DNA from: Patescibacteria group bacterium
Lineage (GTDB): Bacteria; Patescibacteriota; Patescibacteriia; 2-12-FULL-60-25
NCBI GenBank assembly: GCA_028715505.1
Contig: JAQURS010000002.1
Span: 1 to 38,657 of the forward strand
Reading direction: 5' to 3'
DNA: 38,657 nucleotides
Shown: piece after piece, positions 1 to 38,657 of the stretch
How positions within the stretch are numbered: position 1 is the stretch's first letter
Layout: each line of letters opens with the position of its first letter
Position numbers and translations under genes: made by a program
The notes under the pieces: model-generated
Databases searched by the model: none
What the model was told of the DNA's origin: nothing
The model's input: the letters and a program-made list of their open reading frames with translations, nothing else

Positions 1-317
1 CGGCTTGGATCATTAAAAAATCAATTCCTGGCGACACGCGCTGTTCGGATGATATCGACGTTTCCTGTCTTTTGGTTTCGAGCGACGGCGGCACGAGTTG
101 GGCGCCAATCACGGCCAAACACGTCAACGTCGAAACATTTAAGATTTACGTCAGGCCTTCGCAGTCTCCGTTTACTTTGGTCGGAAGCTCTTATCTTGTT
201 GACCAACAGCCTTTCGTGACCATCCAAGTCAAATTGACTTACAAAACGGCTATTGAAAAAGAGAAGGTGAGTCTTGAGACGCAAACGACCATATCATCCA
301 GAGTTTATGAAAGGTAA
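1..317 (+). CDS. C-terminal end of a pseudopilin-like protein (partial)
   Basis: The frame is open from the left edge (first full codon at position 3) and ends at TAA 315-317, so only about the last 104 residues are seen and the N-terminal methylation motif, if present, lies outside. The visible part is beta-rich: a 'SSDGGTSW' turn, then 'ETFKIYVRPSQSPF' and a late strand 'QPFVTIQVKLTY', ending in 'SLETQTTISSRVYER'. This pattern (a strand describing a measured value, then a late strand ending in 'TTISSR') is common at the C-terminus of type II secretion/type IV pilus minor pseudopilins in CPR bacteria. The next gene overlaps its end by 11 bp and is a PilX-type membrane protein, which supports a pilus assembly operon. 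The family call is inferred from this tail and the neighbour only. Confidence 0.6.
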   Translation, partial: AWIIKKSIPGDTRCSDDIDVSCLLVSSDGGTSWAPITAKHVNVETFKIYVRPSQSPFTLVGSSYLVDQQPFVTIQVKLTYKTAIEKEKVSLETQTTISSRVYER

Positions 318-1119
318 CCAACCCGGCAACATCACCGCTTTGGCCATGATCATGATGGCTATGGTTTTGTTGGTTGGCATCGCGGTCGGCGTGGTCGTTA
401 TGGAAGGTTCGCGCCGGGCAGTCGAGACGGATCGTGCCGTCGGCGCTTACTACATGGCGAATTCAGGCATCGAGATGCAGTTGTATGACGTGCGCAAAAA
501 CGGACTCCGGCTTTCGGCCGTGGCGACTTCCACCAGTTTGTATCCCGGCGGATCAAGCTGGCGGTCAACGACCGGTTACGAAACCTCGACCGTCAAAGTC
601 GTTTCGCAACTCGGAGAAGAAGAATTGTCTTTCGCGGATCTCTTTGATCCCGACGCTTTGAATCAGCCCTCGGGAGTTGCCAGGGTCAACGTCACTTGGG
701 ATGGGGTTGGGGCCGGCTGTCAGCCTGATCTGGAAATTGGTTACACGGTTTGGGATGTTGGTACCTCGATCTCTTGGCCGGTAGACGCGGCTGATTATGT
801 CATTCAAATCGGGCCTTATGCCTCGCATCTTGGTTTTACGGTCGGTCCGCTTGATACTTCCAAGGCTTACCGTCTGCGCCTCAGACCTTTTAAATGCGCG
901 GCCAAAGATATCAGAATTACTATGATGAATGCAGGTGGAACGTCCATGGCCTACCCCGGCGAGATTACTTTGGGGTCAGAAGGGTCGTACCAGAAAACTA
1001 CCCAGCGCCTTTTGGTCACCATGCCGCGCCAGGCCATCCTTTCGGGCATTTTCAGCTATATCGTTTTCTCGCAAGAACAACTGTGCAAAAAGGTTGGGGG
1101 GGCTGGAGTATGTCCTTAA
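307..1119 (+). CDS. PilX-like pilus assembly membrane protein
   Basis: This 270-residue protein has a short cytoplasmic N-terminus and one hydrophobic segment (about residues 10-33, 'ALAMIMMAMVLLVGIAVGVVV'-like), followed by 'AYYMANSGIEMQLYDVRKNG'. The 'A..AxSGiE.al..v' motif right after the membrane helix is typical of PilX/PulK-type accessory pilins. The rest is a predicted extracellular beta-rich domain with two late cysteines. The ATG at 307 was preferred over the upstream one at 274 because it places the helix at the usual position and overlaps the preceding pilin-like gene by 11 bp, as in translationally coupled pilus operons. Near the 3' end there is a run of seven G (about 1095-1101), a possible slippage site; the encoded tail is short (VGGAGVCP). 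The exact pilin class is uncertain. Confidence 0.6.
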   Translation: MKGNQPGNITALAMIMMAMVLLVGIAVGVVVMEGSRRAVETDRAVGAYYMANSGIEMQLYDVRKNGLRLSAVATSTSLYPGGSSWRSTTGYETSTVKVVSQLGEEELSFADLFDPDALNQPSGVARVNVTWDGVGAGCQPDLEIGYTVWDVGTSISWPVDAADYVIQIGPYASHLGFTVGPLDTSKAYRLRLRPFKCAAKDIRITMMNAGGTSMAYPGEITLGSEGSYQKTTQRLLVTMPRQAILSGIFSYIVFSQEQLCKKVGGAGVCP

Positions 1120-1207
1120 GACTTTTCCTCTTGTCTTTCTATTATTTTCCTGTTACGTATTATTAAGATAGTAAGAATCGTCGGAATGATATACAATAGG
1201 CTAAGCT

Positions 1208-1708
1208 ATGAACCCAGATAAGATTAAAGAAATTGAAGGGAAAGCCCTAGATCTGTTGATAACTGTTTTCTCTGAAGAGAATGCTTTTAGTATTCCTATA
1301 GATGTTTCAAAGATTGCAAAAACTTTAGAATTGTCCTTAAAAGAAGGTAATTTTATTGATAAAGAAATAGTTGGAGCTTATGACAGGAGCTTGAAAACTA
1401 TTTATATCGCGAAAAGCGATCCTTATACAAGAAAAACTTTCACAATAGCTCATGAAATGGGTCATTTTATTTTACATGACGAAAAAAATCAGGAAACTTT
1501 TTATAGAAAAGATTTAATTTTTGTTGGCAAAGAAGACAAACCACAAGAACAGGAAGCGAACTGTTTTGCGGCGAGCTTATTGATGCCAAAAGGTACAATA
1601 CTAAGATATTTAAAAATTACTAAAAATGTTGAGCTTTTGGCTGATTTTTTTGGTGTTTCGTATAGTGCTATGTCCTTGAGACTGAAAAATCTTGGTTTTT
1701 TTGATTAG
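1208..1708 (+). CDS. ImmA/IrrE-family metallo-endopeptidase
   Basis: The 166-residue protein has the zinc protease motif HExxH ('IAHEMGHFILH', about residues 79-89) and the downstream 'EQEANCFAASLLMP' segment with the third metal ligand Glu, together diagnostic of the ImmA/IrrE (Peptidase_M78) family. Such proteases cleave repressors in mobile elements, DNA damage responses and toxin-antitoxin-like modules. No helix-turn-helix repressor gene is adjacent, and the protein itself ends in a region ('LLADFFGVSYSAMSLRLKNLGF') that resembles the HTH-like C-terminal part seen in many family members. It is followed after 5 bp by a small membrane protein, so the two are probably cotranscribed. A TACAAT -10-like hexamer at 1192-1197 lies 10 nt before the ATG. 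The block is far more AT-rich than the neighbouring core genes, suggesting transfer. Confidence 0.85.
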   Translation: MNPDKIKEIEGKALDLLITVFSEENAFSIPIDVSKIAKTLELSLKEGNFIDKEIVGAYDRSLKTIYIAKSDPYTRKTFTIAHEMGHFILHDEKNQETFYRKDLIFVGKEDKPQEQEANCFAASLLMPKGTILRYLKITKNVELLADFFGVSYSAMSLRLKNLGFFD

Positions 1709-1713
1709 GCTAT

Positions 1714-2067
1714 ATGGAGACGGCTAATATACCGGAAGAAGTTGAGGGTTTTACGGATGTTCCGGATAATGGTTTGGATCCGTGCGATATAAAATTATAC
1801 AATCAAAGTATATTAACCTTGGAAGTGTCAGATAAAAAACAGAAATTAATTGCGAGGTGGGTAGTGGCTGGTACTTTAATGTTTTTATTGTTGGTTCAGA
1901 ATTCTTTCATTGGGTATTTTCTTCATTCAGCATATAGAGACAATCGATTATCAGAATTCGCCACAGTAATATCGATAATTTGTACTGCTACATTAGCTGA
2001 AACATACGGAATCATCCATACCATGGTTCGTTGGATATTTTCCGATATGGAATATAAAATCCGTTAA
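1714..2067 (+). CDS. Small two-helix membrane protein beside ImmA/IrrE protease
   Basis: I do not recognise a family. The 117-residue protein has a soluble acidic N-terminus of about 45 residues, then two predicted transmembrane helices (about 49-70, 'VVAGTLMFLLLVQNSFIGYFL', and 82-104, 'ATVISIICTATLAETYGII'), and a short basic tail. It starts 5 bp after the protease stop codon, has the same AT-rich composition, and is probably in the same transcript. Membrane proteins paired with ImmA/IrrE proteases occur in mobile-element and defence contexts, so it may be a target, anchor or effector of the protease; this is inference. A 9-bp inverted repeat (2063-2071 and 2092-2100) spans its stop codon and could end or stabilise the mRNA. 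Confidence 0.6.
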   Translation: METANIPEEVEGFTDVPDNGLDPCDIKLYNQSILTLEVSDKKQKLIARWVVAGTLMFLLLVQNSFIGYFLHSAYRDNRLSEFATVISIICTATLAETYGIIHTMVRWIFSDMEYKIR

Positions 2068-2100
2068 ATTCAGACGGTAATAAGTTCGAGCGAATTTAAC
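2063..2100 (+). terminator. Inverted repeat at the end of the ImmA/membrane-protein pair
   Basis: GTTAAATTC (2063-2071) and GAATTTAAC (2092-2100) are perfect 9-bp complements with a 20-nt loop. No T-run follows, so it is a weak intrinsic terminator at best and may only protect the 3' end. Confidence 0.35.
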
Positions 2101-2177
2101 ATCTTCGATCTTAGTCGAAATTTGTTATAGTGTCATGAACACAAAAATAATGGTAAAGAGGGTGCTATTTGTTTTTG

Positions 2178-2210
2178 TTGTCATTCCGGACGTGATCGGG
2201 AATCCGGAAA
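2178..2210. repeat. Interspersed 'GTCATTC...GGAATCCGGAAA' repeat, copy 1
   Basis: A short repeat beginning TTGTCATTCC and ending GGGAATCCGGAAA, with ATTCC/GGAAT arms that can pair. Related copies are at 5332-5362 and 6238-6302. It lies between the end of the ImmA block and the convergent gene on the minus strand. Confidence 0.6.
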
Positions 2211-2218
2211 TAAAAATT

Positions 2219-3076
2219 TTATTTTATTTTTTCTTCAACGGTTCCATTAACGGCAGCCCTCATTATTCCTAGAGTTGTTTTGCTGTTGTGGTCAGACTTC
2301 TCTCGAAAGTCATTCATGTTGTTTATTTCACTCAGAAGAACTATTAGCTGATGAAATAATTCACTAGTTTGCCAGAGCAATAGAGTAGTGTTTTTATTCG
2401 TCTCTTCTTCAATTGCATTTTTTTCTTTTAATCCAATATTTAAAACATGAAATAAACTGCCATAAAATGAACCATGTAGCGCTTCTGATGCGTCATCATA
2501 ATAAGCTTGCTGATATGCCAAAAATAAGCTTACATTAATTGTTTTGTTTTGTTTCAATAGAAATCCCAATCTTTTTTCTATTTTTGGTATTGGAAATTTA
2601 TATTTGTTATCCTTTTCAAATGAATCAATAGCTTCTTTAATCAAAGAGTTATCTTCAATTTTTTCAATACCCTTAAAACTAAGTTCGATTTTCATTAACA
2701 CGTTATCATTTTCATCTTTTACGACTTTCCCATTTTCTTTTCCTCTGGCGTATTGTCGAAATATGGTGTGCTGGGTACATTTGAAAAATGTATCTTCATC
2801 ACACAGTAATAAATAGCAGACATTTGTTATCCGCTCAAAAAAACCTCTGGCAAGCATAATTCCCTCATTGTAAAATCGTTGATTTTCTTTCATTAATAAT
2901 AAAATGGCATTACCCGTTCCCAAAAGAGAGCCTATCATAGCCATGATGGACAGGGACCTGTTTTGTAGCTGCCTGGTTTCAATGATACCTCTAACCAATG
3001 TCATTTCTGCGGAAAGGTAGTTTCTCATTGAATTTAATAATTCATTTGAGCCAAATTTTTGTTGTCTTATTTCCAT
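2219..3076 (-). CDS. Unknown protein, possibly DUF5677-like
   Basis: A mostly helical 285-residue protein. The open frame extends upstream to 3244, but the ATG at 3076 is preferred because a GAGGG Shine-Dalgarno sequence sits 5 nt before it and the upstream extension runs across the ligA promoter. The segment 'NQRFYNEGIMLARGFFERITNVCYLLL' (an Arg/Glu-bearing helix followed by a hydrophobic stretch) and the later 'DASEALHGSFYG' with a conserved-looking His resemble DUF5677-type proteins, which share a small all-helical core and are often found in defence or mobile loci. The match is from memory of the pattern and is weak. The gene is AT-rich like 1120-2100, is divergent from ligA, and is probably a transferred accessory gene. 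Confidence 0.6.
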   Translation of the reverse strand: MEIRQQKFGSNELLNSMRNYLSAEMTLVRGIIETRQLQNRSLSIMAMIGSLLGTGNAILLLMKENQRFYNEGIMLARGFFERITNVCYLLLCDEDTFFKCTQHTIFRQYARGKENGKVVKDENDNVLMKIELSFKGIEKIEDNSLIKEAIDSFEKDNKYKFPIPKIEKRLGFLLKQNKTINVSLFLAYQQAYYDDASEALHGSFYGSLFHVLNIGLKEKNAIEEETNKNTTLLLWQTSELFHQLIVLLSEINNMNDFREKSDHNSKTTLGIMRAAVNGTVEEKIK

Positions 3077-3141
3077 ATTACCCTCAATAAAAATAAAGAA
3101 GAAAATCAATTTTCTAAAATATTTTTCTATACGAAATGTAG

Positions 3142-5325
<2,184 letters not shown>

Positions 5326-5331
5326 ATTTCT

Positions 5332-5362
5332 TTGTCATTCTTGCGAAAGCGAGAATCCAGAA
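5332..5362. repeat. Interspersed 'GTCATTCTTGCGAAAGCGAGAATCC' family repeat, copy 2
   Basis: The 31-bp sequence starts TTTGTCATTCTTGCG and continues AAAGCGAGAATCCAGAAA, directly after the ligA stop codon. In one frame it encodes a spurious 'SFLRKRESR' peptide fused to the next ORF, which is why the downstream start was moved. It is the uninterrupted version of the repeat at 6238-6302. Confidence 0.75.
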
Positions 5363-5364
5363 AT

Positions 5365-6183
5365 ATGTTAAAAAATTTTTATAAAAATCCAATCGAAATT
5401 ATTAAAAAGGATGTGCAAGAATGGGTCGAATCTGTTTTCTTCGTAAAATTTCCTAAATGGAAGCATCGAGTTGCCATTATTGTAATGGGATCTGTTCCTT
5501 CAGGAGCATACGATAAGTACAGTGACTTGGATTTACAAGTCATCGCAAGCGAAAAGGAATTAAAAAAGTATTCTTTGAATCAAATTAAAGAATTTAAAAA
5601 ATTGATCATAAAATCAGGCTTGCCGATTCAGCTTCACAAACCCGTTGCTTTTTCGCAAGTTAAAAAACTTGGCCTAGAGTGGTCGAACGATGGTGAAATA
5701 CGAGAGTATTCTCGTGCTTTGATCATTTCGGATCCGAGTGGGGAATTCGAGAGGCTAAAAAAGAATCTTAAAAAATATCCGAGGAACGTTTTAAAAGAAA
5801 AATTGGATTGGTTAATCGCCGAATCTAACTTTAATATAGCCGATAGATTAAAAATAGCGGTTGAAAGGAAAAACGAATTTTATATTGAGGCTTTAAAAAT
5901 AGAAACAATCCGTTATCTGATGAATGCTTATATTATGGGAAACGGCGCTTGTCCGGTTTATGACAAACATCTTTTTTCAGAAATTGAAAAAATTGGCCAT
6001 TCGGATAAATACCTGATTTCTGCGAATAAATTGATGAGGACGCGCGACGGGAAGGAGGTTTTAGAAAAGATCAAAGTTTTAAGGGATATTGTCATGACGG
6101 ATTTGATTCACAAAAGGTTGATCCCCAAAAGAACAGAAAAGGAATGGTGTGCATTAAGGCCAAAGCGAAAAGTGGTGTTTTAA
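5365..6183 (+). CDS. Nucleotidyltransferase-fold protein
   Basis: A 272-residue protein with the pol-beta-type nucleotidyltransferase signature: 'IIVMGSVPSGAYDKYSDLDLQVIA' supplies GS-x-(8-9)-D-x-D, the metal-binding acidic pair. The region after it is helical and resembles aminoglycoside adenylyltransferase-like or DUF4037-like proteins, which transfer a nucleotide to small molecules or proteins. The true substrate is unknown. The frame opens at 5332 inside an interspersed repeat; the ATG at 5365 starts just after the repeat and is more credible. Like the next gene, it is AT-rich compared with ligA and the ABC exporter, so 5330-7110 may be a transferred block. Confidence 0.75.
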   Translation: MLKNFYKNPIEIIKKDVQEWVESVFFVKFPKWKHRVAIIVMGSVPSGAYDKYSDLDLQVIASEKELKKYSLNQIKEFKKLIIKSGLPIQLHKPVAFSQVKKLGLEWSNDGEIREYSRALIISDPSGEFERLKKNLKKYPRNVLKEKLDWLIAESNFNIADRLKIAVERKNEFYIEALKIETIRYLMNAYIMGNGACPVYDKHLFSEIEKIGHSDKYLISANKLMRTRDGKEVLEKIKVLRDIVMTDLIHKRLIPKRTEKEWCALRPKRKVVF

Positions 6184-6195
6184 CTTTTAATTTAG

Positions 6196-6231
6196 TGCAT
6201 CTTGTTCCACTCCATGTTATCTGATTATTAG
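6196..6231 (+). pseudogene. Remnant of the 3' end of a second copy of the 6321-7106 gene
   Basis: These 36 bases would encode CILFHSMLSDY-stop. The end of the metallo-beta-lactamase-fold gene (7071-7106) encodes CVLFRSMLSDC-stop, and the DNA is clearly alignable over about 45 bp. A stop codon lies immediately upstream in this frame. It looks like the decayed tail of a paralog that once stood before the present gene, or a shared 3' element carried by both. Confidence 0.5.
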
Positions 6232-6237
6232 TACTTG

Positions 6238-6302
6238 TTGTCATTCTTGCGCCGCGCCCGCCACGCTTCGCTGGCGATGCGGGCGGGAAAGCGAGAATCT
6301 AG
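6238..6302. repeat. Interspersed repeat copy 3, carrying a nested 36-nt palindromic insertion
   Basis: The outer sequence (TTGTCATTCTTGCG ... AAAGCGAGAATC) matches the repeat at 5332-5362. It is split by exactly 36 nt at 6252-6287 that are GC-rich and carry CCCGCC/GGGCGG arms. The insert length is a multiple of three, so an open frame through the repeat would be kept. Confidence 0.8.
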
Positions 6303-6320
6303 AAAAATTAAAAATATTTT

Positions 6321-7106
6321 ATGAAAATTCATTTTCTTGGGCTCTCGGCTTTTTTAATAGAGAATAAAAAGGGCTTTCGCGTTCTAGTTGATCCGTTTAA
6401 TGACGCTCCGGAGTGGTCGCTTGGACCTAAATTCCCAAAAAAATTCAAAGGTAAAGCTTTAGGGGCCAATTTAGTTTTGATGACCGAACCGGATGCTGAC
6501 CATGCCTATGCGCCAGGTAATTTGTTGCATAACGCGCCAAAAACAAAACCAAACAGTAATCCGTTTCCAGACTTGAATTTAAGGGGAACGGTCGTCTACG
6601 AATACAACGGCGACCTAAATGTCGCGTGGCATTACACGATTGACGGATTGCGTTTAGCGCATTTTGGAGACAATTCGTACGTTTTTACGAAAGAGCAATT
6701 AAAAGAGATAGGCCATCCGGATATCATTTTTATATCCCCTCCGAAGGTGGACAATAAGGCGGTCCTTGATTTAACCAGAAAAAATATTGAGCAGCTTAAA
6801 CCCAAGGTTGTTATCTGGGCGCATCATCTTGCTCCAAAAAAGTTGCCAAAAGCAAATGACGTCGCGGCTCTTAGAAAATTTTTTGTTAAATATTTCAAAG
6901 ACAACGCGAGTACAAGTAAGGGATATACGGGAGAGAAGAGCTTTATGGAGCTTTGCTATATTTTGGAGCACGCGATAGAGCTGAATAAAGAATATTCGGG
7001 CATTACTTTAAACAAACCATTTTTGGAAATTAACGAAAAAAGTATTAAACAAATAAAGAATAGGCCTTTGTGCGTTTTGTTTCGTTCCATGCTGTCTGAT
7101 TGTTAG
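6321..7106 (+). CDS. Metallo-beta-lactamase-fold protein (UlaG-like) with altered metal motif
   Basis: The 261-residue protein begins 'MKIHFLGLSAFLIENKKGFRVLVDPF', the usual start of UlaG/Lactamase_B_3-type metallo-hydrolases, and has 'LRLAHFGD' and 'VIWAHHL' at the places of later metal-ligand loops. The canonical THxHxDH signature is TEPDADH here (residues 55-61), so the first two histidines are Glu and Asp while the final DH is kept. It may bind a different metal, or have lost hydrolase activity. No Shine-Dalgarno sequence is evident; a T/A-rich region precedes the ATG. It follows the nucleotidyltransferase gene in an AT-rich block and has a decayed tail of a second copy upstream. The biological substrate cannot be told. 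Confidence 0.75.
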   Translation: MKIHFLGLSAFLIENKKGFRVLVDPFNDAPEWSLGPKFPKKFKGKALGANLVLMTEPDADHAYAPGNLLHNAPKTKPNSNPFPDLNLRGTVVYEYNGDLNVAWHYTIDGLRLAHFGDNSYVFTKEQLKEIGHPDIIFISPPKVDNKAVLDLTRKNIEQLKPKVVIWAHHLAPKKLPKANDVAALRKFFVKYFKDNASTSKGYTGEKSFMELCYILEHAIELNKEYSGITLNKPFLEINEKSIKQIKNRPLCVLFRSMLSDC

Positions 7107-7123
7107 CATTTTGTATTAAGAGG

Positions 7124-7152
7124 TTGGAAATTGGGAGCTTTCTTGTTATAAT
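7124..7152 (+). promoter_or_regulatory. Promoter of the ABC exporter, near-leaderless
   Basis: TTGGAA (7124-7129), 17-bp spacer, TATAAT (7147-7152). The ATG is at 7160, only 7 nt after the -10 box, so transcription should start at or next to the start codon. Confidence 0.75.
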
Positions 7153-7159
7153 GGCCTAA

Positions 7160-8920
7160 ATGAAACCAAAAATGAGCGTTTCGGCCGTACTGAAAGCGTA
7201 CTGGCCGTATGTTAAGTCCCAAAAAGGTTGGGTTTTTTTGTCATATTTCGGCGCCTGTGTGGGCGTATTGGCTGGAGTCTACGGACCATGGCTTTATAAG
7301 GCGCTTGTAGATAGTATTACTAATAATTTAAACGACCCGTCTAAAGCGGATCTATTGCGGATTCTTCTCACGATTTTGATTGTTAATTTGATTGGCTGGC
7401 TCGGTTATCGGATCGGCGGTTTTGTTTCCTCTTACGTCCAACCGATAATTATGGCCGAAATGGACCGTAAGAACCTTGATAATCTTCTTGGCCACTCGTA
7501 CCAATTTTTTACTAATAGTTTTGCGGGCTCTTTATTGCGTAAGATTCAACGTTTCTCGCGTTCGTTCGAGCGCATTATGGATGAAACCGAGTGGAATCTG
7601 TTCCCTTTATTTATAACCATCGCCGTGGCATTTGGCGGCTTGTATTTGCGTAATGCCATTCTGGCTTGGAGTACTTTAGGGTTCGTCTGCGTGGTCATTC
7701 TGGTTAACGTTCTATTTTCAAAGTGGAAATTAAAATACGACCTGCAAAGGGCTGAAAAAGATACGGAAGTTTCCGGCGCGCTGGCGGACGTTATCGGCAA
7801 CAGCGTCAACGTAAAATTATTTTCCGGTTACGCGTTTGAGAAGAATAAATTTTTCAGCGTCACTGAAGAATTGAGAAAGCTGCAGAATCTAACCTGGTAT
7901 TTGGGGGAAGCGAATTTCGCTCTTCAAGCCCTGTTGGGTTGTTTTTTAGAATTCGGCATGATGTATCTGGCGGTCAGTTATTGGCAAAAGGGATTGATAT
8001 CAGTTGGAGACGTAATTTTGGTGCAAGGTTATCTGATAGCTTTGATCGGACGTCTATGGAACGTTGGGCGCGTCATGCGCAATCTTTACGAAGCGTTTTC
8101 GGACGCGCAGGAAATGGTAGAAATATTGGATACGCCACATGGGGTTAAGGACGCGAAAGGGGCTAAGCAGTTAAAAATTACCCAAGGCAAGATTGAATTC
8201 GTAAAAGCTTCGTTCAACTACAACCAAACCAGGGAAGTGTTGAAGGATTTTGAACTGTCCGTCGAACCAGGGGAGAGGGTGGCCTTGGTCGGGCCTTCCG
8301 GCGCGGGCAAATCGACCATCGTCAAGCTGCTTTTGCGCTTTTACGATCTGGACGGCGGGAAAATTTTCATCGACGGCCAAGACGTCAAAAAAGTCACGCA
8401 GATCAGTTTGCGCGATCAGATCGCGCTCGTGCCGCAGGATCCGTTTCTTTTTCATCGCTCGGTCCGCGACAATATACGCTACGGCCGACGTGACGCTTCG
8501 GACCAGGAGGTCGAGGAAGCGGCTAAGTTGGCGCATTGTCATGAGTTCATCGAGAAACTGCCCAACGGTTACGAAACTTTCGTGGGCGAGCGCGGCATCA
8601 AACTTTCGGGAGGGGAGCGCCAACGCGTGGCTATTGCCCGCGCCATCCTGGCCAACGCGCCCATTTTAGTTTTGGACGAGGCGACTTCGAGTTTGGACTC
8701 CGAATCGGAAGCCATGATCCAAGACGCGCTCAGGAATCTGATGAAAAATAAGACCGTTTTGGTCATTGCTCACCGTCTTTCCACCATCATGCAGATGGAC
8801 AGGATTGTAGTCGTGGAGGACGGCCGCGCCGTTGATCAAGGATCACATCAACAACTGCTCGCGAGGGAAGGACTTTACCAAAAACTTTGGACTATCCAGG
8901 CCGGTGGTTTTATAAGTTGA
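7160..8920 (+). CDS. ABC exporter, fused permease and ATPase (MsbA/MdlB-like)
   Basis: A 586-residue half-transporter that should work as a homodimer to export a lipid, drug or peptide. The N-terminal half has about six transmembrane helices (for example 'GWVFLSYFGACVGVLAGVYGPWL' and 'LLRILLTILIVNLIGWLGYRIGG'). The C-terminal half is a complete nucleotide-binding domain: Walker A 'GPSGAGKST' (~379-387), Q-loop 'VPQDPFLF', signature 'LSGGERQRVAIARA', Walker B 'ILVLDEATSSLD' and H-loop 'IAHRLSTI'. All catalytic residues are present. It is monocistronic or leads the gat operon, with 35 bp between its stop and gatC and a separate promoter-like sequence there. The substrate cannot be assigned. Confidence 0.92.
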   Translation: MKPKMSVSAVLKAYWPYVKSQKGWVFLSYFGACVGVLAGVYGPWLYKALVDSITNNLNDPSKADLLRILLTILIVNLIGWLGYRIGGFVSSYVQPIIMAEMDRKNLDNLLGHSYQFFTNSFAGSLLRKIQRFSRSFERIMDETEWNLFPLFITIAVAFGGLYLRNAILAWSTLGFVCVVILVNVLFSKWKLKYDLQRAEKDTEVSGALADVIGNSVNVKLFSGYAFEKNKFFSVTEELRKLQNLTWYLGEANFALQALLGCFLEFGMMYLAVSYWQKGLISVGDVILVQGYLIALIGRLWNVGRVMRNLYEAFSDAQEMVEILDTPHGVKDAKGAKQLKITQGKIEFVKASFNYNQTREVLKDFELSVEPGERVALVGPSGAGKSTIVKLLLRFYDLDGGKIFIDGQDVKKVTQISLRDQIALVPQDPFLFHRSVRDNIRYGRRDASDQEVEEAAKLAHCHEFIEKLPNGYETFVGERGIKLSGGERQRVAIARAILANAPILVLDEATSSLDSESEAMIQDALRNLMKNKTVLVIAHRLSTIMQMDRIVVVEDGRAVDQGSHQQLLAREGLYQKLWTIQAGGFIS

Positions 8921-8945
8921 TTCCGCCCCAAACATAAGTTAAACT
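8917..8945 (+). promoter_or_regulatory. Promoter of the gatC operon
   Basis: TTGATT (8917-8922), 17-bp spacer, TAAACT (8940-8945), overlapping the end of the ABC exporter gene. The gatC ATG at 8956 is 10 nt downstream, again leaving almost no leader. Confidence 0.5.
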
Positions 8946-8955
8946 GGTCTGGCAT

Positions 8956-9258
8956 ATGAAACTATCCAAGGAAGAAATCGCCCATTTGGCCAAGTTGGCT
9001 AGGTTGGATCTGCCCGAAGACAAGCTCGAAAGGATGACCAAGGATTTCGGGGCAATTTTGGAGTACGTGGACCGGATCCAACAGATTGACGTTGAAGGCG
9101 TTGAGCCGTTCACCATGCCTTCCAGAGACCAAGGCTGGCGGCCGGATGAAGCCGTTGAATCCGATGAAGTGACGCGCGAACTTATCCTCTCGAATTTCCC
9201 GGAACGCGCCAACGATTTATTGGCTGCTCCGGGCGTCTTTGAAACCCCCAAGAAATAG
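8956..9258 (+). CDS. gatC: Asp-tRNA(Asn)/Glu-tRNA(Gln) amidotransferase subunit C
   Basis: The 100-residue small subunit of the GatCAB complex, which converts mis-charged Glu-tRNA(Gln) and Asp-tRNA(Asn) to the correct aminoacyl-tRNAs in the cytoplasm. The N-terminus 'LSKEEIAHLAKLARLDLPEDKLERMTKDFGAILEYVDRI' is the family signature, and the middle 'VEGVEPFTMP....RPDEA' matches the segment that wraps GatA. Length is normal. It lies 1 nt upstream of gatA; gatB is not in the window, which is usual because it is often elsewhere in the genome. Confidence 0.95.
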   Translation: MKLSKEEIAHLAKLARLDLPEDKLERMTKDFGAILEYVDRIQQIDVEGVEPFTMPSRDQGWRPDEAVESDEVTRELILSNFPERANDLLAAPGVFETPKK

Positions 9259-9259
9259 T

Positions 9260-10678
9260 ATGAAGCTGCTGAATGAACTGACAATCAAAGAAGCCCGCGA
9301 ACTTTTGGATAAAGGCGAGATCACCTCGAGAAAGTTAACTGAGGCCTGCCTCGATCAGATCAAAAGCCTGGACGGCGCGTTGCATGCTTTTATTGAAGTT
9401 TTCGAAAATGACGCTTTGGAAGCGGCGGATAAATCAGATATTAGGCGCGCAGAAGGGAATACGCTTGGAAAGTTGGACGGCATTCCTTTGGCGATTAAAG
9501 ACAACATGTTGCTTCAAGGCAAGCCTTGTTCGGCCGGTTCTAAAATTCTGCGCGGTTATGTTGCCGCGTACGATTCAACGGCCGTGCGCAAGCTGATCGA
9601 AGCGGGCGCCGTCATTTTGGGGAGAACTAACATGGACGAGTTTGCCATGGGTTCATCGACTGAACATTCGGCATACGGCCCAACCAAACATCCGAGGGAT
9701 ATTGAACGCGTGCCGGGCGGATCGTCCGGCGGCAGTGCGGTCGCCGTGGCCGCCAACATGTGTTTGGGTGCTTTGGGATCCGATACGGGCGGTTCTATCC
9801 GCCAACCGGCTTCACTTTGCGGCGTGGTCGGCCTGAAGCCTACTTATGGTCGCGTTTCGCGCTATGGCTTGATGGCTATGGCCTCGTCGCTCGACCAAAT
9901 TGGTCCATTCGCGAAATCATCCGAAGACGCGGCCATGATCCTTGAAACAATCCAAGGTCAAGACCCAAGCGATCAAACGACCAGCGATGCGGAAGCATTT
10001 AAACCAGCATGGGATTCGCTGAAAGGTAAAAAGATCGGTCTGCCCAAGCAAGCTTGGAAGGCCGGGGGCATTGAAGAACGGGTAAGTGAGAAAACCGAAG
10101 AAGCGCTGGCCAAGTTAAAAGCAGCCGGAGCCGAGTTGGTTGAAATCGATTTGCCTTACGCCGATGAGGCCTTGGCTGTCTACTATATATTGATGCCTTG
10201 CGAAGTTTCGGCTAATTTATCCCGTTTTGATGGCATGCGTTATGGCCTTCGAAAGATCGGTTTGCCATTATTTGATACTTACGCGCAATCCAGGGCCGAA
10301 GGATTCGGAGACGAGGTCATGCGCCGTATATTACTTGGTACGTTTGCCCTCTCGTCAGGTTATATCGATGCTTATTACGTCCGCGCCAAAAAAGTCCAGA
10401 CGTTGATCAGGCAGGCGTATGAAAAGGCTTTTAAGGAAGTTGATTTGATTGCCACGCCGACTACGCCCACCACGGCTTTCAAGCTCGGTGAAAAATTGAA
10501 TGACCCGGTCGCCATGTATTTGGAAGACGTCTTTACGGTTAGCATCAACGTGGCCGGAGTGCCGGCCGTGTCCATGCCATGCGAAGATGATGGCGGCATG
10601 CCGGTCGGCCTGCAACTTATCGGCCAATGGTTCAAAGAGGATGAACTTCTGGGAGCCGCGAAATTATTAGAAAGCTGA
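9260..10678 (+). CDS. gatA: Asp-tRNA(Asn)/Glu-tRNA(Gln) amidotransferase subunit A
   Basis: The glutaminase subunit of GatCAB; it releases ammonia from an amide donor and passes it to GatB. The 472-residue protein is an amidase-signature enzyme with the full Ser-cisSer-Lys triad: K80 in 'AIKDN', S155 in 'PGGSSGGSA' and S179 in 'DTGGSIRQPAS'. The C-terminus ends shortly after 'GLQLIGQWFKEDELLGAAKLLE', slightly shorter than typical (about 485) but complete in catalytic elements. The ATG at 9260 was chosen, not the upstream in-frame one at 9239, because it begins 1 nt after the gatC stop codon. One base separates its stop from the next ATG, so it belongs to a tightly coupled operon through lgt. 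Confidence 0.97.
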   Translation: MKLLNELTIKEARELLDKGEITSRKLTEACLDQIKSLDGALHAFIEVFENDALEAADKSDIRRAEGNTLGKLDGIPLAIKDNMLLQGKPCSAGSKILRGYVAAYDSTAVRKLIEAGAVILGRTNMDEFAMGSSTEHSAYGPTKHPRDIERVPGGSSGGSAVAVAANMCLGALGSDTGGSIRQPASLCGVVGLKPTYGRVSRYGLMAMASSLDQIGPFAKSSEDAAMILETIQGQDPSDQTTSDAEAFKPAWDSLKGKKIGLPKQAWKAGGIEERVSEKTEEALAKLKAAGAELVEIDLPYADEALAVYYILMPCEVSANLSRFDGMRYGLRKIGLPLFDTYAQSRAEGFGDEVMRRILLGTFALSSGYIDAYYVRAKKVQTLIRQAYEKAFKEVDLIATPTTPTTAFKLGEKLNDPVAMYLEDVFTVSINVAGVPAVSMPCEDDGGMPVGLQLIGQWFKEDELLGAAKLLES

Positions 10679-10679
10679 T

Positions 10680-11153
10680 ATGTACGAAGAAGTTGTTTAC
10701 ACGGGATCGACCGGCACGCCGGTCGGTTGGATTGTTTTTTGGACGATAATCGGCATCGCCGTCGTTATTGGTTTGGCTTTCTTGGTTCGTTGGATCAAAA
10801 AGCAGATGTCCCGACCCGAGATGATGGGCATGTCTCGCGAGGAAGTCACGGAAAGATGGCAGGAGATACGCAATGTCAGCCTGCAAAGCGGCCAGATGGG
10901 CATGAAGATGGCGCTCATGGAAGCCGACAAGCTTTTGGATTCCGCATTGAAATCGATGATGATGCCGGGCGATACGCTTGGCGAAAGATTAAAGACCGCC
11001 TGTTACAAATACCCAAAGCTCAGGGAAGTTTGGTGGGCCCATAAATTGCGCAACCAATTAGTGCATGAGCATGATTTCAGGCTTTCGGACCGCGAGACGC
11101 GCCGGGCTTTGGATGAATTCGAACGCGCGCTCAAAACGTTAAAGATCTTATGA
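10680..11153 (+). CDS. Membrane-anchored protein with HEPN-like RNxxxH motif
   Basis: I do not recognise a named family. The 157-residue protein has one N-terminal transmembrane helix (about 15-37, 'VGWIVFWTIIGIAVVIGLAFLV') followed by a basic stretch and an all-helical cytoplasmic part. Near the C-terminus lies 'HKLRNQLVHEHDF' (R124-H129), which fits the RNxxxH motif of HEPN ribonuclease-type domains, set in the right kind of helical context and followed by a final amphipathic helix. HEPN domains act as RNases or as nucleotide-binding partners. The gene starts 1 nt after gatA and overlaps lgt by 4 bp (ATGA), so it is a true operon member. Its position between a tRNA amidotransferase subunit and lgt suggests housekeeping rather than defence; function is unknown. 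Confidence 0.75.
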   Translation: MYEEVVYTGSTGTPVGWIVFWTIIGIAVVIGLAFLVRWIKKQMSRPEMMGMSREEVTERWQEIRNVSLQSGQMGMKMALMEADKLLDSALKSMMMPGDTLGERLKTACYKYPKLREVWWAHKLRNQLVHEHDFRLSDRETRRALDEFERALKTLKIL

Positions 11154-11902
11154 TTCCTTGGTTCGAGCTGCACATCATCACGATCGGTCCGATTACCATC
11201 CAGGTTTGGGGCACGCTGGTTGCCCTCGGGTTTTTAATGGCGACTTGGGTAGCCGCTCGCCGAGCCAAAAAACAGGGGATTGACCCCATTCATCTTTGGA
11301 ACATGGCGCCGTGGATTTTGATCGCGGCTTTTGTGGTAGCCCGTTTGTTCCATGTCTTTTTTTACGATCTGGCGTGGTTCATGGCTCATCCGTCCGACAT
11401 TATCAATCCTTCGGTGCCCGGTTATTCGATGATGGGTGGCGTGATCGGAGGCGTCGTAGCTGGACTAATTTATATCTGGCGCAAGAAACTCCAGCTCTGG
11501 GTTATGGCTGACCTCGTGGCTTACGCCTTGCCGCTCGGCACGGCCATCGGACGTATTGGCTGCTTTCTGATCCACGACCATCCGGGGACATTGACCCATT
11601 TTATATTGGGCGTTAAATATCCTGACGGCGTCCGGCATGACCATGGCCTCTATCTTTCATTGCTAGGTTGGGGCATGTTCATCTTGTTTTATATATTGGG
11701 ACGCAAGAAGAGACCGCCAGGTTATTTTGTCGGGCTTTGGCTGGTTATAGACGGTACGGTCAGGTTCATTTTGGATTTTTACAGGATAGGCGATAAGCGT
11801 TACGCTGGATTGACTCCCACCCAATGGCTGCTTATCCTCACGGTCTCGGCTGGCGTGGTATTATTAACCCGCGTTTATAAAAAATATGGACCAAGCAGAT
11901 AA
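11150..11902 (+). CDS. lgt: Prolipoprotein diacylglyceryl transferase
   Basis: Transfers diacylglycerol from phosphatidylglycerol to the lipobox cysteine of prolipoproteins, at the outer face of the cytoplasmic membrane. The 250-residue polytopic protein begins 'ELHIITIGPITIQVWGTLVALGFL' and has the family loop 'AIGRIGCFLIHDHPG' with the key Arg (classical form GR.GNF.N.E..G), 'DLVAYALPLGTAIGRIG' before it and a late 'YAGLTPTQWLLILTV' helix. Length is normal for the family. The ATG overlaps the preceding stop by 4 bp, and the 3' end overlaps the next gene by 17 bp, so translation of the series is probably coupled. Confidence 0.93.
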   Translation: MIPWFELHIITIGPITIQVWGTLVALGFLMATWVAARRAKKQGIDPIHLWNMAPWILIAAFVVARLFHVFFYDLAWFMAHPSDIINPSVPGYSMMGGVIGGVVAGLIYIWRKKLQLWVMADLVAYALPLGTAIGRIGCFLIHDHPGTLTHFILGVKYPDGVRHDHGLYLSLLGWGMFILFYILGRKKRPPGYFVGLWLVIDGTVRFILDFYRIGDKRYAGLTPTQWLLILTVSAGVVLLTRVYKKYGPSR

Positions 11903-12545
11903 AACAAGACAGATTTTTTTGATCGGCTCGATTATCCTCGGCGTTTTGATCGTGGGAGGATTGGTTTGGGCCATCGCCATGGGGCCAAGCGGAGGGAATA
12001 ATATTGATTCGAACATTGTTTTTAACGATGATTCCAATCCGGCCCAAGGCCCGGCCGACGCTAAGGTCACGGTCAGGATCTTTAGCGATTTCCAATGTCC
12101 GGCTTGCAAAATCGCAGACCCGATCGTCAAACAAGTCATGCAGGACTACGCGAGCAAAGTCCGTTTCGTTTGGAACGATCTTCCTCTGACTTCGCTGCAT
12201 CCGAACTCCAAGGTGGCCGCCATAGCCGGGAGATGCGCCCAAGAACAGGATAAATTCTGGGAATACGCGTCTAAGCTCTATGAAACGCAAGACAATTGGA
12301 TTGGCCTCACGTCTCCAAATGATTACTTCGCGAATTTAGCCGCCCAGCTTGGCCTCCAGAGGGAAAGGTTTGTTTCCTGTCTTGGCGGTCAGACTCCTGT
12401 CATGAAAGTGGCCCAGGATGTGCAGGAAGCCGCTTCGTTCGGCCTCGAAGCGACCCCAACTTTTTTCGTGAACCGACAAAAGTATGAAGGAGTCATTGAC
12501 CTGCAGACTTGGCATCAGATTATCGACGCGGCTTTGGTCAAATAA
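11886..12545 (+). CDS. Membrane-anchored DsbA-like thioredoxin (CPAC)
   Basis: A 219-residue thiol-disulfide oxidoreductase. It has an N-terminal signal anchor (about 11-33), a short linker, then a DsbA-type thioredoxin fold with active site C71-P-A-C74 in 'FSDFQCPACK', a helical insertion with two further Cys ('GRCAQEQDKFWEY' and 'FVSCLGG') and the cis-proline loop 'EATPTFFVN'. The domain should face outside the membrane and introduce or shuffle disulfides. It begins inside the end of lgt (17-bp overlap) and is the last gene of that operon. The 100 bp that follow lead to a second, related protein. The family assignment is firm; the redox direction is not visible. Confidence 0.9.
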   Translation: MDQADKTRQIFLIGSIILGVLIVGGLVWAIAMGPSGGNNIDSNIVFNDDSNPAQGPADAKVTVRIFSDFQCPACKIADPIVKQVMQDYASKVRFVWNDLPLTSLHPNSKVAAIAGRCAQEQDKFWEYASKLYETQDNWIGLTSPNDYFANLAAQLGLQRERFVSCLGGQTPVMKVAQDVQEAASFGLEATPTFFVNRQKYEGVIDLQTWHQIIDAALVK

Positions 12546-12613
12546 TTGAGTTGACAATTAGCTCCGCGACCCCGAAAATATAGCTTCGATGACAGTTTAA
12601 GCTGTTGATAATT

Positions 12614-12622
12614 TTATCCACA
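12614..12622 (+). other. Perfect DnaA box
   Basis: TTATCCACA, the classic consensus, in the 100-bp gap before the second DsbA-like gene. A single box could occur by chance. Another perfect box is at 38306-38314. Confidence 0.35.
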
Positions 12623-12645
12623 ACTAATTTTTCTTCAATTGTTCT

Positions 12646-13416
12646 ATGGAACATTCAGAACAGACCAGCGATTCCGGAAACTTTTGGCAGGGCAATCCTA
12701 AGACGATGTTCGCCTTGGGCCTTGTCACCGGCGTAGCCGTCATGTCCGTAATTGCCTTGGTTTTCGTGCTTGATTTCTTGTTTTCCGGCAAGACGGCCGG
12801 AGCCATGGCTGTAAACAATCAGCAGCAGGCCCAACAAGTCGCGCAGCAACCTACGGACCAGCAACCGACCGACCAACAGCCCACCCAGCCTTCGCAACCT
12901 CCCAAGGCCGTGGATGACAAGGATCATATTTGGGGCAATAAGAATGCCAAGGTTACTTTGATCGAATATTCTGATTTCGAATGCCCCTATTGCGCCCGCC
13001 ATTACGATACTATCAAACAGATCCAGCAAGCTTATCCTAACGATGTGCGTATCGTTTTCCGCCATTTTCCGCTCTCTTTCCATGCTAACGCCCAAAAGGC
13101 GGCTGAAGCTTCGGAATGTGCCGGTGCCCAGGGCAAATTTTGGGAGATGCATGACAAGATTTTTGAGGCCAACAAAGCCGCCAAGATGGGCGTAGACCAA
13201 TGGAAACAGGATGCCAAAGATCTAAAGTTGGACACCGCCAAATTCAATAAATGTTTGGATGGTGGCGAGATGGCTAGTGTGATTTCAGCCGATCAAACCG
13301 AGGCTTCCAACGCGGGCGTGAGTGGCACCCCGGCCACTTTCGTGAACGGCGAGCTGATCGAAGGCGCCCTGCCCTTCGCTTCCTTCCAGGCCAAGATCGA
13401 CGCCGCGCTTAAGTAA
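12646..13416 (+). CDS. Membrane-anchored DsbA-like thioredoxin (CPYC)
   Basis: A 256-residue relative of the preceding gene. One signal-anchor helix (about 23-46), then a low-complexity Gln/Pro/Thr linker (about 58-87, repeats of 'QQPTD'), then the thioredoxin fold with C113-P-Y-C116 in 'YSDFECPYCARHY', conserved 'FRHFPLSFHANAQKAAEASECAGAQGKFW', and cis-Pro loop 'GTPATFVNGELIEGA'. This is the common bacterial extracytoplasmic DsbA/BdbD-like arrangement. It is separated from the first by 100 bp and has an intrinsic terminator right after the stop. I could not place its promoter confidently, though a TTGACA is at 12551-12556. Two such proteins close together suggest a substantial need for disulfide formation outside the membrane. 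Confidence 0.92.
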   Translation: MEHSEQTSDSGNFWQGNPKTMFALGLVTGVAVMSVIALVFVLDFLFSGKTAGAMAVNNQQQAQQVAQQPTDQQPTDQQPTQPSQPPKAVDDKDHIWGNKNAKVTLIEYSDFECPYCARHYDTIKQIQQAYPNDVRIVFRHFPLSFHANAQKAAEASECAGAQGKFWEMHDKIFEANKAAKMGVDQWKQDAKDLKLDTAKFNKCLDGGEMASVISADQTEASNAGVSGTPATFVNGELIEGALPFASFQAKIDAALK

Positions 13417-13431
13417 ATTGTGAATGCAAAT

Positions 13432-13460
13432 AAAAAGGCGGGCTTCGGTCCGTCTTTTTT
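13432..13460 (+). terminator. Intrinsic terminator after the second DsbA-like gene
   Basis: A hairpin with a TTCG loop (AGGCGGGC / GTCCGTCT with wobble pairs) followed by six T. Confidence 0.85.
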
Positions 13461-13464
13461 AATG

Positions 13465-13493
13465 TTGACTCACGCGCGGGAAAGTGGTTTCAT
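13465..13493 (+). promoter_or_regulatory. Promoter of the 13513 cassette
   Basis: TTGACT (13465-13470), 17-bp spacer, TTTCAT (13488-13493) with a TG one base before it. A GGAGG Shine-Dalgarno lies between it and the ATG at 13513. Confidence 0.55.
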
Positions 13494-13512
13494 AGCGCCC
13501 GGAGGTAGCCGA

Positions 13513-13860
13513 ATGACAATCAATCTTTGGATCGTGATCATTACAATCAGTCTTACCTGCCTAGTCGGGCTCATCGAAGGGGTCTTGAATCGGCCCAACT
13601 TCCCAATGAGCGCCATGGTCATCTCGCTTGGCATGCTCGTGCTCCAGCACTCGATTCTCTATGACAAGATGCTCGAGGCGGAGGCGACCGGCCGGTCGTT
13701 GATGGGTGTTCTGGCCGCCACTGCGGCGAACATGCCCGGCATCTTCAGCGTTTTCATCTGCTTCACTCCTTTGGCATCCGGGCTAATCGCCGCTTACTAC
13801 GCCTATCTGACCGGTAGGATGGGGCGGAGTGAAACCCGCGAGACCGGACGCATGACTTGA
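13513..13860 (+). CDS. Small membrane protein, single-gene cassette
   Basis: Unrecognised. The 115-residue protein has about three predicted transmembrane helices: residues 4-24 ('LWIVIITISLTCLVGLIEGVL'-type), about 31-48 ('MSAMVISLGMLVLQHSIL') and about 70-97 ('AATAANMPGIFSVFICFTPLASGLI'), with a charged C-terminus. The ATG at 13513 was chosen because GGAGGTAGCC precedes it by a normal distance; the frame is open further upstream across the terminator of the previous gene, which cannot be coding. The unit has its own promoter and its own terminator (13862-13889). It shares the ten bases GGAGGTAGCC before the start codon with the 20458-20643 cassette. Confidence 0.75.
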   Translation: MTINLWIVIITISLTCLVGLIEGVLNRPNFPMSAMVISLGMLVLQHSILYDKMLEAEATGRSLMGVLAATAANMPGIFSVFICFTPLASGLIAAYYAYLTGRMGRSETRETGRMT

Positions 13861-13861
13861 T

Positions 13862-13889
13862 CCTCGGCGACTCTGCCGGGGTATTTTTT
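13862..13889 (+). terminator. Intrinsic terminator of the 13513 cassette
   Basis: CCTCGGC (13862-13868) pairs with GCCGGGG (13875-13881), 6-nt loop, then TATTTTTTA. It begins one base after the stop codon. Confidence 0.85.
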
Positions 13890-13905
13890 ATTTATAAACT
13901 AAATA

Positions 13906-13936
13906 ACGCATCCGTGAGGTGGGATTTCGGATGCGT
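13906..13936 (-). terminator. Hairpin at the end of the 13950 gene
   Basis: Perfect 9-bp stem ACGCATCCG/CGGATGCGT with a 13-nt loop. On the minus strand it is followed by a T-rich stretch (TTATTTAGTTTATAAAT), so it may end the minus-strand transcript. Confidence 0.6.
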
Positions 13937-13949
13937 AGATAGGTGGGAG

Positions 13950-14594
13950 TTAGGCAGTGATGAGAATGAGCTTCTTGTCCTTATCGATTCCTGCTGGGTA
14001 GTTGCCAGCAAGCATCAGTGAGCGCATGGGCTCGGTTGCCCGAGCGTCGACGCTTTTTCCAGTGGCAATCAATTCCACGGGCATGTATACGAACCAGTAG
14101 AAAGCACAGTGGATGTAAGCGCCGTTGTAGTGCCAAGGCTTGCACCTTAGTGATCCGCCCAATCTATTCCTGAACATGAGCACCCACTTATCCATGGGAT
14201 CGACGAAACGGTAGATACGACGGAGTTGGTCACTCTCATCGCTTAGGTCTAGATCGAAAGGCGGGTCAATCTGCATGTCGATAAGGAAGTAAGCCCTTGT
14301 CTCTATGCTGATCGTTCGCATTCCGACGGCTTCTGCCCAGTACATGCCGTCGATGGCACGTTGAGCGAGTTCGGCGTTGAGTGGACTGAACGCAGGCGCG
14401 CTGTTGTAGAAAGGCCTCAAGACTTCCATGATGGCCTTACTTTTTTCTGGGTAGTGCGTCTCCCAGAAAGCATCGCGAGTCAATCGGCGGGCCTCTCTGG
14501 ATAGTTTGCATGATTCCCGCCGTTGCTCAGGTGAAATATTGAATGCTGTCGCAGCTTGTTTGAGCAACCTATCGATATCGTCCTGGGTCGTCAT
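13950..14594 (-). CDS. Unknown soluble protein, single-gene cassette
   Basis: Unrecognised 214-residue protein without signal or membrane segment. It begins 'MTTQDDIDRLLKQAATAFNISPEQRR' (helical, charged) and has aromatic-rich central and C-terminal parts ('VDPMDKWVLMFRNRLGG', 'KPWHYNGAYIHCAFYWFVYMP'). The ATG at 14594 is supported by a GGCAGG sequence 5 nt upstream; the open frame before it covers the promoter and cannot be coding. It has a near-consensus promoter (14662-14690) with a leader of about 60 nt, and a small hairpin (TTCGCG/CGCGAA, 14607-14624) stands directly before the ribosome binding site, which might modulate translation. It lies next to the tRNA-Ser-associated repeats. Confidence 0.75.
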   Translation of the reverse strand: MTTQDDIDRLLKQAATAFNISPEQRRESCKLSREARRLTRDAFWETHYPEKSKAIMEVLRPFYNSAPAFSPLNAELAQRAIDGMYWAEAVGMRTISIETRAYFLIDMQIDPPFDLDLSDESDQLRRIYRFVDPMDKWVLMFRNRLGGSLRCKPWHYNGAYIHCAFYWFVYMPVELIATGKSVDARATEPMRSLMLAGNYPAGIDKDKKLILITA

Positions 14595-14606
14595 TTTTAC
14601 CTGCCC

Positions 14607-14624
14607 TTCGCGTAAAAACGCGAA
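14607..14624 (-). promoter_or_regulatory. Leader hairpin beside the ribosome binding site
   Basis: TTCGCG and CGCGAA form a perfect 6-bp stem with a 6-nt T-rich loop just upstream of the GGCAGG site of the 13950-14594 gene. Confidence 0.45.
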
Positions 14625-14661
14625 TTGATGTCGAGTTGAAATAGGTGCGAATCGAAGAGAA

Positions 14662-14690
14662 AATATAGCATAAAATAGGCTTTTTGTCAA
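14662..14690 (-). promoter_or_regulatory. Near-consensus promoter of the 13950-14594 gene
   Basis: On the minus strand: TTGACA (14690-14685), 17-bp spacer ending in TGC, TATATT (14667-14662). Both boxes and the extended -10 are close to the sigma-70 consensus. Confidence 0.85.
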
Positions 14691-14706
14691 GGGTAGCTTG
14701 AAATGC

Positions 14707-14732
14707 AAAAAACCGCCTTTTAGCGGTTTTTT
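14707..14732. terminator. Bidirectional terminator
   Basis: AAAAAACCGC and GCGGTTTTTT form a perfect 10-bp arm pair with a 6-nt loop, T-rich on both strands. It insulates the 13950 promoter from the repeat module to its right. Confidence 0.7.
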
Positions 14733-14733
14733 C

Positions 14734-14917
14734 TGGCGGAGAGGGAGGGAATCTCACGTCGCTCCGCTCCCACGAAAACCTTCGGGTTTTCGTGTGCTTT
14801 CCTCAGCAAGTAAAAACTCCCGTTTTTACCATTTCCCGGTTCGAATCCCTCCCAATATAAAATAACACCCGATAAAAATCGGGGTGTTATTTTATGGCGG
14901 AGAGGGAGGGATTCGAA
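14734..14917. repeat. 184-bp direct repeat, left copy (tRNA-Ser-associated)
   Basis: Matches 16811-16994 at 183 of 184 positions (14796 is G where 16873 is A). It begins with 17 bases (TGGCGGAGAGGGAGGGA) identical to the complement of the tRNA-Ser 3' end, contains three strong hairpins (CACGAAAACC/GGTTTTCGTG with a TTCG loop; GTAAAAAC/GTTTTTAC; AACACCCGAT/ATCGGGGTGTT), and ends with a 23-bp tRNA-Ser 3' end remnant (14895-14917). After 14917 the two copies diverge, because here the tRNA is cut off. Confidence 0.95.
14859..14893. terminator. Bidirectional terminator inside the left repeat
   Basis: AAAATAACACCCGAT and ATCGGGGTGTTATTTT pair with one bulge around an AAAA loop; the same hairpin is at 16936-16970 just downstream of tRNA-Ser. 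Confidence 0.75.
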
Positions 14918-15105
14918 ACGAAAAACGGTGATTTCGGAGATTGTGCTTGATGTAGCAAAAAGTCAGTAACGACAGCTACTTTAAGCGTTTCCCAATTTAT
15001 ATGTAGGTTTCATAGACTTACCTCACCTCTGGGTAACAGGTGGCAGTGTTGGAGATTGGAAAGGAAGTGACAAAAACAGGCCTTGTCCTTGATTCACCTT
15101 ACCCT
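14918..15105. other. Non-coding stretch inside the repeat-flanked segment
   Basis: I see no gene or RNA structure in these 188 bases. They start right after the truncated tRNA-Ser end and lead to the promoter of the 15217 gene. Confidence 0.5.
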
Positions 15106-15134
15106 TTGACAAAATGCCAGTTTTTAGCTAGGAT
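15106..15134 (+). promoter_or_regulatory. Promoter of the 490-residue repeat protein
   Basis: TTGACA (15106-15111), 17-bp spacer, TAGGAT (15129-15134). The leader is about 75 nt and ends in an AAAGGAG ribosome binding site. Confidence 0.85.
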
Positions 15135-15216
15135 CGCCGCAACCGATCATCAAGTTCCAACTTGGTTTTCGGCTCGTACCAAAACAAGTCAAGAAGGCTC
15201 TTGAAAGGAGCGACCA

Positions 15217-16689
15217 ATGAAAAAAGAGTTCGTGATCGTTAGCGCCAACTCCGTCTTCAAGGCACCGCAAAACATGCAGGAAGCCGAAGACCGTCTGAAG
15301 GCTTTGCGAGGCGGTATCGTTCAGCTCGAAACCACTCTCCGCGACAAACACGTGAGCCACCCTCAAACTGGGGAACGTCTTACGACCCAGCAATACTTCG
15401 AGTGGAAACGCGAAGTTCGATCTGTTCTCGCACGGAAAACCCGCGAGGCGGGTTACCTCAAGTCGTGGATGAAACTGCAAGGGAGTGTTCCCCTTGCACC
15501 GCAACAGGTCAAGGCTGAGGCGGCGTTCAGGATGCTGTGGCGCTGTGGTCAGCTCCTGCATAGATTGAGCGATGAGGGAGTCGATTTCACGCCTGAAGAG
15601 CGACAGCTCGTGGCGGACATCGAGGATTTCACTGGCCTCAAGGCCGATCAACTCCTCGAGGAAGCGCGAGCCTGCATGCAGGGAGGCTCCGAAAATGTCT
15701 TCCAGTTCGGCGCACTGATCGCTCAAGCAACGAGGGACGACCAAGACCTCGCAGTTCTGACGAGGGAATGGGAGAGAGTCAATGCGCAGACGCCTCGAAA
15801 TGAGGTTCTGATCGCGAAGTGCGCCGAGGTGTACGTACGCCTCCTTGGATACTTCGGGCGCTTCGAAGACGCGATTGCAGTGGCCCGATCCCTGGATCAG
15901 ACTCAACGTGATGCGGCCTACGCTTGGTCGACCATCGCAGAACACTCGGGCGATTCGGCCGTGCTTGAATATACTCGCGCCTTGGGGCGAAACATCCCTG
16001 CGGGTCAGCGTGAGTGGTTATTCCTCGGTCTCTACTCGTTCTTCGGGGAACAGGAGGATGCAGACCTCGCTACCAGCAACCCCGAATCGGAACAGCTTAT
16101 CGGCAGGAGACTTGGATGGTTCAAGGTGCTGACGGTGAAGGAATACGCCGGATGGGGAAGGCTGCAAGAGGCGCATGCAGTCTTCCAACGCCTCAATAGC
16201 CCCGAAGACCGCGTACACGCTCTCGCTTGTATCGTGGGAGAAAGTGAAGACAAGGACGAGGTTCACAACCTCATGTCTATGCTCGACCACTACAAGCCCG
16301 CTAAGCTAACGACGATGAAACGCGTCGCAGCCGTACTCGCGCAGCACGGCTACGGAGATCGAGTGCGAAAGATGCTCGATTCCATGTCGACGTGGTATCT
16401 CCGTTGTGCCGGTTACAGCGTTCTCGCTCGTTTCATGCAGGATGATGCAGCGGACCTGCTCGAACGGGCGGAGCAGGCGCTGACCGCCGCCAGTCTCAAC
16501 GGCGGAACGGAAGAGGGTCAGACGCTCTATAGTCTCGCCTACGCTCAAGCAACCAACGGGCGAATGGCAAAGGCTGTCCGTACGGCTCGAGTCATCAAAG
16601 AAAGAAGCGCAAGGTGCATGACGCTCCTGCTACTTAACGCTCTTTCACGGGAAGATAGCATCCCCGAGTTTCTGGAAGAGATGTTGTAG
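15217..16689 (+). CDS. Large helical-repeat protein of unknown function, in the repeat-flanked cassette
   Basis: Unrecognised. The 490-residue protein is cytoplasmic, Ala/Leu/Arg/Glu-rich and predicted almost wholly alpha-helical. The second half (about 195-490) shows loosely repeated helical pairs such as 'YVRLLGYFGRFEDAIAVARSLDQTQRDAAYAWSTIAEHSGD' and 'YSLAYAQATNGRMAKAVRTARVIKE', which look like tetratricopeptide-type or related solenoid repeats used for protein binding. The ATG follows AAAGGAG at a normal spacing. The unit has its own promoter and terminator and is the sole gene between two near-identical 184-bp repeats that end in tRNA-Ser sequence, so it is the probable cargo of an integration or duplication. 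No integrase is encoded beside it. Its codon use and GC-balanced sequence differ little from neighbouring cassettes. Confidence 0.8.
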   Translation: MKKEFVIVSANSVFKAPQNMQEAEDRLKALRGGIVQLETTLRDKHVSHPQTGERLTTQQYFEWKREVRSVLARKTREAGYLKSWMKLQGSVPLAPQQVKAEAAFRMLWRCGQLLHRLSDEGVDFTPEERQLVADIEDFTGLKADQLLEEARACMQGGSENVFQFGALIAQATRDDQDLAVLTREWERVNAQTPRNEVLIAKCAEVYVRLLGYFGRFEDAIAVARSLDQTQRDAAYAWSTIAEHSGDSAVLEYTRALGRNIPAGQREWLFLGLYSFFGEQEDADLATSNPESEQLIGRRLGWFKVLTVKEYAGWGRLQEAHAVFQRLNSPEDRVHALACIVGESEDKDEVHNLMSMLDHYKPAKLTTMKRVAAVLAQHGYGDRVRKMLDSMSTWYLRCAGYSVLARFMQDDAADLLERAEQALTAASLNGGTEEGQTLYSLAYAQATNGRMAKAVRTARVIKERSARCMTLLLLNALSREDSIPEFLEEML

Positions 16690-16710
16690 CCCTCTCACCG
16701 CACCCAACCG

Positions 16711-16752
16711 AAAACGCACCTTGCGGCTTCGGTCTCGGGGTGCGTTTTTTTT
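16711..16752 (+). terminator. Intrinsic terminator of the 490-residue protein gene
   Basis: AACGCACC pairs with GGTGCGTT across an inner GC-rich loop and is followed by eight T. Confidence 0.85.
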
Positions 16753-16810
16753 GAGATATATATGACTGGAATGCGTGGCATCCCTGTTGAGGGCGGAGGT
16801 CGTTCTTCCA

Positions 16811-16994
16811 TGGCGGAGAGGGAGGGAATCTCACGTCGCTCCGCTCCCACGAAAACCTTCGGGTTTTCGTGTACTTTCCTCAGCAAGTAAAAACTCCCGT
16901 TTTTACCATTTCCCGGTTCGAATCCCTCCCAATATAAAATAACACCCGATAAAAATCGGGGTGTTATTTTATGGCGGAGAGGGAGGGATTCGAA
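16811..16994. repeat. 184-bp direct repeat, right copy, joined to intact tRNA-Ser
   Basis: Counterpart of 14734-14917. Its last 23 bases (16972-16994) are the CCA end, acceptor and T-arm part of the intact tRNA-Ser gene, so the repeat runs into the functional gene here and into foreign sequence in the left copy. Confidence 0.95.
16936..16970. terminator. Terminator downstream of tRNA-Ser
   Basis: The same AT-flanked hairpin as at 14859-14893. On the minus strand it starts 2 nt after the tRNA CCA end and has a T-rich tail. Confidence 0.8.
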
Positions 16995-17059
16995 CCCTCG
17001 ATACCTTGCGGTATGCGCGCTTTCCAAGCGCGTGCACTAGGCCTCTATGCGACCTCTCC
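16972..17059 (-). tRNA. tRNA-Ser(GGA)
   Basis: An 88-nt class II tRNA read on the minus strand. The 7-bp acceptor stem GGAGAGG (17059-17053) pairs with CCTCTCC, followed by discriminator G and an encoded CCA (16974-16972). The anticodon arm is CGCGC-TTGGAAA-GCGCG, giving anticodon GGA (reads UCC/UCU serine codons). A long variable arm (ATACCGCAAGGTAT) confirms the serine class, and the T-arm is GAGGG-TTCGAAT-CCCTC. It appears functional. Its 3' end is the boundary of the 184-bp repeat. Confidence 0.97.
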
Positions 17060-17177
17060 AATAACGGGAGGATATTAGCTGAATATCGCCGAGATTTCAA
17101 GATCGACCCATATATTGCCTCAAACCCTAATAACCATTAATATTCTGGCTAGCACTTAATTTTTTATTGTTAAACAC

Positions 17178-17429
17178 ATGTCAGACGTTTGCCAAAGTTG
17201 TGCCATGCCCATGGTTAAACCAGAGGATTTCGGCACCAAGTCAGACGGTTCTCCAATGCAGGAGTACTGTCACTATTGTTTTAAGGACGGCGCTTTCACC
17301 TGGCCGCAAGCCACGCTCGAGGAATTTTCTACCAAGATGGTTAGCATGGCCGATCAGATGGGCATGTCGTCCGAGGACGCCAGCCGCATGGCTCGTGAAG
17401 TTTTGCCTCAACTCAAGCGTTGGAGATAA
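17178..17429 (+). CDS. Small zinc-ribbon protein
   Basis: An 83-residue protein of the putative zinc ribbon type (PF12674-like). Two Cys pairs, 'CQSCAMPM' (C5, C8) and 'YCHYCFKDGAFTW' (about C31, C34), are spaced to bind one zinc. The C-terminal part is helical ('LEEFSTKMVSMADQMGMSSEDASRMAREVLPQL'). Such proteins are widespread in bacteria and of unknown role, often with transcription-related or stress genes. A TATTGT -10-like hexamer lies at 17165-17170, 7 nt before the ATG, as in the other near-leaderless genes here. An alternative upstream start in another frame was rejected because the zinc motif is in this frame. Confidence 0.85.
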   Translation: MSDVCQSCAMPMVKPEDFGTKSDGSPMQEYCHYCFKDGAFTWPQATLEEFSTKMVSMADQMGMSSEDASRMAREVLPQLKRWR

Positions 17430-17463
17430 AAAATAGGTCCCGAAGCTCATTTGCTGGGGGACC
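17428..17463 (-). terminator. Terminator of the 17447 gene, overlapping its stop codon
   Basis: GGTCCC/GGGACC arms (17436-17441 and 17458-17463) with the minus-strand stop codon (17449-17447) in the loop, then TATTTTTTA on the minus strand. Confidence 0.8.
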
Positions 17464-17764
17464 AAGGAGGGTAAACGGCGGGATTCTGGATCTTCTTTTC
17501 CTTATCGTCATAGGCGAGATTGATGATCTCGCGGATCGTTTCGTCAAGATGATTGCTATTAAGCGGTATGACGCCCCTGATCCGGAGAAAATCGACTGCC
17601 ATCTTGGAGAGTTTGGCCTCAGGGTTTTTGGTTTTGCTGAAGGCGGTCACTTCGCGGAAGATCAGAAAATGGTCTGCCATGGAATAGATCAGAACCATGG
17701 TTCCGATGAAGAGAGACGCTGAAACCCGTTGTCCGTTGTTCAAGGTGCGGAGATTGTCATCCAT
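17447..17764 (-). CDS. Small single-helix membrane protein, cassette
   Basis: Unrecognised 105-residue protein. A short N-terminus is followed by one hydrophobic segment (about 15-36, 'ASLFIGTMVLIYSMADHFLIF'), then a soluble charged part that ends 'NPAVYPPWSPSK'. The ATG at 17764 follows GGGAGG by 5 nt; longer frames up to 17818 have no ribosome binding site. A TTGACA on the minus strand (17819-17814) is a possible -35 box, but a matching -10 is weak (AAAACT after 18 bp). The transcript has a terminator that overlaps the stop codon. The gene is placed between the zinc-ribbon gene and uvrA and is transcribed away from uvrA. Confidence 0.65.
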   Translation of the reverse strand: MDDNLRTLNNGQRVSASLFIGTMVLIYSMADHFLIFREVTAFSKTKNPEAKLSKMAVDFLRIRGVIPLNSNHLDETIREIINLAYDDKEKKIQNPAVYPPWSPSK

Positions 17765-17821
17765 CGCATCCTCCCATTTCTGTGCCATAGTTTTGGCACG
17801 GAGTAGGTTCAGTGTCAAGCA

Positions 17822-17850
17822 TGGACAGCGTTCGAATTCCGTCCTATACT
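17822..17850 (+). promoter_or_regulatory. uvrA promoter
   Basis: TGGACA (17822-17827), 17-bp spacer, TATACT (17845-17850); uvrA starts at 17887, leaving a leader of about 30 nt without a Shine-Dalgarno sequence. No LexA/SOS-type box was recognised. Confidence 0.6.
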
Positions 17851-17886
17851 GCCTAGTGCGGTCGCCTTAGGCCGCGATTTTAGCGT

Positions 17887-20436
17887 ATGCAAGACAAAAT
17901 AACCATCCGCGGCGCGCGGGAACACAACCTCAAGAATATCGATCTTGAGATACCACGCAATAAGCTGGTCATCTTTACGGGCTTGTCCGGTTCCGGCAAG
18001 TCGTCTTTGGCTTTCGATACCATTTTTGCCGAAGGCCAGAGGCGTTATGTCGAGTCCCTTTCGGCTTACGCTAGGCAGTTTTTGGGACAGATGAAAAAGC
18101 CCGACGTGGACGAGATCGAAGGTTTGTCGCCGGCCATATCCATCGACCAAAAAGCGCATAGCGCCAACCCGCGTTCGACCGTGGCGACCATCACGGAAAT
18201 TTACGATTACATGCGCGTGCTTTACGCCCGCATCGGCCATCCGCATTGTCCTATCGGCGGGGAGCCTATCCGCAAGATGACGGTCGACGAAATCGCGGAC
18301 GCGGTTCTTCAACGCACGATCGAAATCCACAGCAAGCCCGAGGAAATCAAAAAAAGGAAAAAAACCGGTGACAGCAACCAAATAACCATTCTTTCGCCCT
18401 TGGTCCGCGGCAGAAAAGGGGAGTACATGCAGATGCTGCAGCAGGCTTATGAAAACGGTTTTACGGAAGTCAGGTTGGACGGCAAATACTATCCATTACG
18501 CGACCGGGTGCCTCTTTCGCGTAACGTGCGCCACAACATCGAACTCGTGGTCGACAAGATCCCGCTGGCCTGGCCGATCGAAAATAATAAACCGCTTAGG
18601 TCGCGTTTGGTGGAAGCTATTGAAATCGCGCTCGACCGCGGCAATGATTCTGTTATTTCAGTCCTGGATGACGGATCCGAGAAATTAATGTCGGCCCGCT
18701 TCGCTTGTCCTGAACATGATTTTTCTTTCCCTGAGATCGAACCCCGTTTGTTTTCCTTCAATTCGCCTTATGGTTCTTGTCCGACTTGCACGGGTTTGGG
18801 TACGGCTTATCTCTTCTCCGAAGAGCCTTGCCCAGTTTGTCACGGCGCGCGTTTGAGGCCGGAGGCTTTGCATGTCTTCATCAACAAGAAGAGCATTGTG
18901 GACGTGACGTCCATGACCATCGAAGAAGCTAAAGATTTTTTTGAAAGTCTCAAGCTCACCGAAACAGAAATTGCCATCTCCGAAGGCATACTTAAGGAAA
19001 TCATGGCGCGCCTCCAGTTTATGTTGGACGTTGGTCTCCATTATCTGACTCTAAATCGCATTGCCGGCTCGCTTTCTGGCGGCGAAGCCCAGCGCATCCG
19101 CCTAGCATCCCAGATCGGCTCAAAACTCGTCGGAGCTTTGTACGTTTTAGACGAGCCGACCATTGGCCTGCATCAAAAAGACAACGCCAGGCTGGTTGAG
19201 ACGCTCGAAAAGCTTCGTGACGCGGGCAATTCCATCATTGTCGTTGAGCATGACGAAGACACGATCGCCGCGGCTGATTATCTCGTCGATTTCGGTCCCG
19301 GAGCCGGCAAGCACGGCGGCTCGGTGGTGGCTCACGGCGAAATGCCGGGGGTTTTGAACGACAAGAAAAGTTTGACTTGCGCCTATCTTCGCGGAGATAA
19401 AAAAATAAGCATGCCGGCCAAGCGCCGGACCGAAGCCAAGCAATGGTTAACCATCAAAAAAGCCAAAGCTAATAATCTCAAAAACATCACCGTCAAAATC
19501 CCGTTGAAGAGGTTTGTTTGCGTTACGGGCGTGTCGGGTTCGGGCAAATCGACTTTGGTCATCGACATCCTTTATCGCGCGTTGGCGCAAAGATTAAATG
19601 GATCAATGGCCAAACCCTCGGCCCACGAAAGCATCCAAGGCATTGATTGGGTGGACAAGATTATCGACGTGGACCAATCGCCGATCGGGCGCACGCCGCG
19701 CTCCAACCCCGCGACTTACACGGGCATGTGGACGCATATCCGCGACTTGTACGCGCTTACGCCCGATGCCCGCATGCGCGGTTACAAGCCGGGAAGGTTT
19801 TCGTTCAATGTCCCGGGCGGGCGTTGCGAACATTGCGAAGGCAACGGGCAAATCGCCATCGAAATGCATTTTTTGCCGACGGTTTACGTGCCATGCGACG
19901 TGTGCAAGGGCAAACGTTTCAATCGCGAAACGCTTGAGGTCAAATACCGCAATAAAAGCATCGCGGACGTGCTCAGCATGACGGTGGAGGAGGCTAATGT
20001 GTTCTTCAAAGACATCCCGCCGATTCATGACCGCACTAAAGTCCTTTCGGAAGTTGGCTTAGGTTACATCGAGCTTGGCCAGGCGGCTACTACTCTGTCC
20101 GGCGGCGAGGCACAACGCGTAAAACTTTCGGCCGAGTTGGCAAGGCGCGATACGGGGCACTCTATTTATATCTTGGACGAACCGACGACCGGCTTGCATT
20201 TTGACGACGTGCAAAAATTATTGGACGTCTTACAGCGCCTAGTCGACCGCGGCAATACCGTTTTGGTCATTGAGCATAACTTGGACATCATTAAGAACGG
20301 GGATTGGGTTATTGACCTGGGTCCCGAAGGCGGCGACAAGGGCGGGCACGTGGTGGCTGAAGGCACGCCCGAAGAGATCGTCCAAATAAAAGATAGTTAC
20401 ACGGGACAGTATTTGAAAAAAGTTTTAAGGAAATAA
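17887..20436 (+). CDS. uvrA: Excinuclease ABC subunit A, shortened
   Basis: DNA damage sensor of nucleotide excision repair, an ABC ATPase dimer that loads UvrB. Both ABC modules are complete: first Walker A 'GLSGSGKSS' (~32-40) and signature '[16 protein letters not shown]', second Walker A 'GVSGSGKST' and signature '[15 protein letters not shown]', each with Walker B 'LDEPT(I/T)GLH'. The UvrB-binding region (~130-250) is present. Length is 849 residues versus about 940 in E. coli: between 'GLG' (~303) and 'CPVC' (~315) only some ten residues remain where the usual protein has about 110. The first zinc motif also begins 'CPEH', Cys-x-x-His instead of CxxC. The C-terminal zinc motif (CEHC...CDVC) is intact. 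The gene is monocistronic and faces the cassette at 20458-20643. Confidence 0.97.
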
Positions 20437-20462
20437 AAAAGAGCTCCCGAAGGAGTCTCAAG
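20434..20462 (-). terminator. Terminator of the 20458 cassette
   Basis: CTCC-TTCG-GGAG with outer pairs (minus strand), then TTTTTTATTT. It covers the stop codon of the small membrane gene and lies just after the uvrA stop on the other strand. Confidence 0.8.
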
Positions 20463-20643
20463 AAGATGGTTTGTTCCGGAGCCGCCTGATGGCCAGGGTG
20501 ATGGTCGCGCAAAGGTATATGAACCAGTCGGCGGCGGCTGCAAGGGCATTGAAGATCGGCTTTCTGGCGAAGACGAACATGACGGTAAGGAGCAGGGCTC
20601 CGATCAGAAGGATCACGATCGTGACGGTGTTTGGATTTTCCAC
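20458..20643 (-). CDS. 61-residue membrane protein, cassette
   Basis: Unrecognised small protein with two predicted transmembrane helices (about 7-26, 'TIVILLIGALLLTVMFVFA', and about 34-52, 'LAAAADWFIYLCATITLAI') and a basic C-terminus. The start is a GTG at 20643, chosen because GGGAGGTAGCC stands directly before it; the open frame upstream to 20679 is outside the ribosome binding site and overlaps the leader. It has a clear promoter (20679-20707) and terminator. The gene is too short and its codons too few to support a family call. Confidence 0.65.
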   Translation of the reverse strand: MENPNTVTIVILLIGALLLTVMFVFARKPIFNALAAAADWFIYLCATITLAIRRLRNKPSS

Positions 20644-20678
20644 GGCTACCTCCCATTGATCTTTCTTTGGCAAAGGCA

Positions 20679-20707
20679 AAGCTACCAGCCTTTTAGTCTG
20701 ATGTCAA
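20679..20707 (-). promoter_or_regulatory. Promoter of the 20458 cassette
   Basis: Minus strand: TTGACA (20707-20702), 17-bp spacer ending in TGG, TAGCTT (20684-20679). Confidence 0.8.
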
Positions 20708-20710
20708 CCC

Positions 20711-20739
20711 TTGTCCGGCCCATATTATTGATATATATT
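20711..20739 (+). promoter_or_regulatory. uvrC promoter, near-leaderless
   Basis: TTGTCC (20711-20716), 17-bp spacer, TATATT (20734-20739); the uvrC ATG at 20748 is 8 nt downstream. It stands back to back with the promoter of the 20458 cassette, with 3 bp between the -35 boxes. Confidence 0.65.
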
Positions 20740-20747
20740 CAGACCAG

Positions 20748-22001
20748 ATGATTCCCAAGAAAGTTAACATAAAAGACGGCAAATTGCCCTCAAAACCCGG
20801 CGTATACATTATGAAAGACGCCCAGGGCGAGATTTTGTATATCGGCAAAGCCACTTCGCTCAAAAGTCGGGTCGAGTCCTATTTTACTCATCCGCGAGAC
20901 GACAGGATTCAAGAGATGGTTTCGAAGATTGTTTCAATTGACTACATCGAACAACCGACTGCGATTGAGGCTTTGTTTTTGGAAGCGAGCCTGATCAAAC
21001 GATATCAGCCTCACTATAACGTTCTCGAAAAAGACGACAAGAGTTTTTCCTATCTAGTCATCACGAAAGAGGAATATCCGCGGCCTTTTATCCTACGCGC
21101 CACGGATTTCGATGATTCATCCTCCGGTTCGTATAAAGCGGTTTACGGTCCGTTCAAATCCGCTCGGGCAGTCCGCGCTTCGCTGGATATCATCCGTAAG
21201 GCCATCCCTTGGTCATCCTGCACCCCGGGGCAGAAGCGGGCTTGCTTTTACTACCACCTCAAACAATGTCCCGGCGTTTGCGTCAACGCGATTACGCCTC
21301 GCGAATACGCCAAGATCATCCGCGACCTGATGTCATTTTTTAATGGGGGTCGTCGGGAAATCGTGAGACGCTATGAAAAAGATATGAAGGAGGCGTCTAA
21401 AGCTCAAAAATTTGAGTTGGCCGCCGAATTGCGGAATCGTTTATACGCCTTGGAACATATCCAAGACGTTTCAGTGTTGTCGAAAGACGATCCGAAAGTG
21501 GCGGTCGAAAAAGATCCGAGCGGTCTTTCGTTGGGACGCATCGAAGGTTACGACATATCAAACATCTCCGGAACTTCGGCCACGGGATCAATGGTCGTCT
21601 TTAAGCATGGCTCTCCGATCAAAGGCCTGTATCGCAAGTTCAAGATCAGGACGGTTTTAGGACCGGATGACTACGCCAGCTTGCGCGAGGTTTTGCGTCG
21701 TCGTTTCCGCCACAGCGAGAACGGTTGGGAATGGCCGGATTTGATCTTGATCGACGGGGGAGCGGGACAAGTCAGCTCGGCCTTAGAAGTCATCGCTAAT
21801 TTGCAAACGGCTCGCGCCATTCCGGTCATTGGCCTGGCCAAAGGCCCTGACCGCGACAAAGACGAGTTGGTCATCCCTCCGGCTTTTCTGGCTTTGAAGG
21901 AAGCTTTGGAAAAACATAAAGACATTCTCATTCACGTACGCGACGAGTCGCATAGGTTCGCGATCGCGTATCACCGCAAATTAAGGTCAAAACTTAAGTG
22001 A
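20748..22001 (+). CDS. uvrC: Excinuclease ABC subunit C, lacking the C-terminal HhH domain
   Basis: The nuclease that makes both cuts in nucleotide excision repair. The 417-residue protein has the GIY-YIG domain ('PGVYIMKDAQGEILYIGKA', residues 17-36), a central cysteine-rich stretch ('CTPGQKRACFYYHLKQCPGVC', which has the 4-Cys pattern of an iron-sulfur or zinc site), a UVR helical region (~210-240), and an RNase H-type domain ('IEGYDISNISG' and 'LILIDGGAGQ', with catalytic Asp residues). It ends at 'RDESHRFAIAYHRKLRSKLK', exactly where the helix-hairpin-helix domain normally begins; typical UvrC is about 600 residues. The stop is a normal TGA, and no HhH reading frame follows. So it is a naturally shortened version. 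Confidence 0.96.
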   Translation: MIPKKVNIKDGKLPSKPGVYIMKDAQGEILYIGKATSLKSRVESYFTHPRDDRIQEMVSKIVSIDYIEQPTAIEALFLEASLIKRYQPHYNVLEKDDKSFSYLVITKEEYPRPFILRATDFDDSSSGSYKAVYGPFKSARAVRASLDIIRKAIPWSSCTPGQKRACFYYHLKQCPGVCVNAITPREYAKIIRDLMSFFNGGRREIVRRYEKDMKEASKAQKFELAAELRNRLYALEHIQDVSVLSKDDPKVAVEKDPSGLSLGRIEGYDISNISGTSATGSMVVFKHGSPIKGLYRKFKIRTVLGPDDYASLREVLRRRFRHSENGWEWPDLILIDGGAGQVSSALEVIANLQTARAIPVIGLAKGPDRDKDELVIPPAFLALKEALEKHKDILIHVRDESHRFAIAYHRKLRSKLK

Positions 22002-22005
22002 CATA

Positions 22006-22014
22006 TGGTATAAT
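22006..22014 (+). promoter_or_regulatory. Extended -10 promoter, leaderless, for the 22021-23539 pair
   Basis: TGG immediately before TATAAT (22009-22014), 6 nt before the ATG at 22021. It starts at the very end of uvrC. Confidence 0.75.
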
Positions 22015-22020
22015 ACCCTC

Positions 22021-22284
22021 ATGAAAAAGAATGAGGGTTCTTTTTTTAACCAGATTGATACTTTGTTGGGTTGGTTTGGGATGGCGGCAATTTTGTTAGC
22101 GTACGCTTTATTGAGTTTTGGAGCTTTGAAATCAGACAGCTTGACTTACCAGCTTTTGAATTTATTGGGAGCTTTGGGAGTTTTAATCATTTCACTCATA
22201 AAAAAAGCTTTCCAACCGGCGGCTTTGAATATCGCGTGGGCCGTCATCGCTTTGGTTGCCATCCTCGGCATGTTCATAAAATAA
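22021..22284 (+). CDS. CBU_0592-like small membrane protein
   Basis: An 87-residue membrane protein with three hydrophobic segments: 'LGWFGMAAILLAYALLSFGAL', 'LLNLLGALGVLIISLI' and 'LNIAWAVIALVAILGMF'. The combination of 'GW.G...iLlAY.LlS.g', 'yQLLNLLGALG' and 'LN..WA.IAL.A' agrees with the CBU_0592 family found beside transporters in many bacteria; the function of that family is unknown to me. It sits 1 nt upstream of the Nramp-related transporter gene and shares its promoter, so it may assist or regulate that transporter. Confidence 0.75.
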   Translation: MKKNEGSFFNQIDTLLGWFGMAAILLAYALLSFGALKSDSLTYQLLNLLGALGVLIISLIKKAFQPAALNIAWAVIALVAILGMFIK

Positions 22285-22285
22285 T

Positions 22286-23539
22286 ATGCCAAATTTTTTT
22301 GGCAAATTTTTAAAGAAGCTCGGTCCGGGCTTCATCACCGGATCATCCGACGACGATCCTTCGGGCATAGCGACGTATACCCAGGCCGGCGCCCAATTCG
22401 GATTCGGTCAGCTGTGGCTGGCGATTTTTAGTTTCCCGCTCATGGCCGCCGTCCAGGAAATGGTGGCGCGCATCGGTATGGTTACCGGCCAAGGTTTAAC
22501 GGCCGCCGTGCGCAAGCGGATGCCCAGATGGGTGCTTTACGTTTTTGTTCTGCTTCTGGTTATCGCGAACACGATCAACATTGGCGCGGATTTGGGCGCC
22601 ATGGCCGACGTCTCGCGCATGCTTGTGCCGCAAGTGCCCTTTGTCGTTTTCGCGATCTGTTTTACGGTGCTCATTTTGGTTTTGGAAATATTCCTGACGT
22701 ACAAAACTTACGCCCGGGTCCTTAAATGGTTCGCGCTCTCTTTGCTTTGTTATTTGGTTACGGTCATCATCGTCACAACCAACTGGAAAGCTTTGCTCAT
22801 GGGAGCGATCGTGCCGCATCTCGAGTTTAACCGCGATTTTTTCCTGATGATCACCGCCGTGCTCGGCACGACCATATCGCCATATCTTTTTATCTGGCAA
22901 TCGGATGAGGAAGTCGAAGAGGAGATTTCGGAAGGACGCAAAACGGTGGCTTCAAGGCGCGGCGCGACGGTCGGGGAGATCAAGGACATGAGGCACGACA
23001 CTTTTATTGGCATGGGTTTTTCGCAGGCCATCATGTTTTGCATCGTGGCTACGGCGGCCGGCACGTTTTTTAAGCATGGGCTGCTCGATATCCAAAGTTC
23101 ATCCGAAGCGGCCCAGGCTTTGGCACCTTTGGTGGGTAACTTCGCGTCTTTGATTTATTCGATTGGCATTATTGGCACGGGTTTATTGGCCGTGCCCGTC
23201 CTTTCTGCCTCGGCTTCGTACGCGCTTTCCGAAGCTTACGGCTGGAAAGAAGGTTTGTATAAAAAATTCCGTGAGGCCCATGGATTCTATGGTGTTATCA
23301 CTTTGTCGACTTTAATCGGGCTGTTAATCAACTTTATCGGCATTAATCCCATCAAAGCTTTGATTTGGGCCGCCGTTCTGAATGGTTTGGTAACCCCGCC
23401 GCTCATTCTCATCATCCTAAAACTAGCTAATGATAAAAAAGCGATGGGTAAGTGGGTCAACGGACGTTTCTCAAATATCTTGGGCGTGATCGCTTTCGCG
23501 GTGACCGCCGTCAGTGCCATTTTGATTTTCATATTGTAA
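22286..23539 (+). CDS. Nramp-related divalent cation transporter
   Basis: A 417-residue polytopic protein (about 11 helices) of the Nramp/MntH superfamily. It begins 'LGPGFITGSSDDDPSGIATYTQAGAQFGFGQLWLAI', matching the Nramp start, but the metal-binding DPGN of helix 1 is DPSG here (residues 24-27). In helix 6, where manganese/iron transporters have a metal-binding Met (MPH), this protein has 'GTTISPYLFIWQSDEEVEEE'. Both changes are as in the branch of Nramp-related proteins that includes magnesium transporters, so the cargo may be magnesium rather than Mn/Fe; this is inference. The rest, including 'IGADLGAMADV' and the loop helices, is well kept. It is cotranscribed with the small membrane gene upstream. 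Confidence 0.88.
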   Translation: MPNFFGKFLKKLGPGFITGSSDDDPSGIATYTQAGAQFGFGQLWLAIFSFPLMAAVQEMVARIGMVTGQGLTAAVRKRMPRWVLYVFVLLLVIANTINIGADLGAMADVSRMLVPQVPFVVFAICFTVLILVLEIFLTYKTYARVLKWFALSLLCYLVTVIIVTTNWKALLMGAIVPHLEFNRDFFLMITAVLGTTISPYLFIWQSDEEVEEEISEGRKTVASRRGATVGEIKDMRHDTFIGMGFSQAIMFCIVATAAGTFFKHGLLDIQSSSEAAQALAPLVGNFASLIYSIGIIGTGLLAVPVLSASASYALSEAYGWKEGLYKKFREAHGFYGVITLSTLIGLLINFIGINPIKALIWAAVLNGLVTPPLILIILKLANDKKAMGKWVNGRFSNILGVIAFAVTAVSAILIFIL

Positions 23540-23540
23540 A

Positions 23541-23564
23541 TAAAAAAAGCCGGCTGGGGCCGGT
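23541..23564 (-). terminator. Terminator of cysteine-rich paralog 1
   Basis: Minus strand: CCGGC-CCCA-GCCGG stem-loop followed by seven T. It overlaps the end of the gene and faces the transporter gene. Confidence 0.8.
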
Positions 23565-24262
23565 TAGAGATGAGTGGGAGGAGACCCATTAGGCTGCTGG
23601 CATCGCGGACATCGCTCGCATTCTAGTCCATTGAGCGTAAATCGCATCAGGGGAGTTGAAAAGTCGAAAATTGCTCCACACCTGCAAATGCCTAGTCGCC
23701 CGTCCGTTCCGTTAAGGCAAAGTTCGTCTTCCTTAACCGTCTGGAAACCGCAGCTGGCGCCTATGACGCATGTCTTAGGTTTGGGCAGGGTCGGAGACCA
23801 GCATTCCTCGCGTGAGAGCTTATCCAGGATGTATTCCCCCATAAGGAATTCCTCTTTAAGGAAGACCAGACCCTTGGAGCAGACGTAGTCCAAACCATGC
23901 CTTGAATCATGACAAATCTGCCGGTCTAAGCGGCACTCGCACGTGCTGCCGTCAAAGCAGCTAGTCATCGTCGGATCGGGCTTGTTGCCAACGATCGTCA
24001 TGTCGCGCAATCTTACGACGTGTTTTTTTGCCATTGGATCCGGCTCTGGTTCTGGTTCCGGTGCCAGACTTGTGGCTGGCGAGGCGGATGCTTCACAAGT
24101 CGCTGAGCTCATTGGGGGTGGCGGAATTGAGGCTGTCTCGACAGGAAGCAGTATGAACTTGATGATCAGCAAGTCGATTGCCAAGAAAACGGCGGAGAGG
24201 GTTACGGCAAGGATTACGCAATATGAGGCCACCCTAGGTAGGTCAATTTTTTGAGTTGTCAT
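23564..24262 (-). CDS. Membrane-anchored cysteine-rich protein, paralog 1
   Basis: One of three tandem relatives. The 232-residue protein has one N-terminal transmembrane helix (about 12-37), a Pro/Glu/Ala/Ser-rich stalk (about 38-75, with repeated 'PEPEPEPDP'), and a C-terminal domain with 14 cysteines. Twelve of these fit a pattern shared with the other two: C-x5-C-x-C-x6-C ('CFDGSTCECRLDRQIC'), then a single Cys, later a single Cys, C-x5-C ('CVIGASC'), x10, C, about 10, C-x-C, followed by 'GAIFDFSTP', and a last Cys. The domain should be extracellular and disulfide-bonded. The ATG at 24262 follows AGGAGGAAAGCACC, a strong ribosome binding site. It differs from the others most ('REECWSP' instead of 'YRNxCRPxG'). 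No known family was recognised. Confidence 0.8.
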   Translation of the reverse strand: MTTQKIDLPRVASYCVILAVTLSAVFLAIDLLIIKFILLPVETASIPPPPMSSATCEASASPATSLAPEPEPEPDPMAKKHVVRLRDMTIVGNKPDPTMTSCFDGSTCECRLDRQICHDSRHGLDYVCSKGLVFLKEEFLMGEYILDKLSREECWSPTLPKPKTCVIGASCGFQTVKEDELCLNGTDGRLGICRCGAIFDFSTPLMRFTLNGLECERCPRCQQPNGSPPTHL

Positions 24263-24290
24263 GGTGCTTTCCTCCTCTGAAGTACAAGTG

Positions 24291-24320
24291 ATGATAGTCA
24301 CGGATTTTCCATTCTGTCAA
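24291..24320 (-). promoter_or_regulatory. Promoter of cysteine-rich paralog 1
   Basis: Minus strand: TTGACA (24320-24315), 18-bp spacer, TATCAT (24296-24291). Confidence 0.8.
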
Positions 24321-24333
24321 TCGGAGGGGGTAA

Positions 24334-24361
24334 ACAAAAAAGCCTCGGTGTGGACCAAGGC
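24334..24361 (-). terminator. Terminator of cysteine-rich paralog 2
   Basis: Minus strand: GCCTTGG/CCGAGGC stem, loop TCCACA, then TTTTTTGTTT. It shares the AAGCCTCGG string (plus strand) with the terminator of paralog 3. Confidence 0.85.
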
Positions 24362-24362
24362 A

Positions 24363-25022
24363 TCAGAGATGAATAGAGGGATCTGGGGGAGGCTCACGGG
24401 TTCTTTCCATTAGACACTGGATTTGGTCAGCGTCTTTTCGCAAGTCGGGTGTAGAGAAGTTGAACACCATGCCACAGTGGCAGATGGAGAGCTGCTCGTG
24501 TTCGGCCATGCAGCGTTCGCCTTCTTTGATCCCTTGCGGCGCGCATATCTCGCCAAATCGACAGGATTTGAGCACAGGTTCACCTGGCGGGCGACAGGCG
24601 TTGCGGTAGAGCGTGTCTCCAAAGAGATCGTACTCTTCGCTTGTCACCCATAAGCCGTGCGAGCATACGAAGCCCTTGGTGGCATTCTGGTCTCCAGAGC
24701 TTATGCTCATGATGCAAGGAACGCCATTTTCCCAGCAATGGCATGTTTTACTTTCTGAACAATCCGTTAACACGGGGACTTGATAGTGCTTACCCTTGAT
24801 GATGGTATCACGGAATATGGGCGTAGCTTCCGTCTCCTCGGACGAAGGGACAGGTTCAGGCGGCTGGTCAACGCGTGACGAGGCAGATTGTGACGCGACA
24901 GGGCAGGGCGTCTCGAGCGCTTTGTTAGTTTTGATTTGGTCTGCCACAATAGCGGTGATAATAGCCACGACCAAACCGGCCGCAATGAACAGCCAGGGGT
25001 TGCTCTTGTGCTCGTTTGTCAC
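24363..25022 (-). CDS. Membrane-anchored cysteine-rich protein, paralog 2
   Basis: Second of the tandem family. The 219-residue protein has a transmembrane helix (about 9-28, 'PWLFIAAGLVVAIITAIVA'), a Ser/Pro/Glu stalk (about 38-68), and a C-terminal domain with 12 cysteines in the shared spacing: C-x5-C-x-C-x6-C ('CSESKTCHCWENGVPC'), 'VCSHGLW', 'YRNACRPPGEPVLKSC', C-x5-C ('CRFGEIC'), x10, C, x9, C-x-C, 'GMVFNFSTPDLR', and a final Cys. The start is a GTG at 25022, preceded by AAAGGAG nine nt upstream, and agrees with the position of the transmembrane helix. The promoter and terminator are clear. The region 'VCSxGLVxxxE..L.....YRN.CRP.G.P.LK.C' is almost the same in paralog 3. Confidence 0.85.
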   Translation of the reverse strand: MTNEHKSNPWLFIAAGLVVAIITAIVADQIKTNKALETPCPVASQSASSRVDQPPEPVPSSEETEATPIFRDTIIKGKHYQVPVLTDCSESKTCHCWENGVPCIMSISSGDQNATKGFVCSHGLWVTSEEYDLFGDTLYRNACRPPGEPVLKSCRFGEICAPQGIKEGERCMAEHEQLSICHCGMVFNFSTPDLRKDADQIQCLMERTREPPPDPSIHL

Positions 25023-25071
25023 GTTTTGGCACTCCTTTTGTTGTCAAAGTCGTCAAAACCGCGCGAAAGTG

Positions 25072-25100
25072 ATGGTATGAACGATAGGTCTCTTTGTCAA
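25072..25100 (-). promoter_or_regulatory. Promoter of cysteine-rich paralog 2
   Basis: Minus strand: TTGACA (25100-25095), 17-bp spacer, TACCAT (25077-25072). Confidence 0.8.
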
Positions 25101-25126
25101 GAGGATGTGCAAATTTAGATTAAATA

Positions 25127-25150
25127 AAATAAGCCTCGGCGAGGGCCTTG
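25127..25150 (-). terminator. Terminator of cysteine-rich paralog 3
   Basis: Minus strand: AGCC/GGCT outer arms with inner GG/CC pairs, then TTATTTTATTT. Confidence 0.65.
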
Positions 25151-25152
25151 GC

Positions 25153-25764
25153 TCACAAGAAGATCGTGCAGGATTCGTTCGGATTCGGATACAGCTTATC
25201 GCACGCCTCGTCGTCTTCCAGCTTCATTCTAATCTCTGGCGTTGAAAAGTCGACGATTTTTCCGCAGTGGCAGAGCGAGATCCATCCTTTATCCAGGCAA
25301 GCCTGGCCTTCTCTGAGGTTTTGGGATGGGCACGACTCTCCGGTTTTGCATATTTTGAGCGCCGGCATGCCGCGCGGACGACAGACGTTGCGGTAGATCA
25401 TGCTGTCGTACAGATGTTGTTCAGCCGTGGTCATGACAACGCCATGGGAACAGACGAGGTTTTCTCCGAGCTTCGAATCGAAGCAGGTTTTTCCGTGCTC
25501 ATCACAGCCGCACGTAGGACCTTGAAAACAATTGCTTGGCGCGGCTGAAGCGGACGGGGAAGCGGGAATGGCGGTCGCACTCAAGTTGAGTTCAGCTTGA
25601 GGTTTCGTGGATGCCGAGGAGGACGGTTCTATCTTTTGGATTGCCAAAACCGGAGCCGGCGCGTTCAGCGACGAGTAGATCGAGTTTGCGACGCAGAAGA
25701 AGAAAAAGTAAACGCAAAACAGGATAAAGGCTTGCTTGGCGAACCTGGTGATTCGAATGAACAT
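25153..25764 (-). CDS. Membrane-anchored cysteine-rich protein, paralog 3
   Basis: Third of the tandem family, 203 residues: a basic N-terminus, a very hydrophobic helix (about 11-30, 'AFILFCVYFFFFCVANSIYSS'), an Ala/Pro/Ser stalk (about 44-75), and the cysteine-rich domain: C-x5-C-x-C-x6-C ('CFQGPTCGCDEHGKTC'), 'VCSHGVV', 'YRNVCRPRGMPALKIC', C-x5-C ('CKTGESC'), x10, C, x8, C-x-C, 'GKIVDFSTPEIR', and late Cys. The ATG at 25764 follows AAAGGAGC by a normal spacing. The helix itself has two Cys that the others lack. All three genes are on the same strand but each has its own promoter and terminator, so they are not one operon. Confidence 0.85.
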   Translation of the reverse strand: MFIRITRFAKQAFILFCVYFFFFCVANSIYSSLNAPAPVLAIQKIEPSSSASTKPQAELNLSATAIPASPSASAAPSNCFQGPTCGCDEHGKTCFDSKLGENLVCSHGVVMTTAEQHLYDSMIYRNVCRPRGMPALKICKTGESCPSQNLREGQACLDKGWISLCHCGKIVDFSTPEIRMKLEDDEACDKLYPNPNESCTIFL

Positions 25765-25803
25765 GGCTTTGCTCCTTTGAGGGCAAACTAACCGGTTGCG
25801 AGC

Positions 25804-25831
25804 AGCCTATCAAAAAAGGCTTCATTGTCAA
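25804..25831 (-). promoter_or_regulatory. Promoter of cysteine-rich paralog 3
   Basis: Minus strand: TTGACA (25831-25826), 16-bp spacer ending in TGA, TAGGCT (25809-25804). Confidence 0.8.
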
Positions 25832-25943
25832 TCCTTTTAATATAAATAGTGGTATTGAGTGGGGAATAATAGTATCCACATTAGAACAAAAAAAGAACAA
25901 TATTTTGGCTAAGATTAGAGTTAAATCAGCCTTTCTTTAAGGA

Positions 25944-25996
25944 TTGACCATAATCATAAAGTGGCATAAACTGGGTGTCAGTGGGAGACGGTGGGA
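25944..25996 (+). promoter_or_regulatory. mraZ promoter with overlapping four-repeat MraZ operator
   Basis: TTGACC (25944-25949), 17-bp spacer, TAAACT (25967-25972). Four TGGNN repeats, each 5 bp apart by a 5-bp spacer, start at 25962 (TGGCA), 25972 (TGGGT), 25982 (TGGGA) and 25992 (TGGGA). Direct TGGGN repeats with a 10-bp period are the known MraZ binding site, so MraZ probably represses its own operon. Confidence 0.85.
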
Positions 25997-26007
25997 ATAT
26001 AAGGTTG

Positions 26008-26025
26008 CCGCATCTAGGGATGCGG
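26008..26025 (+). promoter_or_regulatory. Hairpin in the mraZ leader
   Basis: CCGCATC and GATGCGG form a perfect 7-bp stem with a TAGG loop in the 5' untranslated region, 23 nt before the mraZ ATG. No T-run follows directly. Confidence 0.6.
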
Positions 26026-26048
26026 TTTAGCTTTCCCGCTTATTATTT

Positions 26049-26480
26049 ATGTTTATTGGAGAGTTTCATTTCTTACTCGATGACAAAGGGAGGCTTTCCG
26101 TACCTATCGGCTATCGCACCGCTTTGAACGATGGAGCAGTGGTAACGCGCGGGCTTGATCACACGCTTTTTCTTTATCCGAAAGAGCAGTGGAAGACCCT
26201 GGCAGCCAAAATAGCTGCCTTGCCGCTTTCTCAAGCGGATACCCGCGCCTTTGCCCGCCTCATGCTGGCCGGCGCCATGGAAGTGGCGATCGATAAATCC
26301 GGACGCATCTGCATTCCTGAGTACCTGCGAACTTACGCGGGGCTCACCAAGCAGGTCGTGATCTCGGGCTTGTATGATCGCCTGGAAATCTGGAACGAAG
26401 GCGCTTGGCAGGAGTATGTGGCCAAGACAGAAGCGAACGGCGATCAAATAGCTGAGCGGCTTGGACCTATCGGTTTATGA
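26049..26480 (+). CDS. mraZ: Transcriptional regulator MraZ
   Basis: A 143-residue DNA-binding protein, first gene of the division and cell wall cluster, which binds repeats in its own promoter. It holds two AbrB-like motifs in tandem: 'DDKGRLSVPIGYRTAL' near the N-terminus and 'DKSGRICIPEYLRTYAGL' (about 80-97), plus the family start 'FIGEFHFLLDDKGRLS'. Length is normal. It has no Shine-Dalgarno sequence; the leader of about 70 nt contains a hairpin. The 3' end overlaps rsmH by 4 bp (ATGA). Confidence 0.96.
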   Translation: MFIGEFHFLLDDKGRLSVPIGYRTALNDGAVVTRGLDHTLFLYPKEQWKTLAAKIAALPLSQADTRAFARLMLAGAMEVAIDKSGRICIPEYLRTYAGLTKQVVISGLYDRLEIWNEGAWQEYVAKTEANGDQIAERLGPIGL

Positions 26481-27409
26481 GCCAAGAACCAACCCTGCAC
26501 CGGGCCGTCATGGTCCCGGAAGTTATCGACGCTTTAAAGCCCCGCCCAGGCGGCCGCTATTTGGACGCTACCCTGGGAGGTGGGACGCATTCAGAAGAGT
26601 TGCTCAAACGTTCGGCTCCGAATGGCCAAGTTTTATCCCTTGATGTGGATCCCGCGGCCCTGACCCGCGCCCGCGAACGCCAAAAGGCTTACGGCCAAAG
26701 ATGGCGCATCGCGGAAGCCAATTTTCGCAACCTCAAAGGCGAGGCCGAAAATTCCGGCTGGGTGCCATTTGATGGCATCCTTTTTGACCTCGGTCTTTCG
26801 TCCGATGAGCTGGCTGACCCTTCCAAAGGGCTTTCGTTCCAAATCGACGGTCCTCTGGACATGAGATTGGGCCCCAAAGCCAACGAAGACGGCCTCACCG
26901 CCGAGACGATCGTTAACCGTTGGTCTGAAAAAGAGCTGATCGAGCTCATTCGGACCTTTGGAGAGGAAAAATTCGCGGTCAGGATCGCCAAAGCGATCAT
27001 TGAACGTCGCCGACAAAAAAAATTCGAGTCGACGCTCGATCTCGCGGACACGATTCAAGCATCCGTCCCGAAAACCTCACGGATTCATCCGGCAACCAGG
27101 ACCTTCCAAGCCTTGCGCATGGCGGTCAACGATGAACTAGCTTCCCTCAAACAAGCTTTGATGGATGCTGATTCGATCTTGGCGCCGGGCGGCACGGTTG
27201 CCGTCATTTCATTCCATTCCTTGGAAGATCGGATCGTCAAACAGACGTTCAAAAAATACAAAAATTACCAAATTAGCAAAAAACCTCTGAGCCCAAACGA
27301 GGCGGAGGTCAAAAATAACCCACGCGCCCGCAGCGCCAAGCTGCGCGCGGCACATAAAAACTCAACCAAAAATAATTATGTCACGGACGTACGCCATAGC
27401 TATGACTAG
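26477..27409 (+). CDS. rsmH: 16S rRNA (cytosine(1402)-N(4))-methyltransferase RsmH
   Basis: Methylates C1402 of 16S rRNA using S-adenosylmethionine. The 310-residue protein has the family start 'LHRAVMVPEVIDAL', SAM motif I 'YLDATLGGGTHSEELL', 'ILFDLGLSSDELAD', and the late 'PATRTFQALRMAVNDEL' and 'VAVISFHSLEDRIVKQTF' signatures. Length is normal. The 5' end overlaps mraZ by 4 bp and the 3' end overlaps the next gene by 8 bp. Confidence 0.97.
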   Translation: MSQEPTLHRAVMVPEVIDALKPRPGGRYLDATLGGGTHSEELLKRSAPNGQVLSLDVDPAALTRARERQKAYGQRWRIAEANFRNLKGEAENSGWVPFDGILFDLGLSSDELADPSKGLSFQIDGPLDMRLGPKANEDGLTAETIVNRWSEKELIELIRTFGEEKFAVRIAKAIIERRRQKKFESTLDLADTIQASVPKTSRIHPATRTFQALRMAVNDELASLKQALMDADSILAPGGTVAVISFHSLEDRIVKQTFKKYKNYQISKKPLSPNEAEVKNNPRARSAKLRAAHKNSTKNNYVTDVRHSYD

Positions 27410-27740
27410 GCCACACCAACGCTTCGGTTTTAAGGAACCGATTGGACGCCAGTTGCCACGGGGCGCCTTTGGATGGGGCTTGCTTTGTTTGGTCGTCTGG
27501 GTGAGCTTGGCGGGTATTTACGTCAGCCAAACCGTTACGGCCGCCCCGCGCGGAGATCAATTACAAAAATTGCAAAACAACGTCGACCAATTACAAAAAG
27601 ACGTGATGGCTTTGGAAGATACGACCGCCAAAGCTTCATCCTTGTATACCCTCGCTGAACGAGCGCAGGGACTCGGCCTGGTACAAGCCCAGAATCCCGA
27701 GTACATCAATCCTGCAGCCCATGCTTTCGTTCGGCGCTAA
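27402..27740 (+). CDS. FtsL-like septum protein
   Basis: The 112-residue protein has the FtsL layout: a short cytoplasmic N-terminus, one transmembrane helix (about 25-45, 'GWGLLCLVVWVSLAGIYVSQT'), and an extracytoplasmic coiled coil ('DQLQKLQNNVDQLQKDVMALED') ending 'RAQGLGLVQAQNPEYI', which resembles the 'A..LGMv.p....i' of FtsL/DivIC. It lies directly after rsmH, the usual place of ftsL, so it should join the FtsBL-type division complex. FtsL sequences diverge strongly; the call rests on layout and context. The ATG at 27402 (8-bp overlap with rsmH) was chosen; an in-frame ATG at 27378 is possible. No ftsI follows; there is a terminator instead. Confidence 0.75.
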   Translation: MTRPHQRFGFKEPIGRQLPRGAFGWGLLCLVVWVSLAGIYVSQTVTAAPRGDQLQKLQNNVDQLQKDVMALEDTTAKASSLYTLAERAQGLGLVQAQNPEYINPAAHAFVRR

Positions 27741-27760
27741 GGGTGTTTAAGGTCAGCCAA

Positions 27761-27797
27761 AATTCCTCCGGCCGCGCGTTTCCGGGGGAATTTTTTT
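27761..27797 (+). terminator. Terminator ending the mraZ-rsmH-ftsL unit
   Basis: AATTCCTCCGG and CCGGGGGAATT pair over 11 bp with one wobble, followed by seven T. Confidence 0.85.
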
Positions 27798-27798
27798 A

Positions 27799-27807
27799 TG
27801 CTATGAT
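27799..27807 (+). promoter_or_regulatory. Extended -10 promoter before the 27817 gene
   Basis: TGC immediately before TATGAT (27802-27807); the ATG at 27817 is 9 nt downstream. Confidence 0.6.
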
Positions 27808-27816
27808 CTGCTTGAT

Positions 27817-28809
27817 ATGCCGTCACAATACTCCAAGGAGTTCGCTAAAAACCTTTCAAGAGTAACGGATCCCGCGGAATTGGAAAAAGCCTTGCAGACA
27901 ATGATAGAAGAAATGCCGGAACAGGGTCAGGTTACTCGCGACCGTGCCGGTTATCTAATATTGGAAAACATAGACAGACTGCCTTCTGCGTCGCAGAGGA
28001 GTATCGTAAATTTTTTAAGACGCAATAATCCGAACGCATCACGGAAGCTTCGGGGCATGCTTGAGGGGATGGATCAAGAGATGAAACTCAAAGAGAAAGA
28101 GGAGCTTTTAGAACTTTCAACTTATGAGGACACCGTGGAGGGCCAGGAAGAGATCATCATGAAAGCAGTGGGTGATGATTATTTGACCGAGCGGATGCAG
28201 GAAACCCTGAGAAATAAAAAGAATTTAGGTGAACCAAGTCAAAAATTCACAGATTTCGTTTACGCACGAGGCTTTGATCTTGATAGCTCGGCATTATTAC
28301 TAGGCAAACCAGCCAAAGATTGTGCTGAACCTTGGCTAAGGGCAGAAATAGCCCATGAGTTGACTTTGGATTCGAAAAAAAGCGAATTGGCTGATGAGGC
28401 TGGTATTGATTTTGATTTTCCGTATGGGATCGGACTTGCCATAGATAGGGTGCTTGAGGCTGGCATTGAAAAATCAGCTGTCAGTGATATCATTTTTGCC
28501 TCACTTTACCCGGCAACTCCTGATAACTTCAGGCTGAGGAGTTCCTTCTTGCGTTGGGCGCAGGAGAACGGGGAAAAGGATTTGGTTTATGAGATATGCG
28601 CCATAGACTCGGAGGTTAAACCGCAAGTCCAGGAAAATGAGAAGCGTCTAGAATTTATGCGTAGAGTTTATGAGCATAGCGAGGAGGATAGGCGTAAACA
28701 TGAGGAGGAGAGCGGTCGTTTGAGGAAGGTTGTGAAGGAGAATACCGATGGACTCGCTTCGCCTAATAATCCTTTTGCAGAGCAGCTTAAAGGTTTTAAA
28801 CCAAAATAA
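27817..28809 (+). CDS. Unknown charged soluble protein
   Basis: Unrecognised 330-residue protein, very rich in Glu, Lys and Arg, mostly alpha-helical, with no signal or membrane segment. The N-terminus ('SKEFAKNLSRVTDPAELEKALQTMIEEMPEQ') and the tail ('VYEHSEEDRRKHEEESGRLRKVVKEN') should form helices or coiled coils. The middle ('KNLGEPSQKFTDFVYARGFDLDSSALLLGKPAKDCAEPWLRAEIAHELTL') has no motif I know. Its ATG is 9 nt after an extended -10 and has no ribosome binding site, like core genes nearby. It stands between the division cluster and a membrane/Clp gene pair, but is not transcribed with either. Confidence 0.75.
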   Translation: MPSQYSKEFAKNLSRVTDPAELEKALQTMIEEMPEQGQVTRDRAGYLILENIDRLPSASQRSIVNFLRRNNPNASRKLRGMLEGMDQEMKLKEKEELLELSTYEDTVEGQEEIIMKAVGDDYLTERMQETLRNKKNLGEPSQKFTDFVYARGFDLDSSALLLGKPAKDCAEPWLRAEIAHELTLDSKKSELADEAGIDFDFPYGIGLAIDRVLEAGIEKSAVSDIIFASLYPATPDNFRLRSSFLRWAQENGEKDLVYEICAIDSEVKPQVQENEKRLEFMRRVYEHSEEDRRKHEEESGRLRKVVKENTDGLASPNNPFAEQLKGFKPK

Positions 28810-28839
28810 GCAGTTGAAAAGGATTTTGAGTTGAAAATG

Positions 28840-28848
28840 TGCTATACT
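28840..28848 (+). promoter_or_regulatory. Extended -10 promoter of the 28857 operon
   Basis: TGC immediately before TATACT (28843-28848), 8 nt before the ATG at 28857. Confidence 0.65.
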
Positions 28849-28856
28849 GTGCCAAT

Positions 28857-29252
28857 ATGTTGCAAGGCACGGGGGCGCTCGCGCGATTGCTGTTCGTGGA
28901 TTTGATCGGCAGCGTGGCTTGGTTTCCGATTTGGTGGTACACGACGGGCATTAAACGGATGATCCAGTGGTGCCTGGATGGTTTGAATTACCGCGTGCGC
29001 CAATACGCATTCGCGGTTTGGATTAAGAATTTTTTCGTGCCCATGTACGGGCAATACGACTGGCAGGGCCGGTTGATCAGCGTTTTCATGCGAACGGTCG
29101 TGCTGATCGGGCGGGCAATCGCTTTGGTAGCCGAGGCTCTGGCTTACGTCTTTTTGGTTTTTGTTTGGGCCTTGCTTCCGCCTTTGGCATTCATCCTGGC
29201 TTTGCAAAACATTATGTCCGGGGCTTTTATGTCCCAGGTACCCAGGCCTTGA
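28857..29252 (+). CDS. Small membrane protein coupled to the Clp-like gene
   Basis: Unrecognised 131-residue membrane protein. Hydrophobic segments are about residues 7-30 ('ALARLLFVDLIGSVAWFPIWWY'-type) and about 83-118 ('VVLIGRAIALVAEALAYVFLVFVWALLPPLAFILAL'), with an amphipathic, aromatic-rich middle ('NFFVPMYGQYDWQGRLISVFMR'). Its stop codon lies 1 nt before the ATG of the membrane-tethered Clp-like gene, so they are cotranscribed and perhaps a complex. The ATG at 28857 was chosen because the -10 box lies 8 nt before it; the frame opens earlier (28839). Confidence 0.75.
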   Translation: MLQGTGALARLLFVDLIGSVAWFPIWWYTTGIKRMIQWCLDGLNYRVRQYAFAVWIKNFFVPMYGQYDWQGRLISVFMRTVVLIGRAIALVAEALAYVFLVFVWALLPPLAFILALQNIMSGAFMSQVPRP

Positions 29253-29253
29253 T

Positions 29254-32022
29254 ATGAGCGGCGAGAAGATAAACGTGCCAAAAGTTCCTGAAGCCATCGT
29301 TTGTTCGGTTTGCAACGGCGATCCGAGGACTTCGCGCAATTGCAAGCAATGCGGCGGGGCTGGCATCGGCATCCCGAGCGAGGAAGGATTTTTAGTTTGG
29401 TCTACCGAAGTCACTGAGTTTACGAGCGCCGTCAGGAAATTGCGGATCAAAGTCAACGCCATCCTGCACATCGCTATCATGGCCGTGATTGTGCTGTGCT
29501 TGATTGTTTTTTTCGCGAACGTCATTCCTAATTTCACCATCGAAGAAGTTAAAACTCTCGCTTTTTGGACGGCTGGCCATTGGTTCGTGACGATTTTTTA
29601 CGTGGCCATCGTTTTGGGTGCGTATTTCATTTTCAGGATGAGCGAGTTCACGGCGCCTGCTAAAGACCTTCCACACTGGCTAAATGTCTCACGTCCTAAA
29701 ACGTACAATGCGTCCTCAGAACGTCCTGGCGGAAAGGACGATAAAGGACGCATTGAGGACTCGAAAGGACGTTTTTCAGTTGATGTCGCGCCATATTATT
29801 CGCCTATGGCCATGGATGTGGTTGAGTCGGCTTACAGGCTAGCCAAGGATACCGGCCGGGTGGAAGTTACGCCCGAAATACTTTTCGCGGCCGTTTTAGC
29901 TTGCCCGGAAGGCTCGCTATTCATGGTCAGGCTCGGCATGCCGTTCGAAAAAATCAAAGAGCCCTTGGTTAGGCTGATCACTAAAGGTTCGGCTGGCGCG
30001 CCGCCTATCGCGTTTTCGCGCGAAGCTAAGCGCGTGTTGGCCTCGGCTTTCGCCCTGGCGGATGAGACGCATCGCAAGCACGTGACGCCCATGGAAATCT
30101 TTTTACAGGCATTTGTCGAAAGTAAATCCTTGCAGGAATTATTGGACGGGTTGGGTTATCCCTTTAATCACGTCACGCACGTGGCCCAATGGGTTTTAGT
30201 CCAGTCCAAGATGCGTGAAGACCAGGAAAGATTCGTGCGGCTGGCCAGGTTAAAACCAAAATCCAACATGAACCGGTCCATGACGGCCAGACAAACGCCT
30301 TTGCTTGATCGGTTTAGCGAGGATCTGACTTTGTTGGCCCGTCAGGGTTATCTCGCGCCCATGATTGGCAACGACACCGTGATGGACGAGGTTTTGCGCG
30401 GTTTGGAAAGCGGGCAAAGGGGAGTCGTGTTGGTCGGCGAAACGGGAACGGGTAAAGCGGCCATTGTCGAACAGCTGGCGCGCCGCATGGTGGAAGAAGA
30501 CGTGCCGGAAATCCTATTTGATAAACGCTTAGTCTCCGTCAACATCGCGCAAGTCATCGCGGCTGGGGAACCGGGTTTGGCGGCCGAGCGGTTGGTGGAA
30601 ATGCTGAATGAAGTCGCTTTGTCTGGCAACATTGTGCTCGCGCTTTACGGCATCGAATCGCTAGTTGGCACTGCCAGCGGGCCCATGGATCTGGCTGAAG
30701 CTTTATCAAGTGAACTCGATAAAGGTTATTGCATGTTCGTGGCCACGACCACGCCCCAAGCTTGGACGCAATATCTCGAGAGGCGCAGTTTGGGTCAGAA
30801 ATTAGTCAAAGTCACGGTGCCCGTGCCGGACGCGGACCAAGTTATCCAAGTACTCATGGTCAAATCAGGCGCCATCGAATATCAAAACAAGGTTTTTTTC
30901 TCGTACGCGGCTTTGGAAAAGGCGACTTTCCTGGGCATGCGGTATTTGCACGATGTGGCCCCGCCGCAAAGCGTGTTGAACGTGGTCCGTGAGGCAGCCG
31001 TGTCCGCTCACAATACCAGGGGAGACCAGACGTTCGTGACGGCTGAGGATGTGGCCAAGATCGTGCATGATAAGACGAATATCCCTGTCGAAATGGTGAC
31101 TGAACAAGAATCGCAAAAGCTTTTGGATCTCGAATCGCGCATGCACGGCCGGGTTGTTGGCCAGGATGAGGCCGTGGTCGCCGTGGCCCGCGCCATCCGC
31201 CGCGCAAGAGCGGAGCTCCGGGAAGGCAAGCGACCGATCGCTAACTTTTTGTTTTTGGGACCGACTGGCGTTGGAAAGACGGAGTGCGCCAAAACATTGG
31301 GTCAGGAATATTTTGGCGACGAAAACGCCATGGTGCGTTTGGACATGTCCGAATATCAGGATAAATCGTCGGTCGCGCGCATGATCGGCGCCCCGGGCGA
31401 CGAGCGCGGCGGGCTTTTGACCGAAGCGGTGCGCAAAAAGCCGTTTACCATCGTCCTCTTGGATGAAATCGAAAAAGCGCATCCTGATATTTTGACGCTT
31501 TTCCTACAGGTCATGGACGACGGGCGCCTAACCGATGGTATTGGCCGCACGATTGATTTTACCAATACCATCGTGATCATGACTTCAAACGCGGGCACGC
31601 CTTACATTCAGGCGGCGGTGGCCGAAGGGGAGTCCATGGAAAAAATTAAAACGGCTTTACTTGAAAGGGAGTTGAAGGGCATTTTCCGTCCTGAGTTCCT
31701 CAATCGTTTCGACGGCATTATCGTCTTCAGACCCCTGACGCGCGACCAGGTTGTGCAAATCGCTTGGCTCATGATCAACCGGATTGGCAAACAGTTGGAG
31801 GGTAGAGGCATGAAGTTCCGCGCGGATGATATCGCCGTCGAAGCCTTGGCTGACGCCGGATTTGATCCGGCTTTTGGAGCCCGCCCGCTGCGCCGCGTCA
31901 TCCAGGACAGGATCGAGAATCAATTGGCCGATTTATTGCTCAAAAACGAAGCCGTTCGCCGCGACACGGTAGCTTTGCAGTCGGATGGCACCCTGCACGT
32001 GGAAAAAGCCCCGGCCTTGTGA
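29254..32022 (+). CDS. Membrane-tethered Clp-type AAA+ ATPase with zinc ribbon
   Basis: A 922-residue protein of the ClpA/B/C class with an unusual front end. Order: a four-Cys zinc ribbon (C17, C20, C30, C33; DnaJ-like CxxCxG), two transmembrane helices (about 69-93 and 104-127), a linker (146-173) encoded by a palindromic repeat, a Clp-N double repeat (about 180-330), AAA D1 (about 370-600), AAA D2 (about 630-820), and a C-terminal D2-small domain. D2 is intact: Walker A 'GPTGVGKT' (669-676), Walker B 'LLDEIE' (735-740), sensor 'MTSNAG'. D1 looks dead: Walker A ends 'GTGKAA' (Thr replaced by Ala402) and the Walker B site reads 'NIVLALYGIESL', without the acidic pair. The D2 loop where ClpA/ClpC carry the ClpP-binding IGL/IGF tripeptide is short and lacks it. 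So it is likely a membrane-bound unfoldase without ClpP. Confidence 0.9.
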   Translation: MSGEKINVPKVPEAIVCSVCNGDPRTSRNCKQCGGAGIGIPSEEGFLVWSTEVTEFTSAVRKLRIKVNAILHIAIMAVIVLCLIVFFANVIPNFTIEEVKTLAFWTAGHWFVTIFYVAIVLGAYFIFRMSEFTAPAKDLPHWLNVSRPKTYNASSERPGGKDDKGRIEDSKGRFSVDVAPYYSPMAMDVVESAYRLAKDTGRVEVTPEILFAAVLACPEGSLFMVRLGMPFEKIKEPLVRLITKGSAGAPPIAFSREAKRVLASAFALADETHRKHVTPMEIFLQAFVESKSLQELLDGLGYPFNHVTHVAQWVLVQSKMREDQERFVRLARLKPKSNMNRSMTARQTPLLDRFSEDLTLLARQGYLAPMIGNDTVMDEVLRGLESGQRGVVLVGETGTGKAAIVEQLARRMVEEDVPEILFDKRLVSVNIAQVIAAGEPGLAAERLVEMLNEVALSGNIVLALYGIESLVGTASGPMDLAEALSSELDKGYCMFVATTTPQAWTQYLERRSLGQKLVKVTVPVPDADQVIQVLMVKSGAIEYQNKVFFSYAALEKATFLGMRYLHDVAPPQSVLNVVREAAVSAHNTRGDQTFVTAEDVAKIVHDKTNIPVEMVTEQESQKLLDLESRMHGRVVGQDEAVVAVARAIRRARAELREGKRPIANFLFLGPTGVGKTECAKTLGQEYFGDENAMVRLDMSEYQDKSSVARMIGAPGDERGGLLTEAVRKKPFTIVLLDEIEKAHPDILTLFLQVMDDGRLTDGIGRTIDFTNTIVIMTSNAGTPYIQAAVAEGESMEKIKTALLERELKGIFRPEFLNRFDGIIVFRPLTRDQVVQIAWLMINRIGKQLEGRGMKFRADDIAVEALADAGFDPAFGARPLRRVIQDRIENQLADLLLKNEAVRRDTVALQSDGTLHVEKAPAL
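29691..29772. repeat. Palindromic GTCCT/AGGAC element inserted in frame in the Clp-like gene
   Basis: Nested inverted repeats: ACGTCCT (29691-29697) with AGGACGT (29766-29772); AATGCGTCCT (29707-29716) with AGGACGCATT (29745-29754), a perfect 10-bp pair; and an inner ACGTCCT/AGGACG pair around a 7-nt loop. The start (ACGTCCTAAAACGTACAA) is repeated at 35511-35529 in the recR-ybaB gap. It codes for residues 146-173 of the Clp-like protein. Confidence 0.85.
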
Positions 32023-32038
32023 TAACTTAGTTGCGATT

Positions 32039-33133
32039 ATGGACCAGGTTAGCTTGTTGTTAATTTGCGGGTCGGTTTTGGTTGCGGCCACCTTTTTATC
32101 TTTTATTTTAAGTATTTTTAGCCGGCGATGGGCTGTTAGGTTCGGCGCGATGGATGTTCCGAAGAGCAGCCGTAAAATACACAAAGATCCAGTGCCGCTT
32201 TGGGGAGGTCTTGGCATTGCGCTAACGTTGATCGTCGCTTCGATCGTTTTAAGTTCCGACATAGCTTTTTTATCCAAGATTTCAATTTGGCAGATCGTGG
32301 GATTTGCTCTGGGTATCCTCATCCTGTGTATCGGAGGAATGTTGGACGACAAATACGATCTCAAAGCTTGGAAGAGTTTGATATTCCCCATTCTTGCCTC
32401 ACTGGCCGTCATTTTGACCGGCACATCAATAGTGCACGTGACTAATCCAGGCACGTCGGCTGCTTTGTTTTTGAATTGGTGGACGTGGCATCCTTTCGAT
32501 AATGCTTTCGCTTTGTCCTTTCCGAGTGATTTGCTGACTTTGGTCTGGCTTTTGATTGCCATCTTCGCGACCAAGATCACGGATGGTTTGGACGGCTTAG
32601 TTTCCGGCATCACGGTCATCGGGGCGGCCATGGTTGGCATCCTTTCAGTAATGAGGACATATTTCCAACCGGAGTCGGCCATTATGGCGGCGGCCATCGG
32701 CGGAGCATATCTAGGTTTCCTTCCAAAAAACTTTCATCCGGCTAAGCAATTCTTAGGCGAAGCCGGCGCGACCATCGCTGGTTTTTGTCTGGGCTTCCTG
32801 GCCATTGTCTCGAGCGCCAAGATCGCCATTGCCATGGCCGTGCTGGCCATCCCCGTAGCCGATATTGCTTTCGTTTTCCTGCGTCGCATTTATAATCATA
32901 AACCTTGGTACCAGGGCGACGACACGCATCTTCATTTCAGGTTATTGGCGGCCGGCATTCCGCATAAGACGATTGTCTTGCTGCTTTGGATCGTCTCGGC
33001 TTCGGCGGGCATCATGGCTTTGAGTTTACAAACGCGCGGCAAGATTTTTTTGGTCGTGACTTTGGCTTTGCTGACTTTACTTGTCTCGTGGACGACGGAT
33101 AGGATGGTTAAACGCCGCAAAGTCCATGACTAA
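32039..33133 (+). CDS. MraY/WecA-type glycosyl-1-phosphate transferase
   Basis: Attaches a sugar-1-phosphate (commonly GlcNAc-1-P) to undecaprenyl phosphate, the first membrane step of a cell surface polymer. The 364-residue protein has about ten transmembrane helices and the family motifs: 'SRKIHKDPVPLWGGLGIAL' (N-terminal), 'GGMLDDKYDLKAWKS' (the DD pair that binds magnesium), 'ITDGLDGLVSG', 'QFLGEAGATIAGFCLGFLAI', and 'GDDTHLHFRLLAAG' (the HLHHRL-like motif, here HLHFRL). The last motif points to WecA/TagO/RfbA-type enzymes rather than MraY itself. The ATG at 32039 was chosen because it begins the first helix; the gap to the Clp-like gene is 16 bp. The 3' end overlaps the next gene by 8 bp. 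Confidence 0.9.
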   Translation: MDQVSLLLICGSVLVAATFLSFILSIFSRRWAVRFGAMDVPKSSRKIHKDPVPLWGGLGIALTLIVASIVLSSDIAFLSKISIWQIVGFALGILILCIGGMLDDKYDLKAWKSLIFPILASLAVILTGTSIVHVTNPGTSAALFLNWWTWHPFDNAFALSFPSDLLTLVWLLIAIFATKITDGLDGLVSGITVIGAAMVGILSVMRTYFQPESAIMAAAIGGAYLGFLPKNFHPAKQFLGEAGATIAGFCLGFLAIVSSAKIAIAMAVLAIPVADIAFVFLRRIYNHKPWYQGDDTHLHFRLLAAGIPHKTIVLLLWIVSASAGIMALSLQTRGKIFLVVTLALLTLLVSWTTDRMVKRRKVHD

Positions 33134-33575
33134 GCTGTTATCAAAAATTTCTTTCGGTTTTGGAAGCCTGATGCTGGCGGGCTTAGTTTTAGTCGCGGTC
33201 TGGCCTTCGCAAGGTTTAACCAAAGTCGACGTTAACGGTCAGGAATTCAACGTCAGGATCGCCTCAACGGAAGCGGCCAGGGAACGCGGGCTTTCCGGCC
33301 AGCCCAAGCTAGCTGACAATCAAGGAATGCTTTTCAGATTCGAAAAACCCGGAAAATACAGTTTCTGGATGAAGGACATGCTTTTCGCGCTCGACATCAT
33401 TTTTATAAAAAACAGTCGCATCGTCGACATGGCGGTGGACATGCCAGCCCCTAAAAAAGGCGAAAACATAGCCATTTACACATCCAAATCAGAGGCGGAC
33501 AGTGTGCTCGAAGTCAATGCCGGGACCGCGAAAAAGTTGGGCTGGACCATCGGAGGATCGGTCTCCAAACCTTGA
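33126..33575 (+). CDS. DUF192 family protein, membrane anchored
   Basis: The 149-residue protein has a short signal anchor (about 8-27, 'FGFGSLMLAGLVLVAVW') and a DUF192 domain recognised by 'VRIASTEAARERGLSGQPKLADNQGMLFRFEKPGKYSFWMKDMLFALDIIFI', the family core 'ER..GLM.r..l....GMLF.f......fWM.nt...LDi.Fi'. DUF192 proteins are common in bacteria and archaea, often secreted, and have no established function. The ATG at 33126 lies within the last 8 bp of the preceding gene, so the gene is coupled to it. The stop codon overlaps the -35 box of the next cassette's promoter. Confidence 0.88.
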   Translation: MTKLLSKISFGFGSLMLAGLVLVAVWPSQGLTKVDVNGQEFNVRIASTEAARERGLSGQPKLADNQGMLFRFEKPGKYSFWMKDMLFALDIIFIKNSRIVDMAVDMPAPKKGENIAIYTSKSEADSVLEVNAGTAKKLGWTIGGSVSKP

Positions 33576-33599
33576 CATAGTTTGAGATCCTGGTAGAAT
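33572..33599 (+). promoter_or_regulatory. Promoter of the DUF5701-like cassette
   Basis: TTGACA (33572-33577), 16-bp spacer ending in TGG, TAGAAT (33594-33599). It is followed by a 5' leader with an AAGGAG ribosome binding site. Confidence 0.85.
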
Positions 33600-33632
33600 C
33601 GCTTCACGTTTTTTTCACGAAGGAGACAGACG

Positions 33633-34352
33633 ATGTCAATGGTTTGCGGCGATTGCAAGGAGATGGTTGATGAATCCAATCGCGTTAAGTGGTTGGAAGA
33701 ACAGTTCGACCTCCAGATGGAGGCGATTCTCAGGTCCGGCGTTCATCGGCATGTGATGGGTGAGCAGGTTTTCCGCAAACTGATTACGCGCCTGAAGGGG
33801 CAATTGGTGAACGTGGACGCTCAGCTGAACTTTCAGCTGAATTCGTGTGACATCCCGTTCCTGATCGTAATTCCTACCGGATTGGTCAGGCTTGTCGAGC
33901 AATGCTTCGACTTCAGTTGGGACGGGCGCCGCATCAAGATGCGCTTGCAGGAATCGCTGCTCGCCAATATCGCCAATGGGCGTCCTTCCAGCCACCCGTA
34001 CTTGGCTGTCGGGATCGACATGGGATGCGATTACCGCCCGCTCGCGACGACGGAGTGCATGGAACATCTCAAGGCGGGCAATCAGAGCCCGTTCTTCATC
34101 GAAGAAGGTCTCGCGCTCCTGCGCTGCCAACCCAGCGCTATGCTGCAGGGTAGGTTCTTGTGCGCCAATACGCGCCATGGACCGAATCGGCAGGGCGTGA
34201 CCAGTCTGCAGTTGCGCGGCGACGGCTTCGAGCTCGATCGCGTGGATGAAGACGAAATCGGGGAGGACTTCAGGTTTCCCTCGTGTACGTCCAGGATGTA
34301 CGTGAGCAGCCGGCCGGTCGTTCCCAACGGCAACCCCTCCAGTTTCGACTGA
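33633..34352 (+). CDS. DUF5701-like protein, single-gene cassette
   Basis: A 239-residue soluble protein. The central part ('YLAVGIDMGCDYRPLA', 'SPFFIEEGLALLRCQPSAMLQGRFLCANTRHGPNRQGVTSLQLRGDGFELD') resembles DUF5701, a family I recall mainly from actinobacteria, by 'D.G', 'T..EGL.l...P..L......c....R......P.l......'. The function of the family is unknown to me. The assignment is from memory and only moderately sure. The ATG follows AAGGAGAC at normal spacing. The unit has its own promoter and terminator, as in other cassettes in this window. Confidence 0.7.
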   Translation: MSMVCGDCKEMVDESNRVKWLEEQFDLQMEAILRSGVHRHVMGEQVFRKLITRLKGQLVNVDAQLNFQLNSCDIPFLIVIPTGLVRLVEQCFDFSWDGRRIKMRLQESLLANIANGRPSSHPYLAVGIDMGCDYRPLATTECMEHLKAGNQSPFFIEEGLALLRCQPSAMLQGRFLCANTRHGPNRQGVTSLQLRGDGFELDRVDEDEIGEDFRFPSCTSRMYVSSRPVVPNGNPSSFD

Positions 34353-34366
34353 CCCTTTGGGTCCTC

Positions 34367-34404
34367 GGCCCCCAGCCAATCTCGGCTTTGGGCCTTATTT
34401 TTTT
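34367..34404 (+). terminator. Terminator of the DUF5701-like cassette
   Basis: GGCCC/GGGCC outer and AGCC/GGCT inner pairs, followed by TTATTTTTTT. Confidence 0.85.
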
Positions 34405-34453
34405 ACCCTCATCCCAACCCTTCCCGCCATAGAATGGGGGAAGGGCACAGAGT

Positions 34454-34482
34454 TTGACAAAATTCAGTCTTTTACGTATTAT
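34454..34482 (+). promoter_or_regulatory. rplU promoter, near-leaderless
   Basis: TTGACA (34454-34459), 17-bp spacer, TATTAT (34477-34482). The rplU ATG at 34492 is 9 nt downstream. Confidence 0.8.
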
Positions 34483-34491
34483 ACGGCCACT

Positions 34492-34803
34492 ATGATCGCA
34501 GTAATCGCGACCGGGGGCAAACAATACCTGGTCAAAGAAGGGGACAGAATAGAGATCGAAAAGATCAAAGGCGAGAAGGGTTCAACCGTGTCTTTCGACA
34601 AGGTGCTTTTGGTGGCCGAAGAGGACGGCTCGAAGCTGGATGTCGGAACGCCCGACCTTTCGACCAAGGTCGCGGGAGAAATCCTGGAACAGGGCCGTGC
34701 CGATAAGATCACTGTCGTGCATTATAAGGCCAAGGTGCGCTACAAGAAGCGTCAGGGCCATAGGCAGCCTTTTACTAGAATCAAAATCACAAAAATCGGG
34801 TAA
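34492..34803 (+). CDS. rplU: 50S ribosomal protein L21
   Basis: A 103-residue ribosomal protein of the large subunit, binding 23S rRNA. It matches the family through its length: 'MIAVIATGGKQYLVKEGDRIEIEKI', 'VLLVAEEDGSKLDVGTPDLSTKVAGEILEQGRADKITVVHYKAKVRYKKRQGHRQPFTRIKITKI'. The open frame extends upstream to 34357, but the ATG at 34492 is the true start by homology and by the promoter 9 nt before it. No ribosome binding site is present. The usual rpmA (L27) does not follow; the gene ends in its own terminator. Confidence 0.98.
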   Translation: MIAVIATGGKQYLVKEGDRIEIEKIKGEKGSTVSFDKVLLVAEEDGSKLDVGTPDLSTKVAGEILEQGRADKITVVHYKAKVRYKKRQGHRQPFTRIKITKIG

Positions 34804-34817
34804 CCCCCGATTTTTTT
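34792..34817 (+). terminator. rplU terminator overlapping the stop codon
   Basis: AAAATCGGG/CCCGATTTT stem-loop with seven T. The stop codon lies in the loop. Confidence 0.85.
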
Positions 34818-34895
34818 CTGTCATCTTGAGCGAAGTTCTACGGAGTCGAAAGATCCGGGCCGAACCAGATCCTTCGACTTCGCTCAGGATGACAA
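34818..34895. repeat. Imperfect palindrome (GTCATCTTGAGCGAAG ... CTTCGCTCAGGATGAC)
   Basis: A 78-bp inverted repeat between the convergent ends of rplU and recR, with arms TGTCATC-TTGAGCGAAG and CTTCGCTCA-GGATGACA and an inner GATC/GATC pair. It is of the dispersed intergenic kind found in many bacterial genomes and may also act as a bidirectional terminator. Confidence 0.75.
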
Positions 34896-34901
34896 TGGGA
34901 A

Positions 34902-35504
34902 TTAAGTCTTTCGTCTGTTTATGAAAGCGTCCGTAATCGTCGCTTCGTCGGCGTATTCGATTTGGGCGCCGGTGGGGATGCCGCGAGCCAGGCGGGAAAT
35001 CGTGACGGGCAACCCGTTCATTTGTCTCATGAGATACATGGCCGTGGTATCGCCTTGCACGTCGGGATCGAGGGCTAAAATGATCTCGTAGATTTGGCTT
35101 TCCGGATTTTTTATCTTTTCAAGCAGCTTGCCGATTTGCAGTTGCTCGGGCGTCCGGCCTTCGATCGGGTCGAGCAAACCTCCGAGCACGTGGTATTTGC
35201 CTTGATAAATTCCCGCGTCTTCCATGACGCGCACGTCCTGACTCGATGCTACGACGCATAAAAGGCCGGAATCGCGCCTGGGATCGGAACAGATCGAGCA
35301 AGGCGACGAGTCGGTCCACATGCCGCAGACTTGGCAGGGGACGATTTTGGCCGCCAGTTGCGATAAAGCCTCGGCGAATTGGTGAATGTTATTTTTCGGT
35401 TGGGTAGCCAGCCAATAAGCGTAACGCAAAGCGGCGCGCGGCCCGACGCCCGGCAAACGGTCGAACATGTCGGCCAAATCGCGGATGGCTTTGGGGACGC
35501 TCAT
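34902..35504 (-). CDS. recR: Recombination mediator RecR
   Basis: Helps RecFOR load RecA onto gapped DNA. The 200-residue protein has the N-terminal helix-hairpin-helix ('FDRLPGVGPRAALRYAYWL'), a zinc finger ('CQVCGMWTDSSPCSIC', residues about 57-72) and a Toprim domain ('LLCVVASSQDVRVMEDAG', 'ILALDPDVQGDTTAMYL', 'RLARGIPTGAQIEYADEATI'). Length and all motifs are normal. It lies downstream of ybaB on the same strand, the usual pairing, but a GTCCT/AGGAC repeat separates them here. Confidence 0.97.
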   Translation of the reverse strand: MSVPKAIRDLADMFDRLPGVGPRAALRYAYWLATQPKNNIHQFAEALSQLAAKIVPCQVCGMWTDSSPCSICSDPRRDSGLLCVVASSQDVRVMEDAGIYQGKYHVLGGLLDPIEGRTPEQLQIGKLLEKIKNPESQIYEIILALDPDVQGDTTAMYLMRQMNGLPVTISRLARGIPTGAQIEYADEATITDAFINRRKT

Positions 35505-35509
35505 AAATT

Positions 35510-35612
35510 AACGTCCTAAAAACGTACAAGGTGTCCTAAAAACGTCCTAACGGAAGCGATAGAGGCATTAACGGACGCTGTGAGGACGCCTTGAGGACGC
35601 CTTGAGGACGTT
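35510..35612. repeat. GTCCT/AGGAC palindromic element in the ybaB-recR gap
   Basis: Starts AACGTCCTAAAAACGTACAA and ends with GAGGACGCCTT (twice) and GAGGACGTT; the outer arms AACGTCCT (35510-35517) and AGGACGTT (35605-35612) are perfect complements. At least three GTCCT strings face three GAGGACG strings, so it can form a long imperfect hairpin. It shares its first 18 or so bases with the copy inside the Clp-like gene at 29691. Confidence 0.85.
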
Positions 35613-35616
35613 GAAA

Positions 35617-35928
35617 TCATTTTCCTGTCATCTCCTGAATATCTTTGGCCAGATCAAGGCCGCCAATGTCTTTCATTTTGCCCGAAAGGAGTTTTTGGAG
35701 TTTTTCAGCCGCGTCATTGACGGCATCTTTAATCATGTCCTGAAGTTTGACTTTGTCGCCCATCACATCGTCCGTTAAAACGACCGACGTCACGCGTTGG
35801 TTGCCGTTCATGGTAATTTTGACCTTGCCCCAGCCCGACGAGCCTTCGACGTGCTCTTTTTCAAGCGTATTTTGGATCTGTTTGGCCCGGCTGCGCAGGT
35901 CTTGGAATTGCTTCAATTTGTTGAACAT
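35617..35928 (-). CDS. YbaB/EbfC nucleoid-associated protein
   Basis: A 103-residue DNA-binding protein of the YbaB/EbfC family. The N-terminal helix ('MFNKLKQFQDLRSRAKQIQNTLEKEHVEG'), the beta hairpin ('GKVKITMNGNQRVTSVVLTDDVM') and the C-terminal helix ('DMIKDAVNDAAEKLQKLLSGKMKDIGG') match the family well. YbaB homologs dimerise like tweezers on DNA and often stand next to recR; here they are on the same strand with a repeat between. Length is normal. Confidence 0.95.
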   Translation of the reverse strand: MFNKLKQFQDLRSRAKQIQNTLEKEHVEGSSGWGKVKITMNGNQRVTSVVLTDDVMGDKVKLQDMIKDAVNDAAEKLQKLLSGKMKDIGGLDLAKDIQEMTGK

Positions 35929-35964
35929 AGTGGGTATAGATTACTCATCCGCCGCCGAAACGTC

Positions 35965-35993
35965 AAAAAAGAAAACCCAGTCATTTAGCTGGG
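35965..35993 (-). terminator. Terminator of the 35981 cassette, overlapping its stop codon
   Basis: Minus strand: CCCAG/CTGGG stem, 8-nt loop, followed by TTTTCTTTTTT. Confidence 0.75.
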
Positions 35994-36199
35994 GTCGAGT
36001 TCTTGGGCAGAAGAGCCCTAATGAAGTCCCCTAGTGTTGTACCGAAGCTATAGCTGAAGACTAGGATGAGCACAGAGTACGACATGAATGACCATAGGGA
36101 GTGGTTAGGTCTATTCAGGATGATGAGACAAGCCACACATGTCGCCAACGAGAGAATGCTAACGAGCAGTCGAAGGATCTGTTTGAGTTTTTGAGTCAT
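35981..36199 (-). CDS. 72-residue two-helix membrane protein, cassette
   Basis: Unrecognised. It has two predicted transmembrane helices (about 8-29, 'ILRLLVSILSLATCVACLIIL', and about 36-58, 'SFMSYSVLILVFSYSFGTTLG') and a short basic tail. An AGAGGTGG sequence stands 3-8 nt before the ATG. It has a promoter with TTGACT and TATAAT and a terminator overlapping the stop codon. Its flanks are ybaB (downstream on the same strand) and another cassette (upstream). Confidence 0.65.
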   Translation of the reverse strand: MTQKLKQILRLLVSILSLATCVACLIILNRPNHSLWSFMSYSVLILVFSYSFGTTLGDFIRALLPKNSTPAK

Positions 36200-36221
36200 G
36201 TGCCACCTCTTGGAGATTCGT

Positions 36222-36251
36222 ATTATAAATACGTAAATTATAAAAAGTCAA
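36222..36251 (-). promoter_or_regulatory. Promoter of the 35981 cassette
   Basis: Minus strand: TTGACT (36251-36246), 18-bp spacer, TATAAT (36227-36222). Confidence 0.8.
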
Positions 36252-36293
36252 GCGTTTCGCTATCAGAATCAACCAACACTTAGAAACGTCAAA

Positions 36294-36330
36294 AACAAAA
36301 AAAGCCCCGGTTGTTTCAGAAACGCGGAGC
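36294..36330 (-). terminator. Terminator of the 36316 cassette, overlapping its stop codon
   Basis: Minus strand: GCTCCG/CGGGGC outer and GTTTC/GAAAC inner pairs, then TTTTTTTGTTTT. The stop codon (36318-36316) lies inside the hairpin. Confidence 0.85.
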
Positions 36331-36639
36331 AAGGAATTTCACGATCGTCCCCAGCACGACGCTTAGACCGACCATGATCAAGGTCAAGCTAGCGCGACCT
36401 AGGATTTGCTTGGCGGCCGTGGATTCAGGCGATCGTCTTGAAGCGTTGACGACCCTCTTCAGCTCTCTGAAAGCGAAGCCTGCGCTAATGGCCAAAGCAA
36501 TCCAGATATAAGTAATCATCGGATGGTTTGACCATGGGATGTACGCTTCCAGTCCCGGCCATCCTTTGAAGATGATGAGAAAGGCCGCCGCGGCCAGCAG
36601 GAGTTCGAAGAACTTTTCTAGGTTTTTTGCTTTTTGCAC
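36316..36639 (-). CDS. Small membrane protein, cassette
   Basis: Unrecognised 107-residue protein with about three hydrophobic segments: 'FFELLLAAAAFLIIFKGW' (about 10-27), 'MITYIWIALAISAGFAF' (about 42-58), and 'ASLTLIMVGLSVVLGTIVKFLA' (about 83-104). The start is a GTG at 36639, chosen because GGGAGG lies 7 nt upstream and the promoter leaves no room for the longer frame (to 36687). It has its own promoter (36659-36687) and terminator. The promoter starts right after the end of dnaB, on the same strand. Confidence 0.7.
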   Translation of the reverse strand: MQKAKNLEKFFELLLAAAAFLIIFKGWPGLEAYIPWSNHPMITYIWIALAISAGFAFRELKRVVNASRRSPESTAAKQILGRASLTLIMVGLSVVLGTIVKFLAPRF

Positions 36640-36658
36640 GCTAATACCTCCCGGCAGA

Positions 36659-36687
36659 GGTTTAGCGCAAAAAGGGTGGAAAGTCAA
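36659..36687 (-). promoter_or_regulatory. Promoter of the 36316 cassette
   Basis: Minus strand: TTGACT (36687-36682), 17-bp spacer, TAAACC (36664-36659), within 3 bp of the dnaB stop codon. Confidence 0.75.
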
Positions 36688-36689
36688 TC

Positions 36690-38246
36690 TTAGAACGGCG
36701 TGTTGGGCGGAGGCGTGCTAGTGATCGGCGTGTTGGGATCAAAATCAACCGGCCCTCCTCCGCCAAGGCTTCGGGGGGTAGACGGCAATTGGGCGGGGGA
36801 CATGGGTGGAGCCATGGTGGGGCGCGGAGCGACAGGCGGCAGGGCTGCTCCTGCCATAGCCGGCTGAAGTCCGGAATTGCCTTGGGGTTGTTTGGCTAAG
36901 CTGCGGAAGCTGGCGCGCGTCTCATCAAAGAATAGTTTGACCATGCCAGTCGGGCCGTTGCGGTGCTTGGCGATGTGGATTTCCGCCAAATGGCGTTCTT
37001 CGGGCGAGAGGTCCTCCGTCCGGTAATTTTTATCAGCCGCTTTGCGATAGATGAAAAGCACGATGTCGGCGTCTTGCTCGATGGAACCGGATTCGCGGAG
37101 GTGGGAGAGTTTTGGAATGGCGGGTTTGACGGTTTCCACGGCGCGCGAAAGCTGCGAGAGCGCCAAAACGGGCACGTTAAGTTCGCGGGCGATGGATTTG
37201 AGGCCGCGCGTAATCTCGGCCACTTCCTGCACGCGGTTTTCCGCGCCGTTGCTGCCGCGTGATTCCATAAGTTGTAAGTAGTCGATGATGACGAAGCCAA
37301 GCCCGTGTTCCATTTGCAGGCGGCGCGCTTTGGTCCTGATTTCGACTATGTTGGCGCTGGCTGAATCATCGATGTAGATCGGCGCTTCGGACAAAGTGCC
37401 AATGGCGTGCCCGATGCGCGAAAAATCGTCGTTATCGCCCTTGTCTGACAAACGGCCCGAGTGCATCTTCCAAAGGTCGACGTTGGCTTCGGAACAGATC
37501 AAGCGATCGACAACCTGCTCCTTACTCATTTCCAACGAAAAATAGCCGACTGGCACTTTATATTTGACGGCCGCGTGGCGCATGAAGTCGAGCGAAAGCG
37601 AAGTCTTGCCGCAAGAAGGGCGCGCCGCCAAGATGATTAGGTCGCTTTTTTGCAAACCGTTGAGCATGTTATCCAGATCGGCAAAACCGGTCGCCACGCC
37701 GCGCAGTTTGCCTTTTTCGCGGTGGATTTCATCAATGCGTTCAAACGCCGAATCTAAAATGTTGGTGATGGGCGTGAACGCCGTCTTCATGAATTTTTGC
37801 GAGACGCCAAAAAGTTTTTGCTCGGCGCGGTCGAGCACCGTTTCCACGTCTTCGGATTGCTCAAAGCCCAGGGCCGTAATGTCCTGCGCGGCGTGGATCA
37901 ACCGGCGGAGCGTGGCTTTTTTTTGCACGATGTGGGCGTAGTGCTGCACGTGGCTGGCCGTGGGCACGGAATTGGCCAATTGGATCAGGTAGGCGCGTCC
38001 GCCAATAATTTCGACCAAATTTTTTTCGTCCAACCGGTTGGTTATGGAAAGGATGTCGATCGGTTCGTGACGGCGGAAAAGGTCGGACATGGCCTCGAAA
38101 ATCTCGCGGTGTTTGTCCGCGTAAAAATCTTCGGCCGTGATGATGTCGCCGATCTTGATGATGGCTTCCTTGTCGATCAAAAGGGAACCCAAAAGAGACA
38201 TTTCCGCGTCCAGATTTTGGGGCACGAGTTTGCTATCATCGGACAT
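36690..38246 (-). CDS. dnaB: Replicative DNA helicase DnaB
   Basis: Hexameric 5'-3' helicase of the replication fork. The 518-residue protein has the N-terminal DnaB domain ('PQNLDAEMSLLGSLLIDKEAI', 'FYADKHREIFEAMSDLF'), the linker, and the RecA-type ATPase: Walker A 'AARPSCGKTSLSL', 'GYFSLEMSKEQVVDRLI', Walker B region 'GLGFVIIDYLQLM', and 'ALSQLSRAVE', 'PKLSHLRESGSIEQDADIVLFIYR', 'IAKHRNGPTG'. The last 70 or so residues are a Pro/Gly-rich tail ('PMSPAQLPSTPRSLGGGGPVD') beyond the helicase domain, which resembles the unstructured tail of single-strand binding proteins more than DnaB. The family is usually about 450 residues. The ATG at 38246 starts at the normal N-terminus. Confidence 0.97.
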   Translation of the reverse strand: MSDDSKLVPQNLDAEMSLLGSLLIDKEAIIKIGDIITAEDFYADKHREIFEAMSDLFRRHEPIDILSITNRLDEKNLVEIIGGRAYLIQLANSVPTASHVQHYAHIVQKKATLRRLIHAAQDITALGFEQSEDVETVLDRAEQKLFGVSQKFMKTAFTPITNILDSAFERIDEIHREKGKLRGVATGFADLDNMLNGLQKSDLIILAARPSCGKTSLSLDFMRHAAVKYKVPVGYFSLEMSKEQVVDRLICSEANVDLWKMHSGRLSDKGDNDDFSRIGHAIGTLSEAPIYIDDSASANIVEIRTKARRLQMEHGLGFVIIDYLQLMESRGSNGAENRVQEVAEITRGLKSIARELNVPVLALSQLSRAVETVKPAIPKLSHLRESGSIEQDADIVLFIYRKAADKNYRTEDLSPEERHLAEIHIAKHRNGPTGMVKLFFDETRASFRSLAKQPQGNSGLQPAMAGAALPPVAPRPTMAPPMSPAQLPSTPRSLGGGGPVDFDPNTPITSTPPPNTPF

Positions 38247-38305
38247 ATGCCCCCAAACTTACTCGGCTATTCGTGGGCGTGGAAGGTGATAAGGTCGGGG
38301 AGGGA

Positions 38306-38314
38306 TGTGGATAA
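38306..38314 (-). other. Perfect DnaA box in the dnaB-permease intergenic region
   Basis: TGTGGATAA, complement of the consensus TTATCCACA, between the divergent dnaB and permease genes. A DnaA box before dnaB may link helicase supply to initiation; a lone box can also be chance. Confidence 0.4.
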
Positions 38315-38324
38315 GTTTCTCGTG

Positions 38325-38333
38325 TGATATAAT
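38325..38333 (+). promoter_or_regulatory. Extended -10 promoter of the permease, leaderless
   Basis: TGA immediately before TATAAT (38328-38333), 7 nt before the ATG at 38341. Confidence 0.75.
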
Positions 38334-38340
38334 GTGGCAA

Positions 38341-38657
38341 ATGAAACGGCATTCGAAAGTATCGGACGTAACTTTAAATCTTATTGGGACTGTCATCGGG
38401 GCGGGCGTTTTCGGTTTGCCTCCGGTCATGGCCAAGACGGGCGTCCTGGGCGGGACGCTTTTGTTTTTCGGCATCTTGCTCGTCGGTTTGCTGTTGCATC
38501 TGCTTTACGCCCAAGTCGTGCTGGCGGACCGGGCTAAGCGTCGATTGGCGGGTTACGCGGATCGATGGGTCGGTACGTGGGCCAAGTGGTTCGCGTTCGT
38601 TGTCTTTTTTTTCAAATGCGCCGGCGCCATCCTGGCCTATATCATTTTGGGCGGCGA
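38341..38657 (+). CDS. Amino acid permease, N-terminal part (cut by window end)
   Basis: The first 105 residues of a polytopic membrane protein; the frame is open to the end. 'MKRHSKVSDVTLNLIGTVIGAGVFGLPPVMAKTGVLGGTLLF' contains the 'G..IGAGvfgLP' unwound helix-1 motif of amino acid transporters (APC superfamily; HAAAP tryptophan/tyrosine type is the nearest in wording). Helices follow at about 37-62 and 82-105. The ATG is 7 nt after a consensus extended -10, so the mRNA should be leaderless. Substrate cannot be told from this part. Confidence 0.85.
   Translation, partial: MKRHSKVSDVTLNLIGTVIGAGVFGLPPVMAKTGVLGGTLLFFGILLVGLLLHLLYAQVVLADRAKRRLAGYADRWVGTWAKWFAFVVFFFKCAGAILAYIILGG

Follow-up and report, generated by a model that had tools for sequence, protein, structure and literature searches.

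Three paralogous genes on the minus strand of a Candidatus Uhrbacteria genome, with an Nramp transporter gene on one side and mraZ on the other, appear to encode a genus-restricted family of membrane-anchored surface proteins with two-module, cysteine-rich heads, whose genes turn over as units and whose products may serve to recognize, or attach to, other cells in a variable way. We put the probability of this explanation as a whole at roughly 45%. The sequence-only reading had claimed three tandem paralogs at 23564-25764 of the window (the whole stretch of DNA analyzed, 38,657 nucleotides), and the three open reading frames are indeed found there on the minus strand. A search of its own genome with paralog 3 retrieves only the other two (E = 2e-26 and 6e-17), and paralogs 2 and 3 align with paralog 1 over the whole length at 30-32%; judged by these comparisons, the kinship of the three is far beyond chance.

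The host genome (1.07 Mb in 28 contigs, 97% complete) has a MraZ whose relatives belong to Candidatus Uhrbacteria and Patescibacteria, and the array is flanked by uvrC-orf87-Nramp on one side and mraZ-mraW-ftsL on the other. Paralog 1 most likely starts at the ATG at 24262, which has AGAGGAGG upstream, rather than using the longer frame from the GTG at 24301; Shine-Dalgarno sites are also present at paralog 2 (GTG 25022) and paralog 3 (ATG 25764). For each pair of paralogs, pS exceeds pN in the cysteine domain, pN being roughly half as large, which is evidence that the annotated frame is coding. Elsewhere in the window, a Clp/AAA ATPase gene (29161-32022) is conserved beside mraZ-mraW-ftsL in two other species (G002 and G004); its product appears to have a CxxC-type zinc motif and membrane segments in the N-terminal part, which would make it an unusual, membrane-bound Clp protein.

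Table 1. Mapped features of the cysteine-rich gene array, in window coordinates
Feature	Position	Strand	Remarks
Paralog 1	23564..24262	-	232 aa; N-terminal helix, Pro/Glu-rich stalk, 12-Cys domain, C-terminal CxxC
Paralog 1 N-half six-Cys module, C102-C154	23801..23959	-	Cys registers, module profile, AlphaFold
Paralog 1 C-half six-Cys module, C165-C215	23618..23770	-	Cys registers, module profile, AlphaFold
Paralog 1 promoter-like site, TTGACA-18-TATCAT	24291..24320	-	match 11/12
Paralog 1 terminator	23550..23563	-	abuts stop codon
Paralog 2	24363..25022	-	219 aa; GTG start; anchor conserved in sister species G002
Paralog 2 N-half module, C88-C143	24594..24761	-	Cys registers, module profile
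Paralog 2 C-half module, C154-C203	24414..24563	-	Cys registers, module profile
Paralog 2 stretch similar to G002 DNA	24876..25047	-	75%; 5' leader, anchor, stalk start
Paralog 2 promoter-like site, TTGACA-17-TACCAT	25072..25100	-	match 10/12
Paralog 2 terminator	24342..24361	-	abuts stop codon
Paralog 3	25153..25764	-	203 aa; AlphaFold pLDDT about 90 over Cys domain
Paralog 3 N-half module, C79-C128	25381..25530	-	Cys registers, AlphaFold
Paralog 3 C-half module, C139-C188	25201..25350	-	Cys registers, AlphaFold
Paralog 3 -35-like box inside GGATTGACA	25826..25831	-	common to G002, G004; G002/G004 similarity breakpoint
Paralog 3 terminator	25131..25152	-	homologous to paralog 2 terminator

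Each paralog consists of a single N-terminal helix, a stalk rich in Pro, Ser and Glu, and a 12-cysteine head, and we regard the architecture of anchor, stalk and two-module head as very probable. Cysteine makes up 5.9-7.4% of the three proteins, as against 0-3.8% in the products of the other window genes. The 12 cysteines common to all three follow the spacing C-x5-C-x-C-x6-C-x10/16-C-x22/25-C-x10-C-x5-C-x10-C-x8/10-C-x-C-x19/20-C, and each paralog has one to three extra cysteines outside the helix. The layout of one helix, low-complexity stalk and 12-cysteine domain was thus described correctly in the sequence-only reading, as were the cysteine motifs, with the alignment showing C-x5-C-x-C-x6-C, VCS[HK]G, C-x5-C-x10-C, C-x-C-G and (F/V)(D/N)FSTP, and the string YRN.CRP.G.P.LK.C common to paralogs 2 and 3. 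All three proteins lack a classical signal peptide, a lipobox and a sortase motif, and by inspection their N-terminal helices are of the uncleaved type. The predicted topology is based on a positive-inside tendency, which paralog 3 shows clearly and paralog 2 only weakly; surface exposure is likewise predicted.

The 12-cysteine head, we found, is probably an internal duplication of a six-cysteine module, a feature absent from the earlier description. AlphaFold2 modeled the paralog 3 head with pLDDT of about 82-93 over residues 80-180, and a separate run on the isolated paralog 1 head reached pTM 0.70 with mean pLDDT 82, both runs being built on the same five sequences. Both models contain a strand-strand-strand-helix series twice, 60-68 residues apart: in paralog 3, E93-96, E101-106, E109-112 and H113-119 repeat as E155-158, E161-166, E169-172 and H176-182, and in the paralog 1 head, E17-20, E25-30, E33-36 and H37-42 repeat as E82-85, E91-95, E98-101 and H105-112. 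The models are compact, with cysteines in ordered registers, in line with the disulfide-rich fold that had been anticipated. The proposed duplication rests on these repeated elements, on the parallel cysteine registers of the N- and C-halves, and on a protein from another species of the genus (G003) that has one module and may bridge the two kinds of half: its sequence fits the N-halves with cysteines fixed (z 3.3-4.3), and its spacing, 5-8-10-2-20, is of the C-half type (5-10-8/10-1-19/20). Direct comparison of N-half with C-half is weak (hhalign P 0.026; cysteine-fixed z -0.4 to 3.9), so we rate the duplication as likely rather than proved.

Two differences between heads suggest how the cysteines pair. 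In the G002 homologue, Cys 1 and Cys 4 of the N-half are lost together, and Cys 3 of the N-half has no counterpart in the C-half, which instead has an extra cysteine after Cys 5. From this joint loss, and from the exchange of Cys 3 for a cysteine beside Cys 5, the simplest reading is a predicted pairing of 1-4, 2-5 and (3 or extra)-6 in each module. The host genome encodes a VKOR frame that also holds a DsbA-like domain, together with further DsbA-like proteins, two of them within the window. These two, adjacent at 11886-13416, are membrane anchored. VKOR and DsbA-like proteins occur throughout the genus, showing only that extracytoplasmic disulfide formation is possible.

The three genes were claimed to have a promoter and terminator each. 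This held fully for the terminators, with hairpins starting 0-1 nt past the stop codon in all three genes, and for the promoters of paralogs 1 and 2; TTGACA boxes lie upstream of all three genes, and paralog 3 has a convincing -35 box only, lacking a good -10. The string reported as common to the terminators of paralogs 2 and 3 belongs to a 26-nt repeat of 77% identity that includes AAGCCTCGG, and sequence similar to the terminators also follows the G002 stop codon. The shared terminators and TTGACA boxes indicate that the duplicating unit comprised promoter, gene and terminator, bearing out the proposal that regulatory DNA was duplicated with the genes.

To place the family, we searched 57 relatives, 41 family or order genomes, 381 class genomes and 380 phylum genomes, finding homologues in three other species only, all of the same genus: G002, G004 and, with its single module, G003. 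Similar tandem arrays across CPR genomes had been expected, an expectation that failed: among the genomes searched, the tandem array occurs in the window genome only, with the G004 contig ending inside a family gene. The G003 protein (L030:1393-1908) scores E 1e-20 with a module profile that includes it and 5e-5 with one that excludes it. Across the 381 class genomes, matches of the module profile outside the genus (E 0.003-0.006) were mostly short frames or frames with stops and were judged chance; matches in G059 (E 0.014, within a DsbA-like protein) and G048 (E 7.5e-4) were restricted to the anchor/stalk part of the profile, and we did not count them. A peptide-pattern scan of genome contigs gave 64 candidate stretches and no confirmed member; it is insensitive to divergent relatives, the G002 and G004 contigs having been in the set yet missed. 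Viral contigs searched with the G003 protein gave no match, nor did tblastn of phages with paralog 3 or of plasmids with the G003 protein.

The claim of a new family without a known domain was upheld, all searches of Pfam, NCBIfam, PHROGs and PDB sequences falling below significance. Matches to TonB, CBM19, Toxin_16 and RING models were below cut-off, including the CBM19 carbohydrate-binding domain, matched by paralog 3 only (12.2 bits against a cut-off of 20.1, E 0.19), and PDB sequences gave no credible match. Fold searches reached E 0.7-1.3 at best in PDB, Z of at most 3.0 in VIA and E 0.04 at best in BFVD. We rejected the collagen XV/XVIII trimerisation domain, tail spikes and PAFC/bubble protein as fold matches, the common part being only a short strand meander. 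The generic spacing of knottins (inhibitor cystine knot), C3-7C3-8C0-7C1-4C4-13C, is matched in no protein examined; as to the knottin pairing 1-4, 2-5, 3-6, the cysteine loss and exchange described above give indirect hints. As a disulfide-rich domain, the two-copy module seems not to have been described before.

Comparison between species argues that turnover of the array at the Nramp-mraZ site is quite probable. G001 and G006 have no gene at the site, the mraZ upstream region coming immediately after the Nramp gene, and G005, G007 and G008 have other small ORFs beside mraZ, so that this stretch behaves as a variable spot in the genus. Small unnamed ORFs lie beside mraZ in other species at L009:7325-7819, L022:1800-3640, L024:3425-4447 and L025:2500-3503. 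The sister species G002 and G004 share 98.7% identity over 687 bp, from mraZ to GGATTGACA, which holds the first array gene's -35 box; beyond that box they differ, the leader and gene resembling paralog 2 in G002 and paralog 3 in G004. Neither uvrC nor the Nramp gene was found in the G004 assembly. A tree of mraZ/mraW resolves the nearest species poorly (support 48-63), leaving the order of gains and losses at the site unsettled, and an ectodomain tree is uninformative (support 48-52). Upstream of mraZ, a direct repeat GAAC-N7-GAAC (GAACAAAAAAAGAAC, window 25884-25898) is conserved in G001, G002 and G004, and is thus present also where the cysteine genes are absent; it has the form of an alphaproteobacterial LexA box.

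Within paralog 2, the anchor and head have diverged differently. DNA similarity of the array to G002 is confined to the stretch listed in Table 1 and ends before the cysteine domain. Between the two species, dN is 0.19 for the anchor, 0.92 for the stalk and 0.64 for the head, as compared with 0.20 for mraW and 0.06 for mraZ, suggesting that the anchor evolves like a neighboring gene and the head does not. Since dS in the head is saturated, fast substitution and recombinational replacement are inseparable and positive selection cannot be claimed; relaxed constraint or replacement could account for the fast divergence. The idea that these proteins serve diversification is nonetheless strengthened by site turnover and by the contrast between a conserved anchor and a diverging head. 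A gene set that varies between close relatives is also expected of components in contact with other cells.

These observations can be joined in one model, in which the N-terminal helix would hold the protein in the cytoplasmic membrane with its C-terminus outside (type II), the Pro/Ser/Glu-rich stalk would span the envelope, and the exposed head of two tandem six-cysteine strand-strand-strand-helix modules would be oxidized by the cell's own VKOR/DsbA system. Self-contained units of promoter, gene and terminator abutting the stop codon, at a fixed Nramp-mraZ site, would be gained, lost or exchanged between species, the head diverging much faster than the anchor. The proteins would then enable an episymbiont to recognize, or attach itself to, other cells or their glycans in a variable manner; we predict this role tentatively, at somewhat under even odds. 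An extension, in which units swap at the division-cluster site and a constant anchor carries a fast-evolving head that sets partner-cell recognition, making a surface-variation system, seems unlikely.

Other roles could be read from the same proteins. An odd number of cysteines outside the helix leaves one unpaired in each paralog, C56 and C40 in the stalks of paralogs 1 and 2 and C199 in paralog 3, and these leftover stalk or tail cysteines could link chains, as would suit a structural envelope protein, a disulfide cross-linked layer or spacer without a specific ligand in which the leftover cysteine makes dimers. Absence of the genes in close relatives and quickly diverging heads are unlike a needed layer, and we consider this role improbable. 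The same holds for a secreted-type role as a pacifastin-like protease inhibitor, which tandem duplication and fast loops would suit, or as protection from host enzymes, predators or phage. Pacifastin-like domains have been reported in CPR and myxobacterial genomes (PMC13388995), and they resemble the present module in being small, six-cysteine, beta-rich and poorly visible to sequence search in CPR proteins; the present module, unlike them, ends in a helix. The pacifastin spacing C-x9-20-C-x2-C-x-C-x5-10-C-x3/4-C is absent, strictly or by spacing, from all six proteins, pacifastin gave no Pfam match and no structure among the Foldseek and VIA matches listed (a search that can miss such a domain), and a membrane anchor would be unusual for an inhibitor. 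A metal-binding or redox function, in which CxC clusters bind Zn, Cu or Fe or relay thiol/disulfide exchange, is suggested by the CxC motifs and by genes abutting, and perhaps linked to, the Nramp gene. It is quite improbable: Nramp stays beside mraZ in G001 and G006 without the cysteine genes, the cysteine changes described above fit paired half-cystines, and the two modules contain no His-rich or CxxC redox motif. Least probable is that these are lineage-specific genes under little constraint and of no important function at a tolerant site by mraZ, as the different unnamed ORFs of other species and high head dN might suggest, given that cysteines, modules, -35 boxes and terminators are kept over large divergence and head pN is about half of pS.

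The kind of system proposed here, variable recognition or attachment through cysteine-rich surface proteins, is already known from Candidatus Peribacter riflensis, in which a cluster of 14 genes for cysteine-rich extracellular proteins varies between strains and attachment has been proposed (PMC4736985). The likeness extends to a CPR host, clustered genes, about 7% cysteine and a disulfide-forming protein in the genome (PMC4736985): the present genes are three adjacent ones with similar cysteine content, and they too vary between close species, as G002, G004 and the empty sites show. By contrast, the Peribacter proteins average 1,655 aa, mostly have signal peptides and are weakly similar to myxobacterial cysteine-rich repeats (PMC4736985), whereas the present ones, compared by description only, are 203-232 aa long with an N-terminal helix. 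What appears to be new is the family itself, along with its small anchored form and two-module head. The G003 protein shares a homologous six-cysteine module with the paralogs and differs in that it is probably a lipoprotein, contains Gly/Ser/Ala linkers as well as a second cysteine-rich region, and is encoded at another locus, next to glycan-synthesis genes. That second region recalls myxobacterial surface proteins, and glycosyltransferase and O-antigen-ligase-like genes adjoin; transfer from another phylum is possible.

The bacterium itself is tiny and probably symbiotic. Patescibacteria in culture have been described as obligate episymbionts that bind their hosts by mechanisms still largely unknown (PMC12206443). 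Outside Saccharibacteria, little is known of the way in which ultrasmall CPR bacteria select and keep hold of their partners, and a small, single-pass, disulfide-rich family that varies between sister species offers a compact, testable candidate contact surface.
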